From positions 62,001-126,000 of the forward strand of contig NZ_CP019329.1 in assembly GCF_001971705.1 (NCBI RefSeq): a DNA stretch of 64,000 bases, read 5' to 3'. The stretch is from Natronorubrum daqingense (GTDB lineage: Archaea; Halobacteriota; Halobacteria; Halobacteriales; Natrialbaceae). The position numbers and the translations under genes are program-made. Shown in pieces: positions 1 through 64,000 of this stretch; positions within the stretch are counted from its first letter, which is position 1; every line of letters begins with the position of its first letter. Under the pieces are notes generated by a model, which worked only from the letters and a program-made list of their open reading frames with translations, had not been told where the DNA came from and ran no database searches.

Positions 1-1415
1 TCGCGATTGTACGACGCGTAGCGACGGCCGGCGATGAATCCAATGTAAGCAGTCACGTCAGCCGTCTCGACGCGCTTGAACTGACCTGCACAGTCAACCC
101 AGTGTGAGCGACTGGTATCAGCCCGATAGCTCTTGAGGCGGCGTTGACGGCGGCGCTTGACGAACCAGAACCAACTCAGTCCGATAATAGAACTCGTCGC
201 CATGAACAGCAGGTAGACCAGTGGGTGTGTCCAGAGTCCGACGGCGAACACCTGCAGGACGAACGTGATGCCTGCTGGCACGCCGAACTTGAGCGCTGCA
301 TCGCCCGTTCGGAACCCACTCTGGAGGTCCAGATACAGGTGCTTGATCTCCTCGTGGAAGCGCACTCGCCATGGGATTTCCCGGTCTTCGCGTGTGTTTG
401 CAGGGTCAGATTCGTGTTGGTCGGAGCTGTAGTCGAACTCGAATTTGGGGTCAGCCATCACCTCGTGGACGGCGTCAGAGAGATCGATGGCCGCACGATA
501 TCCCGTCTGGACGTTCTCGCGAAGCGTCGCTGCATCGGTACAACGGTCGTCTGGCGAGCCCGCAAGCTCGTCAAGTTCGGCACGAATTGCGTCGAGTTCC
601 TGCTCGATTTGCTTGCACTCCTCGAGTAAGGCCTCGGCTTCGTTCACTGCCGCTTGCGAGTCGTCGTCCATCAGATCGACCATCGACGCCGCGTCACTGT
701 CCGCGTCGAGAATCTTCGCGGGGTCGATCTCCCCCTCGAGTGCGTCATCGAGGAGCGCGTCAATCCGATCTGTTTTGCGGCCGTACTCGTCGACGAGAGT
801 ACCGTGACGTTCAGTTAGTTCGAACAGGCGGTCGGTCTCTTCGTCGGCGTCGTCGACGAAATCGTCGTGGCCAAGATCGAAGTCATCGGCGTGGCAGACT
901 TCCTCCCAGAAATCGACCGTGTCATCATCGTAGTCGCCCTCGAGTGCCGCATCGATTCGGTCTGCAATCTCGGCTTGCGTGTCCTCGGTTGAAGAGATGA
1001 CGCGCGTACAGCCATCGGTCGTCTGCACCTCTTCGCGAAGATGTTTGATCGTCTCCTCGGTCCAGCCAGTCACGCTCGCTGAAATGCGAGCGTAGCGCCC
1101 GCGTTTGAAGAACACCCAGCGTCGGGTGAACCACGCTGCAAGGACTGGGATCGTCCAGACGCTGGTGAGCACCTGGAGCAGTGGCCCCATGACCGGTTCG
1201 GACGAGCCCGAGGTATCGACTCGAGCGTTGAGGATGAGCCAAAAGCCCAGTGCAATGATGCCGAAGAGAACGAACACGACGAGCGTTGCGAGGCGTCGCG
1301 GTGCCTTCCGTGGATCGCCGAAGAGGCGGTTCGAGAGTCGGGTGAGCAACGACGCCGAGCCGTCGGTTGTCGTCTCTGGATCTGCTCGATCGAGGATGGA
1401 GAATCGTGATCGCAT
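1..1415 (-). CDS. Membrane protein with long acidic coiled-coil middle, C-terminus outside window
   Basis: This open frame of at least 471 residues starts at the ATG at 1413-1415, two bases after the stop of the upstream gene, and runs off the left edge. It has two membrane segments at about residues 43-64 and 78-97, then some 270 acidic, Asp/Glu-rich residues likely to form helices, then another hydrophobic pair at about 376-416 followed by a basic stretch. It is the last visible member of the leftward array, so it should be co-expressed with the exported proteins upstream. I recognise no family. The topology would fit a scaffold of a surface or transfer apparatus, but that is inference. Confidence 0.75.
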   Translation of the reverse strand, partial: MRSRFSILDRADPETTTDGSASLLTRLSNRLFGDPRKAPRRLATLVVFVLFGIIALGFWLILNARVDTSGSSEPVMGPLLQVLTSVWTIPVLAAWFTRRWVFFKRGRYARISASVTGWTEETIKHLREEVQTTDGCTRVISSTEDTQAEIADRIDAALEGDYDDDTVDFWEEVCHADDFDLGHDDFVDDADEETDRLFELTERHGTLVDEYGRKTDRIDALLDDALEGEIDPAKILDADSDAASMVDLMDDDSQAAVNEAEALLEECKQIEQELDAIRAELDELAGSPDDRCTDAATLRENVQTGYRAAIDLSDAVHEVMADPKFEFDYSSDQHESDPANTREDREIPWRVRFHEEIKHLYLDLQSGFRTGDAALKFGVPAGITFVLQVFAVGLWTHPLVYLLFMATSSIIGLSWFWFVKRRRQRRLKSYRADTSRSHWVDCAGQFKRVETADVTAYIGFIAGRRYASYNR

Positions 1416-1417
1416 GG

Positions 1418-2842
1418 TTAGTCACCTCCAGCGGCGTGTCCGGTTGGCCCTGAACGCTGTTCTGGGCGGGCTGCGTTTGACGACGTTTCAGCGTGTTCGT
1501 ACTGCCGTTTCCCGGAGAGTCTGGCGTTCAACTCTTCGATCGTCCGGCGGGCTTCACGAACTTCGTTGCCGCGGTTGTACTCTTTCTCGGCTACCAACAG
1601 AGCGGATTCGATGTTTGAGAGGGCCGTCGTTGGGGCCAGTCGGCCCTCGAGAATCAGTGGTGAGAGCCACGTCTCGCTTCGCAACTGCTCGACGGTGAGC
1701 GGGTCGATCTCTTTCAGGTCGTCCACGCCGTGATGGGCAAAGACCACGTTGCCGTCATCGTCGTACTCGATCTCGCCGTCTCGGTTCGTTTTAACGATGC
1801 CTTTGCAGACGGCCTGGACCATGTTGTCGACCGTTTCAATATCGACTTCGCGCCAGTATCGGGCGGCGTTCGTCCCGATTTCGTCGACGTTCTGGAGTGA
1901 GTGTTTCGCCGCTGCATTCCGGCGTTTCTCGTAATCCTGTCGAATCACTTCACGCATGATCTCGCCACGCGATTCGACGCGCTGTTGCAGGCGGAGAATC
2001 CAGCCATGCTTGCGCTCGAAGTAGTAGGCAATGCCGGCGATGATCGTGAGGGCGACGACCCACGTCACGAAGTTCTGTGCCGCGGTGAAAAGCAACGTAA
2101 GGAACATCAGGACGTGTTCGGTGAACAGCGAGTCGAACAACTCTGCTCGCTCTTCCGTGTCCTGAACGTAGTCGATAGCGCCCTCGGGTGATTCCTCGTA
2201 GCCTTCGGCCTCGGCCTGTTCAACCGTGTAATCGATGAAATTGCTATACGCTTCGTACTCCGCCGCCTCAACGGATACGTCGGTATCTGAGGCGAAGAGG
2301 TCGATCGTATGGTCCGAGCCGTCTTCGAAGAACAGTTCGGCACTGTAGAGCGAAGCGTCCTCGCCTGCGGCATCGTCGTCGTACTCGACACGGATCATGT
2401 GGCCGTCACCGATCACTTCGGCATCAGCCTGTGATTGATCGATTCGAACGGTGTCAACGGGCTCGGAGACGCTGAACGTCGCGAACGGCCCTGACGTGTT
2501 GTACACTTCGTCCGAGGCCTCAGTCTCGACGTCAAGGAAGTCCTCATCGTAGGTTTCGGCGTCGATTCGGACGCTCTCAGCCTGTGTTGGCGCGTCTGAG
2601 TCCTCGCTTTCGTTCGTTTCGGTATCGTCTGACTCGTTCTCACTGTCGCTCGTCTCGTTGTCGTCTGGATCGTCAGTCTGCATCAACATCGCCACTGACG
2701 GCGATTGTGACAGAGAGTCCGTCTCGAGGGACGGCCCGTCTGCGGCCACTGGTGTTGCAGCAAGGACGGTCCCGACGAGCAACAGACAGAGGAACAGGGT
2801 GAACAATCGCGTCGCTACTCGGTGTGGTGTCGGTTTGCTCAT
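1418..2842 (-). CDS. Exported membrane-anchored protein of the leftward array
   Basis: 474 residues. A Sec signal peptide is visible at residues 1-34, followed by a very acidic Ser/Asp/Glu/Thr linker (about 50-90), an extracellular domain, a strong hydrophobic stretch at about 242-274 and a 200-residue basic-acidic cytoplasmic tail. The protein should therefore span the membrane with an outer domain of about 200 residues and an equally large inner domain. It lies between two other membrane proteins with gaps of 2 and 18 nt, so an operon is likely. I do not recognise the family. Confidence 0.75.
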   Translation of the reverse strand: MSKPTPHRVATRLFTLFLCLLLVGTVLAATPVAADGPSLETDSLSQSPSVAMLMQTDDPDDNETSDSENESDDTETNESEDSDAPTQAESVRIDAETYDEDFLDVETEASDEVYNTSGPFATFSVSEPVDTVRIDQSQADAEVIGDGHMIRVEYDDDAAGEDASLYSAELFFEDGSDHTIDLFASDTDVSVEAAEYEAYSNFIDYTVEQAEAEGYEESPEGAIDYVQDTEERAELFDSLFTEHVLMFLTLLFTAAQNFVTWVVALTIIAGIAYYFERKHGWILRLQQRVESRGEIMREVIRQDYEKRRNAAAKHSLQNVDEIGTNAARYWREVDIETVDNMVQAVCKGIVKTNRDGEIEYDDDGNVVFAHHGVDDLKEIDPLTVEQLRSETWLSPLILEGRLAPTTALSNIESALLVAEKEYNRGNEVREARRTIEELNARLSGKRQYEHAETSSNAARPEQRSGPTGHAAGGD

Positions 2843-2860
2843 TGGATTGGTTGGATTAAG

Positions 2861-3859
2861 TTAGTCGCTAGACGCGGCTCGTGGTCGGCCACGACGGTCG
2901 CTGTCGTCTCGATCGTCGCGATACTGATGACGCGGTTCGTCCTGTCGCAGCGCCTCTCGAGATTCCGTCACTCGCTTGAGGGCGTTGTATTCCTCGTTCG
3001 TCAGGATCTCCTCGACCTCGCTTAGATTCTCCGAGAGGATTGCGTTCGTGATCTTTTCGCCTTTGAGTTCTTCCTCGAGTTCGTTGACGTCGTTCTTGAG
3101 ATCCTGTATCTCGGATTTACTCTTGCGCTCCGAGGGGACAATCTCGTAGTCCACCGGTCGATTGGGGTTGTTGACTTCGTCGACCTTCTTTGCGCGGATC
3201 GTCACCTCGCCAGTGACTTCATCCCAGACTGCCGAATCATCGTTTGGAACCTCGTAGGTCACGATATCGTCCGGTAGCCGGTAATCAGAATCCCGTCGCT
3301 TTGGGTCGTCCGCGATTAATCGAGGTCGCCAGAACAGTCCGAACACCTGTCGGCCCTTGAGTTCCGCGACGATTCGTGCCCCATCGCCAGTTTCTCGAGT
3401 CAGCCGACGGTCGAATGTGATCGTTTGACGAGAGTTACCCTCGTCTTGCTCTTTCATGATCTGGAGTTCGCCGGCTTTGCGGTCCTGTTTGGCCTTGAAC
3501 CAGACGCCGCCACCCACACAGACCATGCCGAACACCGCTTGCTCGAGGTAGCCTGCGTAGGCGGCTTCGGTCGGTCGGCCAGTGGCTGCAATCTGGTAGG
3601 ACGCAATACCCAGGTAGACGAGGAAGACGAGAATCGCGCCCATGAACGCCTGCGTCATCGGTGTCTGTCTCGTCACCCGATGTCGGAAGCCAACGCGTCT
3701 GTGGCGCTCTCTGTTGGTCATCTCGAGGCGTTCCTCGGTATCCTCGCTATCGCGTTCGTCATCGCCCAGTGACGTGGTCTTCATGACGACGAAATAGAGC
3801 CCGAAAAGGAGTACGAGGAAGACAACGCCGCCGATCGCCGCCGATTGCAGGTCTACCAT
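2861..3859 (-). CDS. Three-helix membrane protein with C-terminal coiled coil
   Basis: 332 residues. Hydrophobic segments lie at about 8-26, 71-91 and 105-121, followed by a soluble domain and a heptad-like Glu/Leu/Lys-rich stretch at about 248-295. The last 40 residues are Arg/Asp-rich. No catalytic motif is visible. Like its neighbours it looks like a part of a membrane complex encoded by the leftward array. The coiled coil suggests that it oligomerises or docks another subunit. Function unknown. Confidence 0.72.
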   Translation of the reverse strand: MVDLQSAAIGGVVFLVLLFGLYFVVMKTTSLGDDERDSEDTEERLEMTNRERHRRVGFRHRVTRQTPMTQAFMGAILVFLVYLGIASYQIAATGRPTEAAYAGYLEQAVFGMVCVGGGVWFKAKQDRKAGELQIMKEQDEGNSRQTITFDRRLTRETGDGARIVAELKGRQVFGLFWRPRLIADDPKRRDSDYRLPDDIVTYEVPNDDSAVWDEVTGEVTIRAKKVDEVNNPNRPVDYEIVPSERKSKSEIQDLKNDVNELEEELKGEKITNAILSENLSEVEEILTNEEYNALKRVTESREALRQDEPRHQYRDDRDDSDRRGRPRAASSD

Positions 3860-3908
3860 GCAGTCTCACCGTCGATGTTGAGTGCCAAGGGGTGTGCTCG
3901 AGAGCCGA

Positions 3909-4592
3909 TCATTCGTCTTCGTCCTCCTCGTCGCTCAGCACGGCCTCGATCGTCGATTCAACCGTCTCTTCTGCATCTGGTGGTAATGAGTCCGATTCGG
4001 AAAACTCGGCTTCGACGCCCTCGGCGTCTGCTCCAGTGGGACTGACCGGCCCAGAGACGACGCGATTCGCTCGAGCATTCAGTTCGTAGCCCGTTTTCAG
4101 GAAATTCGCGTGTGAGTCCTCGTATTCGTTGAGTTCGTCGAGGACGATGTGGCAGTCCTCTTCGATTGCGAGGTCCGATAACTGCTCGACGACCTGTTCG
4201 TCCGTGCGAGCCGTCTCGAGGATACGCTTGATCGTTTGCGTTCCGCGATAGCCTTTGACCATCGGGCACGCGACACCGTAGTTCGGACAGCCCTCACAGT
4301 CATCGTGAAAGGCATCGGTTGGGTCATCCACGCCCCGGTGGTCGCGCATTTTGTTGCCGCGTTTGATCTCTCGCAGCCGGGATTTGACGGCTTCGCCGAC
4401 GCTTCCAGCCGGGACATCGACCGATTCGCGAAGCCACTGGTCGATCTCGGTGTAGAGTTCGGCGTCTTCGTCGCGGACGTATTCGTAAACGTTGAACAGG
4501 CGCTGTCGAACTTCGGATAGTTCCGTTCGATCTGTCTCTGGCTCGTCTGCCGATGTGCTCTGCTTGCGCTGTCTGTTGATGTACGTACTCAT
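3909..4592 (-). CDS. Cytoplasmic protein with a Cys cluster, unknown function
   Basis: 227 residues, no signal or membrane segment. The middle contains a compact cysteine group of pattern C-x2-C-x5-C (CEGCPNYGVAC), which could bind zinc or another metal. The flanks are charged and helical, with an acidic tail. It is one of the few soluble proteins in an array of membrane and exported products, so it may be a cytosolic partner or regulator of the apparatus. I do not recognise the family. Confidence 0.65.
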   Translation of the reverse strand: MSTYINRQRKQSTSADEPETDRTELSEVRQRLFNVYEYVRDEDAELYTEIDQWLRESVDVPAGSVGEAVKSRLREIKRGNKMRDHRGVDDPTDAFHDDCEGCPNYGVACPMVKGYRGTQTIKRILETARTDEQVVEQLSDLAIEEDCHIVLDELNEYEDSHANFLKTGYELNARANRVVSGPVSPTGADAEGVEAEFSESDSLPPDAEETVESTIEAVLSDEEDEDE

Positions 4593-4621
4593 AGTGTTGG
4601 TTTGGATCTGGGGTTCTGGGT

Positions 4622-4879
4622 TCAGTGTCTCTCGTGTGAGTCTGCAGTCGAATTGTCTCGCAGTTCGTGATCTAGCGGTGGATCGACCTCGAGTGGAAAC
4701 TCTGGAATCTCTCCGACCGGGAAAATAACGATCACACCGGCATCACAAACCGCGGCATACTCGTCGACGCCCCGAAGCGGATTCTTCGGCGAGCGGCTGA
4801 ATAGGACGTTGAAGTACAACTGCAGCGAGTCTTTGTTTGTCGTTACGGAGCCCGTCGTCCACTGTCTGGAATGAGTCAT
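4622..4879 (-). CDS. Small protein of the leftward array, unknown
   Basis: 85 residues, beginning at an ATG 46 nt before the stop of the next gene upstream and 29 nt ahead of the following start. The middle is hydrophobic and proline-rich, with one Cys, and could pack as a small beta domain. There is no signal peptide and no known motif. Orientation and spacing fit the operon. The coding call rests mostly on context. Confidence 0.5.
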   Translation of the reverse strand: MTHSRQWTTGSVTTNKDSLQLYFNVLFSRSPKNPLRGVDEYAAVCDAGVIVIFPVGEIPEFPLEVDPPLDHELRDNSTADSHERH

Positions 4880-4925
4880 GTCATTTGCTAAGTGGGAGTT
4901 ATAACCGCTCGCGAAAGCGAACTGG

Positions 4926-5240
4926 TCAGTTTGAGCGGTCGTACGGATTCCAGTTGGCGACTCGGTGACGCCAGCCGCCTGGATTCATCTCGAGGTCGCC
5001 GTTACGGACTCGGCGAGCATTCGAGAAGAAAAAGTAACTCCACAGCGCGACGATCGCGATCCCGGTTCGGTAGTAGCCACCGAGAATGGTGAAGACGCCG
5101 ACCGCTATCCACGCGATATTGAACGGGATACGGGCGATGCTCTCGACCGTCCGTGAGCCATCGTGAAACTTGAAACTCAACAGCCAGCCGAGTCCGAGAG
5201 CAGCGAGGACTGTCACGCCGACGATGGCAATTTCACTCAT
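4926..5240 (-). CDS. Small polytopic membrane protein
   Basis: 104 residues when started at the ATG at 5238-5240. That start overlaps the stop of the upstream gene in an ATGAGTGA arrangement, which argues for translational coupling and against the longer in-frame start. Two to three hydrophobic helices occupy residues about 4-22, 40-57 and 60-76, then a short basic tail. It resembles small inner-membrane partners of secretion or conjugation complexes in size only. I cannot name a family. Confidence 0.68.
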   Translation of the reverse strand: MSEIAIVGVTVLAALGLGWLLSFKFHDGSRTVESIARIPFNIAWIAVGVFTILGGYYRTGIAIVALWSYFFFSNARRVRNGDLEMNPGGWRHRVANWNPYDRSN

Positions 5241-5559
5241 CGTTGCCCCCTGAGCCCGAACCAGAACTCGAGGATTCGCCAGTGCTTTGTTGTGACTGGG
5301 TCTGTCGTGCCTCGTCACTACTCGACGTTCGCGAGAAGGGGTTTAGCCCCGACGCACGACGCTGTCGGCGCTTGTCCTTCCGTGCGTTCTTGCCCTGATT
5401 CGTCACGAGCAGGTACTCTGGCATGAACTCGAGGGCTGCATAGGCGACGATCAGCCCGATGACGATCACGGTCGTGATGATCCAGCCGCCTGGATGCAAC
5501 AGATTCGCGAACAGGAACAAGACGATGAGGACGCCGACGACGCCTTGTACGAGATTCAT
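5233..5559 (-). CDS. Small membrane protein with Ser/Gly/Gln-rich tail
   Basis: 108 residues. Two hydrophobic helices (about 4-20 and 25-44) are followed by a basic cluster and a low-complexity Ser/Gln/Gly tail. Its stop overlaps the next gene's start by 8 nt and its own start overlaps the upstream stop by 4 nt. The three genes from 6866 to 4926 are therefore tightly coupled and probably make stoichiometric membrane subunits. Function unknown. Confidence 0.7.
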   Translation of the reverse strand: MNLVQGVVGVLIVLFLFANLLHPGGWIITTVIVIGLIVAYAALEFMPEYLLVTNQGKNARKDKRRQRRASGLNPFSRTSSSDEARQTQSQQSTGESSSSGSGSGGNDE

Positions 5560-6866
5560 GGCATCACCTCGGGTTCGAGTGGTGGTCCATCACTCGCTGT
5601 CGCAGGCGTCACGGAGAGGATATCGAGGTTGATCATATCCGACCAACCGGCAGTGAACGACCGGAAGTCCTGTTGGAATTTGTCGATGAGGTTCGGCTCG
5701 GCCGTGAATTCGATTTCGACCTCGCCCTCATCGTAGTTGCTCGTGTCGAAGTGGAACTGGACGGCCTCGCCGCCATCGGTCGTCCGATAGAAGGCTGGGT
5801 CGTCGCTATCCGTCGAGATGGGTTTCCAGTCATCATCCGGGCCAGTTCGGTAGACAGCGTGCCAGTCGTCGATCGACTCGTCACCCTCGTTGTTCTCGAG
5901 TGGCACGGTTTGTATCGACCCATCGCTCGAGTTCATCCGATACTCACGGTCCTCGAGTTCATCGTTCGAGAGTGGGTTTGGGATTCGATCAAGTAGGCCA
6001 CTATCCGTGTCCGTGGCACTGTCCTTCCACGAGATGCCTAAAACACGGACGCGATTCGGTGCGAACGTCACTTCGGATTCAGCCTCCATCTCGTACGTGA
6101 TCTCCGTATAGGACTCGTCACGCTCGAAATCGTGGGTATTCTGCCAATCCGATGTGACTTCGTCGTCGGTATCCGACACCTCACCCACTTCGGCCGGTGG
6201 GATGATATCAGGATGGACGTGCATGGAGACCTCGACTGGGTAGGAGTTTGGATTCTCGCCTTCGACGCGAACGAACGCGTCAGTCTCCTCGATCGATGTT
6301 TTGACGTTTCGATCCTCGAGTTCGACGCTCGAGGTGTCGTTGAACTCCTCGTAGAGTGCCTCGTCGTCCAGGTAATCGTCGTGCGTGACTGCCGCGACAT
6401 TGCTGTCACTGTCGTTATCGCTATCCTCGCCGGCCACGACACCGGCTCCGAAGCCAGCAACGACGAGACTCGAGACGAGCAAGATCACGAGCGCGAGCGT
6501 GATGAGCGTGCGTATGTTCGCCTGTCCACGCCCTCGATCGTTCGGTGACCGACCGGGCATAACTCGGAGATAGCGGTTGTGCAGCCATTTCCCCGCCTCG
6601 CCGCAGGCCACCCACTCGAAAAAGGCGTTGAGACGATCGAGTGGGAACAGCACGCGAGCGAGGAGGAAGACACCGATGCCGCCCAGCGCTGCCATGATCG
6701 GTGCGTTTCTCGTCGCCGAGACGGCCGTGAACACGATGAATAGCCCCAGTAAGAGCAGTTGCGATCCAAGGACGAACAGTGTGCGCTCGCCTCTCCGAAG
6801 CGCATTCGCTATGTCAGTCCGTGTGCCACGGCCTCTCGGCCCGTTGTTTCCTTTTTTCCTCGACAT
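5556..6866 (-). CDS. Membrane protein with large acidic outer domain
   Basis: 436 residues. Two helices lie near the N-terminus (about 29-47 and 53-72), a third at about 117-145, then a beta-rich acidic domain to the end that should face the cell exterior. A second Arg-rich patch between helices two and three fits an inside loop. It is coupled by ATGA overlap to the small membrane protein downstream. The topology (helices then one big outer domain) suggests a structural subunit of a surface complex. No family recognised. Confidence 0.72.
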   Translation of the reverse strand: MSRKKGNNGPRGRGTRTDIANALRRGERTLFVLGSQLLLLGLFIVFTAVSATRNAPIMAALGGIGVFLLARVLFPLDRLNAFFEWVACGEAGKWLHNRYLRVMPGRSPNDRGRGQANIRTLITLALVILLVSSLVVAGFGAGVVAGEDSDNDSDSNVAAVTHDDYLDDEALYEEFNDTSSVELEDRNVKTSIEETDAFVRVEGENPNSYPVEVSMHVHPDIIPPAEVGEVSDTDDEVTSDWQNTHDFERDESYTEITYEMEAESEVTFAPNRVRVLGISWKDSATDTDSGLLDRIPNPLSNDELEDREYRMNSSDGSIQTVPLENNEGDESIDDWHAVYRTGPDDDWKPISTDSDDPAFYRTTDGGEAVQFHFDTSNYDEGEVEIEFTAEPNLIDKFQQDFRSFTAGWSDMINLDILSVTPATASDGPPLEPEVMP

Positions 6867-6873
6867 GATTTTG

Positions 6874-7128
6874 TTAGGTCCGTGGCCCTGAGTCGTTGCT
6901 CGAGTCGCCGAGGCCGAACAGCCAGATTGCGACGATCAAGAGGCCTACGAGGATGATCGTCAGCGTGGCGTCGACGGCGAAGAAAATCAAGAGCATGATT
7001 GCCCCGACGAGGGCAACGAAGCCCTTGAGGACGGCATCGAGTTTGGACTCGGTAACTGTCGCCGTTGCATCGCCCGTCGAATCGACCAGATTGTCGATCG
7101 AGTCGAACAGGCGCTCGATCACGCTCAT
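6874..7128 (-). CDS. Small two-helix membrane protein
   Basis: 84 residues: an amphipathic N-terminal helix of about 30 residues, then two hydrophobic helices (about 34-52 and 55-73) and a short polar tail. It starts with ATGA overlapping a tiny upstream frame. Size and topology resemble holin-like or assembly-factor proteins, but there is no specific motif, so I leave it unnamed. Confidence 0.68.
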   Translation of the reverse strand: MSVIERLFDSIDNLVDSTGDATATVTESKLDAVLKGFVALVGAIMLLIFFAVDATLTIILVGLLIVAIWLFGLGDSSNDSGPRT

Positions 7129-7202
7129 CGGATTTCGCCTCGAATGTGAGTGGTCGGTACTGTTGGTCGCCGTCGCTGTGCGTATCTGGGTTTCATAGTC
7201 AT
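7125..7202 (-). CDS. Possible 25-residue basic leader peptide
   Basis: A 25-codon frame from an ATG at 7200-7202, rich in Arg, Pro and Thr, ends in a TGA that overlaps the ATG of the following membrane-protein gene. Many junctions in this array are overlapped the same way. It could be a real micro-protein or only a coupling leader. There is no other support. Confidence 0.3.
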   Translation of the reverse strand: MTMKPRYAQRRRPTVPTTHIRGEIR

Positions 7203-7233
7203 AATGTGGGGTTCAGTCGGTGTCTGCCTCGAG

Positions 7234-7425
7234 TTACTTTCGCGGGCCGCGTTTGGACCGGCTACGGCCCGGTATGAGCCCGCCGAGACGCCATCGAAGT
7301 CGTCGGAACTGGGTTTGAATCCAATTTTCGTGCGCCCGATGGCCTCGATCAGCCTGTTTGTCACTGTCGTATTTCGAAAACTTGCCGCTCCGGTCGCGTT
7401 TCCGCTCATCTCGTCCGATCATCAT
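7234..7425 (-). CDS. Small strongly basic protein
   Basis: 63 residues from the ATG at 7423-7425 (a second ATG follows directly). About a third of the residues are Arg or Lys, which is unusual for a haloarchaeal protein, and there is no membrane segment. It lies 14 nt after the stop of the Tat protein gene. A nucleic-acid-binding or packaging role is conceivable from composition only. Confidence 0.5.
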   Translation of the reverse strand: MMIGRDERKRDRSGKFSKYDSDKQADRGHRAHENWIQTQFRRLRWRLGGLIPGRSRSKRGPRK

Positions 7426-7439
7426 CGATCACTCGAGGG

Positions 7440-8201
7440 TCACTCCCCCGTGATATCGCCGACGAGCAGTTCGAGCACGCTGTGTTCTTCCTCGCCGAAG
7501 ATCAGCCCCGGTGCGTACTTGCCAGCCAGCGTCGAGACGTACTCCTCGTCGGGAAGCTCGTGATTGTCTGCGTCTCCAGACTCGTCGATATACGACCGCC
7601 GGTACTCGAGGAGGTCATCCGACGCGTTCAGTGCCGCCGAATTGCGGATTGCGATTGTGTAATCCGGGTCGTCTGGCTCGTCGACGGTCCACGAGAGGTC
7701 CGTGTACTCGTGTTGGTTCTCGTCGAACTCCGCCTCGAGAACGGTCTCGACTCGATCGTCATCGTCCAATCGCTTCGTCTGGAGGATATCGACCTGGACG
7801 GTAACGGTGCCGGCTGGCTGGACGTCGTCGAACTCGTCGATCAACCAGTTGCCGTAGGAGATCCAGGCGTCTGTGTTCGCCTCGAACTCGTTGCGGATAT
7901 CTTCGGCGAGTTTTTCGGCTTCCTCCGATCGGCCGAACTGGATCGTCGACGCGAACAGCCCGTTCAAGAACGCGGTGTTGTCGCCGCCCTCGACGCCGAT
8001 GCCATCCGCGAGGATGCCTTTCGGTTCATCGGGTTCGTCTGCGTTGTCTGCCGCTGCTGTCGTCGTCGAGAGGCCCGCCATCGTCGGTGCTGTCAGTGTT
8101 ACACCGGCGGCCTTGAGAACACGGCGTCTGGATGGTCCTGGTCCAACGGTGTGGTCGGTCTCTGTGTTCGTCTCCGCGTGTGGATGTGTCTTCGTGGACA
8201 T
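7440..8201 (-). CDS. Tat-exported acidic protein
   Basis: 253 residues when started at the ATG at 8199-8201. The longer open frame has no sensible N-terminus, whereas this start puts a twin-arginine signal (GPSRRRVLKAAG) at residues 23-34, followed by a hydrophobic stretch ending in Ala residues. The mature part is acidic, without cysteines or a recognised catalytic motif. It is the first of four Tat substrates in this array. Tat export implies folding in the cytoplasm before transport, which is common for haloarchaeal extracellular proteins. Confidence 0.75.
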   Translation of the reverse strand: MSTKTHPHAETNTETDHTVGPGPSRRRVLKAAGVTLTAPTMAGLSTTTAAADNADEPDEPKGILADGIGVEGGDNTAFLNGLFASTIQFGRSEEAEKLAEDIRNEFEANTDAWISYGNWLIDEFDDVQPAGTVTVQVDILQTKRLDDDDRVETVLEAEFDENQHEYTDLSWTVDEPDDPDYTIAIRNSAALNASDDLLEYRRSYIDESGDADNHELPDEEYVSTLAGKYAPGLIFGEEEHSVLELLVGDITGE

Positions 8202-8245
8202 GGTGAGTGTGAGGTGTACTGAAAATCGAGCGCTTTTCTGAGCAA

Positions 8246-8785
8246 TTAGACGGCTGCACGGCCGGTTCGAGAGTGTAGTGGCACGGATTCGAGGTCCGCC
8301 ATGACCTGTTCGGCTTCGCGATAGGCCTCGGTGGGGCTGAGCCCCGTCTCGATCGTCCGTTGACGGCCAGCGCCCGTTTGATGGAGGAGCGTCCAGCCAC
8401 CGGTGAGGCCATCGATCACGAGTTGGACGCGTTCGTCGTACTCCGGCCTCGTTCGTGACCACGTCTTTCGATGTGGGTAGTCATCGACAGCCATCCAGTC
8501 GCCGTCTGGTATGCACGGCGACCGAATTTCGAGCGTCGACGGCCAGAGTGCGGTCTCGAGACACGCTTCAGTCACCGTTCGAAGGCCATCCCAGAGGGAG
8601 TTATCGGCGTTCGTTGTGGACGCTTCGACTGTTGTGTCTGTTCCAGGCTGGGAACGTCGCTGGGGAGTGACGAGGTCTGCACCAGTGTCTTGTTCACGTC
8701 CTTGCTGGTCGCGCTCGTGTTCCGGTCGCTCCTCGGTTACCGTCTCTGCATCGTTGTCACTGTCTGGCGGTGTGGTTGTTGCCAT
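8246..8785 (-). CDS. Soluble protein of the leftward array, unknown
   Basis: 179 residues from the ATG at 8783-8785. A GTG at 8854 would add 23 residues, but those codons fall inside a tRNA-like element (8794-8866), so I prefer the ATG. The N-terminal 70 residues are disordered and rich in Asp, Glu, Thr and Gln. The C-terminal 100 residues look folded, with several Trp. There is no signal or membrane segment and I recognise no family. Confidence 0.62.
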   Translation of the reverse strand: MATTTPPDSDNDAETVTEERPEHERDQQGREQDTGADLVTPQRRSQPGTDTTVEASTTNADNSLWDGLRTVTEACLETALWPSTLEIRSPCIPDGDWMAVDDYPHRKTWSRTRPEYDERVQLVIDGLTGGWTLLHQTGAGRQRTIETGLSPTEAYREAEQVMADLESVPLHSRTGRAAV

Positions 8786-8793
8786 AATTAAAG

Positions 8794-8866
8794 CGCCCGC
8801 GTCGGGATTCGAACCCAAGAACTGACGGAAGGGGATCTGCCAGTGCCGAGCCACGGTCTCGCGGAC
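8794..8866 (-). other. tRNA-like cloverleaf between two operon genes
   Basis: Read on the minus strand this 73-nt segment has a 7-bp acceptor-like stem (GTCCGCG with CGCGGGC, one G-U pair), exactly 41 nt, then a canonical T-arm: TTGGG, loop TTCGAAT, CCCGA. A 3-bp D-like hairpin (CCG/CGG) and a 6-bp stem (ACTGGC/GTCAGT) with a 12-nt loop complete a cloverleaf. The anticodon loop is too long and T33 is missing, so it is not a normal tRNA. It could be a decayed tRNA, an old attachment site, or a processing signal in the polycistronic RNA. Confidence 0.5.
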
Positions 8867-8905
8867 AAAATTGTGGGTGTTAGTGGTCAGTGAGCGATTC
8901 GCGGG

Positions 8906-9967
8906 TTAGAACGGCAATGTGTCGGTGAGCGAGGCCCAGCCGTCACTCAGCGTGCCAGTGAACGAATCAGCCGTCAGCCCCCACGCCTCGAATGAGCCGT
9001 AGTCGAGATCGTTCGTCAGCAGGTCGTTGGTGACCTCGACACCGGAGACGCTGTTGACCGACACTTCGTCATCGTCCTCGTCGAAGCGATCTTCGCCAAG
9101 GTTAATCTCGAGGTGCCCATCACCGTTGTAGACAGCGTAGGTGTCCTCATCTTCGTCTGCTTCGTCCCCGCCGATGAACTCACCAGGCTCTTCGTTGAAG
9201 ACGACGATCGATCGGTCATCGACGGTCGTCGTCATCAGGTGTGGGACACGGTCGCCCTCGTCTTTGTCTTCGACAGAGTCATCGAACGTGTCCGTCACGT
9301 CGCTATCGTCCGAGTGGACGTGAACATCCGTCTCGGTGCCGTTCACGCCGATATCGTCGTCGATATCCGCGGTGTTGTCCAGGTCACTCGCGGTGAACGG
9401 CATACTGAAGCTGAACATGCCGTCATCATCGTCTTCCTCGAGCGAGACGATATCGTCATCATCGTCAGCGTCGAAGATCGTCATCGCGGCGTGTGAGTCA
9501 GCAAACTCGTAGGTCAGCGTGTCTTCGTCGGTGACTTCATCTTCGCCGATTTCGGCTTCCGTGACCGTGGCGTCAACCTCGGTCTCCTCGCCTGCATCAC
9601 CGGGAAGGGTTTCGAGGTCTTCGTGTTCGACGGTGAACTCGAGTTCGAGTGGCGTCTCTTCGTCATCGTCGCCGTCGACATCGGCGTCAGTGTGGTCGTA
9701 CTCGACCAGCGTGGTGTTCTCGTAGTCAATCTCGAGTGTGATGTCGTCGAAGTCTTCGACGGAGTCACTGTCAGCGTCCGTCTCGTAGACGACCGTCTCG
9801 TTATCGTCGCCGGCCTCGAAGTCCTCGGCGAGATCGTCGCCGTCGAACTCGAAGTCGCCGTCGTCTGTAACCTCTGCTGCAGCGCCGCCGGCCATCGCGA
9901 GTGATCCTGCCGTGATCATCGCAAAAACCATGAACAGCGTTGCTACGCGGTTGAATGTCGTTGTCAT
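8906..9967 (-). CDS. Sec-exported, extremely acidic surface or secreted protein
   Basis: 353 residues. A clear Sec signal peptide (residues about 1-32, ending in Ala-rich sequence) precedes a mature protein that is roughly one third Asp and Glu, Thr- and Val-rich, and predicted beta-strand in character. There is no C-terminal membrane anchor. It follows the tRNA-like element's upstream side and is the promoter-proximal gene of the 1-9,970 block, a position typical of an abundant structural product. It may be a major external component of the apparatus encoded downstream. No family recognised. Confidence 0.72.
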   Translation of the reverse strand: MTTTFNRVATLFMVFAMITAGSLAMAGGAAAEVTDDGDFEFDGDDLAEDFEAGDDNETVVYETDADSDSVEDFDDITLEIDYENTTLVEYDHTDADVDGDDDEETPLELEFTVEHEDLETLPGDAGEETEVDATVTEAEIGEDEVTDEDTLTYEFADSHAAMTIFDADDDDDIVSLEEDDDDGMFSFSMPFTASDLDNTADIDDDIGVNGTETDVHVHSDDSDVTDTFDDSVEDKDEGDRVPHLMTTTVDDRSIVVFNEEPGEFIGGDEADEDEDTYAVYNGDGHLEINLGEDRFDEDDDEVSVNSVSGVEVTNDLLTNDLDYGSFEAWGLTADSFTGTLSDGWASLTDTLPF

Positions 9968-10149
9968 TGTAGTGTTGGTTGAAGGAAGGTTGGTCGGTGA
10001 GCGGTGCTAGCTGAGGCGGACTGTCAGCCGTAAGGTGGCGGGACGCCTCCTGACTGGTAGTGAATTCGTCTGATCGATTGGATTGGTATCATGAATGAGC
10101 CTCAATTGGGTGGGAAAAACTCTTGGTACGTCCCTGTCCGTATCTGACT

Positions 10150-11277
10150 ATGGTACAGAATGTCTTTTTTATCACAACATCTGATCTCTCGGGGACTTCG
10201 GGCAACAATATCGCAACAAAGGAGATCGCTGCGGCGTTCGCGAGGAATGATGGTATTGATCTCACACTGATTTGTCCGAACCCAGATAGCCAACTACCGT
10301 CTGAGGTTACGGAGCATGTCAGTGAAGTCGCCCATTTTACGAGCGGGGATGGAACGCCGATCGATCGAATGAAGACGCAGTGGTCATTATTCCGGACGGT
10401 TCGGCCACTCCTTTCAAAACACAATCCAGACTATATCGTATCCCGTCAGTCGGCCACGTTAGTCATTCCACCACTGGTCGCGAAGCGTCACCGTGTCCCC
10501 CACGTATTGTTAATCCGTGGGCGGGCGTACACACGGCTGAAATTCCCGCGATTACTCTGGACGGTTTTCTCATTGAATGTTCGAATGTCATCTGGGATCT
10601 ACTGTGCTTACGAGAAAATCGAAGAGGAAGTCCGATCTGTGCGTTCCGACGCGCCTGTTCAAGTGTTCAATAATGCAGTTGATCCCACATTGTTTGAACC
10701 TATATCGAAAGGCGCAGCACGAGGTATGACCGATCTCGGAGTCCCAGATGAGAACATAGTCATCGGCTTCGTCGGTAGTATTCGCCGTCGCCACCGACTG
10801 AAAGAGTTGTTTGAAGCTGCGTCTCGATCTGAATATTCAGACCGCATTTCTCTGGTCATTGTCGGTGATGGCCCACAACAAGAGGATCTTAAGCAGTTAG
10901 CCGATGACCTTGCCCTCGAGGACGTTACGTTCACTGGGTTTGTCCCACACAACGAGGTTTCAAAATACATCAATGCGTGCGACGTGTTATATGGAGTTGC
11001 TGACCCCGATCGCCCATCAGATCCGATCAAGTGTTACGAGTATTTGGCCTGCTCCCGTCCCGTGCTTGCCTCGGAATTCAGATTTGAATTCGTTGATGAG
11101 GTCGACGCCGGCTTAACAGTCAGTGAAATTGATCCTGACGAGATCGCATTATGTATCGATTCGTTTGTCTCGATGGATGACTCGCAACGGGAAGCAATGG
11201 GTGAGCGAGGTCGTGACTACGTTCTCGAGAATCACACGTGGGATCAGCTACCTGAGAAAATCGAATCTAAGCATTAG
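10150..11277 (+). CDS. Glycosyltransferase family 4 protein
   Basis: 375 residues from the ATG at 10150 (an upstream TTG adds nine unlikely residues). The C-terminal half has the GT-B nucleotide-sugar-binding features of family 4: IGFVGSI near residue 204, a VIVGDGP strand, FTGFVPH, and a final acceptor/donor motif ending in KCYEYLACSRPVLAS. The EX7E motif is only partly kept. It is the only rightward gene in the leftward array and is less GC-rich than its flanks, which suggests a later insertion. It may modify surface glycoproteins or polysaccharide, perhaps products of this array. Confidence 0.85.
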   Translation: MVQNVFFITTSDLSGTSGNNIATKEIAAAFARNDGIDLTLICPNPDSQLPSEVTEHVSEVAHFTSGDGTPIDRMKTQWSLFRTVRPLLSKHNPDYIVSRQSATLVIPPLVAKRHRVPHVLLIRGRAYTRLKFPRLLWTVFSLNVRMSSGIYCAYEKIEEEVRSVRSDAPVQVFNNAVDPTLFEPISKGAARGMTDLGVPDENIVIGFVGSIRRRHRLKELFEAASRSEYSDRISLVIVGDGPQQEDLKQLADDLALEDVTFTGFVPHNEVSKYINACDVLYGVADPDRPSDPIKCYEYLACSRPVLASEFRFEFVDEVDAGLTVSEIDPDEIALCIDSFVSMDDSQREAMGERGRDYVLENHTWDQLPEKIESKH

Positions 11278-11302
11278 ATTCAGCATCCATTCTGGGTCGA
11301 CA

Positions 11303-12043
11303 TCAGCTATAATTTTCAGCCATATATTCGTAAACCTCTTCGATTTCCTCTTCTGTTGCAGCCGATTCTATGTATATTGCGTTATCAATATCACCGTCCC
11401 ACATCCGATCGTTTCGCGCCTCTCCGCCGATCCATGTCTCTTGGTCTATCTGTTCAAGATCGCCGCCATGAGATCCAGAATCAAGTAATTCATCATTTAA
11501 ATATAAATGAACCTCTTCTTCGCCAGTGACCCATGTGTGCATATACCATTCCCCATCATCGATCGATTGCGAAGTTTCTATTTCAGCACGTGTATCGTCT
11601 GGTCCGCTTACCCGACCGTACATATCACCATTTTCAGCACCTACTTGATATGCTGGACGGGAATCACCGTTCCGTTTGCCATGTACTCTTTGGCTACCAG
11701 AGGAACTTGTTGTCCGAATCCAGGCTATCTTAGTCCATGTTGAAACATCTGAAAGCGTGTCGTCAGGTAATTCAACACGGTCTGAAGAGCCGTCGAACGC
11801 TAAGTACGCATCACCTAAGCCATCGTCTTCTTCCCAGCTAGCTCCAGATATTTCACCATCGTATCCTGATATCGAATCTTCAACTGTATCACCACTTCCT
11901 TCATCAAACTTCCAGTGGTGATCAGCGTTTTCAAGGATCGAAGGATAGGCTTCTTCGAGTTTGACTACTCCTCCTTCTATCTCGAGGTTATCAATCGGTT
12001 CGCCATCCTCGAGATCAGATCCAGAAACTTCTATGTTAACCAT
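11303..12043 (-). CDS. LamG/concanavalin-A-like lectin domain protein
   Basis: 246 residues. After a short N-terminal beta segment (about 1-35) a single LamG-type jelly roll follows: HHWKFDEGSGDTVEDS at its start, then a strand with YLAFDG, DGEWYMHTWV and a final GDIDNAIYIESAATEEEIEEVY, all characteristic of the LamG_3 fold. No signal peptide is visible, so it may be exported with a partner or assembled internally. It forms one operon with a second lectin-like protein and a phosphoesterase. This domain normally binds carbohydrate or cell-surface ligands. Confidence 0.8.
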   Translation of the reverse strand: MVNIEVSGSDLEDGEPIDNLEIEGGVVKLEEAYPSILENADHHWKFDEGSGDTVEDSISGYDGEISGASWEEDDGLGDAYLAFDGSSDRVELPDDTLSDVSTWTKIAWIRTTSSSGSQRVHGKRNGDSRPAYQVGAENGDMYGRVSGPDDTRAEIETSQSIDDGEWYMHTWVTGEEEVHLYLNDELLDSGSHGGDLEQIDQETWIGGEARNDRMWDGDIDNAIYIESAATEEEIEEVYEYMAENYS

Positions 12044-12063
12044 TTTAATTCACCTCAATTCGT

Positions 12064-12828
12064 TTAATCCGAATCCGACCATGGTTGATCAGCATAATCA
12101 GACTCAATCTCTTCGCTATTAGGTGCAGAGTCGGCAATGATCAAATTGTCAATTATGCCCTCCCAATGGTCGTTAGCACCGCCTTCATTCTCCGCAAAAA
12201 GATAGAGGTCTTCGTCCCATTCGACTGGAGATCCGAAGTTCTCGTCGGAATCGATGCTGGTACTAACCTCTTCACCGTCAATATAAATCGACATATCGTC
12301 CGCTGAGTTTCCATCTTTAACAAAAACACAGCGGTGTGGGTCGCCATCAAAAGGGTGGTCACTAGTTTCAATGCGAAGGCGGCTCGAACCGCTATCTTCC
12401 ATCATGAAACGGAGATCACCACTTGCCTCAACTAACAGATCATGTCTGCTTGAGTCCGAAACGCCCAAAAGGCGATTGCTGCTATCGCTCGATTCGACTG
12501 TAAAGGCGAGTGTGAATTCGTCATCTAAGGCCGAACCAACATCTTGGGCTCCGAGATTAACGTAGTCGTTGCCAGAGTTCTCGAGTGCATAGCCACCAAC
12601 CCAATCACCGCTAACCCACTCGACCCCCTCCAGCTCTGCATCATCATCCCCCGTGGAATTTGTTGCAGTATTTCCTTCGCCATCACCGAATTCCCAATGG
12701 TGGATTACGTCATCGAAATCGTCTGGCTCTTCGGGCTCTTTGAGTGCCAGTTTCTGGTCACTAATTTCAACGTCTTCTACTGTCTCCGAGTCGTTCCAAA
12801 CTGACTCGTCCAGTTCTATTTCGTTCAT
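12064..12828 (-). CDS. Second LamG-like lectin domain protein
   Basis: 254 residues with the same plan as the gene at 11303: a short N-terminal segment, then HHWEFGDGEGNTATNSTG, a YALENSGNDYVNLG strand, a DPHRCVFVKDG strand and a closing IIDNLIIADSAPNSEEI. The two proteins are diverged paralogues. It lies 1 nt from the stop of the phosphoesterase gene upstream. Paired LamG proteins without signals are reminiscent of adhesin or tail-fibre modules, but no phage structural genes are present here. Confidence 0.78.
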   Translation of the reverse strand: MNEIELDESVWNDSETVEDVEISDQKLALKEPEEPDDFDDVIHHWEFGDGEGNTATNSTGDDDAELEGVEWVSGDWVGGYALENSGNDYVNLGAQDVGSALDDEFTLAFTVESSDSSNRLLGVSDSSRHDLLVEASGDLRFMMEDSGSSRLRIETSDHPFDGDPHRCVFVKDGNSADDMSIYIDGEEVSTSIDSDENFGSPVEWDEDLYLFAENEGGANDHWEGIIDNLIIADSAPNSEEIESDYADQPWSDSD

Positions 12829-12829
12829 G

Positions 12830-14146
12830 TTAGCTCACCTCCAAACGTCCAGTTCGCACGAAACCGTAATTGGAATATTCGTCTTCCATATCAACCATAT
12901 CGTCATCAGTCCGGAATATTTCAGAGTTGTAAGTATCTCCATCATACGCGTAGTGCTCATCCACTTCGAGTTCGACGACATCGAGATCTTGTTCAATGGT
13001 CAACGAATAGAATTGTTCTTCATCATCGTCGCTCGTTTCGAGGTACCAGTCGTCATTTACCGACCGGTTTGAACGCATTCCATCGCCGAATTCAACGATC
13101 CCATTCTCATCTTCTACGATATATCCGTCATCCAACTCTGTGTAATCACCGTCATCCGGTTCTTCATCAACTACAGTCCATCGTTTAGTCCGCTTCCGGA
13201 CGTGGATATGGCCACTGAAGCTTGCATACACATTGCCAGCATCTGCGTAGATTGGAGCCCACGCCTCTCGAAGATTTTCTTCGAGGTCATCGTCACTTGA
13301 CGATCTCGATCCGCCAGCCAATATTGGGCAATGGTGGAACGGAAGGACCATGTCGACATCTGTATTGATGTTGTCCTCAAGCCACGCTGCAGTGTCGTCG
13401 ATCTCCGCTGAGTGTGTGTCAAGACCGATAACTTGGAGATAGTCACTGATCGTCACTTCAGCGTAATTTTCTCCAGTTGGATCGAGATCAACAGTGTTGG
13501 TGAAGAAAAACTGGAAGTAGCCAGCGTCCGGTTCGACACTTCCAGATCCGTCCCATCCACTCCCGTTACCGACCTCGTGGTTTCCGGGAACCATCATCAT
13601 GGGAACGAGAAAATCCTCGTTGATGTGTTCCATGTAGTTATCCCAGAAGTCGAGCCAGTAATCCTCTATCTCATCAGATTCTTCATACCCGTTTGATACG
13701 ACATCGCCAGCGATCAGGAGCATATCTGGGTCTTGGTCAGCAAGGTCCTGCATTGCCTCATCATCCTCCATCTCTTTGTCGATGTGGATGTCGGAGGTGA
13801 CAATGATATTTAACCCATCATCGGCATCACTCAGATCGTCAGGGAGCGTTCTGAAGCTGATTCCATCGACGGTTTCACCACTGTCACAAACGATCTGCGC
13901 ATGGTACTCTGTGTCCGATTCGAGGTCATCGAGAGAAACTTCGAAACGGAGGATATCAGAGTTTTCTGCAAACTCTTCACCATCCGATTCAGCAGTATGC
14001 TCGAGGTTATCCGGACCAGTACCGTACTCTAAAGTTTGCTCATCGTGTCGATCATCATCGCTCCGTTGATCGATCCATGAGATAATCGCTTCTGTTGTTG
14101 GGTCTTCTGGAAGCAGTGCGTATGGGTGAACATCTTCTTCTTCCAT
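12830..14146 (-). CDS. Calcineurin-like metallophosphoesterase with Fn3-like N-domain
   Basis: 438 residues. Residues about 5-100 resemble the fibronectin-like N-domain of purple acid phosphatases. The catalytic domain then shows every metallophosphoesterase motif: D119-x-H121, G147-D148 followed by N152, G188-N189-H190-E191, a later His-His (FHHCP) and a GHIH near residue 299. A two-metal phosphomonoesterase or phosphodiesterase is expected. No signal peptide is visible. It is flanked by lectin-like genes downstream and a Tat protein upstream, so it may act on surface glycans or nucleotides. The substrate cannot be told from sequence. Confidence 0.87.
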   Translation of the reverse strand: MEEEDVHPYALLPEDPTTEAIISWIDQRSDDDRHDEQTLEYGTGPDNLEHTAESDGEEFAENSDILRFEVSLDDLESDTEYHAQIVCDSGETVDGISFRTLPDDLSDADDGLNIIVTSDIHIDKEMEDDEAMQDLADQDPDMLLIAGDVVSNGYEESDEIEDYWLDFWDNYMEHINEDFLVPMMMVPGNHEVGNGSGWDGSGSVEPDAGYFQFFFTNTVDLDPTGENYAEVTISDYLQVIGLDTHSAEIDDTAAWLEDNINTDVDMVLPFHHCPILAGGSRSSSDDDLEENLREAWAPIYADAGNVYASFSGHIHVRKRTKRWTVVDEEPDDGDYTELDDGYIVEDENGIVEFGDGMRSNRSVNDDWYLETSDDDEEQFYSLTIEQDLDVVELEVDEHYAYDGDTYNSEIFRTDDDMVDMEDEYSNYGFVRTGRLEVS

Positions 14147-15346
14147 TTATGAATCACTCTCGTTGTTCTCGTCACCGCTATCTTCATCTCCAGACCAAGG
14201 CCAGCTAAAGTCGAAATCGAACGAGAAGAATCCGTCCGCACTACCGGCCCGAAGTTCGTCCGCATCACTTCCACCAGCCCAACCGAGTCGGCGTGCCATG
14301 TTTGCTTGCATCGATGTGAACGATGTCAGCCCATCGTGGAACCAACTCTCTCGATCTGCCATCTGCCACGGATCGTCAACTGCCAGTGGGTCGGCGACGT
14401 CGAGCCACTGATGTTGTTCCCAAGTCTCGCGTTCGTCATCGATGTCGTGCAACTCGAGGAACGCACCACCACCGTCCTCGTCGTATACGAGGTGGTTGTA
14501 CGGATCGATCACCTCGAAGGTTGCATGTGTTGGTTCATCAGCTCGCGCCTGCTCGAGGTCGTCCTCGTCCGGCTGTGTGTCCGCTGCCAGATACTGATAG
14601 CCAGAGTAGACGATCTCTTCGACCTCTTCCGTCTCCGCGTCGACGAAGACGTAAATCGGCTTGTGAGAACCAATTTGAGAGTTGAAATCAACGACAGCGG
14701 TTTCGGCACTCGGCAGATCCAGCCAGTAACAACAGACGAACGTCTCTTCGTCCTCTGACTCTGCTAACACCGCGTACATACCATCGGTGTCGCTGCGAAG
14801 GTCCGAACTCATCGACACCCGTGGTTGGTACTTTCTGAGGCGATATTCGTCGTACATCACCTCCGCGTCGTCCGGCACCTCAGTCCAGTCGTCTGCGGAA
14901 TGCGTGACCTGCTCGAAGTCATCGGGGTCGAGTGGCTGCTCTGGTATCTCGAGCGTTAGTGGTTCGAACAGTTCTGGCGACTTGTCGCCGTCATCTGATC
15001 CGAGCTCGATCTCGAAATCATAGTAAGACTCGTCAGAGCCGTCCAGTCCCGCCAGGTCGTATTCATCGTCGCCATCCTCGAGTGTAACCGTGTCACTCGC
15101 GAGTAGATCATCGTCATCGTCGGATTCGTACTCGTAAACCGTGATCTGGATTGCTGTGTCGTCGGGGATATCTGCCTCAACTGACAGCGTAGCTGTTTCT
15201 GAGTTGTTTTCAGTTGCTCCAACTGGTTGTGTTGCAGATCGGCCAACGATCACCAGTGATATCGCGCCAGCCGTTGCTTTGAGAACGTCGCGCCGATCTG
15301 CCTGTAACGGTGCCTCTGCTCGTGTGGTGTTGTTTGCTGTAGCCAT
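14147..15346 (-). CDS. Tat-exported protein, paralogue of the next gene
   Basis: 399 residues from the ATG at 15344-15346. A twin-arginine signal (DRRDVLKATAG) lies at about residues 17-27. After an acidic beta-rich domain, a second domain shares landmarks with the protein at 15351-16196: LRKYQPR versus LREYQPA and VIDPYNHL versus VIRPWNHY. Two Cys sit side by side in this domain. The stop abuts the phosphoesterase start (TAAATG). Function unknown. The shared domain may bind a surface ligand. Confidence 0.72.
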   Translation of the reverse strand: MATANNTTRAEAPLQADRRDVLKATAGAISLVIVGRSATQPVGATENNSETATLSVEADIPDDTAIQITVYEYESDDDDDLLASDTVTLEDGDDEYDLAGLDGSDESYYDFEIELGSDDGDKSPELFEPLTLEIPEQPLDPDDFEQVTHSADDWTEVPDDAEVMYDEYRLRKYQPRVSMSSDLRSDTDGMYAVLAESEDEETFVCCYWLDLPSAETAVVDFNSQIGSHKPIYVFVDAETEEVEEIVYSGYQYLAADTQPDEDDLEQARADEPTHATFEVIDPYNHLVYDEDGGGAFLELHDIDDERETWEQHQWLDVADPLAVDDPWQMADRESWFHDGLTSFTSMQANMARRLGWAGGSDADELRAGSADGFFSFDFDFSWPWSGDEDSGDENNESDS

Positions 15347-15350
15347 GATT

Positions 15351-16196
15351 TTACCTTTCCTCGAATCGGAGTCGTGCTCGTGACGTTCCTTCACTTAGGC
15401 CAAGGCGAATCCAGATGTTTCGCGCCGCCCATGCATCACATGTTCCGTCATCCCACCAGTGATGGCGGTCTTCATCCCAGAACACGAATGGGTCTTCAAT
15501 CGCTCGGTGGTTCGTTGTCTTAAACCGACCTTCGTCGTACCAGTCTGTGCGGATTTCGCGGAACGAGCCGAACGATCCGCGGAAGTCCTCGATGAATTCG
15601 CCGTTTGTGGTCGGCGCTTCCATGTAGTGATTCCACGGGCGGATCACCATGAGGTTGACATGCGTCTCTCGATCGGAGACGTAGTGCTCGCTCATCGGCC
15701 CCCACTCCCCGTCGATCCACAGGCCGTAATGGTGGCCGCCTGTCGTCACGATCGTGTCGACAGTGTCGTCGTCATCGCGAACGAACACAATCGTCGGTTC
15801 GTGATCCAGGTAGTGTTCGTCTGGTCCCCAGTCTAGTCCGACGTATGCGAAGGCCGAATGCTGCGTCTGATGGCGAAACCAGTAGTAGTACGCCGTCACA
15901 TCGTGTTCGTCGCTTTCTGCGATCCAGCCGTACAGCCCTCGAGCTTTTGCTTGTGCCTCTTGACGCTCCGCGATCGTCATGTGCTCGTACGAAAACGCCG
16001 GCTGGTACTCGCGAAGATCGTCTAAGTCGTCCCGAACCGTAATATGATCGGGTGGAACGGGATAGTCACCGTCGTACTCGAGTGAATTATCGCGTTGCTC
16101 ATCGTCATCCGAGGCAAACGGGCCGAAAAAGGCCGGCGTGGTTGCTGCCACACCCCCCGTCTTGAGGAGTTGGCGGCGTGTCAGTTGGTCCTGCAT
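15351..16196 (-). CDS. Tat-exported protein, shorter paralogue
   Basis: 281 residues from the ATG at 16194-16196. A GTG at 16205 overlapping the protease stop is an alternative. A twin-arginine motif (LTRRQLLKTGG) begins at about residue 5. The mature protein is rich in His, Trp and Tyr (WFRHQTQHSAF, TGGHHYGLW, WNHY, DRHHWWDDG), which could make a metal site. It shares the core domain of the protein encoded downstream but lacks that protein's acidic N-domain. It lies 5 nt after the subtilase stop, so probably one transcript. Confidence 0.72.
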   Translation of the reverse strand: MQDQLTRRQLLKTGGVAATTPAFFGPFASDDDEQRDNSLEYDGDYPVPPDHITVRDDLDDLREYQPAFSYEHMTIAERQEAQAKARGLYGWIAESDEHDVTAYYYWFRHQTQHSAFAYVGLDWGPDEHYLDHEPTIVFVRDDDDTVDTIVTTGGHHYGLWIDGEWGPMSEHYVSDRETHVNLMVIRPWNHYMEAPTTNGEFIEDFRGSFGSFREIRTDWYDEGRFKTTNHRAIEDPFVFWDEDRHHWWDDGTCDAWAARNIWIRLGLSEGTSRARLRFEER

Positions 16197-16201
16197 TGCA
16201 C

Positions 16202-17713
16202 TCACCCGAGAACGTTCGACAGGAGACGGTTGAACTCGTCACGCACTTGCGCTTCCGAAGACCGAACGTCTTCCCGATCTTCGTCTGGTTCTTCGTTATC
16301 GATTGCAGCCTGCACGTCGAGCAGACCGTACTCGGCTTCCGTCTCACCTGCGTGTTCGAGCGGATAGCCTGTCTTCGTCAGTCGACCCCACGTCTCATCG
16401 ACATCCGTCTCCTCGCTCGCGATAACCAATCCGGCACCGCCAGCGACGTGTGGGGCGCTCATCGAGGTCCCAGAGAGGGTTGACTCGCCGCCCGGTAAGT
16501 CGGCCGTGATGGCCATCCCCGGCGCTGCAAGTTCTGGATTGACACCAGTCTGTGGGTCGGGACCGATATTTCCGAAGTAGGCAAGTTGCGTGTCAGCGCG
16601 GTCGCCGTCCTCTGGCACGTTGCACGCCTGGACGCCGAAACCGTCAGTTGAGGACGCTGGGGCGTTCGTGAACACTGAACCGTACCGATCGTTCCCGACA
16701 GCCACGACACACAGTACACCTGCATCGTACGCGTCCGCGAGGGCTTCCGCGAGCGCGGGTGATGGTAGTGGTGAGCCGAGCGAGAGGCAGGCGACATCTA
16801 CTTCCTCCTCGATTGCCTTATCTACCGCTGCGACGATATCACCCGTCTCACCGCCGCCATCATCGAGTGCTTTCAGTGCCAGGATATCCGCATCGGGAAG
16901 GAATCCATCTTCGCCAGCCATGCACACAGCGACCCATGTGCCGTGACCATCACTGTCTTCGACAACGTCGACGCCCGTTGGATCATCGCTGCTCGTGAAG
17001 TCCGTAGACTCCTCGAGAATTCGGTCGCCAAACGTCGACCCGTCATCGACGCCTGTGTCGATCACCGCAATGGTGAGGTCTCCGGTGTCAATCTCGTCGA
17101 TTAGGTCGTCGTCCGCGCGGACTAATTCTCGAGAGTCGGTCAGATCCGTTTCAGGCGCATCACCATCGAACGCCAGCCCATCAATCCCTGACGGTGACGG
17201 GCTCCATTCGAGAGTTGACGCCATCAACGACGCCCGTTGGGGCCAACTAATATCGGCATCGAACGACCACTCGTCTTCGGCGTCGAGTTCGTCGATCGGC
17301 GTCGGCAGATCAACCTCGAAATTGCCGTCAATGTAGTCGACGTAGTCGTTGGCTTGCAGGCCCCCCGAGAGCTGGTTGATCGATACAGCCCCGTAGCCGC
17401 GTTCACGGAGTCCGATGTCCTCCCACGACGCCGAGATGACCATCAGATTGACGTGCTCGAGGTCGCGTTTGATGTCTCCATTGCTATTGACCCAACTCTC
17501 GAGGTCGCGATATTGGCTATCATCCTCGTAGTGAATCAGGAACGATGGATCGGCGTCACTGCCGAAGGTCCCGAGATCGGCGTCGAGTGCTGCCGTCGTC
17601 AGTGTCTGGCTGTCACCCCACGTCCACCCAGATAGGTTCACGAACGAGGGAATGGTCGTGGCCGCTGCCGTTGCTCCAAGGGTCGTCAGTAATTGTCTTC
17701 GTGTTTGTTTCAT
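16202..17713 (-). CDS. Tat-exported subtilisin-like serine protease (S8)
   Basis: 503 residues from the ATG at 17711-17713, which gives a Tat signal (MKQTRRQLLTTLGA). After a propeptide-like region of about 200 residues the S8 catalytic signatures appear: D219 in AVIDTGVDDG, H257 in DGHGTWVA, the oxyanion Asn near 341 in VAVGND, and S419 in GTSMSAPHVAGG. All catalytic residues are intact. It should be a halolysin-like extracellular protease made as a zymogen. Lying beside the 1,148-residue surface protein and two Tat proteins, it might process these products. Confidence 0.92.
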   Translation of the reverse strand: MKQTRRQLLTTLGATAAATTIPSFVNLSGWTWGDSQTLTTAALDADLGTFGSDADPSFLIHYEDDSQYRDLESWVNSNGDIKRDLEHVNLMVISASWEDIGLRERGYGAVSINQLSGGLQANDYVDYIDGNFEVDLPTPIDELDAEDEWSFDADISWPQRASLMASTLEWSPSPSGIDGLAFDGDAPETDLTDSRELVRADDDLIDEIDTGDLTIAVIDTGVDDGSTFGDRILEESTDFTSSDDPTGVDVVEDSDGHGTWVAVCMAGEDGFLPDADILALKALDDGGGETGDIVAAVDKAIEEEVDVACLSLGSPLPSPALAEALADAYDAGVLCVVAVGNDRYGSVFTNAPASSTDGFGVQACNVPEDGDRADTQLAYFGNIGPDPQTGVNPELAAPGMAITADLPGGESTLSGTSMSAPHVAGGAGLVIASEETDVDETWGRLTKTGYPLEHAGETEAEYGLLDVQAAIDNEEPDEDREDVRSSEAQVRDEFNRLLSNVLG

Positions 17714-17721
17714 CGAATCAC

Positions 17722-20700
17722 CTACGTTAAGTACCGGCGTTGAACCACGATTCCAGATCCAAGTGCAACAACTCCACCTGCGGCTCCAGCCGCTCCTGAT
17801 GTCGAGAAGGGCAGGAATGGGATTCCGATCGACGGCACACTTGTCGCAATGCTGTGTTTCGTCGATTCGCCCCAATCAGGATCGTCGTTCACATACATCG
17901 ACAACTCACCGTCAGATTCGGTGAACGTCCGAATCACGGCTTTTCCGTCACCACGGTCGTCGATCTCGCCGTAGCGTTCGGTCTCGCCAACCTCCATCGG
18001 CTCGCCACGCCACCATCCTGGGTCGCCGCGCCAGATCGCCGCGTCCTCATCGAGATCGTCGAAGTGGATCACTGTCTCAACGCTGGTGTCGAGTGTCGCT
18101 TCATCACTGCCCTCGAGCAGTCGAACGTCGATGTTATCGACGCTCGAGTCCATCGCAGAGTCCGGCTTCACGTCAAGTCGTGATGGCGTGTCGTCTCCAG
18201 GCGTGATTGCCGAGATTCCAACGCGGTCATCGTCGACCGTCACTTCGGCGTCCCGAAGGCCTTCGCCGACGAGCGCCAGTTGCTCATCACCACTTGTTGA
18301 CTCTGTTCGGACCGTTGGATGGTCGCTACGCGGGTCCTCGAGCGCGCGGATCGAGAAGGTCTCAACAAACTCGTCGCCGGTATCAGCCCCCATCGTCGCA
18401 CGCACGTAGTGTTCTCCAGAGCCGTTCGTCTCGAACGCCCCGCGGTCGTCATCCCGGAGGTCAGCGTCGATCGTTTCACCTTCTGGGTCGAACACCTCGA
18501 TATCAGTCACGCCCTCGAAGTCGTTGTCTCCAGTCCGGAACGTCATACTCACACGATCCGAACTACCCGGCGATTTGGTGTTGAAGTCAATGGCGCGAAC
18601 ATCCGGCGTCTGGCCCTGGAACGCTGGGTTTTCAGCCGAAATTCGGTCGTCAATTATGCCATCTTCACCGCCACCGAAGATTCGGAGCTCGAGTCCTGCT
18701 GGATCGTCTTCATCGATCGGGAACTCCTCAACCGTGAGTGTGTTCGAGCCGAACGTGCCAGATTCGATCGACCAGTAGTCCTCGCCAAGCTCTTCGCTCG
18801 AGCCGTCAGCCCAATGGATTTCAGGATTCAGCGTATCCTCGTCGATTCCATCGGGGACTGGATACTCGGCGAATAGTTCACCGTCTTCGATATCCAACGG
18901 ATCGTCCAAATCGGGCGGATCAATCCCACCGATGCTCAGGATTGCCGTTTGCATGTGGCCTGTTTCCTCGGCCAGTTCATCGTTATCTAAGTCATCTGCA
19001 TCCTGGACTGAGTCGAACTCGCTGTCCTCCAGGTACCGTTCTTCTGCGTGCGGGTTGACCTCGATGATGGTCTTATGAGCTTCGTACGTCGACTCGAGCG
19101 TCGCGTTTTCCATCTCGTCGAAGCGTTCGTCGTACTCCGACTGCATGTCGCCGATGGTCTCGTTCAGCCGTTGGTCTTCAGCCCACTGCCGCCACTCGTC
19201 GAGATCATCGAGATCCATATTCGGCAGGTCTTCCGTGCCGAACGTCTCGAGTGTCACATCCTCATCCGGCACGTCATGCCGCTCGGGTGCGCCCACCTGG
19301 AACGTGCCGTTATAGCCGTGATCGCGAACATCTCGTAGGTCGCTAAAGGATGCGCCCGTGATATCCGTTAGTTGTTCGCCGTCCGCGCGATACGTTTGGA
19401 CTGTCGCGCGTTCAACGCCCGACTGCATTCGAAGGTCGAACTCGCCGTTTTCGTCAGTCGTCGTCGTACGGCGCTCGAAAATACCATCTCCGATGTTGTC
19501 CTGAATCTCTTGGGCGCGATCGGTGAGCTCACCAGCTTCGTCCTCGAGGTCGTGGACGATATTCGAGACCATATCCTCGGGGTCGCCGACAATGAGGAAG
19601 TATGCCGCCGCCTCGTTACCTTCTGGATAGATTCGATAGATACCCTCCGATGGGTTCAACGTGGCCGCTTCGTGCTCTTTCGTGCTCAACGAGTAGCTGC
19701 CGGTCGTTTCGACCCGTGGCTGCGTCTGGCGTTCGTAAGTCGACGTCGTCTCGCCAGACATCGAGAGCTGTTCGACCACGATTTCGCCACTCGTCGTTCG
19801 TCCTGGTAGTGCATCGTCAATAGAGTCCTCTCGGTCGCTGACAAGCCCACCAGATTCGGTTGCATCCCACTTCGAGAGGACCAGTTGCTCACCTTCGTCA
19901 ACAACGAGGTGTGGCTCGCCAAGATCAGGATCAACCTGCTGCATATCGAGCAGCGTTTCAGACGCCCACGTTCCTCGTTGGGCGTTCATGTCCCAGTCAT
20001 CTTCGGTGTGGACCGCCGCGTACTCGCCGCCAACATCGCCGAGAAGGTCGTCGAGGTCGGTCTCGAGATTGAACATCTCATCCGCGAAGTCGCCGGGGTC
20101 GTCCTCGAAGATGTCCTCGTCGATCAGGTTGAAGTCATCTTCCCACTCATCAGGGAAGGGATCGGATGCATCGTCGAGCAGTTGCTCGGCTTCGGCTTCC
20201 GCGTCTTCGACCGTGTCGTTCAGTGCATCGTGATTTGTGCCGAGGCCTTCGACAGTCGAGTTTTCGATTGGTTCGCCGCTTTGGTCGACGACCTGTCCGC
20301 TCAAGGAGTTGCCCCCGCCGTCGATCTGGTCAACAAACAGTTCTCGATTGTTATCGGTGTGGCCGGCCGATGCGAAGAACTCACCCTCGAATTCCTCAAA
20401 GCTATCTTCTAATTGCCAGTCCTCTGGTTCATCAGTTCCCGATTCCCAGACTTTTGCAGTCACGTCCCCACCGTCAACTTGAATCCGCCAATCGGCCCAT
20501 TCGCCCTCGAAGGAAGTGCCAATGGTATCACCTTCTGGGTCATCCGTTGGGTCAGTTTGGAGGTATGTCTCGCCATTTTCTTCGCTGAACACGAGCGAGA
20601 TTTGGTCTTCATCGGTTCGATCTTCTACGTCACCGATTCCGATTCGAGTACGGCTATCGCCCATGTCCGCGCGCGATGTACCCGATACTTCGAAATTGGC

Positions 20701-21168
20701 GCTCGTATCAATAGTCGGTCCATCCTCCCACATCACGCGCCCATCGGGCGACGTACCGGACGTGTCATCTTCGACGCTAAGGGAATTATCAGTCAAAAAT
20801 CCCTCGTCAGCTATCTCTTCATGTCCTTCCACCGATTGCCATTCCGATGGCTCATCGCCAGCTTCGTAATCCTCAAAATCAGTGAAGTACGAGGAGTTTT
20901 CTTCATCAGTGGTTTCTATTGTTTGTTCGAGTTGGGCGTCCTCGAGTGAGTTAAGATCCTCTTCGCCCGATAGCTGAGGTTCTGGCTCTACTTCAGCACC
21001 GGCGTCCATTCCAGACGCTGCCGCCGGCATCGCCGGCATCGATGCGACCATCAAAACCGCGAAGAACACTGCAATCAGGGCTTTCCGAGGTGTCCCCGAC
21101 CACAGTCCCTCCAACGCGTTCAGTCGACTGCTGTTGCTATCCGTCTTGGATGACTGGTGTTGTCTCAT
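17722..21168 (-). CDS. Giant anchored surface protein (1,148 residues)
   Basis: A hydrophobic signal lies after a 28-residue basic lead (cleavage near residue 52), and a Gly/Ala-rich membrane helix followed by QRRYLT ends the protein, so it should be anchored at the outer face. The long ectodomain starts with a lectin-like beta domain (about 90-300), holds a carboxypeptidase-regulatory-like stretch (SGQVVDQSGEPIENSTV) split by an acidic helical region, and ends with Ig-like repeats. Many N-x-S/T sites could be glycosylated. It is the largest gene of the array and could form a spike, fibre or adhesion protein. Function not established. Confidence 0.78.
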   Translation of the reverse strand: MRQHQSSKTDSNSSRLNALEGLWSGTPRKALIAVFFAVLMVASMPAMPAAASGMDAGAEVEPEPQLSGEEDLNSLEDAQLEQTIETTDEENSSYFTDFEDYEAGDEPSEWQSVEGHEEIADEGFLTDNSLSVEDDTSGTSPDGRVMWEDGPTIDTSANFEVSGTSRADMGDSRTRIGIGDVEDRTDEDQISLVFSEENGETYLQTDPTDDPEGDTIGTSFEGEWADWRIQVDGGDVTAKVWESGTDEPEDWQLEDSFEEFEGEFFASAGHTDNNRELFVDQIDGGGNSLSGQVVDQSGEPIENSTVEGLGTNHDALNDTVEDAEAEAEQLLDDASDPFPDEWEDDFNLIDEDIFEDDPGDFADEMFNLETDLDDLLGDVGGEYAAVHTEDDWDMNAQRGTWASETLLDMQQVDPDLGEPHLVVDEGEQLVLSKWDATESGGLVSDREDSIDDALPGRTTSGEIVVEQLSMSGETTSTYERQTQPRVETTGSYSLSTKEHEAATLNPSEGIYRIYPEGNEAAAYFLIVGDPEDMVSNIVHDLEDEAGELTDRAQEIQDNIGDGIFERRTTTTDENGEFDLRMQSGVERATVQTYRADGEQLTDITGASFSDLRDVRDHGYNGTFQVGAPERHDVPDEDVTLETFGTEDLPNMDLDDLDEWRQWAEDQRLNETIGDMQSEYDERFDEMENATLESTYEAHKTIIEVNPHAEERYLEDSEFDSVQDADDLDNDELAEETGHMQTAILSIGGIDPPDLDDPLDIEDGELFAEYPVPDGIDEDTLNPEIHWADGSSEELGEDYWSIESGTFGSNTLTVEEFPIDEDDPAGLELRIFGGGEDGIIDDRISAENPAFQGQTPDVRAIDFNTKSPGSSDRVSMTFRTGDNDFEGVTDIEVFDPEGETIDADLRDDDRGAFETNGSGEHYVRATMGADTGDEFVETFSIRALEDPRSDHPTVRTESTSGDEQLALVGEGLRDAEVTVDDDRVGISAITPGDDTPSRLDVKPDSAMDSSVDNIDVRLLEGSDEATLDTSVETVIHFDDLDEDAAIWRGDPGWWRGEPMEVGETERYGEIDDRGDGKAVIRTFTESDGELSMYVNDDPDWGESTKHSIATSVPSIGIPFLPFSTSGAAGAAGGVVALGSGIVVQRRYLT

Positions 21169-21174
21169 AGAAAT

Positions 21175-21819
21175 TCACTCCTCAACTGTGGCCGCAAGCT
21201 CGAGTTCCGTCGGATTGAACGTCCAGCGCCCAACCCGGCGCATGATCTCCGTGTCGTGAATGTCTCCGGACGACTTGAGCGTCATCGCCCGATCTCTGAT
21301 TTTCGCTTTGGTTCGCGATGTGAGTCGCGTCTGCACAAGCGCGAAAAAGAGGTCGATCGCCTCGAGTAACTCCGATTTCGATCGGTCAGGGATAATCCCG
21401 CCGAACGTGACGTGGCCGACCTCCGAGTAGCGCCACGGTTCCGTTGCTGGCGCTTTCTTTTGCATCTGAGTCTGTGGGGTGTGACGATACCGACGCGTTG
21501 GCGGGAACACCTCTTCGTCCGTCAGATCGATCACTTGGCCTTCGAAATCGTGCAGACCCTCTTCTGGAGGTTCATGCAACGCAATCGGGTCGATGATCCG
21601 ATCGGAGGTTTGCTTCAAAACCAATCGGGTCAACGAGGATTCCTTTGTCGTTCCGGTCGTCTCACTGTGACCGGAACTCGAGTCACCGTGGGTGCCGTCT
21701 TCAGCTTCAGTTTCAGCTTCGTCGTCCTCGATCCAGTTGTATGGACTGTACTGTGCGGTGTCCGCTGACTGCCTGTCTGTATCGACAGACTTGGCAGTCT
21801 GGTCTGCGTGGGCTGACAT
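21175..21819 (-). CDS. Soluble protein at the head of the surface-protein operon
   Basis: 214 residues. The first 65 residues are acidic and disordered. The rest has several basic and helical stretches and no membrane segment. Its stop lies 6 nt before the surface-protein start and its own ATG is at 21817-21819, so it is probably the first gene of the leftward transcript. No family recognised. A cytosolic regulator or adaptor is possible. Confidence 0.62.
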   Translation of the reverse strand: MSAHADQTAKSVDTDRQSADTAQYSPYNWIEDDEAETEAEDGTHGDSSSGHSETTGTTKESSLTRLVLKQTSDRIIDPIALHEPPEEGLHDFEGQVIDLTDEEVFPPTRRYRHTPQTQMQKKAPATEPWRYSEVGHVTFGGIIPDRSKSELLEAIDLFFALVQTRLTSRTKAKIRDRAMTLKSSGDIHDTEIMRRVGRWTFNPTELELAATVEE

Positions 21820-22224
21820 TGTAGGGGTGTTGTGCGTATGCGACGGGTTTTGGACGTAGCAGGCCGTTTACTGTCCGATAACGGATTCCGGGTACGGATA
21901 CGGGTATGGCTATGGCCGCTGCTACGACATCGATTCCAAGTGCTCGCGCTACTCTCGAATGCTGATGGACGGGAGAAGCGTAGCTATCGAATTTGGCCAC
22001 ACGACACGGCCGCCCTGAACTGCTCAGTCACTCGCACAGATCGGGTCTTAGCCGACGTTACTTCGTGACTTTACCGTCGTGTGACCTTGTGTATACGAGC
22101 GTACGGGTTCATCTAATATGAAAGTAATGGGTGCCAACCGATTTCTTCCGGAAATATCGGTGCTGTGGGCCTTGGTTTAGGTCTGGGACTGACCCTTCAA
22201 GTGGGGTGAGGTGGAAAAGTGGAT
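21820..22224 (-). other. Non-coding stretch upstream of the leftward array
   Basis: Four hundred bases with no frame I can support on either strand. It must hold the promoter for the leftward genes, but I see no clear TATA element at the expected distance from 21819. A run of imperfect GG-TACGG/GG-TATGG units occurs near 21890-21915. Confidence 0.4.
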
Positions 22225-22419
22225 TTACGGCGACGAATCCTGGGTCCGTTCTTCAGTCAACTCGTTGGGTTCTGGGATTGGGTGCTCGCCAGTATCCGGG
22301 GTGGGGAGATCTTCGAACGAAACACGTTCCCACTCGTCTGGTCGCGCGCAGTCATCTGCCTCGAGTGGTTCACGCTCACGTTCAGAGTCGTTCTGATCAT
22401 CCTTTTTGTCCGAAGTCAT
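22225..22419 (-). CDS. Small acidic protein, paired with the 22642 gene
   Basis: 64 residues from the ATG at 22417-22419. An in-frame ATG at 22467 would add 16 residues. It is nearly all charged or polar with Pro-Glu motifs and no fold I can recognise. The 25 bases before its start are almost the same as those before the gene at 23176, including a CCCGGG and the sequence TATACATGAC or TGTGTATGAC. This shared leader suggests common regulation of the two small acidic proteins that flank the 134-residue gene. Confidence 0.5.
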   Translation of the reverse strand: MTSDKKDDQNDSEREREPLEADDCARPDEWERVSFEDLPTPDTGEHPIPEPNELTEERTQDSSP

Positions 22420-22641
22420 GTATATCCCGGGAATGAGTACCCAATACCCAACTGCTGACTTTGCCATCCACTGCCTATCAGTTAGTTGTTCAATGGTATT
22501 TCCGCCCCTGACGCATAGTGATAATGGTTATTCCCATGTCATTAACGTGGTTTTCGAGACCCGAATAGTCAATCAAAGAAGCGGTCTTCGCCCGCGCCCT
22601 AGCCGAGGGTTTATCTCTAATCCGGCCAGATTACTGACTGA

Positions 22642-23046
22642 ATGGACCCCGTCAACGAAACAGAGTATACGAACGAAATCGCGCCACCATATACGCGGAT
22701 TCGTACGTACTTCGCGACTGATCGGGGCCAAGTCATTCGTTTTGTCGTGAAACTCGAGTACAACATCTCAAACAATACAGCCCTCCTCGAGAAGTGGGAA
22801 GAGGTCGCCCGATTTGATCACAACCCAGAGTCACAGGACGGTCACGATATCACGGATGAAGGTCTCCATATGGATCTTATCGAACCGAATGGGGACGATC
22901 GGCGTGCATGGGGGTTTCCCGACGTTCCAATTAATGACGCTCCTCGATGGTGTGAGAGTTACTTCGAATCAAATCACCGGCGCTTGACAAAGCGATTCGC
23001 AAAAGAAATCGGAATAGAAAAGTGGAATTTACCTACTCGTCGATAG
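22642..23046 (+). CDS. 134-residue protein of unknown function
   Basis: The protein begins at ATG 22642, about 30 nt after a TATA-like TTTATC, consistent with a leaderless transcript. It is a soluble alpha/beta protein with a conserved-looking core (VVKLEYN, WEEVARFDHNP, GLHMDLI) and a basic C-terminus. The last 14 bases overlap the 3' end of the small acidic gene on the other strand. A basic soluble protein beside very acidic partners recalls toxin-antitoxin or inhibitor pairs, but nothing proves this. Confidence 0.6.
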   Translation: MDPVNETEYTNEIAPPYTRIRTYFATDRGQVIRFVVKLEYNISNNTALLEKWEEVARFDHNPESQDGHDITDEGLHMDLIEPNGDDRRAWGFPDVPINDAPRWCESYFESNHRRLTKRFAKEIGIEKWNLPTRR

Positions 23047-23176
23047 TCTCCCACTCGAGATCTTCAAGCTCTGGCTTTGGATACTCCTCAAAATCAGGTT
23101 CAAACTCCTCTTTAGGCCGGTCAGTTTCCTCTGCCAAGCGTTCAGCCGCATTCTCCGGTTTCTTTTTCAATGTCAT
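23033..23176 (-). CDS. Small acidic protein, same leader as 22225 gene
   Basis: 47 residues starting at ATG 23174-23176, with a Lys-rich first ten residues and then a Glu/Pro-rich remainder. Its upstream sequence matches that of the 22225 gene. The gene converges on and overlaps the 22642 gene by 14 nt. It is too short to assign. The common leader is the best evidence that it is real. Confidence 0.45.
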   Translation of the reverse strand: MTLKKKPENAAERLAEETDRPKEEFEPDFEEYPKPELEDLEWETIDE

Positions 23177-23320
23177 ACACACCCCGGGATTTGATACCCG
23201 TATTCTGTTTGCGTTGTTTACTACACACCCCCTACGAATTTGCAATGTCCGTTAGGGGGTGTCTAACTGGTATCTAGTCCACAACACCCAGTGGACATAA
23301 ATCTTCACCATGGTTTGTGA

Positions 23321-23719
23321 TCAGTCCACTATCTCCATGCCAGCGGCCTCGAGCGCCTTCGGCCACGTTCCCCATCGGCGCAGGTACGGCGTGATAGAGT
23401 GCTCACCGCGTTGATTCATCTCCGACTGTGACGGCGGCCGGCCGAGTTCCACTGCGAGGTCGCGAACCGCGTCGATCAGGTCGTCCTCGTCGACGCGTCG
23501 CCCAGGTCGAATATCCTCTGGGTTGAGCCCTGCCTCTTTGCGTGCATCAAACCACGACTCGAATCGTCGAAAATAGGTCGATGGGTCGTATTCGCCGTGT
23601 TCCTCAACGTCTTCAAGAAGCACTGGCTGGCCGTGTTCATCCGCTAGTCGCTGGAGATCGGCGAGGGGGTCCGCGTCGGAGAGATATTCGTGGTTGTGAA
23701 AACTTTGATTATTCGTCAA
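23321..23719 (-). CDS. Homing-endonuclease-associated repeat protein
   Basis: 132 residues with two copies of a roughly 45-residue helical repeat. The first runs through LQRLADEHGQPV, YFRRFESWFDARKEAGL. The second runs through AVRDLAVELGRPPSQSEM, YLRRWGTWPKALEAAGM. This is the small DNA-binding repeat found beside HNH and other homing endonucleases in haloarchaea (Pfam family HNH_repeat). No nuclease domain is attached, so it probably binds DNA or acts as a regulator. Its start lies only 16 bases from the start of the divergent membrane-protein gene. Confidence 0.75.
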   Translation of the reverse strand: MTNNQSFHNHEYLSDADPLADLQRLADEHGQPVLLEDVEEHGEYDPSTYFRRFESWFDARKEAGLNPEDIRPGRRVDEDDLIDAVRDLAVELGRPPSQSEMNQRGEHSITPYLRRWGTWPKALEAAGMEIVD

Positions 23720-23735
23720 GCCGAATTGTTAATTG

Positions 23736-23981
23736 ATGGATGTTGAGGTAACACCCGAAAATATATTCACTGGCCTTTTTGCATTTCTAATAGTGGTTAC
23801 AGCCGGTCCAGCGATCTCTAGCGCAAAGTCTGAGGCGGCCTGGTCACTTCTTCACACTGCGGTTTTTGATGTTAGTGGACTGGCCCCAAGAATGGTGGTT
23901 GTTTGGACTGCTGTTATCGTACTTCTTGCTGTGCCTGGGTACGTTGCTCTAGCGAAAATCCCATTTGAGAGCCGAGGATGA
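23736..23981 (+). CDS. Small two-helix membrane protein
   Basis: 81 residues from ATG 23736. Hydrophobic helices lie at about 11-28 and 51-72, with a short polar loop between. It is divergent from the repeat protein, so the two genes share a very short control region. No family recognised. Confidence 0.5.
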   Translation: MDVEVTPENIFTGLFAFLIVVTAGPAISSAKSEAAWSLLHTAVFDVSGLAPRMVVVWTAVIVLLAVPGYVALAKIPFESRG

Positions 23982-23982
23982 C

Positions 23983-24018
23983 TTCCCTACGAGGTTCCCT
24001 TCGAGGTTCCCTTCGAAT
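23983..24018. repeat. Three tandem 12-nt repeats
   Basis: Three head-to-tail copies of TTCCCTTCGAGG (the first has A for T at position 7, the third ends AAT) start just after the stop of the membrane-protein gene. They sit between two convergent genes, so a role in termination or simple slippage expansion are both possible. Confidence 0.7.
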
Positions 24019-24085
24019 ACAGTGGGGGGGATCGAAATTTAGAGCTAGTATCCGTCACTGCGTAATTACATCCAGGGCCGGGATT

Positions 24086-24352
24086 TTACTGTGTATCCTC
24101 ATTTTGCTTGAGTTCGCTCGCGTCAAGTTCCTCATTGAGATAAGCTTCCCCTTCCTCAGTAATCCCATAGAGGCCGCGGGAGATTCGATCAACCAATCCA
24201 TATTTGGCAAGCACAGGGCACCGATTTCGGGCATGGCCAGCGCTAGGCCCGCCAAGATCTTCGATTGCTGTCGGAGTTAAATTGCCATACTCACGAATGA
24301 GTTCCAGAATTTTATCGTCCGACGGAACCATCCACTCAGCTTCCTGGCGCAT
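24086..24352 (-). CDS. phiH1-repressor-like winged-helix protein
   Basis: 88 residues when started at the ATG giving MRQEAEWM, the N-terminus typical of haloarchaeal phiH-type repressors. A longer ATG at 24382 exists. A single winged helix covers residues about 9-75, with the wing at GLYGITEEGEAYL. It faces the TnpB-like operon across a 227-nt region holding two inverted repeats, so it probably represses that operon and itself. A related intact gene at 52753 faces the second operon of the window. Confidence 0.75.
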   Translation of the reverse strand: MRQEAEWMVPSDDKILELIREYGNLTPTAIEDLGGPSAGHARNRCPVLAKYGLVDRISRGLYGITEEGEAYLNEELDASELKQNEDTQ

Positions 24353-24435
24353 CTCGTTCGAGGAGTTGGGAGCAATAAACATACGGATACTGGTTATAGG
24401 TGTATTCTGTCCACTCGTGCATAAAAACTTGTATT

Positions 24436-24463
24436 GTATAATTGTATACTGACGACTCGTCAG
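24436..24463. promoter_or_regulatory. Two adjacent inverted repeats, candidate operators
   Basis: GTATA-ATTG-TATAC (24436-24449) is followed directly by the perfect palindrome CTGACGA-C-TCGTCAG (24449-24463). They lie between a winged-helix repressor gene on the left and the operon starting at 24580, immediately upstream of a TATA-like GCTATATTA (24467-24475). This is the position expected for repressor binding in haloarchaea. Confidence 0.6.
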
Positions 24464-24479
24464 TAAGCTATATTAGTAG

Positions 24480-24579
24480 CCGGTGTCAAATGGCTGTTGA
24501 CCTGCCCCTTCTGGGCCTCAAAGGTCCAGCGTGCTGGAGACACGCCGGGGTCGGGTCACCCTAGCAAGAGTTTCCGACC
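24480..24579 (+). ncRNA. Structured leader of the TnpB-like operon
   Basis: The 100 bases before the ATG at 24580 contain several nested complementary segments. CCGGTGTC (24480-24487) pairs with GACAC-G-CCGG (24539-24548). Inside it are GACCTGCCC with GGGC...AGGTC (24499-24526) and TCCAG with CTGGA (24525-24538), which compete for two bases. GGTCGG (24549-24554) pairs with CCGACC (24574-24579), whose last base touches the start codon. It may be a regulatory leader or a guide-like RNA. The true transcription start is unknown and could fall inside the first stem. Confidence 0.4.
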
Positions 24580-24846
24580 ATGCAAAATGACCGCTCGAGG
24601 GGCAATGAATATTGCCCCATAGACGATGGTACAGCTGGCCGATCGATTGGCCACGAAAACACCACCAACAAAACGCACCCGCGCCAAAGCCCGGACACAC
24701 GGGCGAAAGGCCGTACACCCCACACTCGCCCGTCCGTAGAGTTCCCCGCAAAGGCACCTAAACGACAGGACACCACGCAGTACGACGAACTCATCGTCGC
24801 CAACGACGATGCGATCCTCTTCGAAGCCTCGAGAGGTGACCACTGA
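24580..24846 (+). CDS. Small basic protein, first gene of TnpB-like operon
   Basis: 88 residues, polar and rich in Thr, Arg, Pro and Asn, with a short folded-looking C-terminus (YDELIVANDDAILFEAS). There is no motif I recognise. Its TGA overlaps the next ATG (TGATG), so the two genes are coupled. The C-terminal hydrophobic strand might contact the zinc-ribbon protein encoded next. Confidence 0.6.
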   Translation: MQNDRSRGNEYCPIDDGTAGRSIGHENTTNKTHPRQSPDTRAKGRTPHTRPSVEFPAKAPKRQDTTQYDELIVANDDAILFEASRGDH

Positions 24847-25601
24847 TGGTGCGTGGCGGGTGCAAACACTGCGGGCAACGAACCACGAACAACCGGCTGT
24901 GCAATCGCTGCCAGACGCTCGAGCATCGAGATTTTTTCGTCGAAACCGACGGCCAACCCACCAATACCGACGACGCGCTCGAGTATCGCTGCACCAACTG
25001 CGGGTGCGAGTACACCGCGGCCGGCTCAGAAAGCTGCCCCGACTGCGGGTCCCGACGTCGCCGGTACATCGGTCCACTGTCTGGCGAACAACCAAACGAA
25101 CGAACCCTAGCCACCGACGGGGGCCGCGACACCCACCAGGGAACCCTCGAATTCGTCTTCGAGTACACGACCGTCGATGACCGTCGTCGCCGCGTCACAA
25201 TCATTCCCGATACGGGCGGCGAAGGGTGGCGAATCACCCACGAACGCCGCGATGGCGAGTGGCGGGAAACTGGGCGTGAGCCAATTTCGGGCCTCCACCT
25301 CCAGCTATCGTCAACCGAGAACGCAAACCCAGCCACCCCGTCAACTAACCATTCAGCTGTCGACCTCGAGACACTCGCAACTGCCCACGACCAACTCGAG
25401 TGGGCGGACGTGCCCAATGTCTCAACTGCTGAAGCTGCAGCCTGGGCCGCCCGCCTACGAGAGGCACACGACCGTCTCGAGACAGATCTGACGGGAACTG
25501 TCGACAGACCGGCAGAGATCGACTCCGATGGCGGGACAACCACCGTCCGAGGACCCAAACCCGACACCCAAGAGCCCTCGCCAGGTGGTCCCAATGCGTA
25601 A
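24846..25601 (+). CDS. Double zinc-ribbon protein
   Basis: 251 residues. Two cysteine clusters open the protein: C6-x2-C9 with C19-x2-C22, and C49-x2-C52 (plus C54) with C64-x2-C67, each able to hold one zinc. The remainder has a beta-rich domain (EFVFEYTTVDDRRRRVTI) and a helical acidic C-terminus. It overlaps the TnpB-like start by 8 nt (ATGCGTAA), so both should be made together. A nucleic-acid-binding accessory of the RuvC-like protein is a reasonable guess. Confidence 0.72.
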   Translation: MVRGGCKHCGQRTTNNRLCNRCQTLEHRDFFVETDGQPTNTDDALEYRCTNCGCEYTAAGSESCPDCGSRRRRYIGPLSGEQPNERTLATDGGRDTHQGTLEFVFEYTTVDDRRRRVTIIPDTGGEGWRITHERRDGEWRETGREPISGLHLQLSSTENANPATPSTNHSAVDLETLATAHDQLEWADVPNVSTAEAAAWAARLREAHDRLETDLTGTVDRPAEIDSDGGTTTVRGPKPDTQEPSPGGPNA

Positions 25602-26295
25602 CACCGACCAAACGGCGATCGGCGTCGACCTCGGCGAGTACAACCTGTACACCGCCTGCCCAGTAGGGATGCCCGATTGGAAGGGTGCCTACACGATCTG
25701 CGGCGATGAGTTGTGTACGCGCCTGGACGAACTCCGCGAGCAGGTCATCACACTGCTTGGCAGCGACTACGACCGCGACACGGTCGTCGCGTACGTCACC
25801 CAGCGGCGCAACGCACTGCTCGAGGACCTTGATAGCGCAGCGAGAGAACTGTGCGAGTACGCGAGCGCGTACGACTACCCCGTGCTGGTCACCGAGGACA
25901 GCCACTACCAGCCAGACCTCTGGGCATGGCTTACCAACTCGAACGCCCACCGCGGAACGGCGTGGGTCCTTCCGATGGCCCACCTGCGTCTTCGGGCGGT
26001 TGCTGACGAGTACGACATCGAGGTCGGAACAGTGCCTGAGGAGTACTCTTCCCAGGAATGCCACGACTGTAGCGTCATCGGTGAGCGGCCGCTGAACCGG
26101 ACCTTCCGTTGTACCAACCCAGACTGTCACGTCGAAACAGTCTACGCCGACTACAACGCTGCGAACGTCCTCGCACAACGGCACTACTCCGGCCAGCGAT
26201 GTGCATACCGACCCCCGATCTCGGTCACGGTGGGTGAACGTCCAGCCCTCGTCGCCGACGGTGGCTCGCCACAGCCGTCACGGAGAGATGTGTAA
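25594..26295 (+). CDS. RuvC-only TnpB/OrfB-like protein
   Basis: 233 residues from ATG 25594. The three RuvC-like acidic residues of TnpB are in place: D12 (AIGVDLGEYN), E101 (LVTEDSHYQ) and D186 (YADYNAAN). The inserted zinc finger has C156-x2-C159 and C173-x4-C178. The region normally preceding RuvC in TnpB (wedge and REC, about 170 residues) is absent, and no TnpA or insertion-sequence ends are seen. The gene is coupled to a zinc-ribbon gene. It may be a domesticated nuclease for replication, guide-independent cutting or regulation. Activity is not shown by sequence. Confidence 0.82.
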   Translation: MRNTDQTAIGVDLGEYNLYTACPVGMPDWKGAYTICGDELCTRLDELREQVITLLGSDYDRDTVVAYVTQRRNALLEDLDSAARELCEYASAYDYPVLVTEDSHYQPDLWAWLTNSNAHRGTAWVLPMAHLRLRAVADEYDIEVGTVPEEYSSQECHDCSVIGERPLNRTFRCTNPDCHVETVYADYNAANVLAQRHYSGQRCAYRPPISVTVGERPALVADGGSPQPSRRDV

Positions 26296-26458
26296 CCGAC
26301 AGGCCGACGGTCGCGCTGGGGCCCGAGTGGCCTCGAGCCGTTGCTCTGTGACTAGCTACGCAGCCGATCGCCCGCCCCCAGTGTTGTCCCCGCTTTTCTG
26401 ACCGCTGACTGCTGGCTGCATCGTCTTTCCAACTACTCCAACTGCAGACCCTGACAAC

Positions 26459-27355
26459 ATGAGCACAAATTCCGAGCAATCCGGACCGAACGCATCGACT
26501 ATCCAAGCACTAGCAGACGAACTCGAGGTGCTTTGTGACCGAATCGTCACGCTTGAATCCAGCCTCGAACAGAAGCAAGATCGTCTCGATCATCTCGAAG
26601 TCGAACTCGATCAAGAGCGTGCAGAGAACGAACGTCTCGAGGCCCGGGTTGAAGAACTCGAGCAAGCGCGGACACCGGTCGAGGCGCGACTAGACGCCCA
26701 CGAGAAGAAGCTGAACGCAAACAAGACTCGCGTCGGCGAACTCCAGGCTCGCGAACTCGAGAAAGGCGCACATCTGCTCGATGCCAACGTCGACGAAAGC
26801 GAGATCAACGTCGCCGATGGTCGACTCGAGCGTGTGAGCAAAGACGACGGTCGCCAGTACTTCCGACTCCCAGAGAGTGAAGACCCACTCGAGCGTGGTG
26901 GCGGCGTCGCGCTAGCACACGGCGATCTCCTGCCCATCCAGCAACTCGCAAAGATGGACGACGACATGCTCCATGCAACCACGTCCGCGCTGCCCTCTCG
27001 GCTCGCTGCCAAACTCTGGAAGGCGCGTTCCGATCCCGGTGTCGGTGACAACCCCTGGAAGAAAGGGAGTGCAGGAGTCCGTGAGTACATCACAGCGGGC
27101 GATATGAAACACTGGATCCGCCGCCAAGAGAAGGGCGTCAGTGATGGTTATGCAAAGAAACTCGTCTCAAGGACGATCGATGCCTTACTCGATCTGTCGA
27201 AGAGTCGGCTGGCAATTAAGCGGAAACGCCAGCGTAAGAACGGCCTCGAGTACACCGAACGGCGCGTCCTGTTGATGGACGATGTAGAAGTCCCTGGTGA
27301 AGGAACTGGAGTCCCTGAGCACGAGGATCCGGTGACAAGTGACGTCGACGGTTGA
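26459..27355 (+). CDS. Coiled-coil DNA-binding-like protein
   Basis: 298 residues. Residues about 15-110 form a strong coiled coil (repeated Leu/Glu heptads). The C-terminal half has a small beta element (GRQYFRLPE) and then a helical region (about 190-270) with several basic clusters that could be a winged helix (MKHWIRRQEKGVSDGYAKKLVSRTIDALL). It follows the TnpB-like gene by 163 nt. A similar coiled coil plus C-terminal basic domain occurs in the 57512 gene of the second module. It could be a partition or replication accessory. Confidence 0.6.
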   Translation: MSTNSEQSGPNASTIQALADELEVLCDRIVTLESSLEQKQDRLDHLEVELDQERAENERLEARVEELEQARTPVEARLDAHEKKLNANKTRVGELQARELEKGAHLLDANVDESEINVADGRLERVSKDDGRQYFRLPESEDPLERGGGVALAHGDLLPIQQLAKMDDDMLHATTSALPSRLAAKLWKARSDPGVGDNPWKKGSAGVREYITAGDMKHWIRRQEKGVSDGYAKKLVSRTIDALLDLSKSRLAIKRKRQRKNGLEYTERRVLLMDDVEVPGEGTGVPEHEDPVTSDVDG

Positions 27356-27922
27356 GGCTGTCCCCGGGTTGTTCGAACCCACCTGAGAAGGAAAACACTC
27401 TCCAACGCTAACAGAATTCCCCTGCGGTTGCGGTTGGTTGCCTGTCTGGTTACTTGTATGTCTGTCTCTCGATCGGTCGTCGACGGTCATAGACCGACGA
27501 CTGCTCGAGAGCAGTCACTGAAGACGTCAACTGTCACCGGGAACTGGCAATCTAGATCGGAATCGTCTGCTCGAGGGGTTTCGCGTTGCACTCAGAGTCC
27601 CTTCTGTAGGAAACAGGATCACACCGAACCGACCTTACAAGGCTCCCAGGAGAGTCAGCACAACACCCCTTAAGTGTGTACGTCGCTCAAACCTGAGAAC
27701 TGTCTTGGGTCGGCGTAACTGTACGATTGAGAAGAGATATGTTAAATTTGTCTATCACTGGTGATCCCGGTGTATTCGTTAGTTCGTGAATTGGCCCACA
27801 AACTAGAGTGGATTTTCCAAATAGATTTGTCGTGGTGTTACCGTGCGCTCTATAGACATACTGAACGATCAATACATGTAATAGTAAGAGCAAAAACCTC
27901 ATCGCCTAATGCGTTATATGCC
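27356..27922 (+). other. Non-coding stretch with two hairpins
   Basis: No supported gene. GTCGT/ACGAC with an inner CGGTC-ATA-GACCG stem lies at 27476-27501, followed by CTGCTC-GA-GAGCAG at 27501-27514. GCGGTT units repeat at 27424-27440. The position between the TnpB-like operon and the next rightward gene, and the density of dyads, would suit an origin or terminator, but I see no initiator-box consensus. Confidence 0.4.
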
Positions 27923-28441
27923 ATGCCCGTTCTTGAACAGCTAATCGAATCAGGCTTCACTCTTTTATTAATTTTTGACGAGCCTGCACTATTCCTATTG
28001 TTTGTGCTGAAAGGTGCAATAATAGGGAAAATATTCCCCACATCGCTTCTTTTGCCAGGATACCTCATTGCTATTTCAGCATCCTCAAGATTAATCGCTA
28101 TTAGTATACTCGTTGCTTCGTTTGGATATGTAACTGGCCAACTCATCATATATCACATATCTAATAGTCGTGGAATAGATGCGATTAACGCGCTTCCAAA
28201 TGTTTCTGTGTCGGATGAACAGATAATGAAAGCTGAATACTATTTTCAACAATACAGTGGTATCGGTATCTTTGTTACGAATCTCGCCCCCTTTGTCGGA
28301 TCCTTCATCATGATTCCTGCAGGCATGACTTCCTATCCAATTACTCGTACTACCTTTTACGCGCTCACGTCCACAGTTCTAAATTATATTATTATTGTAT
28401 TGATTAGCTTCGAATCCATCGAACTTCTTGGAATACTGTAA
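27923..28441 (+). CDS. DedA/VTT-family membrane protein
   Basis: 172 residues from ATG 27923. The longer GTG-initiated frame adds 54 residues unlike the family. The start MPVLEQLIESGFTLLL, the segment GAIIGKIFPTSLLLPGYLIAI and the later FVTNLAPFVGSFIMIPAGMTSYP match DedA proteins, with four to five membrane helices. DedA proteins are lipid scramblases or transporters of undecaprenyl-phosphate-type carriers in bacteria. The haloarchaeal role is open. The gene is AT-richer than its neighbours and stands alone, suggesting separate acquisition. Confidence 0.75.
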   Translation: MPVLEQLIESGFTLLLIFDEPALFLLFVLKGAIIGKIFPTSLLLPGYLIAISASSRLIAISILVASFGYVTGQLIIYHISNSRGIDAINALPNVSVSDEQIMKAEYYFQQYSGIGIFVTNLAPFVGSFIMIPAGMTSYPITRTTFYALTSTVLNYIIIVLISFESIELLGIL

Positions 28442-28576
28442 ATAGTCTTGGGATCAGTCTGCGAAGTACTCGCCTGCTCTGACTAGAGAAGATCAATCGA
28501 GGTCTTTTCAGATTCACCGCCGACCGCGAGTGGACTGGGCGACAGTTCTATCAGTACCACCCACGTACCACGATGT

Positions 28577-28846
28577 ATGAGTACCGACGCGGAAGACAAC
28601 GGCGACATGGTGAAACTCAACGTCAAAGTTCCCAAGCGTCTTTTGGAAGAGCTAGACGAATTGGCACAGGAACTGAATTACACCAACCGCTCGGAGTTCA
28701 TCCGTGAGGTACTGCGTGACACCACGGAGCCGATTTTGACGCCTGGAGCACAGGAGGGTGTCTCTGAGGGGTATGCGGACATCGCGGCGGGGCGGACACT
28801 GTCCACGGATGAGGCTCGAGAACGCCTTGGAATCGACGAGGAGTGA
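28577..28846 (+). CDS. CopG-type ribbon-helix-helix antitoxin
   Basis: 89 residues. The N-terminal ribbon-helix-helix is clear (MVKLNVKVPKRLLEELDELAQELNYTNRSEFIREVLRD, residues about 11-48), followed by a flexible acidic toxin-binding tail. Two copies of GTACCAC lie just upstream of the start and could be operator half-sites. The toxin gene follows 9 nt after the stop, so the pair forms a type II system. Confidence 0.85.
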   Translation: MSTDAEDNGDMVKLNVKVPKRLLEELDELAQELNYTNRSEFIREVLRDTTEPILTPGAQEGVSEGYADIAAGRTLSTDEARERLGIDEE

Positions 28847-28855
28847 GGCTGAACG

Positions 28856-29152
28856 GTGGCCCACGAGATCGTCCTGACGGAGACGCTGGTTGAAACGCTG
28901 GAGCAGTTCGAAACAGAAGACGCGAAACGAATCATCAACAAACTCGAGGATATCGGTGACTTTCCTGAGCACTTTCTCGATAGACTGAAAAACCATCCCG
29001 GATACAAGCTTCGAGTTGGTGACTTCCGGGTCCTGATTGACTGGGACAAAGACAACGAGACGATCTACGCTATCGACGCTTTCGAGCGAAAGAAGGAATA
29101 CCGGGAACTCGGAAAATACCGTGAAGTTTGGGGGTCTTGGCGCGACGAGTAA
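28856..29152 (+). CDS. RelE/ParE-family toxin
   Basis: 98 residues starting at GTG 28856. The sequence has the RelE/ParE plan: N-terminal helices (ETLVETLEQFETEDAKRII), then LKNHPGYKLRVGDFRVLIDWD and IYAIDAFERKKEY, the core strands with conserved Arg residues that contact ribosome-bound mRNA. It probably cleaves mRNA in the A site and is neutralised by the CopG protein encoded upstream. Such pairs stabilise plasmids. Confidence 0.85.
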   Translation: MAHEIVLTETLVETLEQFETEDAKRIINKLEDIGDFPEHFLDRLKNHPGYKLRVGDFRVLIDWDKDNETIYAIDAFERKKEYRELGKYREVWGSWRDE

Positions 29153-29179
29153 TCCGTTGCGAGTCGGTCAAATAACCGG

Positions 29180-29198
29180 CGGGTGGAACGGGTGGAAC
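29180..29198 (+). repeat. Tandem GGGTGGAAC repeat before the initiator gene
   Basis: Two head-to-tail GGGTGGAAC units precede the TATA-like ATTTAA at 29210. An 18-base match, including both units, recurs at 53405-53422. It could be an initiator-binding repeat or operator. See findings. Confidence 0.6.
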
Positions 29199-29242
29199 GA
29201 ACCCCCACTCAATTTAACTGACACTCATGCAAACAGACGGGT

Positions 29243-30298
29243 ATGCGCTCCTATTCGGACCAAGATATTCTTCGCGATCGGGCACCCTTACGTGATGATC
29301 ACGCACCCGAGACGATTCGTCATCGCGACGACGAGCAGACACACCTTGCCTCGTTACTCTCCCCGGATGTTGCTGGCGGCATCGTCGAGGTTGCATTAGT
29401 CCACGGCCCGCCTGGTGTCGGGAAGACGTGTACCGTTGAGGCCGTGATCCACGAGGTTGACGCCGAGTTCGACGCCATCCAGACCGTCATGGCCGACTGC
29501 TGGACGGATCACAAACGCTCTCGAGTGCTGTATACCATCCTCGAGCAACTGGTGGGCTCAACCACGGCTCGTCGCGATTCGACGCCAGCCGACGAACTGC
29601 TCTATCAGATCAAGGACGCGATTGACGGGCCGACGGTGATCTTCCTCGACGAAGCGGACAAGCTCGTCGACGATCTCGTTTTGCGCGACCTCTATGAAAT
29701 CCCGGATGTGCGATTGCTGTTGGCAGCGAACAACCCACATCAGGTCGTCGGCGATATCGAGCCGCGAGTCTATTCGCGAATCGGGACGGCGACGCGTGTT
29801 AAATTCGACCCGTATCACGACAGTGAGTTACGCTCGATTCTGGATGATCGGATTCGGGCTGCGGGCGTCCAATCCGGACTTGTGGACCGGCAGACGCTCG
29901 AGACGATTTCCGATCGGGCAGAGCGGGATGCTCGCAGAGCAATCGCCATTTTGCGAAACTCTGTGGACGCTGTCGCGACCGGTGATGTCGAGTCGATCAC
30001 CGATGATGTGATCTCGGCGGCGACCGTCAGCGCAAAGGAGGATATCGCCCGCGCACGGATTTCGTCACTAACGGCCGATCAGCGGGTTGTGCTCGACGTA
30101 CTCTTTGAGAGTGGTCCGGCGACCAGCGGGTCGATTCACGAGGAATACGCGAGTCAGGTGACAAACGAGTGTGGTGCCCGCACTGTTCGTGGCTGGCTCG
30201 GTGAGAAGTTCCAGCAGTACAATCTGGTGTGTGTACTCGAAGATCGGCATCCACAGGAGTACGCGTTGACTGACGCGGCGCGGGCGATTTTGCGTTAA
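29243..30298 (+). CDS. Orc1/Cdc6-family replication initiator
   Basis: 351 residues. The AAA+ module has Walker A GPPGVGKT (55-62), Walker B FLDEAD (134-139) and a sensor region (LLLAANNP). The C-terminal winged helix runs from about residue 270 (SSLTADQRVVLDVLFESGPATSGSIHEEY). It is shorter than chromosomal paralogues (about 400) and resembles plasmid Orc proteins. A TATA-like ATTTAA 30 nt before ATG 29243 fits a leaderless message. It should bind origin repeats and load replication factors. The GGGTGGAAC repeats directly upstream are candidate targets. Confidence 0.9.
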   Translation: MRSYSDQDILRDRAPLRDDHAPETIRHRDDEQTHLASLLSPDVAGGIVEVALVHGPPGVGKTCTVEAVIHEVDAEFDAIQTVMADCWTDHKRSRVLYTILEQLVGSTTARRDSTPADELLYQIKDAIDGPTVIFLDEADKLVDDLVLRDLYEIPDVRLLLAANNPHQVVGDIEPRVYSRIGTATRVKFDPYHDSELRSILDDRIRAAGVQSGLVDRQTLETISDRAERDARRAIAILRNSVDAVATGDVESITDDVISAATVSAKEDIARARISSLTADQRVVLDVLFESGPATSGSIHEEYASQVTNECGARTVRGWLGEKFQQYNLVCVLEDRHPQEYALTDAARAILR

Positions 30299-30548
30299 CA
30301 AGTAGATGGTAGCGCGGTTTTTTATTTAGTGTGGGGCGCGAAACGCGCGTACATACAGGCGAACGCGTTACCGGACTCAGCTACCCACCTCTTGGATAGA
30401 TATCAAAAAACTGTCAAATATAGACCGTGAGTTCAGCAACCAACCGAGCCGGGATGTCGATACGCACCACGTCATCCGAAATGTATCGTTGCATAGTAGC
30501 AGAATTCGACTCCGTACATTTATGTGACGATTAGCAGTAGGGAAGACT

Positions 30549-33500
30549 ATGTCTTCCGGGCTGGATCTTTCGGATGCGGAGAACGAACGCCTCCAGGATA
30601 TTCTCAACGAGTATGCGGCTATTTACCGTGAGATCGACTTCGAGGACAGAGCTGAACCTGACGTCGTCCCTCGACTCATCAACCACCTGTTCATCAACGT
30701 TCTCGGACACGGTGAGAGCCACTACGAGCAGGAGAACGATTGGAACGACATTATCTTCCGGGACGACGATGGGAACGCAGTCATAGTCGTCGAAGCAAAA
30801 CGTCGCTCTATTAACGTTGAAGAAGGCGTTGAACAAGGGTTCGAGTACTGTGGTGAGCGCAACTACGTCGAATATTTCGTCTCCACCAACATCGACAAGT
30901 TCCGGCTCTACAAGACCTGTAGCCCGGACGATGAGGATGCAATAACTCACGGTGGATTCACCGCGAAACTCATCGCAGACATCAACTTTGAGGCATTGGT
31001 GAACGCGGACACTGGGCGCGCACTCACATCTGAAGTAGACATCGCGGAGTACCAGGATCTGCTGGAGTTGAACAAACTCCGGCGAGAAGAAGTAGCAGAT
31101 ATCTCGAAATTCGATGAGTTCGACCTTCCCTCGGGGCAGATACAGAGTGTTTCAACGGACGGGGGGTTTGAAAACCTGCTCAATGCATTGGAGAAGGCGA
31201 TTAACGAGTACTTTATGCCGTACTCGCTCAAGAAGTTCGATGAGTTCGAGGAGAAACACCACGCATTGAGCGAGCGCCACCAGCAACTCACGGATGAGAT
31301 CGACACTGTTCGCAGTCCCGATAGTACAAACGAGGAAGAGGTTGCGGAGCTCCGTCAGCAAATTTCTGAACTCAAGGAAGACTGGGAGCCTTACCGCAGG
31401 TTCTGGGAAGACTATAAGGTTTGGAAGCAACTCTCGAACCGTGTTGGAGAGGAAGAAGCGGAAAATAAGCGGATTTTCTGTCGTGAGTCAGTCTACACGC
31501 AAATCAACAAGATTCTCTTTATTCGCATCGCGGAGGATAAGAACCTGCTGAATACGATGGTGTCGAACGGTGGCGTGCATCGTTACTTCGACTTCTGGAG
31601 TGATTACGCGAAGTATACTGGTCCGCAGCGAGACTACCGAGATCTGTTCGATGCTGCGTGTACCGAGATGACGGAGATTTACGAGCACCTGTTCTCCGGA
31701 TCTATCTTCGATTGGGAACTCCGTAACGGGGGTGGACTCAACGAGATCTTCCAGAAGACGTTCTGGCACCTCAACCACTATGACTTCGAGGGCGTAGACA
31801 GGGACCTTCTCGGGACGCTCTACGAGCAACACCTCCCAAAGGAGGAGAGGCAAACCCTCGGGGAGTTCTATACACCAACAGAGGTTGTGAACTTCATATT
31901 GGATAGGCTGGACTATACCGCTGACAAACCTATCGAGAACAAGGACGTGCTCGATCCTGCTACTGGCTCTGGGACATTCCTTGTGCAGGCGGCAAATCGC
32001 CTCGTTGGCCGATTAGAGTCTAAGGGAGTCGAGCCGAAGGAAGCACTGGAGATTGTGCAGAAGCGGCTTCACGGACTGGATATCAACCCGTTCGCTGTCA
32101 ATATCGCTCAAATCAACCTTGTTTTCCAGATTGTTGACCTGTACCGCGACGTCAAGGAGGAACATCCGGAGTACACGATTGACAACTTCAAAATATACCA
32201 AACAGACTCGCTGAAGCGTGGGGTTGACACAAAGATCTCTGGGTTTCATTCGGACTCGATTATTCGGAAGTACCAGCAGGACAAGCAAGAAGCAGACGCC
32301 ATCAAGAGTGGGAGTTATGACATCGTCGTAGGAAACCCCCCTTACGTCTACTACAACGATATACCCAAGGGTCAGAGGGAGACGTACAACAAGGCGTTCC
32401 CCAGTGCTGCGCACCGGCAGTACGACATGCTGATCTTGTTCATCGATTCCGTTCGTGACTGGCTCAATCCCGGTGGTGAGGTGGGGTACATCACGTCGAA
32501 CAAGTTCATCACCAACCAGTACGGTGAGAAACTCCGGAAGAACCTCCCCCGGTACGTCTACCTCAAGGAGTTCATCGACTTCGCCGATGCAGGTGTGTTT
32601 GAAGACGCAGTGAATTACCCGTGTGTGTTCGTGATGGAGCGAAAAACAAGCGAGGAGGAAGCGAACACAGAGGAGTATAAGTTTCCGTTCGTGGGTGTAG
32701 AGGAGGAGATGGGCGATGTCGCTGCGCTCCTTAACCACATCAAAGGCCACCTTGGGGAGGAGTACTCAGATGAGTACATCAACGCCTTCCCTGTCTCCTC
32801 TGAGAGTCTTGAAGAGCAGTCCTGGAAGATGATTCCCAGCGAGGACAGCACTGTGTTGAACGCTATCCAGGATGGATCGGGGAATCAAGAGTTTGCTAAT
32901 TTATGTGATAGAATCGAGACAGGGATGCAGCCTGGGAGACTGCCTCCGTACCTCGTGACTGATGAGGTAATCAAGGAGAAGGATCTTGAGGAGGAGATTA
33001 TTTACCCTGTGCTGGAGGGGAAAGAGATTCGTCGATGGCGAGAGCCGACGCCTACTCGCAAAGTCATCTATGCGCATTCAGACCTAGATATCGACGATTA
33101 TCCGAATATCAAGGAGCATCTCCGTGGGTACCGAGAGGAACTTGAGGAGCGAACCACTATTAACAATTGGTGGGAGCTTCGGAGGGGCCGCCCGGGAGCG
33201 GTTACGGATGAAAAGAAGATCATTACTCCGGACATCGCGTACTACAACAACTTCACGTTCGTCGATGGGGAGATTCACCTTCTGAACACTATCTATTACG
33301 CCGTTCCCAAAAACGAGGCTGACTACGATTTCCTCGCAGGTCTTTCGAATAGTATTGTCATGCAGTTCTACATGCGGATGGAAGCTCCGACGTACCGTGG
33401 TTCGTACCTTCGATATTATGGGAACGTGTGGGGGTCGCTCCCGCTGCCTGACTCAGATGGTTCCGGCCTAAAGGAGGATATCGCTGAGAAGACACAGGAG

Positions 33501-34016
33501 ATTATCGACTTCGTGAATAGTCTTGAGACGGCTGACGAGGTACTTCAGAATCCACGGAAAGTGTACGAGAGCTTCGACGTGGAAACGCTCCCGTTGACAG
33601 AGCACCGCGCGATTAAATCATTCAATCTCAGTAGTGTGAAGATTGAGGAACCTGTTGTTGACGGGAACAAAATCACGTTCCAGAATCTGTCTGTAGAGAT
33701 TGAGTTCTTCGACGAGTACAGCGAGTTCCAAGAGTTGGTACTTGAGTTCTTGAACGTGAAGACGTTCGAGATGGCGGATGAGATCAAGAAAATCGAACTT
33801 CCGGAGGACGAGTCGGTGCTCCCTGAGATTATGGAACGGCTGCAGTTGATTCAGGTTGAGTTGGAGGATGCAGGTGCAGAGATGAGGGGGTTGCAGGAGG
33901 AGTTGGATAATCTCGTTATGGATCTCTACGGCTTCGATGATGAGGCACGGGAGTTGATTCGGGAACGGACTGAAGCGCCGACGAATCCGCTGGACACGCG
34001 CGTCGTGCTTGATTAG
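30549..34016 (+). CDS. Fused restriction-modification protein (type IIG-like)
   Basis: 1,155 residues. The N-terminal nuclease has a PD-(D/E)XK core (D67 in NDIIF, E82-x-K84 in VVEAKR), as in type I HsdR. A helical linker follows, then an N6-adenine methyltransferase with motif I DPATGSGTF (about 467-475) and motif IV NPPY (about 595-598), and a TaqI/Eco57I-like target-recognition domain with coiled coil to the end. Codon use (GAG/GGG rich, more A/T at third positions) differs from its neighbours, so recent transfer is likely. It stands alone between the initiator and a PadR gene and should cleave unmodified DNA. Confidence 0.9.
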   Translation: MSSGLDLSDAENERLQDILNEYAAIYREIDFEDRAEPDVVPRLINHLFINVLGHGESHYEQENDWNDIIFRDDDGNAVIVVEAKRRSINVEEGVEQGFEYCGERNYVEYFVSTNIDKFRLYKTCSPDDEDAITHGGFTAKLIADINFEALVNADTGRALTSEVDIAEYQDLLELNKLRREEVADISKFDEFDLPSGQIQSVSTDGGFENLLNALEKAINEYFMPYSLKKFDEFEEKHHALSERHQQLTDEIDTVRSPDSTNEEEVAELRQQISELKEDWEPYRRFWEDYKVWKQLSNRVGEEEAENKRIFCRESVYTQINKILFIRIAEDKNLLNTMVSNGGVHRYFDFWSDYAKYTGPQRDYRDLFDAACTEMTEIYEHLFSGSIFDWELRNGGGLNEIFQKTFWHLNHYDFEGVDRDLLGTLYEQHLPKEERQTLGEFYTPTEVVNFILDRLDYTADKPIENKDVLDPATGSGTFLVQAANRLVGRLESKGVEPKEALEIVQKRLHGLDINPFAVNIAQINLVFQIVDLYRDVKEEHPEYTIDNFKIYQTDSLKRGVDTKISGFHSDSIIRKYQQDKQEADAIKSGSYDIVVGNPPYVYYNDIPKGQRETYNKAFPSAAHRQYDMLILFIDSVRDWLNPGGEVGYITSNKFITNQYGEKLRKNLPRYVYLKEFIDFADAGVFEDAVNYPCVFVMERKTSEEEANTEEYKFPFVGVEEEMGDVAALLNHIKGHLGEEYSDEYINAFPVSSESLEEQSWKMIPSEDSTVLNAIQDGSGNQEFANLCDRIETGMQPGRLPPYLVTDEVIKEKDLEEEIIYPVLEGKEIRRWREPTPTRKVIYAHSDLDIDDYPNIKEHLRGYREELEERTTINNWWELRRGRPGAVTDEKKIITPDIAYYNNFTFVDGEIHLLNTIYYAVPKNEADYDFLAGLSNSIVMQFYMRMEAPTYRGSYLRYYGNVWGSLPLPDSDGSGLKEDIAEKTQEIIDFVNSLETADEVLQNPRKVYESFDVETLPLTEHRAIKSFNLSSVKIEEPVVDGNKITFQNLSVEIEFFDEYSEFQELVLEFLNVKTFEMADEIKKIELPEDESVLPEIMERLQLIQVELEDAGAEMRGLQEELDNLVMDLYGFDDEARELIRERTEAPTNPLDTRVVLD

Positions 34017-34151
34017 CGCCCTGTATTCAGCATGCTATTCCGATTATCCCTCAGTCCTGATAGGTCGTCCAGCGTTCAATAAGCAGGTGTAGTTACCGAA
34101 TCGCCAGTTTCGGTCTTAGCTGTGAGATTGAATAAAGAGACGTGTTACTAT

Positions 34152-34454
34152 CTACTGTTGCCGATCGGAGAGTCTCTCGTCAAGGTACTGGTTTTCCCAC
34201 TCCCGTCGTGCCTCCAGTTCGCGAATACCGCGGGACGTGATCGCGTAAAAATTGGTTCGGCGATCGACCTCGCCCTTTTCGACCAATCCTTTGTCAACAA
34301 GCTGGTCTAGATTTGGATACAAGCGTCCATGATGCACCTCAGACTCGTAATACTGCTCGAGTTCCTCTTTGATTGCTAATCCGTGTGGTTCCTCTTGCCC
34401 GGAAATGACGTACAGTATATCGCGTTGAAAGCCAGTAAGGTCGTACACGTGCAA
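34152..34454 (-). CDS. PadR-family winged-helix regulator
   Basis: 100 residues. LTGFQRDILYVISGQEEPHGLAIKEELEQYYESEVHHGRLYPNL is the PadR DNA-binding motif, followed by the wing (RRTNFYAITSRGIREL). It is a single-domain PadR protein as usual in haloarchaea. It has no close partner gene: the fused restriction enzyme ends 136 nt away on the other strand. Its regulon cannot be read here. Confidence 0.82.
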   Translation of the reverse strand: MHVYDLTGFQRDILYVISGQEEPHGLAIKEELEQYYESEVHHGRLYPNLDQLVDKGLVEKGEVDRRTNFYAITSRGIRELEARREWENQYLDERLSDRQQ

Positions 34455-35205
34455 TTTTGGACATGTAAAAGGATAAGATTGACGGCCATTTCTCCAAAGT
34501 CACTTGTTACATTCTGTGGATCGCTTAGCTAACATCAAATTGGATTTTTGACCAGCCTGGAATACCAGAGGGGTACGGCAAGAATTTTTATTATGGTCAT
34601 GTCAGCAATATAGGCTAATAGGATGACTGAGGCTACGCAAAGCGAGGTAGAGGAAGCAATAATTTTGGCCGAGCGGGAGATCGACAAAGAAGACCCCTGT
34701 GAAATTCCGACGATTGCGTAGATGTTCTTCACGGCCAGTAGGTTTAATCACATCAGCTGACATTCTTCACGTGGCAGGGGGATTGGCTATCGCCGTTGAT
34801 AGAAATCGTCCGACCTGAGACATCTGACACCCTTGCCATCGATTGAAATCGGCCACCGTCGACCCCACTTGACACGCCGATTTTAATCGCCCACCAATGG
34901 GCCCACCACCCATTGAATGGGGGCTCTACACCGATTCCGTTCTCACTTTTGGTGTTGTACTCTTCCACTCTGCCTGATCCCAATATCAATTGAACCGATC
35001 ACGCCGTGACTGTTTTAACAGAGTCCAGTGGGTGTGTACCGTACCGTGAACGCCAGTTTGTGAACCCATACTTTTGGTGTAAGATTGAGTAGTAGTAAGT
35101 GCAACTGGCATGCTATGAAATTTTCATCCTGTCTAACTCACTCTTCATAGTGTACTACTACGTGGCGCCGCCACTTATTTATATGTCGTTGCACAAAATC
35201 AGATA
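34455..35205 (+). other. Gene-poor stretch with one short frame
   Basis: I see no confident gene in 750 bases. A 32-codon frame (34623-34721, acidic helical sequence beginning MTEATQSEVEEAIILAERE) could be a micro-protein or a fragment. An inverted repeat CAATGGG...CCCATTG occupies 34895-34915. The right end (35175-35185) has a TATA element for the next gene. Confidence 0.4.
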
Positions 35206-35895
35206 GTGTCTGAAATGGCGAAACAGGATATAACAGTCTGTATGGATGCGTATCCAGACGCGAATAGCAACGTCTTTCGGATCGGAGCTGCAGATGAGAT
35301 TCTCCGGCTGCTAGCCGATGCCCACGACACGGAGTTTACGATCCCTGAACTCGTTGACGCCACGGAAGTAACCCGTTCGACGGTCTGGCGGGCCGTCGAC
35401 CTTCTCGAGAGTATTGGTACCATACAGATTCGAGAGACACCACAACGGAACTACATCGCGATTAACCCAGATCGGCTCCAGAAAGACGATCCGATCCTCG
35501 CCATTCCACAGTCGGAGTTCCAGGTGCCAGTTCGGACATTTGTGGACCGCGTACAAGCAGCGGTCACTGATGCCGACGACGTTGACGGACTACTCGGTAT
35601 CGTCGTCTTTGGGAGTGTCGCACGTGGCGAGGCTGACCGCCAGAGCGACATCGATTGCTTCATTGTCGTCGATGGCAACCGGACGACAGCCCGCCGTCTG
35701 ATTACCGACGTCAGTGCTGATCTCCAGACCGAACGTTTCGACGGTGACCGGTTCGTGTTCGAGCCGTACGTCGAATCCGCGGAGAGCGCACGCAGAGCCA
35801 GCTCAAAACTCCGTGAGATCTTCGCTGAAGGAGTTACAGTGTACGGAAGCGATCAACTCGACTCGCTCCGAAAGACGGTGGTCACCGATGAGTAG
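35206..35895 (+). CDS. MNT-type nucleotidyltransferase antitoxin with HTH
   Basis: 229 residues. An N-terminal winged helix (about 25-80) precedes a minimal nucleotidyltransferase with the motif GS-x10-D-x-D (FGSVARGEADRQSDIDCF, about residues 135-150). TATA at 35175-35185 places a leaderless start at GTG 35206 (ATG 35215 possible). The next gene overlaps in ATGAGTAG and encodes a HEPN protein. MNT antitoxins of this type inactivate the HEPN RNase by adding AMP. The extra winged helix suggests that this one also represses the operon. Confidence 0.82.
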   Translation: MSEMAKQDITVCMDAYPDANSNVFRIGAADEILRLLADAHDTEFTIPELVDATEVTRSTVWRAVDLLESIGTIQIRETPQRNYIAINPDRLQKDDPILAIPQSEFQVPVRTFVDRVQAAVTDADDVDGLLGIVVFGSVARGEADRQSDIDCFIVVDGNRTTARRLITDVSADLQTERFDGDRFVFEPYVESAESARRASSKLREIFAEGVTVYGSDQLDSLRKTVVTDE

Positions 35896-36385
35896 TACAC
35901 AAATCGAGCAACTCATTGATAACGTCCAAGCTGCATTCGACCGTCGCCCAACAGCGATCGAATCTGGGCTTGATGTTGAGGACGCCGCACTCCTCCAGTT
36001 GCGGAAGGCCTGTCGCTTGCTCGCCGGCGCTGAGGCACTACAAGATGCCAACTATTACACGCTCGTGATCGAAGCCTCATTCGTCGCTATCGAACGAACT
36101 GTGGAGTTCCGCCTCCTCGGACGCGGAACGATGCGACCAGATGGTCTCCCCGGCACGCATCCTGGAGTGTACCGGGAGGCGGCAGCGACCGGCGTCTTCG
36201 GGGAATCAATGGCAGCAGATCTCGCCGACCTCTGGCGTGACCACCGAGCGAAGACGTACTATCAGGATGGGCTTGCCTCAGCAGCGCGTGCCGAAGCGAT
36301 GTACGAACTCGCTACCGAGATTCACGCATACATTACTGGCCGGTCTCAACAGGGTCATGAGTGCATCTGTAGTGAGACGACATAG
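35888..36385 (+). CDS. HEPN-domain protein (toxin partner)
   Basis: 165 residues starting at ATG 35888 within the stop of the antitoxin gene. It is an all-helical protein of HEPN length and pattern (LLQLRKACRLLAGAEAL, YYTLVIEASFVAIERTVEF). The R-x4-6-H RNase motif is not clear: the corresponding segment reads WRDHRAKTYYQ, with Tyr where the catalytic His would be. It may be an inactive or variant toxin, or the active site may lie elsewhere. Confidence 0.72.
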   Translation: MSSTQIEQLIDNVQAAFDRRPTAIESGLDVEDAALLQLRKACRLLAGAEALQDANYYTLVIEASFVAIERTVEFRLLGRGTMRPDGLPGTHPGVYREAAATGVFGESMAADLADLWRDHRAKTYYQDGLASAARAEAMYELATEIHAYITGRSQQGHECICSETT

Positions 36386-36589
36386 CGAATTCTCATCTGC
36401 CAGAAGGCGGCAGCAGTTGACTCCATATTGACCAACACTGTACTCTGTGAACCGTCTAGGGGTCAAACCCTGAGGTACTCGGCCTGCTCCTCCTGTAGAG
36501 TCAAATTCCTCCGAGTGGAGACGTTAGATAACTGTAAGGTTTTTCTCACCAATAGTCAGTAGCACCTAGATCCCAGAGTACAATATAAC

Positions 36590-36894
36590 ATGTCGAGTAG
36601 TACTCGAGACCCAGAGGTAGTACGCGTCTCGCAGAAGGAACAGGCGACATTTCTAAAGACGCTTCGAGAGAGGTTCGGGATCGACACACCTGGTGAGGTG
36701 TTCATTTACGAGGAAGACGAACGGATCATCGTCGAACCAATCCCGTCACTGAAGCGTTAGGCGAAATTCACGCAGATACTGACCGCGAGCGTGGCGACGT
36801 GCTCGACCAGGTTCGCGAACTAAAACATGAGGAACGCCGCCGTGAAGAGGCCCGTGCTGACCGACTCCGACCGGCTGACTCGGAGGATGAATGA
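36590..36894 (+). pseudogene. Frameshifted AbrB-type antitoxin (VapB-like)
   Basis: The first 56 codons encode a normal SpoVT/AbrB swapped-hairpin antitoxin start (EVVRVSQKEQATFLKTLRERFGI, GEVFIYEEDERIIVEPIPSL) and then hit TAG at 36758. Shifting frame by one base near 36751 restores a typical acidic-basic tail (GEIHADTDRERGDVLDQVRELK...) ending in the ATGA overlap with the next gene. A single deleted base explains this. The antitoxin is therefore probably lost unless it was a sequencing error. Confidence 0.75.
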
Positions 36895-37286
36895 GCGGTT
36901 GCGTCTTTGACACCGAAGCGATCATCGCATACCTCTACGACGAGCCAGGTCGAAGCTTCGTCGAACGGTATCTTCGAGACGTTCGTGATGGGGCTGCCGA
37001 AGGCCTGCTGGCAGAAACCAACGCTGGTGAAGTACTCTATCGCGTTGCTCGCTTCGAAGGGATTGACGACAAACCAACGACAGGCTCGCTTCGTACTGCC
37101 GATCGTGACATCTCGGTTGCGGAGGCTCATGGCGTTTCACCTGCCCACAATACGGATGCTGACGGCCTGTATCTAAACGAGTCCACACGTCGCCAAGTAC
37201 GGGGCGCTTATGAACAACCAACCGAAGATGGTACAACATATTTCCCTAGTTATCTGGTCGTTCTCTACAGAGAGCCCAATGACTGA
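36891..37286 (+). pseudogene. Damaged PIN-domain toxin (VapC-like)
   Basis: Residues 1-65 match a PIN nuclease (D7 in VFDTEAIIAYLYDEPG, then LLAETNAGEVLYRVARFEG). After SLRTADRDI the sequence jumps to a late-PIN-like SVAEAHGVSPAHNTDAD, as if about 30 residues with one catalytic acid were deleted, and the last 50 residues look unrelated. With the frameshifted antitoxin upstream, this is a dead VapBC pair. It overlaps the start of the CoA-transferase gene. Confidence 0.65.
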
Positions 37287-38484
37287 CACGACGGACGGCC
37301 CGCTTTCGGGCCTGCGTGTGATCGACTGTTCGGGAATGATCAGTGGTGGATTCGCAACGACACAGCTCGCTGACTTCGGTGCGGACGTCATCATGGTCGA
37401 ACATCCAAAACACGGTGATCCAATTCGTGCTTGGCCACCGTTCGAGGAGGACGTTTCGCTCTGGTGGAAATCGATCGGCAGAAACAAGCGCTGCGTCACG
37501 CTGGATTTGAGCAGCGATCGCGGTGCCGCGTTGTTGCTGGAGTTGATCGAAGGGGCCGACATCTTCTTCGAGAACTTCAGACCGGGAACGCTCGAACGCT
37601 GGGGGGTCGGTCCCAAACAGCTTCGCTCGGTAAACGAGGAACTCATCGTCGTTCGACTCTCGGGGTACGGACAGACGGGTCCCCGGTCGGAAAAGCCAGG
37701 GTTCGGAACCATCGCCGAAGGTCTCTCCGGGTGGGCCCACGCCAACGGGTTTCCGGATCGGGAACCGCTTCTTCCACCAATCAGTCTTGCCGACCTATCC
37801 GCCGCGCAATTCGCTATCCAGGCCGCAATGTTTGCGATCTTCGAACGCGACGTGAGCGGATCGGGTGTCGGGCAGACGATCGACGTGAGTCTCTACGAAC
37901 CGCTGTTCCGGCTCTTTCTCGGCGACGTCGAGGCGTACGATCGGAAAGGCACGGTCAGAGAACGTAGCGGGAATCGCCACCCGAACACCGCACCCCGAAA
38001 CGTCTACGAAACGGCTGACGGCTACCTGACGCTGTCGGCGTCCTCGCAGCGAATCTTCGAGAACGTTATGGACGCGATTGATCGGCAGGACCTGATCGAC
38101 GATTCCCGATTCGAGACGAACGAGAAGCGCGTCGACAACGCCGCCGAACTCGACGCGGTCATCGAAGAGTGGACACGCCAGCGATCCACTGAGGCTGCGA
38201 TCACGAAGATGGAGACTGCAGACGCCATCGTCGGGCCGGTGTACACGATGTCGGATATTTTTGAAGACGAACAGTACGATGCTCGAGACGACATCGTTCC
38301 CGTCGAGGACGACCAAGTGGGCGAGGTACGCACCGCCGGTCCCGTCCCGAAGTTTTCTAGAACGCCGGGCGAGGTCACGCACATGGGGCCGAAACACGGC
38401 GAGCACAACGAAGAGGTGTATCTCGAGGACCTGGACCTTCCGAGCGAGGAGTACGACACGCTCGTCGAGGAGGGAATCATCTGA
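37279..38484 (+). CDS. Class III acyl-CoA transferase
   Basis: 401 residues from ATG 37279. Family III CoA-transferase features include GLRVIDCSGMISGGFATTQLADFGADVIMVE, DLSSDRGAALLLELIEGADIFFENFRPGTLERWG, LSGYGQTGP, and the catalytic Asp region ISLADLSAAQFA. Such enzymes move CoA between carboxylates, for example mesaconate, itaconate, crotonobetaine or oxalate. Its TGA overlaps the ATG of a homocitrate-synthase-like gene, and hydro-lyase and importer genes follow, so the substrate is likely a di- or tricarboxylate. The exact acid is unknown. Confidence 0.9.
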   Translation: MTDTTDGPLSGLRVIDCSGMISGGFATTQLADFGADVIMVEHPKHGDPIRAWPPFEEDVSLWWKSIGRNKRCVTLDLSSDRGAALLLELIEGADIFFENFRPGTLERWGVGPKQLRSVNEELIVVRLSGYGQTGPRSEKPGFGTIAEGLSGWAHANGFPDREPLLPPISLADLSAAQFAIQAAMFAIFERDVSGSGVGQTIDVSLYEPLFRLFLGDVEAYDRKGTVRERSGNRHPNTAPRNVYETADGYLTLSASSQRIFENVMDAIDRQDLIDDSRFETNEKRVDNAAELDAVIEEWTRQRSTEAAITKMETADAIVGPVYTMSDIFEDEQYDARDDIVPVEDDQVGEVRTAGPVPKFSRTPGEVTHMGPKHGEHNEEVYLEDLDLPSEEYDTLVEEGII

Positions 38485-39572
38485 TGGACCTTCTCGATGT
38501 CACCCTCCGCGAGGGCGATCAGATGCCCGGGCGGTCGTACGACGCCGACCAGAAGATCGACGCCGGACTCGTCTTGGATGACCTCGGACTCTCGTACCTA
38601 CAGGTCGGATTTCCGGCGACCGGTGAAAAGGATCGGGAGGTGATCCGGACGCTAGCCCCCAAGACGAACGCCGACATTGTTGGCATCGCCCGGGCCGTCG
38701 AGCGGGACGTCGAACTGGCACTTGAGGCTGACGCAGATGTCGTCGAGGTCTTCGGGCCGCTCTCTGACCTCCAACTCGAACACGCGATCGGTGTGTCCCG
38801 CTCCGAAATGTTCGATAGATTCGAACGGGTACTCGACCTGCTCAACGATCATGGCGTCACGGCACACGTCACGCTCGTCGACGCGTTTCGGACGCAGCCA
38901 AAGCACGTCATTGATGCCGCGACGCGCCTCGATGCGGACATGGTGACGCTCGCCGACACCGTTGGCGTTGCCACCCCGTCCTCGACCACGGAGTACCTCG
39001 ATTCGGTGAACGAACACATTGATCCTTCCCGACTCGGCGTCCACCTCCATGACGATCTCGGCGTGGCGACCGCAAACGCCTGTGTCGCCTACGAGGCGGG
39101 CGTCGGAAAAGCAGACGTGAGCGTCGCTTCGCTCGGCGAACGAGCCGGGAACCCAGCGCTCGAGGAACTCGTCGCGATCGGCGACCTCGAATACGACGAA
39201 CCGTTCGAAGTCGACGCTGAACGTCTCCTTCCGGTCTGTCGATCCGTTCTCTCGACGCTCGAGGAAGACGTCCACGATCGAAAGGCATTGCTCGGTACCG
39301 AAGTGATGGAACACGAATCGGGCATTCACACCGCCGTCATGCTCGAAGAGCCCGCAGTGTTCGAACCGTTCAATCCCGCTCGCTTCGGTGGCGACCGTCG
39401 GCTCCTGTTCGGGGCAGGTACCGGTGCAGGGGGTGCGAAGGGGATCCTTCAACGTGCCGGGATCGAGCCAACTGATGAACGTGTCGGCACCCTTCTCGCG
39501 GAGTTCGAAACTCGCGGCCCGCTCGAGACCCATGAGGCCGTGTCACTCGCGAAGGGGACGTTCGACGCCTAG
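38484..39572 (+). CDS. Homocitrate/isopropylmalate/citramalate-synthase-like enzyme
   Basis: 362 residues. DRE-TIM metallolyase features: DVTLREGDQMPG at the N-terminus, the metal His pair in GVHLHDDLGVATANA (usually HND), and GERAGNPALEEL. The C-terminal segment FEPFNPARFGGDRRLLFGAGTG is the flap seen in homocitrate-synthase-type enzymes. There is no LeuA regulatory domain, so it is not a feedback-regulated LeuA. It should condense an acyl-CoA with a 2-oxo acid (or run in reverse). TGATG overlap couples it to the CoA-transferase. Confidence 0.88.
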   Translation: MDLLDVTLREGDQMPGRSYDADQKIDAGLVLDDLGLSYLQVGFPATGEKDREVIRTLAPKTNADIVGIARAVERDVELALEADADVVEVFGPLSDLQLEHAIGVSRSEMFDRFERVLDLLNDHGVTAHVTLVDAFRTQPKHVIDAATRLDADMVTLADTVGVATPSSTTEYLDSVNEHIDPSRLGVHLHDDLGVATANACVAYEAGVGKADVSVASLGERAGNPALEELVAIGDLEYDEPFEVDAERLLPVCRSVLSTLEEDVHDRKALLGTEVMEHESGIHTAVMLEEPAVFEPFNPARFGGDRRLLFGAGTGAGGAKGILQRAGIEPTDERVGTLLAEFETRGPLETHEAVSLAKGTFDA

Positions 39573-39628
39573 CTTAGCTCCTGCCCCATTTCCCTACGCG
39601 CGTTCAGAAGCGGCTTGGCGGTGAACGG

Positions 39629-40108
39629 CTACTGTTCCGCTCGTCCGTACTCGATCAGGCCGCCCGAGTCGAGAATGTGCCGAACGAACAGAGGAAGTGA
39701 CTCGGCAACGAGTATCTCTTCTCTAGACTTGTTTGTCACAACGCCGTCTTCGACGTCTATCGCGAGGGTATCGCCTTCGGTGACGCGGTCGGTCACGTTC
39801 GATACGTGGAGGACGGGCAGCCCGATGTTGATCGCGTTCCGATAGAAGATACGGGCGAACGACTCGGCGACGACTGCTTCAGCGCCGACTGCCTGCAAGG
39901 AGATCGCCGCGTGCTCGCGGCTCGAGCCGCAGCCGAAGTTTGTCCCCGCGACGACGACGTCATCGGCGTCGAAGCGGTCGCTGAACGATGTGTCGATCCC
40001 GGCCATCGCATGCGCTGCGAGGTGAGCTGGCTCGCTCAAGGTCGTGTGCTGTGCCGGAATGATCTGATCGGTGTCGATGTCGTCACCGAAGACGTGCGCA
40101 CGCCCCAT
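39629..40108 (-). CDS. Isopropylmalate-isomerase-type hydro-lyase, small subunit
   Basis: 159 residues with the swivelling-domain signatures of LeuD/AksE: GDDIDTDQIIPA at residues about 7-18, GTNFGCGSSREHA and a core with ARIFYRNAINIGLPVL. It is cotranscribed after the large subunit (stop and start 1 nt apart). The pair isomerises a 2-hydroxy-acid by dehydration and rehydration. The neighbouring condensing enzyme suggests that homocitrate, citramalate or isopropylmalate is the substrate. LeuD is assigned by family only. Confidence 0.88.
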   Translation of the reverse strand: MGRAHVFGDDIDTDQIIPAQHTTLSEPAHLAAHAMAGIDTSFSDRFDADDVVVAGTNFGCGSSREHAAISLQAVGAEAVVAESFARIFYRNAINIGLPVLHVSNVTDRVTEGDTLAIDVEDGVVTNKSREEILVAESLPLFVRHILDSGGLIEYGRAEQ

Positions 40109-40109
40109 C

Positions 40110-41387
40110 TTAGCTCACCTCCGGCAGTGCGTCGAGCGCAGCGGGAGCGGTAAGTTCGCCGGTGACCGCGCTGGCGGCCGCGACGAACGGACTTGTGAGG
40201 TACACCTCGCTTGAGGGTGCACCCATCCGACCGGGAAAGTTGCGGTTCGTCGTCGAGACGGCAACTTCGTTCTCCCCGAGTACGCCCGTTCGCTTACCGA
40301 AGCAGGCCCCACAGCCTGGACTCTCTACCGTTGTGCCGGCCGCGAGAAACGTTTCGAGCCACCCCTTCTCGAGACAGGTCTGCTTTACGGCCTGCGAGCC
40401 GGGCGTTACGATGAGCCGAACGCCGTCAGCCACCGTTCGTCCCTCGAGAACCGAGGCCGCGCGTTTCATATCGCGGCGGCGCCCGTTCGTACACGAACCG
40501 ATCACGACCTGATCGACCGTCACGGCGTCGAGGTCCGAGAGCGGAGCGACGGCGTCTGGCTGGGAGGGGACGGCAACCTGCGGTTCGAGATCGGTACAGT
40601 CGATCGTCAATTGCTCGGCGTAGGTCGCGTCGTCCGTGGGTGTGTAGTACGTCCGGGCTTCCGACTCGTCGAGGCGATCGCGCACGTATTCGGTGGTGCG
40701 CTCGTCCGGTTCGACTAGTCCAGTCGTCGCCCCCGCCTCGACGGCCATGTTAGCGATCGAGAACCGATCGTCCATTGGAAGATCGGCGAGCGCGGGTCCC
40801 CCAAACTCGAGGGCGTGATATACGGCTCCATCGGCGCCGAGTTCGGCGAGTGTCGCGAGGACGAGATCCTTACCGGTGATCCAGGCACCGGTGGTTCCGG
40901 TGTATTCGACGCGCGTTGTCTCGGGGACGCGCAGCCAAAGCCACCCGAAGGCCATCGCGAACGCGAGGTCGGTGCTACCGACCCCCGTCGCGTACGCACC
41001 GAGAGCGCCGTGTGTACATGAGTGGCTATCCGCGCCGACGACGATCTCGCCCGGTCGAATGTGACCGTCCTCGGGAAGGACGACGTGTTCTTGGCCCTGT
41101 TGCCCCTGTGGATAAAAGACGAGGTCGTGACGCCTTGCAAACTCTTCGCACTCCCTGTAGAGTTCGGCCGAACGCTCATCCGGCGGTGGAACGAGATGGT
41201 CGGGAATTACGACCGTCCGCTCGGGATCGAACACGGTCTCGACATCGAGGCAATCGAACGCGTCGATCGCCGGCGGCAGCGTCATATCGTGTCCGAAGGC
41301 CAAGTCCACTGGCGCTTCAACGATCTCACCCGGTGATACCGCCTCGCCCGTTGCGTCCTGCAAGATCTGTTCGGCGATTGTTCCCAT
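40110..41387 (-). CDS. Isopropylmalate-isomerase-type hydro-lyase, large subunit
   Basis: 425 residues from ATG 41385-41387. All three cluster-binding cysteines of the aconitase family are present, in IGSCTNGRRRDM and in PGCGACFGKRTG, plus the GADSHSCTHGALG segment and the closing STTNRNFPGRMG. It needs the small subunit encoded directly downstream. It is divergent from the ABC-transporter operon across 280 nt, so the two transcription units may share control. Confidence 0.9.
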   Translation of the reverse strand: MGTIAEQILQDATGEAVSPGEIVEAPVDLAFGHDMTLPPAIDAFDCLDVETVFDPERTVVIPDHLVPPPDERSAELYRECEEFARRHDLVFYPQGQQGQEHVVLPEDGHIRPGEIVVGADSHSCTHGALGAYATGVGSTDLAFAMAFGWLWLRVPETTRVEYTGTTGAWITGKDLVLATLAELGADGAVYHALEFGGPALADLPMDDRFSIANMAVEAGATTGLVEPDERTTEYVRDRLDESEARTYYTPTDDATYAEQLTIDCTDLEPQVAVPSQPDAVAPLSDLDAVTVDQVVIGSCTNGRRRDMKRAASVLEGRTVADGVRLIVTPGSQAVKQTCLEKGWLETFLAAGTTVESPGCGACFGKRTGVLGENEVAVSTTNRNFPGRMGAPSSEVYLTSPFVAAASAVTGELTAPAALDALPEVS

Positions 41388-41635
41388 GTGACTCACCACC
41401 TTCGTTCCGAAAGGTCAGTATTTGGCCAACGCGGATTGGTCTTTCATATCTGGGCTTCGTCCGACCTCGACGATCACGCTCGCATAAGTCCCGGCTGGCA
41501 CCGCCTTGTACATCGGTACGCGGCGTTGGCCCCCGATTGCTGTCGCATTAGGACTCGATTCTCCACCGTTGCTCCTCTTGGCTTCGTGCAAACCGCATCG
41601 TCCCACATAAAGGACCCACTCCCATTGGGAAAACT

Positions 41636-41642
41636 GATATAC
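41636..41642 (+). promoter_or_regulatory. TATA-like element of the ABC importer operon
   Basis: GATATAC lies 25-31 nt before the ATG at 41667, the distance of a haloarchaeal TATA box from a leaderless start. It serves the substrate-binding protein and the three genes behind it. Confidence 0.5.
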
Positions 41643-41666
41643 ACTGAAAGACGGTTGTCACAGGAC

Positions 41667-42749
41667 ATGGGTAACGAATCACACGATTCCTCGGAGGTGG
41701 GCAGACGAGCCTTCGTTGCGAGTAGCGCTGTGGCCGGCGTCGGTGCGATCGCTGGCTGCCTCGACGACCTCGAGCAGCGTCTCACTGGCGATGGTGGATT
41801 CGGGGACGATGGCACGTTCACCGGGGACGCAACCGTGACACACTGGCCAGACCTCATGTACAACGCACCGTACCACGTCGCCCTCGAGAACGGGTATTTC
41901 GAGGAGGAAGGGATCGAGATCGACTTCGTCGGATCCGAAGGCGGCGGAACGACCGTTCGGAACGTCGTCGACGGCGGCCTCCCGTTCGGTGAGGTCGCGA
42001 CACCCGCGGCGATCAACGCCTACCTCGCGGGGACGCCGATCGTAGTGGTCGCAGGCGCGACGCGAACGGTCGACGAGATCAACTGGGTCGCTCCGACAGG
42101 CTCAGAGATCGAATCGATCGAGGACCTCGAGGGTGGAACGATGGGATTCACGAGCGCCGGGTCGGTGACGGAGACCACGGCCGCGCTCGTCTCGTCGAAC
42201 GTCGACGAGATCGATCCGGAGAGCGTGGAGTTCCAAGAGATGGGCGGCGTCGGGGAGGGGGTGACTGCCGTCGAAGACGGCGCGATCGACGCGGCGGCAA
42301 ACATGGATCCGATCTACTCCGATCAACAGGAAGAAGAAGAGACCTGGCAGGTGGTGTTCTGGGCAGGCGACTACGTCGATCGGTTCCAACAAACGTCGAT
42401 CATCGTCGACCCCGATGTCGTCGAAGAATACCCGGATGCCGTCGAGACCTATCTCGACGCTCGCGCCCAGGGAATCGAGTCCCTCCGCGAGGATCCCGAG
42501 GCGGCCGCCGAGGTCTTCAGTGACGGTGCCGAGGGGTTCAGCACCGAGGTAATGCGAGACGCGATCGAGAACGTCGATCCGGACGAATACTACACGACCG
42601 GCGAGTTCGACGTCGAGGGGCTGCAGAACGTCGAAGAGGCGATGTACGCGACTGATCTCCTCGACGAGGACGAAGACATCCCCTGGGACGAAATATTCGA
42701 CCAGTCGTTCCTCGACGAGGACGACCACATCGACTTCGAGGAGATCTAA
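41667..42749 (+). CDS. Tat lipoprotein, ABC substrate-binding protein (NMT1/NitT/TauT-like)
   Basis: 360 residues from ATG 41667. The Tat signal GRRAFVASS and lipobox AIAGC make it a membrane-anchored Tat lipoprotein, as usual for haloarchaeal binding proteins. The fold of NMT1/SsuA proteins is visible (YNAPYHVALENGYFEEEGIEIDFV, GGTTVRNVVDGGLPFGEVATPAAINAYLAGTPIVVVA, GGTMGFTS). Members bind pyrimidine precursors, sulfonates, nitrate or aromatic acids, so the substrate is unsettled. It precedes its ATPase by 2 nt. Confidence 0.87.
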   Translation: MGNESHDSSEVGRRAFVASSAVAGVGAIAGCLDDLEQRLTGDGGFGDDGTFTGDATVTHWPDLMYNAPYHVALENGYFEEEGIEIDFVGSEGGGTTVRNVVDGGLPFGEVATPAAINAYLAGTPIVVVAGATRTVDEINWVAPTGSEIESIEDLEGGTMGFTSAGSVTETTAALVSSNVDEIDPESVEFQEMGGVGEGVTAVEDGAIDAAANMDPIYSDQQEEEETWQVVFWAGDYVDRFQQTSIIVDPDVVEEYPDAVETYLDARAQGIESLREDPEAAAEVFSDGAEGFSTEVMRDAIENVDPDEYYTTGEFDVEGLQNVEEAMYATDLLDEDEDIPWDEIFDQSFLDEDDHIDFEEI

Positions 42750-42751
42750 CC

Positions 42752-43576
42752 ATGCTCGAGCTTCACAACCTGTCGAAGACGTACGGTCTGAACGATAGTA
42801 GCGTCAGCACAGTAAACGCGGTCGACGGCATCGACCTGATGGTCGAGGAGGGCGAGTTCGTCTCGATCATCGGACCAACTGGTTGCGGAAAGAGTACGCT
42901 GTTCGAACTCATCGGTGCGCTGATTGACCCGACGGAGGGCGAAGTCCGCATCGAAGATGACCCAGTCACGGAACCCGACGAGCGGATCGGTATGGTGTTC
43001 CAGGACACCAGTACGTTCCCCTGGCTCTCCGTGATCGAAAACGTCGAATTCGGGCTCAAAATGAACGGCGTTCCCAAGACCGAGCGGCGGGACCGAGCGC
43101 GGGAGATGATCGATCTCGTCGGCTTATCGGGATTCGAGGAAGCGAGCCCGACCGAACTCTCCGGTGGGATGAACCAGCGGGTAGCCATCGCGCGGACGCT
43201 AGTGATGAACCCCGACATCATCCTGATGGACGAACCGTTCGGTGCGCTCGACGAACAGACCCGACTGATCCTGGGCGAAGAACTGCTGCGGATCTGGCGT
43301 GAGACTGGGGCGACGATTCTCTTCGTCACTCACAGCATCAACGAAGCGGTCCACCTCTCGGATCGTATCGCCGTGATGAGTGCCCGGCCAGGACGGTTCA
43401 AGGAGATCGTAGAGAATCCCTTGCCCCGTCCCCGGACGGACGACATCCTCGGCCGGGACGAGTACAACGACATCGTCAACCGGCTCTGGGACGAGCTCCG
43501 CGCGGAGAGCAAGAAGGGGCTCCAACAGAAAATGGAGGAGGAAGCCCAGGAGTACGGTGCACCGGAGGGGGCGTAG
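42752..43576 (+). CDS. ABC transporter ATPase (NitT/TauT type)
   Basis: 274 residues. Walker A GPTGCGKST (41-49), Q-loop in GMVFQDTSTFPWLSV, signature LSGGMNQR, Walker B ILMDEPFGALD and the H-loop in LFVTHSINEA are all intact. It belongs to the TauB/SsuB/ThiZ-like group. It energises the importer formed with the two permease genes that follow. The permease start is one nucleotide after its TAG. Confidence 0.93.
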   Translation: MLELHNLSKTYGLNDSSVSTVNAVDGIDLMVEEGEFVSIIGPTGCGKSTLFELIGALIDPTEGEVRIEDDPVTEPDERIGMVFQDTSTFPWLSVIENVEFGLKMNGVPKTERRDRAREMIDLVGLSGFEEASPTELSGGMNQRVAIARTLVMNPDIILMDEPFGALDEQTRLILGEELLRIWRETGATILFVTHSINEAVHLSDRIAVMSARPGRFKEIVENPLPRPRTDDILGRDEYNDIVNRLWDELRAESKKGLQQKMEEEAQEYGAPEGA

Positions 43577-43577
43577 T

Positions 43578-44378
43578 ATGGCCGTCGAGTCGCGATACGG
43601 GAGTGGCTCGTTCGGACTCAGCGATCGCGCCAACCGCATCCGCATCTACCAGACGCTCGTCGTGGTCGGTTTGCTCGGCACTATCGAGTTGCTTCCCCGA
43701 CTCGGGCTCGTCGAGCCGACCACGCTGATCCCGCTCACCGAGATGCTGAGCGAGATCGTTTCGCTCACGGTGAGTGGGGAACTGACGCCGCACATCATCC
43801 AGACATTCTCCGCCATCTTCGCAGCCTTCGCGCTCGGCATCGCAACGGGCATTCCGACTGGCGTCTTGCTCTGGCGATACGACTCTCTGAAGGATATTCT
43901 CGATCCGTATCTCCTGACGTACTACGCGATCCCCGTCTTCGCGTTCTACCCGCTGTTGATCGCCATCTTTGGGCTGAACATCCTGCCGATCATCACGATT
44001 GCGTGGCTGTTCAGCGTCGTCATCATCATCACGAACACGGCCTCAGGACTCAAAGAAATTCCCGACATCTACCCCGAAGTCGGGCGTAACTTGAATCTCA
44101 GTTCCGCCCAGATGTTTCGCCATATCTACCTGCCTGCCGCGACGCCCTATGTCTTCACTGGACTTAAACTCGGCTTTATATACGCGCTGATCGGGACGGT
44201 CGCTAGCGAGTTCATCCTAGCCGAGAACGGACTCGGCTGGCTCATCTCGTTCAGCTACGACAGCTTCGACGTGCAGACGATGTACGCGTCGATGCTGTTC
44301 GTCATCCTCGTCTCGCTCGTGGTCAATGTCGCGCTGATCGTAATCGAACGCCGCCTCTACCAGAGGGCCAGAACATGA
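43578..44378 (+). CDS. ABC transporter permease 1
   Basis: 266 residues from ATG 43578. Six membrane helices can be traced, and the EAA loop that contacts the ATPase is visible as EVGRNLNLSSAQMFRHIYLPAATPYVFTGLKLG. It is the SsuC/TauC/ThiX type. The stop overlaps the next gene's ATG by 4 nt. With the second permease it probably forms a heterodimeric channel. Confidence 0.9.
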   Translation: MAVESRYGSGSFGLSDRANRIRIYQTLVVVGLLGTIELLPRLGLVEPTTLIPLTEMLSEIVSLTVSGELTPHIIQTFSAIFAAFALGIATGIPTGVLLWRYDSLKDILDPYLLTYYAIPVFAFYPLLIAIFGLNILPIITIAWLFSVVIIITNTASGLKEIPDIYPEVGRNLNLSSAQMFRHIYLPAATPYVFTGLKLGFIYALIGTVASEFILAENGLGWLISFSYDSFDVQTMYASMLFVILVSLVVNVALIVIERRLYQRART

Positions 44379-45175
44379 GTACGAAATCCCAGACACCGCT
44401 GCTCGACGACCGCCAGATCGTTCGCCTTGGCCGAATCGCCGTCCCGATCGTGATACTCGTCCTCTGGCAACTCGGCGCCGAGGTGTACGGCCAGTTCGCG
44501 CTTGTGACGCCGGCCGAGACGCTCGAGACGGCTGTTGACGGGTTTCAGGACGGCTGGATGGTCGAAGATCTGTTGGTGACGCTTACGACGCTGGTCATTG
44601 CCTATATTATCGCAGTCGTCTCGGGCATCTGGGTCGGGATCATGCTGGGACTGAATCGGTTCTGGCAGGAAGTGTTTGAGCCGGCCATCCTTGGGACGTA
44701 CTCGATCCCGAAGATCACGCTGTTCCCGATCTTCCTGCTAATCTTCGGGCTCGGAATGGATTCGATGATCGCCTTCGGCTGGTTCCACGGGGTGTTTCCC
44801 GTGTTGATCCTGACGATGAGTGCAATGGCCACGATCGACGACACTCACATGAACGTCGCCCAGTCGCTCGGTCTGTCGCAGTGGCAGCGCTTCAAGGAGG
44901 TGATCGTCCCGTCGATTCTCGCCGGACTCGTTATTGGGCTCCGTCTCGGCTTCAGCCTGACGTTCCTCGGGATTATCATCGGCGAAATGTTCGCTGCACG
45001 CGCCGGCCTCGGCCACTCCCTGATGCTCTACATGGAGACCGTCCAGGTCGATCGCATGCTGGCCATCATCACCGTCCTTGTGCTCGTGGCCTCAGTCATC
45101 AACGCGGTCTTCTACATCATCGAAACGCGGCTCCGTCGCCGGGCGGGTTCGAGCGGCGACGTTGCGGCAATGTAG
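44375..45175 (+). CDS. ABC transporter permease 2
   Basis: 266 residues with the same six-helix plan and its own EAA loop (NVAQSLGLSQWQRFKEVIVPSILAGLVIGLRLG). Having two different permeases in one operon suggests heterodimer assembly. It is the last gene of the importer operon. The convergent regulator gene ends 210 nt further on. Confidence 0.9.
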   Translation: MSTKSQTPLLDDRQIVRLGRIAVPIVILVLWQLGAEVYGQFALVTPAETLETAVDGFQDGWMVEDLLVTLTTLVIAYIIAVVSGIWVGIMLGLNRFWQEVFEPAILGTYSIPKITLFPIFLLIFGLGMDSMIAFGWFHGVFPVLILTMSAMATIDDTHMNVAQSLGLSQWQRFKEVIVPSILAGLVIGLRLGFSLTFLGIIIGEMFAARAGLGHSLMLYMETVQVDRMLAIITVLVLVASVINAVFYIIETRLRRRAGSSGDVAAM

Positions 45176-45385
45176 CCGCCTTGTTCGTCTCGTTTCCCAT
45201 CGGCGTCTCCTGGCTTTGTACGAACAGTTCCTTCAGGATCATTTCTGGCAGTTACTCCCATCGCAAGAAACCGTCACGGTCGAGTGGGCGCTGCGTAAAT
45301 TTTCGAGTTGTACGCACGTCGTAGCGGACGAGACTTCGAGCCCGATATTGCGGTCGCGAAGCCTACCCAGAGTGCGTCGGAATCG

Positions 45386-46057
45386 TCAGTGGTGGGCCTC
45401 GTGCGAACAGGATGCCTCGCCGTAGGTGGCTGCCACCGGTTGGAACTGATCACCACCGAACATCTCCGCAAAGACCTTCTCCTGCGCCTTCCGGAGGTGC
45501 TCGAGGAACGTCGCCCGCGTGATATCGAGTTCGTCCGCAAGTTCCTCGCTCGATATTTCGCGCGGCCACTCGAAGTACCCGCGTTCGACGGCTGTCTGGA
45601 GGACTTCAGTCTGTCGCTCGGTCAGGAACGTCGACCGACCGCCGAACTGTGTGAGGTTCGCCAGCGAGACAGAGCCAACCGATCGAAGGTCGTCGACGAT
45701 CAAGCGAAGGTCGGTGCGATCGAAGACGAGGACGTTGTACACACGACTGTGTTCGCGGATGTAGTTTGGATGCCGACGAATCACGGCCTGATTCTGATGG
45801 ATGGCAGAGTACGCACAGCAGGAGGTTTTCGTGACGGCGAGATGGTCATCATCGAGCGTCTCGACGTGGTCGACGGCCGGCTCCGTCTGTAGCTCCTCTG
45901 TCCACTCGTCAGGACGCGGACTCACATCGAGAATGAATGTCACGCGATGATCGTGGAGTTCATGGATGTCCAGTTGCAACGGCTCGTGGGTCTCTCGAGC
46001 CAGTCGAGACAAGACACACTCCTTGTCCTGCTGCAGGTGTAGTTCTGCTTGATACAT
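45386..46057 (-). CDS. Bacterio-opsin-activator-type HTH regulator
   Basis: 223 residues. The C-terminus carries the HTH_10 domain typical of haloarchaeal Bat-like regulators: LTERQTEVLQTAVERGYFEWPREISSEELADELDITRATFLEHLRKAQEKVF. The N-terminal 150 residues form a sensor-like beta domain without a recognisable PAS. It converges on the importer operon and is the obvious candidate controller of the metabolic island, though it could act elsewhere. Confidence 0.82.
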   Translation of the reverse strand: MYQAELHLQQDKECVLSRLARETHEPLQLDIHELHDHRVTFILDVSPRPDEWTEELQTEPAVDHVETLDDDHLAVTKTSCCAYSAIHQNQAVIRRHPNYIREHSRVYNVLVFDRTDLRLIVDDLRSVGSVSLANLTQFGGRSTFLTERQTEVLQTAVERGYFEWPREISSEELADELDITRATFLEHLRKAQEKVFAEMFGGDQFQPVAATYGEASCSHEAHH

Positions 46058-46445
46058 TGGACAGTTGTGGGCAATTGTTCGGTATATAAATGCATATTAA
46101 TTACCACCATGTCAATTGTTGCCGCATTGCAGAAGTGAGGAATGTGTTGATCAATAGTGTATCACCACTCCAAACCTCGACCAGATCTACCACCCCCCAG
46201 TCACTACCACTGCACCGCCTCACCGCAGTTTCAGTATTGACATTCTCTCCCATTTATTCTATAATTGTTTGTCCGAAAATAGAATGGCTGATCAGAGATC
46301 TCTCTCATGAGTCGGCGTTCCGCCGCGGCGGAACGCCTACGTTACGGGTACCACCTTGCGAACAATGTTCAGGGACCAGTACCTCCTTCCAGTGCGACGG
46401 GAGGTTCACAAAGAAAACTGGAACCACGGGCGATAGACAAAGATC
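46058..46445 (+). other. Non-coding stretch with a 24-bp perfect palindrome
   Basis: No gene is supported. The palindrome spans 46314-46337 (arm GGCGTTCCGCCG, then its complement with no spacer). It is not followed by a T-run. The strand upstream is AT-rich. Fragments of TA genes follow directly, so this looks like a recombination-prone junction. Confidence 0.55.
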
Positions 46446-46559
46446 GTGGTTTTCGTTTCACTCGCCGACAGCGGAACTCGAGCCGTCGTCATCACGCAGA
46501 CGAGCGACCACTACGACTGGAATGAGTTCGAGGAAGTGGATTCGATTGGAGAATACTAA
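46446..46559 (+). pseudogene. Gene fragment, C-terminal piece of an unknown protein
   Basis: A 37-codon stretch ending in TAA reads VVFVSLADSGTRAVVITQTS followed by an acidic tail (about residues 20-37). It has a natural coding texture but no proper start. I take it as the 3' end of a lost gene. The next bases begin another fragment. Confidence 0.4.
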
Positions 46560-46560
46560 T

Positions 46561-46638
46561 CGGGAGCTTTGCCAGCCAGGTATTGAGTTGGGCAAGGGCC
46601 CCTCGAACGAACCACTCCCAACCTCTTTCAGTACGTGT
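46561..46638 (+). pseudogene. HicB antitoxin C-terminal remnant
   Basis: This 25-codon piece (RELCQPGIELGKGPSNEPLP then TSFST) aligns with the last 24 residues of the intact HicB at 50205-50450 (EELREAGIEPGKNTTNEPLP then DAFQ). The rest of the gene is gone. It marks an older HicAB copy or recombination between TA loci. Confidence 0.65.
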
Positions 46639-46659
46639 GATTCAGAACCCCATCACGAC

Positions 46660-47052
46660 TCAGGTCCCGTCCGGCTCAAGTGGTTCTCGCACGATATCGA
46701 GATCGTCGTAGGACTGATCGGACGATAAAATGGGTTCGTTTTGCGTCGCCGCGATTCCCGCATGGAGTGCGTCGAAGGGCGTCATCTCGTGCTCGTCGAG
46801 ATACGTGGCTGCTGCGAGCAGCGCGTCCTCGTGCGTCTGTGGACGGACCGGAACGAGTTCGAGGAGGTTGACGGTAAGTCGGGGGACATCAGTATCGAAG
46901 CCCTCCCCTCGGTCGTACGTCCGGACGAGGAATTCGGCGTAGGCGAGAATCGACGTGTGGACATCTTCGGTTTCGAGAGCCGCCTTTGCTTCGTCCTGTA
47001 ACCAATCGTCATGCTTCGCGAGGGCGAACAGAAAGTCAGTTTCGACGTACAT
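46660..47052 (-). CDS. PIN-domain toxin (VapC-like)
   Basis: 130 residues. PIN features are an N-terminal Asp (YVETDFLFALAKHDDWL), a middle acidic helix (VHTSILAYAEFLVRTYDRG), and the late Asp residues (FDALHAGIAA, ILSSDQSYDDLDI). It should be a single-strand RNA nuclease. The antitoxin gene lies 8 nt upstream on the same strand. Unlike the locus at 36590, this pair appears intact. Confidence 0.87.
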   Translation of the reverse strand: MYVETDFLFALAKHDDWLQDEAKAALETEDVHTSILAYAEFLVRTYDRGEGFDTDVPRLTVNLLELVPVRPQTHEDALLAAATYLDEHEMTPFDALHAGIAATQNEPILSSDQSYDDLDIVREPLEPDGT

Positions 47053-47060
47053 CCCCCGCG

Positions 47061-47330
47061 TTATTCCTCGTCGTGTCGATCTTCGCGCTCGCGTATCTCG
47101 TCGTCGACGTCGTCTCGTACGGCGTCGCGAGCTTCGCGTTTCAGTTCGGCAACCGAGGTGTCTCCGAGCGTATCACCGACCTCATCTTGAATTGCCTCGA
47201 GCGGGTCCTCATCAACGGGGATTAGCATGATGCGAGTCGGGAGGTCGACCATACGAAACTGTTCTCCGTGGCGCTTACGGAGCTTTTTCGGGAGGTACAC
47301 ACGCCCCCGATCGTCGGTTTCAATAGCCAT
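47061..47330 (-). CDS. AbrB-type antitoxin (VapB-like)
   Basis: 89 residues. The swapped-hairpin DNA-binding domain (MAIETDDRGRVYLPKKLRKRHGEQFRMVDLPTRIMLIPV) is followed by a charged toxin-binding tail. The inverted repeat at 47347-47369 just upstream is the likely operator for autorepression by the VapBC complex. Confidence 0.87.
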   Translation of the reverse strand: MAIETDDRGRVYLPKKLRKRHGEQFRMVDLPTRIMLIPVDEDPLEAIQDEVGDTLGDTSVAELKREARDAVRDDVDDEIREREDRHDEE

Positions 47331-47951
47331 GTATCATCCTACGGTTGGGAAAATACAATAGCTTTTCCCACAGCCGATGTGACGGTCACTCGGCGTTCAA
47401 TGGGACCGAGTGGACAGTCGGTGTGGTTTGGATTCATCTTTGGCGCGGTCTGTGTATCCGTTCTGAGTGATGAAGACTGTCCGCAGGGAAGGCTCTGAAC
47501 ATCATGCCACCCTGCCCGGCTTTTTAGCGGGGTTCGTGGGTGTGTCTTGACCGAAAATTTCAGTTCTGATACTGCGTTCCCTAGACTTATTGATATTCTG
47601 TCGGAGCGCTTGATATGCGCCAGTAGGTTGGGCTATCGGCTATTTGTGTCGTGATTCTCCTTGTTTCAGTGTTGCTGGTACCGGTGTCTGTCGCTGGCGT
47701 CAGTGAGGACGATAACGGCTCAATGCGTGGCTCAGATCAAGTATTCAGCCTGTCCACAGACGGTGAACTGGATCAGGTTGGCGAGATCGACGACTGATTG
47801 TAAATTTGATTAGGGTGGTGCGTGAATGTCGGAAGCTAGTCGTCTTAGCTTTGAAATTTAAATAACAGATATTAGATGTGGGAGAGATAGTCTAATTGCT
47901 TTCTCAGCTATTAATGAAAGAGAATTTATTTCTTCAAATTGAGAACGCATT
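47331..47951 (+). other. Sparse stretch with one possible small exported peptide
   Basis: Apart from the VapBC operator, I see only a 48-codon frame from GTG 47651 to 47797. It starts with a signal-like hydrophobic run (VILLVSVLLVPVSVAGVS) and continues acidic. It may be a small exported protein or the remnant of one. No promoter is evident. The rest looks non-coding. Confidence 0.35.
47347..47369. promoter_or_regulatory. Inverted repeat operator of VapBC
   Basis: GGGAAAA and TTTTCCC flank nine bases, 17 nt before the antitoxin ATG, overlapping the position expected for its TATA box. This suits autoregulation. Confidence 0.55.
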
Positions 47952-48410
47952 ATGGTTGGTCGTTCACGTCGAAACGTTCTCCGAATAGCTGGCGTTTCAA
48001 TTGCGACGGTCAGTGCTGGCTGTGCGTCCCTTCAAAATCTCACCTCCGGAGAAACCAGAATTGAGGGACTCGCAATACACAACACCGATTATGAAGAATA
48101 TACGGGCTATGTGTTACTGGTTGACGGCGAAGACCCAGTCTACTTTGACTCAATGGAGTTAGAGCCATTTTCCGAAGAGGAAAATACGGCTGGTGGTGGC
48201 TTGTTTGAAGGCTATCCGAGTAATCCAGGGGAATACACGCTGTATGCCTGGCTTGATGACCAATCGCGATCGGAGTGGGCCCAATTTGATGTGACGGAAA
48301 GAGACACATGCACTAAAATAACCATTATCGTCGAAGGGCCGGATAGAGAAGGAGAAGTCAAAATTGTTTCAACCGCTGGTTGCTCGGATGATGAGCAGCC
48401 AGATGGGTAG
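47952..48410 (+). CDS. Tat lipoprotein, unknown function
   Basis: 152 residues from ATG 47952. A twin-arginine start (SRRNVLRIAG) and lipobox (VSAGC) mark a Tat lipoprotein. The mature domain is a small acidic beta sandwich (GYVLLVDGEDPVYFDSMEL, YTLYAWLDDQSRSEWAQFDV) with two late Cys. Similar small lipoproteins are common in haloarchaea and unassigned. Confidence 0.8.
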   Translation: MVGRSRRNVLRIAGVSIATVSAGCASLQNLTSGETRIEGLAIHNTDYEEYTGYVLLVDGEDPVYFDSMELEPFSEEENTAGGGLFEGYPSNPGEYTLYAWLDDQSRSEWAQFDVTERDTCTKITIIVEGPDREGEVKIVSTAGCSDDEQPDG

Positions 48411-48587
48411 CAGTGGGTTGGATCAGAAGGAACTCGGCGCGTCGAACGACGCCGTCAAAGACGGTCTGGAGGTCACGAAGTACAAGCGGAATTAGAAATT
48501 AAAGGGCGAACTGCTCAATTAGTGGGTGTTACCCGTTTTCCCTCGGCAGGTTTATATCAAATCGATGTGATAACCCTGTAACTCCAA

Positions 48588-49244
48588 ATGCAGGGATTTG
48601 GTGACGTTTCGGGCCACTTTCGCAGCCTAATTATCGGTGAGTGTGATGTAGTCGTTGTTGGTGTCGTCTTCGGAGATTTGATTCAGGCGAACCGATGTGC
48701 AAAACAGACTGTTCGTAATGTCCAAGATGTAGAAGAAGCCAAATGGTCTGATCTCACTGAAACCCAAAAGCGACGCTTCATAGATTGCCTCACCGAACAT
48801 GATGATACCTACTTGGGATACGCAAAATTTACTCGGAAACAACTTCGGTCACTGAAAGATCAGTATCTCCTCTACCAAGACGTCAGCTTTCCACCGGACT
48901 GGGACCTCGCGTTAACCGGTTATGCATATGGTGAACTACTATTTGAGAGAGGTGCACGTGATGAGAACCGGGTTGATTTTGTGTTCGATCACGTCGCATC
49001 CCAATCGGATTCCGCCGACATTGCTACACACATCGAAGAGTTTGTGCCAGGCTGTAATCCAAAGTATAAGAGTTCACACAGTAGCTTAGGTATTCAGACG
49101 GCAGACTGTTTTGCTGGTGCAGTGGCGGAGGATCACAAGAAAGGAACCGATTGGCTATCAACCTTTGACGCCGACCGTATTATGACTTGTACAGAGACGG
49201 CACTTGCACAGTTCCAGAACGATCTGGACAGGTATGACCGGTGA
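48588..49244 (+). CDS. DUF3800-like protein (RNase H-fold candidate)
   Basis: 218 residues from ATG 48588, with TATA TTTATATC at 48551-48558. The C-terminal segment SHSSLGIQTADCFAGAVAED resembles the motif (IQLADLLAG) that ends DUF3800 proteins, a predicted nuclease-like family found in mobile and defence islands. The N-terminal half lacks a clear DES-type motif, although the frame opens with GECDVVVVGVVFGD, so assignment is tentative. It stands alone. Confidence 0.6.
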   Translation: MQGFGDVSGHFRSLIIGECDVVVVGVVFGDLIQANRCAKQTVRNVQDVEEAKWSDLTETQKRRFIDCLTEHDDTYLGYAKFTRKQLRSLKDQYLLYQDVSFPPDWDLALTGYAYGELLFERGARDENRVDFVFDHVASQSDSADIATHIEEFVPGCNPKYKSSHSSLGIQTADCFAGAVAEDHKKGTDWLSTFDADRIMTCTETALAQFQNDLDRYDR

Positions 49245-50204
49245 TGCCTCTCAGGAAAGTAAGTGCCGAACCGTGATTGGCCTCCCACCCGCTGGCCTGC
49301 TGAATCGCCGGTTCTTCAATCCGACCCGAGGATCCAACAGACGAGGTGCTTTTAGCACCTCTGCGAGGTCATGGACCTCTCACGGCTTTATCGGTACTTG
49401 GTGGTACTAGCCAGGGCCGTATAAATATGATGGTATGATTGAAAGTGGATTTATTTGGAATTTTGAATTTCTAGAAATGGCCACTCTCAGGTATTCTTAT
49501 TGGTAATTTTAGTTCCGCCGCTTGTGGTGTACCTACTCGAGGCCATCATAATGCTCGTAAAGTAACTCTTCGAGCTTGCATGGTCACGTTCCGATCGCTG
49601 GTCGTGGGATCGAGAATGGATCAAGTGTTCTACGATTGGCGCAACTGAGACACCGCGCCGATCGTGGCGGACAACTCGTCGGTGATGTTTGCCGTCGTGC
49701 ATAGCCATCGATCAAGCTCGTGAAGATTTAGTCCCAACCGCGCGACTTCCAATACTCCCGGACCACCGTTTTATCAACTCTCTCAAAATCTGTGCGGCCA
49801 GCACGCTTAATGTTCAATGGTCGAAGCGGTTAGCAGGCGGGCAGTCCTCACTGTCGTTGCCAATAGTGGTTCTGGGACATCACAGACCCCGCCCGCCTGT
49901 CGAGACATCGCACCACGATCTTGACACACATCCACCGACCACCCCGTCAGGGGTGCTCAGATGTCGGCCTCACTTCCGACATCTTCTAACGCTGTAGTTT
50001 CTGTACAAAGCCCCAGCCAAACGCGGTGATGCCCGGTCAGAAACGCCGAGACAATATGCTCATTGCCTGTTACTGGCTGATTTCAGCATTCAGAAACCTA
50101 ATACCGTCGTCGCGTCTCAAATGACACACCGGACACGACCATATCACAGCAATTGACCAGCGGCCTAGGAATTTATACGCGTGGTGCACCTACGAGGGTG
50201 TACA
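49245..50204 (+). other. Gene-poor stretch
   Basis: Beyond the two hairpins and an orphan TATA-like GTATAAATATG at about 49420, I see no frame with coding texture in 960 bases. It may hold a decayed insertion, but I recognise no transposase piece. Near the right end lie the TATA box (TTTATAC, 50172-50178) and a near-perfect inverted repeat GTGCACC/GGTGTAC (50184-50203) before HicB. Confidence 0.45.
49343..49379 (+). other. Two consecutive hairpins after the DUF3800-like gene
   Basis: GAGGTGCT-TTT-AGCACCTC (49343-49361) is followed three bases later by GAGGTC-ATG-GACCTC (49365-49379). Both stems are perfect. They may end transcription of the gene at 48588 or be part of a small RNA. Confidence 0.5.
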
Positions 50205-50450
50205 ATGAGTACCGGCGTCAACCCGACGATTACGCTCTCTGAAGAGGGCGAGTGGTGGGTCGCCAAGGACACCAAAACCGGTGTCGTCAGTCAGGGCAAG
50301 ACACGCACGGACGCGCTGGACAACCTGGACGAGGCACTCGACGGTTACCACGGCAAGGGGGACGAACCCACCACCGAGGAGCTTCGCGAGGCGGGTATTG
50401 AGCCAGGCAAGAACACAACGAACGAGCCGCTTCCCGACGCCTTTCAGTAG
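50205..50450 (+). CDS. HicB-family antitoxin
   Basis: 81 residues from ATG 50205. The partial RNase H fold of HicB is seen in PTITLSEEGEWWVAKDTKTGVVSQGKTRTDALDNLDEAL. TATA lies 27-33 nt upstream, and the inverted repeat just ahead of the start is a candidate operator. The toxin follows without a gap. Antitoxin-first order is common in haloarchaea. Confidence 0.87.
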   Translation: MSTGVNPTITLSEEGEWWVAKDTKTGVVSQGKTRTDALDNLDEALDGYHGKGDEPTTEELREAGIEPGKNTTNEPLPDAFQ

Positions 50451-50462
50451 GTGCGGTTCAGG

Positions 50463-50717
50463 ATGTCACGGCGGACCTATTCTGGCGAAGACGTTCGAAA
50501 GGTGATGGTGAACAGCGGTCCATTCTATCTGGCACGGATCAACGGTGACCACTTCATTCTTCGCTGGGACCCGCCTGCCGATCACGACGAAGAGGCACGG
50601 ACGGTTCCGGTTCCCGACCACGACGAACTGTCGACTGGGACGCTCAAAGAGATCGGAAATCAGGCCGGGATGAAGGATTTTCAGGAATTCTTGGACTGGT
50701 TAGATCGAAATCTATGA
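50463..50717 (+). CDS. HicA-family mRNA-interferase toxin
   Basis: 84 residues from ATG 50463 (GTG 50451 adds four). It has the double-stranded-RNA-binding-like HicA fold with the catalytic His in NGDHFILRWDPP, as well as the VPVPDHDELSTGTLKEI segment typical of the family. It cleaves mRNA independently of ribosomes and is neutralised by HicB. Confidence 0.85.
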   Translation: MSRRTYSGEDVRKVMVNSGPFYLARINGDHFILRWDPPADHDEEARTVPVPDHDELSTGTLKEIGNQAGMKDFQEFLDWLDRNL

Positions 50718-50905
50718 ACGAGTTGGGAAAGTCGGTGACCGTTAAACAGACATCGACGGTGGTATTCAGACAAAAGCTCGTTCTTACTTTCGGTGGGCAG
50801 CCTCAGTCGGCGTTTCGCTATTTGCTTGGGCCGTTACCCCGCTAGCCTGTTATCTTCCGGCAGGTGGTCTGGTATCTCACTGTCAGTTGGTACACAAGAG
50901 TTCTC

Positions 50906-51244
50906 TCACTCCTCGTCGCCTTTGTCAGATTCTAGGTCGCTCGAGTCCAGTTCCTGAACTAGCTTTCTTCCAAACTTTTCAGCCTGGTTGTGGGAGTATT
51001 CATGCCTCATTTCCAAAGCCTTCCTACCCTTCTCTGTAATCTCATACATCCCCGATGAATCGGAGGGGCCAACTTTAGAGACTAGACCATTACCAGCTAA
51101 CTCAGCCAACCGATTATTCATGTAACGAGATTTTCTGCCAAGAATCTCTGCCAAATTCGGGGCTGTTTGACGTTTTCCGTCGCTCATCGCCTCCAATATC
51201 TCGATGTCGGTGGGGACGACGAGTTTCACTGATTGCTCTTTCAT
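50906..51244 (-). CDS. Winged-helix regulator
   Basis: 112 residues: a winged helix at about 10-80 (ILEAMSDGKRQTAPNLAEILGRKSRYMNNRLAELAGNGLVSKVG then MYEITEKGRKAL) and an acidic tail. It is divergent from the HNH gene at 51362. The last 60 bases of this gene recur at 52614-52690, showing a past duplication. Confidence 0.75.
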   Translation of the reverse strand: MKEQSVKLVVPTDIEILEAMSDGKRQTAPNLAEILGRKSRYMNNRLAELAGNGLVSKVGPSDSSGMYEITEKGRKALEMRHEYSHNQAEKFGRKLVQELDSSDLESDKGDEE

Positions 51245-51361
51245 ATGGAGGTTACAAATATGTTCATGGTGTGGTTGGTAGTTGTTTTCGTCTTCTAATA
51301 GGCCCAGGTGTACTCATCCATCAACCGGAATAATGTTATAGATTTTCAAGGGTCAATAGCT

Positions 51362-51748
51362 ATGAAGGTTTTTGTCATTGGCATACCGAATTTCGGTATG
51401 AAACTTCTCTGGAGGACGTTTGTTCGAGGTTTTTACAAGGCACTTGGTCTCGACTCGCCCTACTCAGCACAAGAATATGGAGTTGATTGGACGAAGCAAC
51501 GTCGTAAGTGTCTCAATCGGGATAATCACACCTGTCGAGCATGCGGCACCACCAAATCTAAGATTGGGAAAAATCCTTCGGTCCACCACATCACACCCCG
51601 ATCGCAATTTAATGGAACGCCTCGAGAGATGAATTCACTCGATAATCTTGTCTCGCTTTGCCCTAGTTGTCACGGGAAATTCGAGGGTAGATTCACAGAC
51701 TGTAGTGTCGAAGAGTTTGTCGAAAAGGTACGTTATGAAAATCTTTAA
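51362..51748 (+). CDS. HNH endonuclease
   Basis: 128 residues from ATG 51362. Zinc-binding pairs C58-x2-C61 and C100-x2-C103 enclose the HNH core: H75-H76 (VHHITPR), N95 and H104. All catalytic residues are there. The N-terminus is hydrophobic for about 15 residues, possibly by chance. It has no intron or intein context, so it may be a free-standing homing or defence nuclease. The adjacent membrane protein may be its partner. Confidence 0.82.
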   Translation: MKVFVIGIPNFGMKLLWRTFVRGFYKALGLDSPYSAQEYGVDWTKQRRKCLNRDNHTCRACGTTKSKIGKNPSVHHITPRSQFNGTPREMNSLDNLVSLCPSCHGKFEGRFTDCSVEEFVEKVRYENL

Positions 51749-51764
51749 TTAACAAGCCGATAAG

Positions 51765-52082
51765 ATGTCAGCGATGGTGTCAGTTTACAGCCTTCAAGTG
51801 AAATGTAATGAGTGTGGCGAAGTAACAGAACCAGATCCACCGAAAAACCGATTGAAATGGATTCTCGGTATGGCAATTATCTTTGCCGGAATAGGATTCA
51901 TGATCGGTAGTGTTGCCGGTGTTGCGACGGCAGGTGTCGGATTCGTTGCCTGGGTTTTCACCATGCCAATCGGACTGTATGTCGGTTACAAGATCGGTTC
52001 AATTGGAGCCGAACTGGCAGATGGGCCATCTTGCCCCGAATGTGACGCCAAACACAGAACTACCGGTTTGCTTCCGTTCTAA
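51765..52082 (+). CDS. Zinc-ribbon membrane protein
   Basis: 105 residues. C-x2-C near the N-terminus (VKCNECGEV) and C-x2-C near the end (PSCPECDAKH) could form one split ribbon around two membrane helices (about 31-55 and 58-76). The gene follows HNH by 16 nt. No family recognised. Confidence 0.6.
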   Translation: MSAMVSVYSLQVKCNECGEVTEPDPPKNRLKWILGMAIIFAGIGFMIGSVAGVATAGVGFVAWVFTMPIGLYVGYKIGSIGAELADGPSCPECDAKHRTTGLLPF

Positions 52083-52103
52083 GACGGTGGGTAGAAATAG
52101 AGT

Positions 52104-52379
52104 TTAATCGTCCTCGAGTTCAGACGCATCGAGTTCGCCAGAGAGGTATTTCCGTCCCTTATCAGATATCACATACCAACCACGGTCACCGATTTTTTCG
52201 ACCAGCTCCTTCTCGTGGAGTTGTTTTAGGCGGCAGTTGATAGTCCGATATGAGATCCCGATTCCTTATCGCTCGAGGTTGATGTCGAGTCCACGCGGAG
52301 ATAGGGCGACATTATGCTCATCGAGAAACTCCAAGATAGAGTCATCATTGCCAGTCATCCACGAAACACGCGGGCGCAT
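52104..52379 (-). pseudogene. phiH1-repressor-like gene broken by a stop codon
   Basis: Reading from ATG 52377-52379 gives MRPRVSWMTGNDDSILEFLD and continues to the DNA-binding region, where codon 38 is TAA instead of the GAA found in the intact paralogue at 52753-53043. Reading resumes afterwards to the true stop with good similarity (KGRKYLSGELDASELEDD). A single base change explains the loss. The N-terminal part alone would be non-functional. Confidence 0.82.
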
Positions 52380-52421
52380 CTAATCGTCTCGACTATGAGT
52401 GTGAATTGGCCTCGTCGTCAT

Positions 52422-52646
52422 TTATGGGCCTTTTCTGTTGGATATTGATTGTCCATCGAGTAGAGGTTCTACGTCTTCAGGAGAATCCTCATCTGGGGAC
52501 TGCGTGGTATCTTTGTCGCTCTCGGAAACAGACGGTAAAAGCTGAGGCCCATTGAAAACTACCTGTCCTTCGAGTAGGGGTTCCTCGATCGGTACCCGAT
52601 CGGCGTGATCTTGAGGAGTTGGTACACAAGAGTTCTCGTCATTCAT
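52422..52646 (-). CDS. Small acidic protein, doubtful
   Basis: 74 residues from ATG 52644-52646, which overlaps the stop of the repeated gene fragment upstream (ATGA). It contains two similar PLLEGQ/PLLDGQ segments. There is no homologue I know. It may be a frame created by the duplication. Confidence 0.3.
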   Translation of the reverse strand: MNDENSCVPTPQDHADRVPIEEPLLEGQVVFNGPQLLPSVSESDKDTTQSPDEDSPEDVEPLLDGQSISNRKGP

Positions 52647-52716
52647 CGTCGTCTTTCTCAGATTCTAGATCGCTCGAGTCCAGTTGGTCAGACAGGGATC
52701 GTTCACCAAATCCCAT
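52639..52716 (-). pseudogene. Duplicated tail of the winged-helix gene at 50906
   Basis: Twenty-five codons end in DSSDLESEKDDDE, matching the end of the winged-helix protein (DSSDLESDKGDEE). The following bases (GAGAACTCTTGTGTACCAACT) are also shared. Only the 3' end was copied. Confidence 0.65.
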
Positions 52717-52752
52717 TGCCTAATACTCTCGGTGCATCCCGTTCTTAGGAAG

Positions 52753-53043
52753 CTATGTAGAATTTGCGTCGTCTTCTAACTCTTCGGCATCGAGATTGCC
52801 CTCAAGGTATTTTTGACCTTTGTCGGTGATTGCGTAGTAGCCCTTCTCCTCGTTGACTTTTTCGACAAGATCCTTGTCTTGAAGCTTCTGGAGACGGCGG
52901 TGGATGGTCGAATAAGATATTCCAATCCCTTCACGGTGCAGATTAATTTCGAGGCCAGTTGGCGGTAAAGCCACATCGTGTTCATACAGATATTCCAGGA
53001 TAGAGTCGTCGTTCCCTGTCATCCATGAAACACGCGGGCGCAT
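52753..53043 (-). CDS. phiH1-repressor-like winged-helix protein
   Basis: 96 residues starting MRPRVSWMTGNDDSILEYL, the signature start of phiH-type repressors, with winged helix to about residue 80 (GYYAITDKGQKYL). It faces the long rightward operon across a region of AT-rich repeats and should control it. It is the intact partner of the broken copy at 52104. Confidence 0.82.
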   Translation of the reverse strand: MRPRVSWMTGNDDSILEYLYEHDVALPPTGLEINLHREGIGISYSTIHRRLQKLQDKDLVEKVNEEKGYYAITDKGQKYLEGNLDAEELEDDANST

Positions 53044-53067
53044 CTAACCCGAAAATTCGTAGGCCTG

Positions 53068-53129
53068 TTCATAATAGCATATGAAAATCTTCGGTTTGAT
53101 AGCATTTGCGATTGTTATGATAGTATATG
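53068..53129. promoter_or_regulatory. Operator-like repeats between repressor and operon
   Basis: Inverted repeat TTCATA-ATAGCA-TATGAA (53068-53085) and three direct units ATAGCATATG (53074), ATAGCATTTG (53099) and ATAGTATATG (53120), spaced 25 and 21 bp. They precede the TATA box at 53138-53144. They are probably bound by the repressor encoded at 53043. Confidence 0.55.
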
Positions 53130-53137
53130 GTAGCAAC

Positions 53138-53144
53138 CTATAAG
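53138..53144 (+). promoter_or_regulatory. TATA box of the rightward operon
   Basis: CTATAAG is about 40 nt before ATG 53181, so the message would have a leader of roughly 15 nt. It lies just after the repeats at 53068-53129. Confidence 0.5.
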
Positions 53145-53180
53145 TAGACTTGGCGTAATGATCCAGACAGTCAGCAAAAG

Positions 53181-53264
53181 ATGACTCTCAGGGAAATCGA
53201 CTTGTCGGAAAACGGTTCGGACGAGCGTGCCTCAATCACGCCGCCCTTGTCGTCTTTTCACTGA
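53181..53264 (+). CDS. Possible 27-residue leader peptide
   Basis: The first ATG after the promoter opens a 27-codon frame (MTLREIDLSENGSDERASIT, then PPLSSFH) ending 8 nt before the next start. It may be a true micro-protein or a translational leader. Confidence 0.35.
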   Translation: MTLREIDLSENGSDERASITPPLSSFH

Positions 53265-53271
53265 CCGCACC

Positions 53272-53781
53272 ATGACAGAAACCACCCATCACCAAAGTGA
53301 TACCGTTCGCAAAGATTGTGCGAGCGGTGGAACTGACGACTCGAGCGAGACGCGCTCCCTCGAGTCCGACGTATGGAGTGGAAGCAGAAATCGCAAGCAG
53401 GCGTCGGGTGGAACGGGTGGAAACACCCCGGGAACCCTCAAGGCGGTTGGAAACAACCGTGATGTCATGGCAATCACGCAATCCGACACGACGCGCACAG
53501 ACACGATCGAATCCTCGACCACTGTTGATCTCGGTGTGTTCGTCGACGACATTCCGTCGGGGGCGACCGCCGAGATAATTGTCCGCGGTGACCGCTCGAG
53601 TTACGAACTCGAGTTCATCCGACGTGGCACCCGGTGGATCGTCGAGGGTGAAAGCTCGAGTGCCATCCTGTCTGCAGTGTACGACAGTACCGGCCCGGTC
53701 GGACTACCCGAAACGGTTCCAGGCTGGATTCGAGCGTTCTGCCTCGAGTTGAACATCCGAGAGGTGAGTGTTCGACGATGA
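53272..53781 (+). CDS. Operon protein of unknown function
   Basis: 169 residues from ATG 53272. The first 90 residues are polar and disordered, with a GGTGG motif encoded by the DNA repeats at 53405. A short folded C-domain follows (VDLGVFVDDIPSGATAEIIVRGDRSSYELEFIRRGTRWIVEGE). An alternative start at ATG 53467 would keep only the folded half. The stop overlaps the next start (ATGA). Confidence 0.55.
   Translation: MTETTHHQSDTVRKDCASGGTDDSSETRSLESDVWSGSRNRKQASGGTGGNTPGTLKAVGNNRDVMAITQSDTTRTDTIESSTTVDLGVFVDDIPSGATAEIIVRGDRSSYELEFIRRGTRWIVEGESSSAILSAVYDSTGPVGLPETVPGWIRAFCLELNIREVSVRR
53405..53422 (+). repeat. Second copy of the tandem GGGTGGAAC repeat
   Basis: Eighteen bases identical to 29180-29197 upstream of the Orc1/Cdc6 gene. 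A perfect GAAA-looped hairpin (CGGTTG/CAACCG, 53444-53459) follows. See findings. Confidence 0.55.
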
Positions 53782-53927
53782 CCCACGGAACAGAATCTCT
53801 CGAGTCGCTGTTAGGGCAGCAGGCTCGAGACGCACTACTCACGGTGACTGTTAGGGCAGTCGCCGTCTGGCCAGTTTCGGCCTGTATGATCCCCTGGGAT
53901 GGAGATGCACAATCCGTCACACGTTAG
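53778..53927 (+). CDS. Small coupled protein with PWDGD motif
   Basis: 49 residues from an ATG overlapping the previous TGA. It contains IPWDGD, also encoded by a 17-base identical stretch at 58467-58483. Two TTAGGGCA units lie inside the frame, 40 bp apart. Function unknown. The overlap and shared motif support coding. Confidence 0.45.
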   Translation: MTHGTESLESLLGQQARDALLTVTVRAVAVWPVSACMIPWDGDAQSVTR

Positions 53928-54077
53928 GGACGTAGTTTTTGGACGGCAAGCGGGCCGTCAGTTATGTTCGGGGCCTAAAGCGGCCACACAGAGACAGCGC
54001 CGTCCACTCTCACCAATCCACCGCCATCCGGAGACTCGAGCGTTCGCGACCGTTACTCGAAATCAGGTGGTCGTCGG

Positions 54078-57000
54078 ATGAGCGGCGATTTCGACGTGCT
54101 CCAGTGTGCGGGCGACTGCAACCAGCCCTGGATTCAGCCCGAGGGCTGGCGCACACAGGACTCGGTTGCCTGTCCGAACTGTGGATCTGAACACACGTCG
54201 AAGAAGGTCAAGACACTCAAACGCCTCCCCACGCGCGAGGCCGCGGGCGAATGGAGAGCCCGCTATCTCGCGAAACGTGCTGGAGAGGCGAAATCGTACA
54301 ACGACCTCACCCTGGAGCGCGGACAGTACGAGGACCAGGGCGATCTTGTCGAAGATCGGATGCCGGCTGTTTCCTCCGACGCGTTGGAACTCGATATCGC
54401 GAGTGTCGGCGAACAACTCGAGTCACATTATGCGACCGATGCCGACCGAACGGATACCGTCACAGCCTCGCTTGAAGACACGATAGTCGGTCACAAGAAG
54501 CGGTTCGAAAAACTGAACGAGTACCGGATCGAGCAGTTCCAAGACGAAACTCGGAAGTTCGAATCGCTCGCCGGGGAGGTCCTCGGCAACGCCGTCTCCC
54601 TCGATGACCACCTCGAGACCTACTACAGCGAGGCCGATAGTGACGAGCGGACGCTGAACGACCCCGAGCCGACTGCTGTTGAACCCGACACGCCAGAGTT
54701 CGATATCCAGTCGCTGGTCCTCCAGCCGACGCCGCCGGCCCAACAGCGCCTCGACACGATCACCGCAACCGTCCCACCGACGGTTTCGGATTGGTTGCCA
54801 GCCGCGCTCGAGGACTTACTCCCCCAGGTCGTGCGTGCGGTCACCGAACTGGTTGACGATTTCGACGGCGAGATCGAACCCGCGAGAGTTGCCGACCTGT
54901 TGGCCAGTGAGTACGGCGTCTCCGACGTTCGAAACGGCTTCGCGAGCGTTCTCGCCACGTACGCACGCGAGTACCACGACGTTGACCTCGCCGAGCGCAA
55001 CATCTCCGAGTCGACTCGAGAGTACCACGAACACAACCGGGAGTGGGCGCGTTCGGCGCTCACCCAGATCGGTACCGGTCGAAACGCACTCGGCGTCACG
55101 CACGAGGATCTGACATCGACTATCGTGCCGATTCTCCGGGCCAGCGATGTTACTCCCGAGTTCGTCGTTCGATTCGACGGCGAGCAGTGGACCGACTCGG
55201 ATCACGCGTCGACGCGACGGAAGACACTTACCGCACTCGAGCAACTGGCGATGGCCGGGAACGTTACGATCGTCACCTCGCCACGGGTCGCCCGGACCCT
55301 CGACTCGAGCCATCCCGAGTTCGTCGATCGCGTTACTCAGACCAACATGCCGGGTCGACAACCGACTGAAATCGACTCGGCTGCGAACGTCTCTGACGAG
55401 GGCTCGATTTACGCCGAACTCGAGTTGATGGACAAGCGCGCGGGCAAGCTTTCGATACTCAAGCATCTCGATCGAAACCCCGGTGCAATGGTCAAAGACC
55501 TGTCCAACGACGCCGATATCGATTTGGCACGCGGGTCGATTCGGCCCTACATCGACTCGCTCGAAGACGACCACGGCTTCGTCAGCGTCGATGGCCGCGG
55601 TGTTGAGAACACAATCGAGCTTTCCGCCCGTGGCGACGTTGCTGCTGGTCTCATCACAGACGAGCACCGTGTTGTTCACCCCGATCAGGAGACCGTTTTC
55701 GCCACTTTCGATCAGCCAGAACAGTCTGATTCCCCCTCCGATTCAGGCGTCGTTACTGAGACCCCAAGTCAGTCAGCAAGTACAGTGTATGGCACGGCAG
55801 ACGGGATGGGTGGGGGAGGGGCCGGCCGGACAGCGGAGGGTGCGCTCGCGGACACGGGCGACGCCGCGGCGGACGGCTACGTGCAGTGGCTGCCCAAAGT
55901 GGCCGGCAGCAGTTGGCCGTTGCACGCCCGTATTACGGCCGCTGATGCCCGCGATGGCGTGAACATGAACGACTACCCAGTCGAACGGTGGGAAGACGGG
56001 CGGGTGGCGTACGTGAGTTGCATGGAAGACCACCTGACCCTGACCACACAGTACGGTGGAACGATACCGACGCTGGTGCGGCTTGCAACAGCGTTACTTG
56101 ACGATGACCTATGGAGCACCGTACTCACGCCATCGGCACTCGGCGACGAACTCGAGAACTGTTTCGGCGAGACCGTCGACGAAACCCACGATTATCTGGT
56201 CCGAGCGGCACAGATCGGCTGGCTCTCCGAGGACGAACACGCCTACGATCTGTTCAAAGATCGCTATGCAGCAGTTCGCGCAACCCTACTCAAGAAACTC
56301 GGTAAACTAGACGAACTCGACCAGGACGAACGAACCACGCTTATCGAACGGGCTCACGGGTTGCTCATGTCCGCAACGGCACTGTACGATGCTATCGGTG
56401 TGGATATCTCGATCGAGATCCGCGTCCCTGAGCCAAACGACCTGAACGAATCCCAGTTCTGCCGCTTCATCTCGGAGGTCGTGACACGACAGTCCTCGTA
56501 CGGTATGCACTCCCTCGAGCGTAACTTCTGGGAACCGGACAGCCATAAACGGACGACAGCAATGGCTCGCGAAGTTGATCCATCCGATCCGAAAGCACAT
56601 CTCCGTGCGTCGTGGGTCGTCTCCGGGCCGGGAATCACAGACCTTAGCGAGCAGATCCGTTCGTCGATCGTCGCTCGCGATGACGAGCGTCTCGATGATC
56701 GGACGGATTACGACCCAGTGGAACTCGAGATCCCGGTCACCGAGACATCGGATTACGCGGCGACACGCCACGCTGTGGAGACCGTCCTCGAGAAAAAGAA
56801 TCTGTGTCCGGCTCGAGAATCCGATGCAATGCGTCGGACGGTGCGACTGTTCGAAGCCTACACCAACTCAGCGTTCGACGTTGTCGACGCACTAACAGCA
56901 CTCGCTCGGTCGAATCGACCGGGTGAGGTGACGATTGCCGATATCGAAACAGCGCTCGGTGCATTATCGGCTGATCGACTACTGCCGACACTGAACGCAC

Positions 57001-57515
57001 CGACGCCTGGAAAGATCCTGAAAGCCGTCCTCGTGGCAGACGGTCCGATCGGCCGGTCGGATATCCTCGAGCGAGTAGGATGTTCGGGTGAAACGTACCG
57101 AAAACACTGTGACCGACTCGAGGCGCTCTCGCTGCTCACACGCGTCGACGGCCGAAAGTGGTCAGCAACAGTCGCACCGTGGTACGTTCCCGAGACCGAC
57201 GACACGAAACCCGGCACCGAACGTGTGACCGTCGGGTCGACGACGGTCGATGGCGTCCTCTTCGACGCCTTAGATTCATTGGGTTACAATCTCGGTGATC
57301 CAACGTTGATTGACGCCTTCCAACGGCCACTGGATCGAGGCAAGCTCATCGCGTCGGTCGGTGCCTGGATCGACGATTGGATAGCCGTTTTGGCATCGTT
57401 ACTGAAACCCAACCCCGACGCTATCGGGCGGTTTAAACACGATGTCGTGACGATTGGGGAGAAACCAGACCAGACGACACTCGACGATTCGATGCAAATC
57501 GCGACAGCCGATTAA
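54078..57515 (+). CDS. 1,145-residue zinc-ribbon protein, candidate replication or regulatory protein
   Basis: The N-terminus has a DUF5817-like zinc ribbon (C10-x3-C14 and C32-x2-C35, then REAAGEWRARYLAKRAGE), a helical middle, several winged-helix-like segments (about 450-520 KLSILKHLDRNPGAMVKDLSN; about 950-1010 GKILKAVLVADGPIGRSDIL) and a C-terminal helical domain. I see no Walker motif, no polymerase motif and no HUH motif. Huge size, DNA-binding segments and position first after the promoter suggest a core replication or regulatory function of the element. Convergent gene 57512 overlaps its end by 4 nt. Confidence 0.7.
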   Translation: MSGDFDVLQCAGDCNQPWIQPEGWRTQDSVACPNCGSEHTSKKVKTLKRLPTREAAGEWRARYLAKRAGEAKSYNDLTLERGQYEDQGDLVEDRMPAVSSDALELDIASVGEQLESHYATDADRTDTVTASLEDTIVGHKKRFEKLNEYRIEQFQDETRKFESLAGEVLGNAVSLDDHLETYYSEADSDERTLNDPEPTAVEPDTPEFDIQSLVLQPTPPAQQRLDTITATVPPTVSDWLPAALEDLLPQVVRAVTELVDDFDGEIEPARVADLLASEYGVSDVRNGFASVLATYAREYHDVDLAERNISESTREYHEHNREWARSALTQIGTGRNALGVTHEDLTSTIVPILRASDVTPEFVVRFDGEQWTDSDHASTRRKTLTALEQLAMAGNVTIVTSPRVARTLDSSHPEFVDRVTQTNMPGRQPTEIDSAANVSDEGSIYAELELMDKRAGKLSILKHLDRNPGAMVKDLSNDADIDLARGSIRPYIDSLEDDHGFVSVDGRGVENTIELSARGDVAAGLITDEHRVVHPDQETVFATFDQPEQSDSPSDSGVVTETPSQSASTVYGTADGMGGGGAGRTAEGALADTGDAAADGYVQWLPKVAGSSWPLHARITAADARDGVNMNDYPVERWEDGRVAYVSCMEDHLTLTTQYGGTIPTLVRLATALLDDDLWSTVLTPSALGDELENCFGETVDETHDYLVRAAQIGWLSEDEHAYDLFKDRYAAVRATLLKKLGKLDELDQDERTTLIERAHGLLMSATALYDAIGVDISIEIRVPEPNDLNESQFCRFISEVVTRQSSYGMHSLERNFWEPDSHKRTTAMAREVDPSDPKAHLRASWVVSGPGITDLSEQIRSSIVARDDERLDDRTDYDPVELEIPVTETSDYAATRHAVETVLEKKNLCPARESDAMRRTVRLFEAYTNSAFDVVDALTALARSNRPGEVTIADIETALGALSADRLLPTLNAPTPGKILKAVLVADGPIGRSDILERVGCSGETYRKHCDRLEALSLLTRVDGRKWSATVAPWYVPETDDTKPGTERVTVGSTTVDGVLFDALDSLGYNLGDPTLIDAFQRPLDRGKLIASVGAWIDDWIAVLASLLKPNPDAIGRFKHDVVTIGEKPDQTTLDDSMQIATAD

Positions 57516-58027
57516 TCCGAAGGGCCGGTGAATCGCCACGCCGATGTGTGTGGCCCCGATCGCTCGCGTTCGAATAGGTTACTCGAGGTGAGCGCCTTGG
57601 TTCGACCTTTCAACGTCTCGGATGACCGAACGTCAGTGTGGTTGCGGTACAACTCGCGAAGATCGCCCAGCGACAGTAGCTCACGCCCATCGGCGACGAT
57701 CGCCTTGACAACCTTCTGGTCTCGGTGATCCAGGGCTGATACGTCACCAAGATCGATTTCGTCACCGGAGAGTCCGTTCACGACTTCGACCTTCTGAAGT
57801 CGGTTCGTCAACAGGCGGTTTCGAGCCTCGAGACGCTTGAGTTCGGTGTCCATCAACCGGAGGAGATCAGCAAGCGCTTCGACCTGCTCGTTCATAGCCA
57901 CCTCCTCTAACTCGGTGATCGTCTCAGAAATATCACGTTGTCGACGTTCGATTCTGCACTCGCTGCTCAACTGCTTGGATTCGGTTTCATTCTGGCCGTT
58001 CTGTGGGACTTCGGAATGGGTGGACAT
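57512..58027 (-). CDS. Coiled-coil protein with C-terminal winged helix
   Basis: 171 residues. Residues about 25-85 form a coiled coil. A winged-helix-like domain follows (LDHRDQKVVKAIVADGRELLSLGDLRELYRNHTDVRSSETLKGRTKALTSSNLF). Promoter TATA (58056-58060) and an inverted repeat lie just upstream. The plan resembles the 26459 protein of the first module, so the two may be functional counterparts, for example partition proteins. Convergent with the large zinc-ribbon gene. Confidence 0.65.
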   Translation of the reverse strand: MSTHSEVPQNGQNETESKQLSSECRIERRQRDISETITELEEVAMNEQVEALADLLRLMDTELKRLEARNRLLTNRLQKVEVVNGLSGDEIDLGDVSALDHRDQKVVKAIVADGRELLSLGDLRELYRNHTDVRSSETLKGRTKALTSSNLFERERSGPHTSAWRFTGPSD

Positions 58028-58034
58028 TATGATA

Positions 58035-58055
58035 AGTCCTACAACGGACAGGACT
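58035..58055. promoter_or_regulatory. Inverted repeat next to the TATA box of the 58027 gene
   Basis: AGTCCT and AGGACT, separated by nine bases, abut TATAA (58056-58060) upstream of the leftward gene. It is a plausible autoregulatory site. Confidence 0.45.
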
Positions 58056-58087
58056 ATAAATGTCCTCCTACCGAAGCGAAAGTAAAC

Positions 58088-58306
58088 TCAATTCGAGCGC
58101 CAGACGAACTCTTGGCCGATTTCTTCTTTTTTGATTCGACCCCGCTTTGCAAGACGTTTCAATTGGTCACGAGCAGTGTTCCGGTGGCACTCGATCTCGT
58201 TTGCAACTTCGCCTGTCGTCATAGGTCCAGACTCGCGTACAACGCGTAGAAACTCGGCAGAGCTGTATTTCCTCCCAAAATCATCTGCATCGGAATCTCG
58301 AGGCAC
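58088..58306 (-). CDS. Small winged-helix regulator
   Basis: 72 residues starting at GTG 58306. A single helix-turn-helix (FLRVVRESGPMTTGEVANEIECHRNTARDQLKRLAKRGRIKKEEIG) covers almost the whole protein. AGTAA/TTACT half-sites flank a TAAATAC sequence just upstream and could be its own operator. It is divergent from the second part of the rightward operon, so may regulate it. Confidence 0.7.
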   Translation of the reverse strand: MPRDSDADDFGRKYSSAEFLRVVRESGPMTTGEVANEIECHRNTARDQLKRLAKRGRIKKEEIGQEFVWRSN

Positions 58307-58491
58307 AGAACTGACTATGGAGTAATCGTATTTAGTTACTGTGCACCTGAACGGTAGTAAGAACTAAGTCCCCTCAGATAGATGTACTAATCAACACGGA
58401 CCACTGTCTCGAGGAAGCAGACTCTCGAAGAAGCGTCATGTTAGGGCATGACGCAGTTGGTTCGTGTCCCCTGGGATGGAGATCTCGAACC

Positions 58492-58698
58492 ATGCTACAA
58501 TTACAAACGGTTGAACTTAAACCTAGCCAGAACCGCTCAGGTGCACCGGGCGATAATCACGATTCTACAGAGTCACTCGAGGGGGTAGTGCCCACTGAGT
58601 TAGTACTAAGTACTAACCACAGCACTGCCACAATCCAAGCCGACTCGAGCCCCACCGACACGACCCACGACGCACACCGCCTGACGGGGGTGGTCTGA
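58492..58698 (+). CDS. Small polar protein overlapping a palindrome
   Basis: 68 residues from ATG 58492, Ser/Thr-rich, ending 1 nt before the next start. Codons for V-L-S-T-N inside a perfect palindrome use TTA and CTA, rare in haloarchaea, so this segment may be kept for DNA binding more than for protein. Confidence 0.4.
   Translation: MLQLQTVELKPSQNRSGAPGDNHDSTESLEGVVPTELVLSTNHSTATIQADSSPTDTTHDAHRLTGVV
58599..58617. promoter_or_regulatory. Nineteen-base perfect palindrome
   Basis: GTTAGTACT-A-AGTACTAAC lies about 83-101 nt before ATG 58700. It is symmetric around one base. This is a strong candidate operator for the second half of the operon. Confidence 0.55.
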
Positions 58699-58699
58699 T

Positions 58700-59098
58700 A
58701 TGTCGGTGCAAGTCGATTTCGATAGCTTCCGAGTCGACGAACCATCGGTTCCAAAATACGACGTCGACGAGCTGTCCGCGGGCAACGAAGACCACCAGAA
58801 GCCGGGCGTCCTCGATCATTTCCACAACGAGCGTGGCTGGTCGGCCGAGCGCATCGCTCGAGAGGTGTTCGACGACGAACTCTGCGGGCAGACGATCCTG
58901 AATTGGCTGGACAAACACGAACTGAAAGCGCCGGCTGGCACCCTCCTGAGCAAGTACTCTCACACTGGAGCCGACCCGATGATCCGTCTCGGTCAAATCG
59001 CACGTGAGAACGGCGACTCGACGGTCGAAACGACTCTCGAGGAACTACTCGAGCGATACGGCGACGAACTCTCCGACCGGTCGAAGACGACGGCCTAA
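58700..59098 (+). CDS. HTH-domain protein, operon member
   Basis: 132 residues. A helix-turn-helix-like stretch (WSAERIAREVFDDELCGQTILNWLDKHELKA) occupies the middle. Acidic ends. Perhaps a transcription or replication accessory. ATG follows the previous TGA by 1 nt. Confidence 0.62.
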   Translation: MSVQVDFDSFRVDEPSVPKYDVDELSAGNEDHQKPGVLDHFHNERGWSAERIAREVFDDELCGQTILNWLDKHELKAPAGTLLSKYSHTGADPMIRLGQIARENGDSTVETTLEELLERYGDELSDRSKTTA

Positions 59099-59104
59099 CG
59101 CGCC

Positions 59105-59132
59105 ACTCAGAACTCAGAACGCAGAACGCAGA
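59105..59132 (+). repeat. Four tandem heptamers (AC-T/G-CAGA)
   Basis: Two ACTCAGA then two ACGCAGA units lie just after the HTH gene stop, in the only non-overlapped gap of the operon's second half. Possible binding or slippage array. Confidence 0.65.
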
Positions 59133-59150
59133 ACCCAACGATCTCACGCG

Positions 59151-59219
59151 ATGGTCGAAATCACGGTTCGATTCCGCGAGCGTGCTTCCGTGCCAACAAT
59201 CGGCACAACACCCCTATGA
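59151..59219 (+). CDS. Possible 22-residue coupling peptide
   Basis: A short frame (MVEITVRFRERASVPTIGTT and PL) ends in TGA overlapping the next ATG (59216), which is the same coupling style as the rest of the operon. Confidence 0.35.
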   Translation: MVEITVRFRERASVPTIGTTPL

Positions 59220-59467
59220 CAACAAACGCAACTCAGGCTGCAGTCGATCGCGCACTCTCGGACTGCACGACGACGCCTGACCCGAAAACCGAGACAGAAT
59301 CAGCACAGAATCGCAATCCAACGGAGCCAGCGTTCGAACACAACGATAGCCAACTGAACGTCGACGACGATCGAGAGGCCATCGAAGTGCTCGAACTCCC
59401 CGATGGGTGGGAAGACATCGATCTCACGGCTGAGAACGTCCACATCGAGGGGGTCGATTGGCGATGA
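59216..59467 (+). CDS. Small acidic operon protein
   Basis: 83 residues, disordered N-terminus and an acidic C-terminal helix-strand (REAIEVLELPDGWEDIDLTAENVHIEGV). The stop overlaps the PCNA start (ATGA). A polymerase-clamp partner is imaginable only from position. Confidence 0.55.
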   Translation: MTTNATQAAVDRALSDCTTTPDPKTETESAQNRNPTEPAFEHNDSQLNVDDDREAIEVLELPDGWEDIDLTAENVHIEGVDWR

Positions 59468-60405
59468 GCCCCGAAGCAACGGCCGGTGAGACGCACGTCG
59501 CCGAGGATTCGGACACCGATGGAGATTCGAACGCACCGCCCGATCCAGAGGCCGACACCGAAGAATCGACCGACCAACCCGAATCAGAAGCCCAGTCAGT
59601 CGATCTGGCGAGCGACGCAGGCGGCTTTGCCTGTGAGGCGACCGTCGGCACGCTCGAGGCGTATTTCGGCCAGTTCGTGCCAATCCTCGACGAGATGACC
59701 GTTCATCTCGAGCCGACGGGCCTGGAGGGTCGTGGCGTCGACCCAGCGAACGTCGCGATGGTCGACGAAGGCCTGGACGAATCCGCGTTCGCGCATTACT
59801 CGAGTACGGGCGGGCTGATCGGCGTCGATCTGAATCGGCTGATGGACATCCTGAGCATCGGCGACGCGGGCGACAGCGTTCGGATGGAACTCGATCAGGA
59901 AACGCGAAAACTTGAGATATCGATCGATACGCTCGAGTACACATTGGCGCTGATCGACCCGGACAGCATTCGAGCGGAGCCAGAGATTCCCGATCTCGAG
60001 TTGCCTGCAAAAGTCACGCTCGAGGGCTCGGATTTGAAGCGGGCGGTGACGGCCGCCGAGATGGTCTCCGATCACATCCGCCTGCAGGTCGATCAAACGG
60101 AAGCTGGCGAGGATGCGCTAATCTTCAGCGCCGAGGGCGATACGGATGACGTAACCCTCGAACTGCCACGTGAGGACCTGATCGACCTCGAGATGGGCGA
60201 TGGCGACTCACTGTTCTCGCTGGATTACCTGGCCGATTTCGAAGCGGTGATTCCCGAGACCGCGGCGGTTGACCTCAAACTCGGCTCGGAGATGCCGGTA
60301 TTCATCGAATTCGAGCATATCGAGAATGTCGACGACGGGGATGATGGAGCGCCACACGCTGAGGTCCTGCAAATGCTCGCGCCGCGTATCAGTTCGGAGG
60401 ACTGA
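59464..60405 (+). CDS. PCNA-like sliding clamp with acidic N-terminal extension
   Basis: 313 residues from ATG 59464. Residues about 62-313 match haloarchaeal PCNA throughout: VHLEPTGLEGRGVDPANVAMVDEGLD, GLIGVDLNRLMDIL, YTLALIDPDSIRAEPEIPDLELPAKVTLEGSDLKRAVTAAEMVSDHI, LFSLDYLADF and the terminal MLAPRISSED. The interdomain loop region around ALIDPDSIR is kept. The roughly 60-residue Asp/Glu-rich extension is not part of chromosomal PCNA. It may form an independent or mixed clamp that favours element replication. Confidence 0.92.
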   Translation: MSPEATAGETHVAEDSDTDGDSNAPPDPEADTEESTDQPESEAQSVDLASDAGGFACEATVGTLEAYFGQFVPILDEMTVHLEPTGLEGRGVDPANVAMVDEGLDESAFAHYSSTGGLIGVDLNRLMDILSIGDAGDSVRMELDQETRKLEISIDTLEYTLALIDPDSIRAEPEIPDLELPAKVTLEGSDLKRAVTAAEMVSDHIRLQVDQTEAGEDALIFSAEGDTDDVTLELPREDLIDLEMGDGDSLFSLDYLADFEAVIPETAAVDLKLGSEMPVFIEFEHIENVDDGDDGAPHAEVLQMLAPRISSED

Positions 60406-60407
60406 CG

Positions 60408-60737
60408 ATGGGAGATACACAGCACTCAGACGAAACAGAGCGATCCGCCGACGAGTGGGAAGCGTATCTCGAGGCAAACCCCGACGAGGTGTTGCTGTTC
60501 GTTGACGCGGATTACGAGATCCACACGTTCGAACACGACACCGAACTCAACGAATTGTGTTTACTCCGAGGTGGCAGTCACGGCTACGATTACGCCGGCT
60601 CCCGTGACGTTCTCGAGTCCTTCGCCGCCGACGACTCGGACATTCACAAGCTGGTCCCTCGAGACGAGGAATACGCCGAACGCAAGCGACTCATGGAGGG
60701 CGAGTTCGACAGCCCGCGCGACTGGGTGGAAGCATGA
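60408..60737 (+). CDS. Operon protein, unknown
   Basis: 109 residues, acidic and soluble, with VLLFVDADYEIHTFEHDTELNELCLLRGGSHGYDYAGSRDVL as a small alpha/beta core. It starts 2 nt after the PCNA stop and overlaps the next start. No family recognised. Confidence 0.6.
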   Translation: MGDTQHSDETERSADEWEAYLEANPDEVLLFVDADYEIHTFEHDTELNELCLLRGGSHGYDYAGSRDVLESFAADDSDIHKLVPRDEEYAERKRLMEGEFDSPRDWVEA

Positions 60738-60994
60738 GTGTCGACACTGCGCGCGAATGGGCCTTTGAAGAAGATGACGTAATCCGTGAGGAACACGAGC
60801 AATTCGCTCCGGGCGGTGTGGAACTCGGAAAGTCCGAGTACAGAATCAAGAGACGGCTAATCGATGACTCTGATGGTGACCGGTTCTACCACGTCGAGAA
60901 AGAAGAGGGTGGGACTCACCTGTACTCTGCTGGCGCGATTGAGCACTCCTATGAAGTAATCGACGCTGCGGAATCGAGGGGGTGGTCAGAGTGA
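60734..60994 (+). CDS. Operon protein, unknown
   Basis: 86 residues, ATGA-coupled. It has a compact alpha/beta character (YRIKRRLIDDSDGDRFYHVEKEEGGTHLYSAGAIEHSYEVI). No motif. A small regulator or inhibitor is conceivable. Confidence 0.57.
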   Translation: MSVDTAREWAFEEDDVIREEHEQFAPGGVELGKSEYRIKRRLIDDSDGDRFYHVEKEEGGTHLYSAGAIEHSYEVIDAAESRGWSE

Positions 60995-61452
60995 TTCTCG
61001 CAACGAGCGACGACTACGACTTTCCGCATATCGACTGGCTGTGTAAGTCCTGCGAAGAAGTCTACTCTTACGCCGGACACCCGACCGAAACGCGCTGTAC
61101 GGGCGGTCATGGGGCTGGGTGGAAACCAGATCCAGAGACGATACACGAGTACATCGACCTACTCGAGTCGGTCGAACCGGGCGACGGGATCGTGATCTCT
61201 GGCGACGGACCGGCGACTCTCATGGGGCCGGTCGAATCCATTGGAGATGACCAACTCGTCACGCAGTCGATTGACGCCCCACGTAGAACGGTACGATGGG
61301 AACGCGACGACCGTGACGATAACAACCCAAATCTCGAGTGGACACAAACGGACGCTGACCACGCATTCTGGCTCGATGTACATCATGTCGAGACCGTCGA
61401 GATTCGAACGCTTGCCACTGAAAAAGAGCGAGGAAAGGTCAATGGCGAGTAA
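60991..61452 (+). CDS. Zinc-finger-like operon protein
   Basis: 153 residues from GTG 60991, overlapping the previous TGA (GTGA). CKSC near residue 15 and a later C-x-GGHGAGW may bind zinc. The rest is a beta-rich acidic domain. No family recognised. Confidence 0.6.
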   Translation: MILATSDDYDFPHIDWLCKSCEEVYSYAGHPTETRCTGGHGAGWKPDPETIHEYIDLLESVEPGDGIVISGDGPATLMGPVESIGDDQLVTQSIDAPRRTVRWERDDRDDNNPNLEWTQTDADHAFWLDVHHVETVEIRTLATEKERGKVNGE

Positions 61453-62014
61453 GACCGACGACCGATCACAGATTTACAACGACGAGATTCTGTTCGTCGG
61501 CCAGAGCGACGACAATCGGTCGATCACAACGATGGCCTTCGGCGAAGGGACGACCTACACCCTTCGCAGAGTGCTCCAGGCCGGACTGGCTGCAGACGAA
61601 CTGGAGGAATACTCGACGGCCGATCAGCGCGATAGAGTGCGAGCACTCGCGAACGCGCTGGGGTACTCACTCGAAGAGGTAGACCACACTCTCGGGACCG
61701 AAACCAAATCCGGATCTGAGTCAGCGGCCAGCGAATCCACCGACTCGGAACCCAGCCTACTCGAGGAAGAGTGGCCCTACGAACACGTCGAACCGGGCGA
61801 AGTCACGCAGGACCTCTCCTATCAGGAAGCGAAGACACTCCGGCAGGAACTCGATGCCCTTCGATCGACCGTCGACGAGTGGGCCTGCGACGACTGCGGA
61901 TCGCGAAAGTCGGTCTGTTGGCGTCCGGCCACAGACACGAATCTCTGCCGGGTCTGTGCCGGATTCGAGGACCCACACGAAGACACCCACGACAGCGAGG
62001 ACACACAGCCATGA
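61442..62014 (+). CDS. Zinc-binding operon protein
   Basis: 190 residues from ATG 61442, overlapping the preceding gene by 11 nt. An N-terminal alpha/beta domain is followed by an acidic linker and a C-terminal four-Cys site (CDDCGSRKSVCWRPATDTNLCRVC, residues about 155-178). It may bind nucleic acid or a polymerase. Confidence 0.62.
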   Translation: MASKTDDRSQIYNDEILFVGQSDDNRSITTMAFGEGTTYTLRRVLQAGLAADELEEYSTADQRDRVRALANALGYSLEEVDHTLGTETKSGSESAASESTDSEPSLLEEEWPYEHVEPGEVTQDLSYQEAKTLRQELDALRSTVDEWACDDCGSRKSVCWRPATDTNLCRVCAGFEDPHEDTHDSEDTQP

Positions 62015-62394
62015 GTTCAGAGACGATCGATCAGCGACTCACCGAAGACGCACGCGTTGAATTCAAATCAGGAAGCACCGACAGCCACCTTCGTGGTCGG
62101 ATCACGGACACAGACGGCTCGCGGCTCAAGGTCGCCTACGGCGACCGGAGCGAGTGGATCGACCAAGAACAGATCACGTCTCTCGTCGAGCGGCCACGGT
62201 CTGAGGATCGCCTCACACGCGAGGACGTACCCGAAAAGCCTGGCTACGAGATGGAGATCGACGAGAACGTCGACGACGCACTCGAGGACGCGCTCAAGAC
62301 CGTCTCCGTGGCCAACGAACGCTACCTGGAGGCGCTACTGTCGGCCGAGTTGGGCTCGTTCCGACTCGAGCGAGGTGTCTACGACGATGAGTGA
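62011..62394 (+). CDS. Operon protein, unknown
   Basis: 127 residues, ATGA-coupled. A small beta domain (FKSGSTDSHLRGRITDTDGSRLKVAYGDRSEWI, SH3- or Sm-like in texture) is followed by an acidic helix. Possibly nucleic-acid binding. Confidence 0.57.
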   Translation: MSSETIDQRLTEDARVEFKSGSTDSHLRGRITDTDGSRLKVAYGDRSEWIDQEQITSLVERPRSEDRLTREDVPEKPGYEMEIDENVDDALEDALKTVSVANERYLEALLSAELGSFRLERGVYDDE

Positions 62395-62635
62395 ACCCGC
62401 ACACCGAATCGAGTCGTTGGATCTCGAGTCCGAGGTCTACGCGTTCGTCACCGAATCGGGACCGCACGGTTCGAGCGCGGTTGCGAAGGCCAAACAGAAG
62501 TTCGCCGACGAGTACGACCTCGAGTATCGCCACATCGTCGGGAAGAAAATCGACACGGCACCCGGACGGTCTGGCGGACCGATCGTCGCCGTGTTCCACC
62601 GCCCAAAAATGGCGTCTCACGAGGTGCTACCGTGA
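62387..62635 (+). CDS. Operon protein with winged-helix-like part
   Basis: 82 residues from ATG 62387 (ATGAGTGA overlap). YAFVTESGPHGSSAVAKAKQKFADEYDLEYRHIVGKKI could be a short winged helix. Uncertain. Confidence 0.55.
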   Translation: MSEPAHRIESLDLESEVYAFVTESGPHGSSAVAKAKQKFADEYDLEYRHIVGKKIDTAPGRSGGPIVAVFHRPKMASHEVLP

Positions 62636-62853
62636 TGTCGGACACAGATACTGACAGCGGGTTGTACGACAAGTACGAGGTAACGAAAAACGGGGACCCA
62701 GTGGACGGCTGTTTCGTTCTCGAGCCAGCGGCTGATCCGGCGGCTCGCGAAGCGCTGATCCGGTACGCCGAACGGACCGACGACGAGCAACTGGCGGCAG
62801 ACCTGCGAGAGTGGGTCGTCGATATCTGTACGCGAGGGGACACGGATGTCTGA
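62635..62853 (+). CDS. Small operon protein
   Basis: 72 residues, TGATG-coupled, helical (REALIRYAERTDDEQLAADLREWVVDIC). It resembles small haloarchaeal phage early proteins in texture only. Confidence 0.55.
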   Translation: MSDTDTDSGLYDKYEVTKNGDPVDGCFVLEPAADPAAREALIRYAERTDDEQLAADLREWVVDICTRGDTDV

Positions 62854-63433
62854 AAACAGCGAGACACAGACGAGAGATGGCAGCCACCCACGCGCCCCAC
62901 ACTGGTTCGATTTCAACCGGCTCAACGAAACGCCGAACGCCTGGACGTTCGAAGTCCTCGAGTGGGACGACGACCCGGACGCCGACGGCGTCGACGATCG
63001 CGGTGAGGCCGAAGTCGTTCGCGACGACCACCGATTCGTCATCACGACGTGGCTCCAACCCCGCGACCGTACCCACGACCGTTACTGGGGTGTCGCCTAC
63101 GAGACGATCAACCAGGACGGCGACCCGGAACCGCTGGCATTCCATATCAGCAAAACGCAGGCGATCGCCCGGAACAATCTCGGTCACGCACGGGATGTAC
63201 TCGACAGCGGCGACACGGAGCCACACGTTCTCGTTCGGGATCACAATGACGGTCCCCGAGAGACCTTCGAGTATCCGTCTGAACACATGGCCGAAAAGGC
63301 GGCTGACCTACAGATTGAGTTGAAAATTGGAAGCGACGATCGGGACTATCTCGCCACCGTCCACTCGAAAGCCGAGTGGGAGGACCAACTTGAACTCGAG
63401 CAGTCACTCAAGGAGGCTGGTCGCGATGTCTGA
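62846..63433 (+). CDS. Operon protein, unknown
   Basis: 195 residues from ATG 62846, overlapping the previous stop by 8 nt. Acidic alpha/beta protein with several Trp, no motif. Its own stop overlaps a further ATGTCTGA, the first copy of a 19-base repeat discussed in findings. Confidence 0.6.
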   Translation: MSENSETQTRDGSHPRAPHWFDFNRLNETPNAWTFEVLEWDDDPDADGVDDRGEAEVVRDDHRFVITTWLQPRDRTHDRYWGVAYETINQDGDPEPLAFHISKTQAIARNNLGHARDVLDSGDTEPHVLVRDHNDGPRETFEYPSEHMAEKAADLQIELKIGSDDRDYLATVHSKAEWEDQLELEQSLKEAGRDV

Positions 63434-63460
63434 GGGCGGTACTGAACGGCGCGGTGGGTT

Positions 63461-63556
63461 TCAGAAGCGGATCTTCAGGAGCAGGTACACTGCGAACGGA
63501 AGCGCGAGGCCGACTGAACCCCCAAGGACGATTGCTTGCCAAGATATCGAAATCAT
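63461..63556 (-). CDS. 31-residue single-helix membrane peptide
   Basis: Reading leftward from ATG 63554-63556 gives MISISWQAIVLGGSVGLALP and then FAVYLLLKIRF, one membrane helix with a basic end. TATATATA (63577-63587) lies 22-30 nt upstream, the ideal distance for a leaderless message. It lies opposite and within the rightward operon. Confidence 0.65.
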   Translation of the reverse strand: MISISWQAIVLGGSVGLALPFAVYLLLKIRF

Positions 63557-63576
63557 ATCTTTAACAAGTACACTTT

Positions 63577-63587
63577 CTTATATATAC
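63577..63587 (-). promoter_or_regulatory. TATA box of the membrane-peptide gene
   Basis: GTATATATAAG on the minus strand. It is the most AT-rich and best TATA box in this part of the window. Confidence 0.6.
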
Positions 63588-63606
63588 TTTCTTCGAGGTG
63601 GTCGGA

Positions 63607-63813
63607 ATGTCTGAGGGCGGTACTGCCCGCCGAGAGAAGTTTAGCTGTGTCGAATGTAACGACTTCGAACTCGAAAAGGTTTACAGCGGTAGGTCAGGAA
63701 CACCTGGTGAGGAAGAGTACGACCGCATCCAGGCACCAGACAACTGTCCTGCTTGTGGTGGCGAAGTCGAACGTGCACTACAGTCGGGAATGGAGGGATC
63801 TGACGATGAGTGA
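63607..63813 (+). CDS. Small zinc-ribbon operon protein
   Basis: 68 residues from ATG 63607. CVEC near residue 14 and CPAC near 48 form one ribbon. It ends in an ATGAGTGA overlap with the next gene. The start lies in the second copy of the 19-base repeat. Confidence 0.62.
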   Translation: MSEGGTARREKFSCVECNDFELEKVYSGRSGTPGEEEYDRIQAPDNCPACGGEVERALQSGMEGSDDE

Positions 63814-64000
63814 TCCATCCTCGAGCGGTACTGAGCAAGACCCAAGATTAGTAACAGTCTGTTGGTCGGGAGGGGAACGCATCGACAACAATCTCCTCCA
63901 TCGATATGACGAGAACGTCGCGTGTGGTAATATGCCGTCAACGAACGTCTCGACGGATCTAACGACAGCAGCGGTGGGAGACGGCAACGAACTGTGCCCC
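63806..64000 (+). CDS. Operon protein, C-terminus outside window
   Basis: From ATG 63806 at least 65 residues remain open to the right edge. The visible part is polar, with single cysteines (VCWSGGERIDNNLLH, VACGN, ELCP), maybe a metal site. Coupled start. No family recognised. Confidence 0.55.
   Translation, partial: MSDPSSSGTEQDPRLVTVCWSGGERIDNNLLHRYDENVACGNMPSTNVSTDLTTAAVGDGNELCP

Follow-up and report, generated by a model that had tools for sequence, protein, structure and literature searches.

What does the RuvC half of a TnpB do when it occurs alone in a haloarchaeal operon, parted from the half that binds the guide RNA and the target? TnpB is the ancestor of Cas12, and the question is raised by a locus of Natronorubrum daqingense that a sequence-only reading had described as a four-gene operon around a TnpB-like protein, with the suggestion that it was domesticated for a new job. 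The window, i.e., the whole stretch of DNA analysed, comprises 64,000 nt (contig NZ_CP019329.1, positions 62,001 to 126,000), and all coordinates refer to it. The features of the locus are:

24086-24382, minus strand: divergent winged-helix regulator, 98 aa (PHROG phrog_2440, 'transcriptional regulator', E=1e-32)
24469-24475, plus strand: TATA-like element TATATTA (sequence inspection; similar spacing in relatives)
24487-24641, plus strand: structured leader RNA, type A (match to model R2; covariation)
24574-24579, plus strand: S3 element CCGACC, abutting the first AUG (potential pairing with GGUCGG, 24549-24554)
24580-24846, plus strand: g1, small first ORF, 88 aa (homologues in relatives)
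24846-25601, plus strand: g2, N-terminal double zinc ribbon and C-terminal domain, 251 aa; optional cargo
25594-26295, plus strand: RuvC-only TnpB-derived nuclease, 233 aa (D12, E101, D186; TNB finger C156, C159, C173, C178)
26459-27355, plus strand: g4, coiled coil (12-110) and predicted C-terminal winged helix (213-272), 298 aa

Layout of the locus and identity of the RuvC-only protein

All four ORFs were confirmed at the positions first given (24580-24846, 24846-25601, 25594-26295 and 26459-27355), but the zinc-ribbon gene g2, rare in orthologous loci, did not hold up as a conserved operon member, and the earlier description missed both the full extent of the leader RNA and a conserved winged-helix gene on the minus strand (24086-24382). 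The conserved set consists of the divergent winged-helix regulator, the covarying leader RNA and the small first ORF, with the coiled-coil protein as a frequent addition. Transcription is predicted to start about 25 nt past TATATTA, at the 5' edge of the leader RNA. The start of the RuvC gene and the stop of the ORF before it share 8 nt, an arrangement also seen in many relatives. An Orc1/Cdc6-like gene (29243-30298) lies 2 kb downstream of g4.

The 233-aa protein is exactly the C-terminal RuvC and zinc-finger half of TnpB. It matches PF07282 (Cas12f1-like TNB) above the cut-off (E=1.2e-10), and its alignment with full-length haloarchaeal TnpBs begins at about TnpB residue 170-260. Of the 389 positions of the NCBIfam model guided_TnpB it matches just 195-389, the C-terminal half, with a score under the model cut-off; the wedge/REC half is thus absent, as had been claimed, and the missing N-terminal half was sought in frame and not found. 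The claim that the catalytic residues and the CxxC...CxxxxC finger are retained was likewise upheld, D12, E101, D186 and C156/C159/C173/C178 being invariant across 18 relatives with identities down to 35%. The best PDB sequence matches were Cas12p, Fanzor1 and Cas12f. Regarding folds, the best matches of the predicted structure were to Cas12f and bacterial RuvC was a weak match only (E=0.2); the prediction is of low confidence (pLDDT 58.5) and good for fold class only.

A conserved family without insertion-sequence hallmarks

The RuvC-only family comprises 49 copies in 33 of the 391 Halobacteria genomes searched, nearly all with an open frame much shorter than that of a full TnpB. In the tree, its members fall on one side of a supported branch (97/80) and the sampled full-length TnpBs on the other; the RuvC-only side contains two supported clades. 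Ka/Ks ranged from 0.12 to 0.62 over 15 RuvC pairs, and the family evolves under purifying selection. Scans of IMG/VR yielded two weak RuvC-related loci and three g4 loci, with no close RuvC-only relative. Domestication of the RuvC half of TnpB is supported by the conserved family, the invariant catalytic residues, the Ka/Ks values and the recurrent gene neighbourhood, and the gene order, the loss of which in other genomes would have counted against it, is kept there. That the gene is a decaying insertion-sequence remnant with a frame left open by chance is very improbable: some copies are indeed fragmentary or carry an in-frame stop, but the 49 copies, the invariant catalytic residues, the low Ka/Ks, the conserved overlap with the preceding ORF and the recurrent neighbours speak against it, and for the family as a whole the conservation data refute it.

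TnpA and insertion-sequence ends had been reported missing, and the ORF list and the repeat scan of the region were indeed both empty: no TnpA-like or serine recombinase ORF occurs within 23-29.5 kb, and no pairs of repeats resembling insertion-sequence ends were found in 22000-29300. An IS200/IS605 or IS607 element was therefore rejected. No TnpA, serine recombinase or ends are annotated near the RuvC relatives either. A search of Rfam release 15 gave no match up to E=1 in 22000-30000, leader included, whereas the same search, as a positive control, detected RF02656/RF02657, the omega-RNA families of haloarchaea, at two of this genome's own full TnpBs. At the 3' end of the RuvC gene no omega-RNA was thus found among the Rfam families; the sequence past its stop is diverged and poorly conserved in several pairs of relatives, and in locus L010 just 48 nt separate the RuvC gene from g4. 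A 3' omega-RNA is therefore improbable, more firmly so for one of a known family than for an RNA of a new kind.

The neighbouring genes differ in how closely they follow the RuvC gene. At least 10 relatives carry a g1 homologue, an ORF of 75-93 aa, with pN weakly below pS. The zinc ribbon of g2, for which Pfam matches fall below the cut-off, is missing from most orthologous loci; the C-terminal part of g2 recurs alone, without zinc ribbon, in four related genomes, and g2-related segments occur in a RuvC-less operon (L115). Because the gene is not conserved, the zinc-ribbon protein cannot replace the lost N-terminal half, and that suggestion was dropped. The description of g4 as a coiled-coil, DNA-binding-like protein held for the coiled coil, which alone is confident in its AlphaFold2 model; a C-terminal winged helix is predicted outside the confident part, and the model matched no PDB fold. 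The g4 gene is present in 85 of the 125 Natrialbaceae genomes, downstream of most RuvC genes in the clade of the window and also after many RuvC-less leaders. Since several RuvC loci with a leader have no g4 (L069, L072, L074, L077, L078, L081, L083, L088), it is not an obligate partner of RuvC.

The leader RNA and its occurrence beyond RuvC

The structured leader proposed ahead of the operon is real and covarying. Its helices are P1 (24498-24508/24547-24558), P2 (24511-24517/24523-24529), P3 (24530-24533/24541-24544) and P4 (24599-24606/24611-24618), the last a hairpin overlapping the N-terminal codons of g1. Across 28 leaders, both sides changed in 13 of 29 pairs (64 cells versus 21 in shuffles), as counted on an alignment fitted to the model, the source alignment of R2 containing the leader of this operon. 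P1 in alignment A2 was set by hand and re-checked on the model alignment; the automatic fold of A2 was wrong for this helix because of a one-base register shift.

The segment S2 (GGUCGG, 24549-24554) lies within the 3' strand of P1 and has S3, abutting the first AUG, as an alternative partner. In type-B relatives the S2:S3 pairing covaries with P1. S1, S2 and S3 change together, and S3 elements fit the leader they come from better than one they are swapped into (p=1.5e-4, 13 distinct leaders, kinship ignored). In type A the pairing of S2 with S3 is a short one of 6 bp that does not reach significance in any sequence taken singly. A generic search for S1/S2/S3 triples lacked specificity (about one chance match per 2.5 kb), and the evidence relied on for a switch is the cross-leader swap test together with the covariation counts. 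We propose that the leader is a translational switch: pairing of the P1 3' strand with the 5' strand would leave the start codon free, pairing with S3 would block the first AUG, and the downstream genes would follow the first ORF by translational coupling, both direction and trigger being presumptive.

In almost all RuvC loci of Natrialbaceae, RuvC and the leader are on one transcript, and the same leader stands ahead of many RuvC-less operons, among them integrase operons, g4 operons, the SNJ2 integrase operon and a second operon in the genome of the window. The window leader matches R2 (type A) and the SNJ2 leader matches R1 (E=1e-38); type B matches occur in 101 of the 125 Natrialbaceae genomes and type A matches in 48. 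The two are sequence types of the same architecture (P1, S3 before the AUG, P4) and may share a common descent. A winged-helix gene lies upstream in nearly all Natrialbaceae RuvC loci; the winged-helix protein shows 40% identity over 84 aa to SNJ2 gp04 (E=2e-18), which divergently precedes the SNJ2 integrase operon. The window thus carries an SNJ2-type regulatory module, i.e., a gp04-like winged helix and a leader with P1, S3 and P4, and RuvC is optional cargo behind the leader.

Proposed function of the operon and comparison with known systems

In the sister clade, a HRAMP Cas7-like gene directly follows the RuvC gene in 8 loci of 7 genomes, its start coinciding with the RuvC stop, and the HRAMP partner proteins score as Csm3 and Cmr3. 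HRAMP (haloarchaeal RAMP) is an array-less CRISPR derivative associated with various nucleases, mainly HNH and PD-(D/E)xK, and a RuvC-only TnpB half is not named among these in the two reviews consulted (PMC8730458, PMC12669027). The genome of the window has no HRAMP Cas7 match.

Our preferred reading, put forward tentatively, is that of a mobile-element operon carrying a domesticated TnpB nuclease half as exchangeable cargo, targeted by partners, controlled by a switch leader and serving defence or competition. The anatomy of the operon is well supported, with family, conservation and covariation observed; targeting by partners and the target are what we infer. The operon would belong to a haloarchaeal plasmid or mobile element, under the control of the divergent winged-helix, repressor-like protein and the switch-like leader RNA. 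Because the wedge/REC domain and an omega-RNA are missing while the active site is complete, RuvC is unlikely to be targeted by a guide of its own; it may instead be a nuclease subunit carried to DNA by partner proteins (in this operon probably g4; Cas7/Cas5-like proteins where the sister clade is linked to HRAMP) and may cleave competing elements or viruses. That g4 is common without RuvC counts against the partnership with g4. The HRAMP operons of the sister clade make defence or element competition the best fit among the jobs proposed. A precedent for such nucleases on mobile elements is the SNJ2 relative HHPV4, which carries a gene for a restriction endonuclease (PMC10101028).

A rather doubtful but competing view is that RuvC is a structure-specific nuclease or resolvase for replication or recombination intermediates of the element, acting without RNA guide; it would then fill the operon place given to the integrase and its helpers in SNJ2-type elements. 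Stand-alone RuvC-fold resolvases are well known, SNJ2-type integrase operons have the same leader and regulator, the Orc1/Cdc6-like gene follows 2 kb past g4 (29243-30298), and there is the weak fold match to bacterial RuvC (E=0.2). However, sequence and fold matches are to TnpB/Cas12f, the protein has kept the TNB finger, a typical feature of guided nucleases, the HRAMP operons of the sister clade have no obvious replication role, and RuvC is dispensable for element maintenance because most leader operons have none.

Two further readings are improbable to a similar degree. In a minimal RNA-guided enzyme, the leader or another RNA would substitute for the lost half and guide RuvC in trans; RNA assumes protein roles in small Cas12f/IscB systems, and RuvC is co-transcribed with a structured, conserved RNA of about 155 nt at nearly every Natrialbaceae RuvC locus. 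The RNA-model searches place that RNA before many RuvC-less operons, SNJ2 among them, so the leader is not RuvC's own guide and was rejected as a RuvC-specific one; moreover, it lies 5' of the gene and overlaps the first codons, the way it can pair at the start codon is typical of cis-regulation, nothing like the variable tail of a guide was apparent in it, and an omega-RNA is absent. As a TldR-like operon regulator, RuvC would bind DNA or R-loops and keep its active site for folding rather than cutting. The operon context with regulator and leader and the precedent of TnpB-derived repressors (TldRs) agree with this, whereas the three catalytic residues, unlike those of TldR-type proteins, are all invariant, and there is no guide RNA.

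Returning to partner targeting, a broader version is distinctly speculative: TnpB may have shed its guide-binding half once and become the nuclease subunit of multi-protein assemblies, and an unlisted switch RNA may be common to the RuvC operons of the present kind, HRAMP operons and pleolipovirus integrase operons. If so, the assemblies would be formed with Cas7/Cas5 in HRAMP and with other DNA-binding partners on plasmids, a single-protein RNA-guided nuclease would have given rise to a class-1-like one, and the switch RNA would coordinate mobile-element genes across haloarchaea.

The operon resembles the SNJ2 integrase operon of betapleolipoviruses (Wang et al. 2018, via PMC8371274) in its divergent winged-helix gene and structured leader, and the first SNJ2 ORF has the N-terminal codons and P4 hairpin of type-B leaders; SNJ2 differs in having two recombination accessory proteins and a tyrosine integrase in place of RuvC and g4. 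The leader, absent from Rfam, seems to be widespread as a regulatory RNA on the mobile elements of haloarchaea; since it occurs in SNJ2, a virus whose host Natrinema sp. J7 is in culture, its switching and trigger are testable. The haloarchaeal sot/omega-RNAs RF02656 and RF02657 are likewise structured RNAs linked to TnpB-type genes; they lie at the tnpB 3' end, whereas the window leader lies 5', gives no match to either and also occurs without RuvC. The link to HRAMP is the position of the RuvC sister clade immediately before the Cas7-like gene, whereas the window operon has neither Cas7 nor Cas5. We know of no demonstrated HRAMP activity, and the RuvC-only family gives HRAMP a directly testable effector. 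With TnpB (IS200/IS605, IS607) and Cas12f the family shares the RuvC D...E...D, the TNB zinc finger and PF07282; it differs in lacking the wedge/REC half, TnpA, insertion-sequence ends and omega-RNA and in being fixed in operons. An intact nuclease family minus its guide-binding half, with a sister branch tied to Cas7-like genes, would show guide-free reuse of the nuclease. TldRs are also TnpB derivatives domesticated in fixed gene neighbourhoods, but as nuclease-dead repressors they keep the guide-binding half and lose catalysis, whereas the RuvC-only family shows the opposite, having kept catalysis and lost the guide-binding half.

The RuvC protein and its family

The window lies on contig C3 (180,835 bases) of the haloarchaeal genome G000, and its four open reading frames (ORFs) match the description given in the sequence-only reading. 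The third encodes the TnpB-like protein studied here:

25594-26295, RuvC protein, third ORF, 233 aa

The protein matched PF07282 (Cas12f1-like TNB domain, E=1.2e-10), and profile and fold searches returned Cas12p, Fanzor, Cas12f and TnpB as targets; its AlphaFold2 model was of low confidence (mean pLDDT 58.5). A guided-TnpB model was matched in its C-terminal half only (positions 195-389 of 389), in agreement with the earlier claim of a RuvC half without the N-terminal half. The D12-E101-D186 spacing is near that of a complete TnpB RuvC domain. Other PF07282 matches in G000 were mostly frames of 427-509 aa, i.e., full TnpBs. TnpB-type genes are strongly concentrated on C3, with eight of the nine PF07282 matches of this 3.8-Mb genome located on the 181-kb contig.

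Natrinema, Natrialba and Natronolimnohabitans have close orthologues of the protein (57-73% identity). A profile search (E<=1e-40) placed the RuvC-only family at 49 places in 33 of 391 Halobacteria genomes; the open frames there were mostly of 211-387 aa, the others being a 763-aa fusion, a 544-aa frame and fragments. Residues D12, E101, D186, C156, C159, C173 and C178 were invariant among 18 aligned members at identities down to 35%, and Ka/Ks values were 0.12-0.62 (15 pairs). In a tree with 11 full TnpBs, the RuvC-only proteins all fell on one side of a branch (97/80), which splits into the window's clade (100/99) and a sister clade (99/97). These data fit a one-time loss of the N-terminal half but do not prove it, because the TnpB sample was small and some branches are long. 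Genome G262 carries six copies from both clades on several contigs, some of them broken or incomplete, suggesting that they have spread along with mobile elements.

Operon composition and the sister clade

Operon composition was judged by comparing loci of the window's clade, and the four-gene order proposed earlier held only in part. The small first ORF (g1) is conserved in many loci with a type-A leader (33-35-aa upstream ORFs being found elsewhere instead) and the coiled-coil gene g4 follows RuvC in most loci, but nearly all lack the zinc-ribbon gene g2, of which just the C-terminal part recurs, in four related genomes. RuvC commonly shares 8-11 nt with the ORF in front of it, as it does with g2 in the window. 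Upstream, nearly all loci have a divergent winged-helix gene. Gene g4 is widespread (85 of 125 Natrialbaceae genomes, mostly without RuvC) and is absent at eight RuvC loci. The g4-less copies at L069, L072, L077, L078, L081 and L083 share one recurrent location, with gvpO-, gvpN- and gvpF-like gas-vesicle genes (recognised by eye) downstream. On a 58-kb Natrinema plasmid (L013, 7995-10202) a 735-aa protein joins the RuvC half to some 500 residues that include zinc-finger-like segments; neither leader nor g4 is present there.

At eight sister-clade loci in seven genomes (L089-L095, L097) the RuvC gene runs directly into a Cas7-like RAMP gene, usually with the overlap ATGATTGA, and at L090 a second RAMP-like gene comes next. 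Pfam RAMPs scores of the partner proteins were below cut-off; PADLOC profiles gave Csm3 (9e-5) and Cmr3 (7e-8). This gene set has the make-up of HRAMP (haloarchaeal RAMP), an array-less CRISPR derivative associated with various nucleases (PMC8730458, PMC12669027). The Cas7-like gene is present in 104 of the 391 genomes, and RuvC is therefore one optional nuclease among several in HRAMP. The same search found no match to it in G000; the window operon is not HRAMP, despite the HRAMP linkage of the sister clade. Downstream of g4 the window has a ribbon-helix-helix/RelE-like pair (28577-29152). Copies 90-94% identical to this pair lie some 1.5-2 kb in front of an HRAMP-linked RuvC gene from another genus (L091), which points to recent exchange among loci of this kind.

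The leader RNA

At all examined Natrialbaceae RuvC loci except the L013/L082 plasmid, a leader lies directly 3' of a TATA-like element; about 115-135 nt of it precede the first AUG, and its structure continues into the first codons. Its two sequence types, A (including the window) and B, are built alike, with a long closing stem (P1), inner hairpins and a further hairpin (P4) roughly 20 nt into the first ORF. No Rfam family matched the leader (window 22000-30000 searched). The structured leader claimed earlier was substantiated by covariation in both types: 6 of 24 pairs changed on both sides in type B (18 cells vs 7.6 in shuffles), and 13 of 29 in type A (64 cells vs 21; 28 leaders, alignment fitted to the model), P1 alone contributing 7 covarying pairs of 11. 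The type-B P4 shows A-U to G-C changes that preserve the pair yet alter the encoded residue.

The S3 element, six or more bases immediately in front of the first AUG, duplicates the 5' strand of P1 (S1), so that both are possible pairing partners for the 3' strand (S2). One type-B position is altered jointly in all three strands (G-C-G to C-G-C), and S2 fits its own S3 better than swapped S3s (13 distinct leaders, p=1.5e-4, kinship ignored); taken one sequence at a time, S2:S3 pairing did not reach significance in most type-A leaders. A translational on/off switch would be expected to leave a pattern of this kind.

When 125 Natrialbaceae genomes were searched with the leader models, 101 had type B and 48 had type A, with up to 12 leaders per genome. 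Downstream of the 58 type-A places listed were RuvC and g4 (at least 15), g4 only (22), RuvC only (3) or neither (18), these counts being lower bounds from the genes listed; the leader is not specific to RuvC. The window's own genome has a second leader operon with g4 but no RuvC (G000:C2:104828-104983 = L103 1829-1984). Its order is type-A leader, small g1-like ORF, AbrB-like protein (by eye), small ORF and g4. Between g1 and g4 there seems to be a slot for variable cargo.

An SNJ2-type integrase was found downstream at 7 of 19 sampled leader places, and the pleolipovirus SNJ2 itself carries a leader:

L123 1785-1961, minus strand, SNJ2 type-B leader (155 bits, E=1.4e-38)

It is located between the divergent regulator gp04, which shares 40% identity with the winged-helix protein of the window, and the accessory genes and integrase. 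The literature searched yielded no account of a conserved 5' RNA switch in a pleolipovirus. Among sister-clade loci, L089 gave a weak leader match (E=2.4e-7); L014 scored 15 bits but has both the long closing stem and a winged-helix gene in divergent orientation, and L098 has a perfect S1/S2/S3 triple (from a scan in which chance gives about one hit per 2.5 kb). At G105:C8:58213-60839 a strong type-B match stands 1.6 kb upstream of an HRAMP Cas7 gene, with no RuvC among the genes listed; this regulatory RNA may be in wider use among HRAMP operons.

Proposed function and comparison with known systems

Conserved residues, Ka/Ks values and gene neighbourhoods together show a catalytically intact RuvC half under purifying selection, an optional cargo of operons with a common regulator and leader. 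The protein would cut nucleic acid, targeted by its partners rather than by a guide of its own, and might serve element defence or competition. Targeting by partners is proposed because the sister clade is linked to HRAMP and every guide-handling part is lost, including the omega-RNA, for which no Rfam match was found around the window RuvC gene (22000-30000). In the window g4 may be the partner; this is the weakest step, because of the RuvC loci without g4. HHPV4I, a methylation-dependent restriction enzyme of an SNJ2-related pleolipovirus (PMC10101028), is a precedent for nucleases on such elements. The main rival explanation is a structure-specific nuclease acting in replication or recombination.

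Some full tnpB genes of haloarchaea gave weak, below-threshold Rfam HgcC matches at their 3' ends (L131 2190-2300, L132 2178-2288, L004 1812-1936), possibly undescribed omega-RNAs.

The window RuvC protein is alike in part to TnpB and Cas12f, having their active site and finger in common. Without the N-terminal half and omega-RNA it does not qualify as a guided TnpB, nor does the locus qualify as an insertion sequence, since, as the sequence-only reading had it, TnpA (ORFs of 23-29.5 kb) and ends (repeats of 22000-29300) are absent. No description of the RuvC-only family or the leader RNA was found in the literature searched, such absence being weak evidence. The RuvC operon is regarded as a case of a domesticated TnpB.
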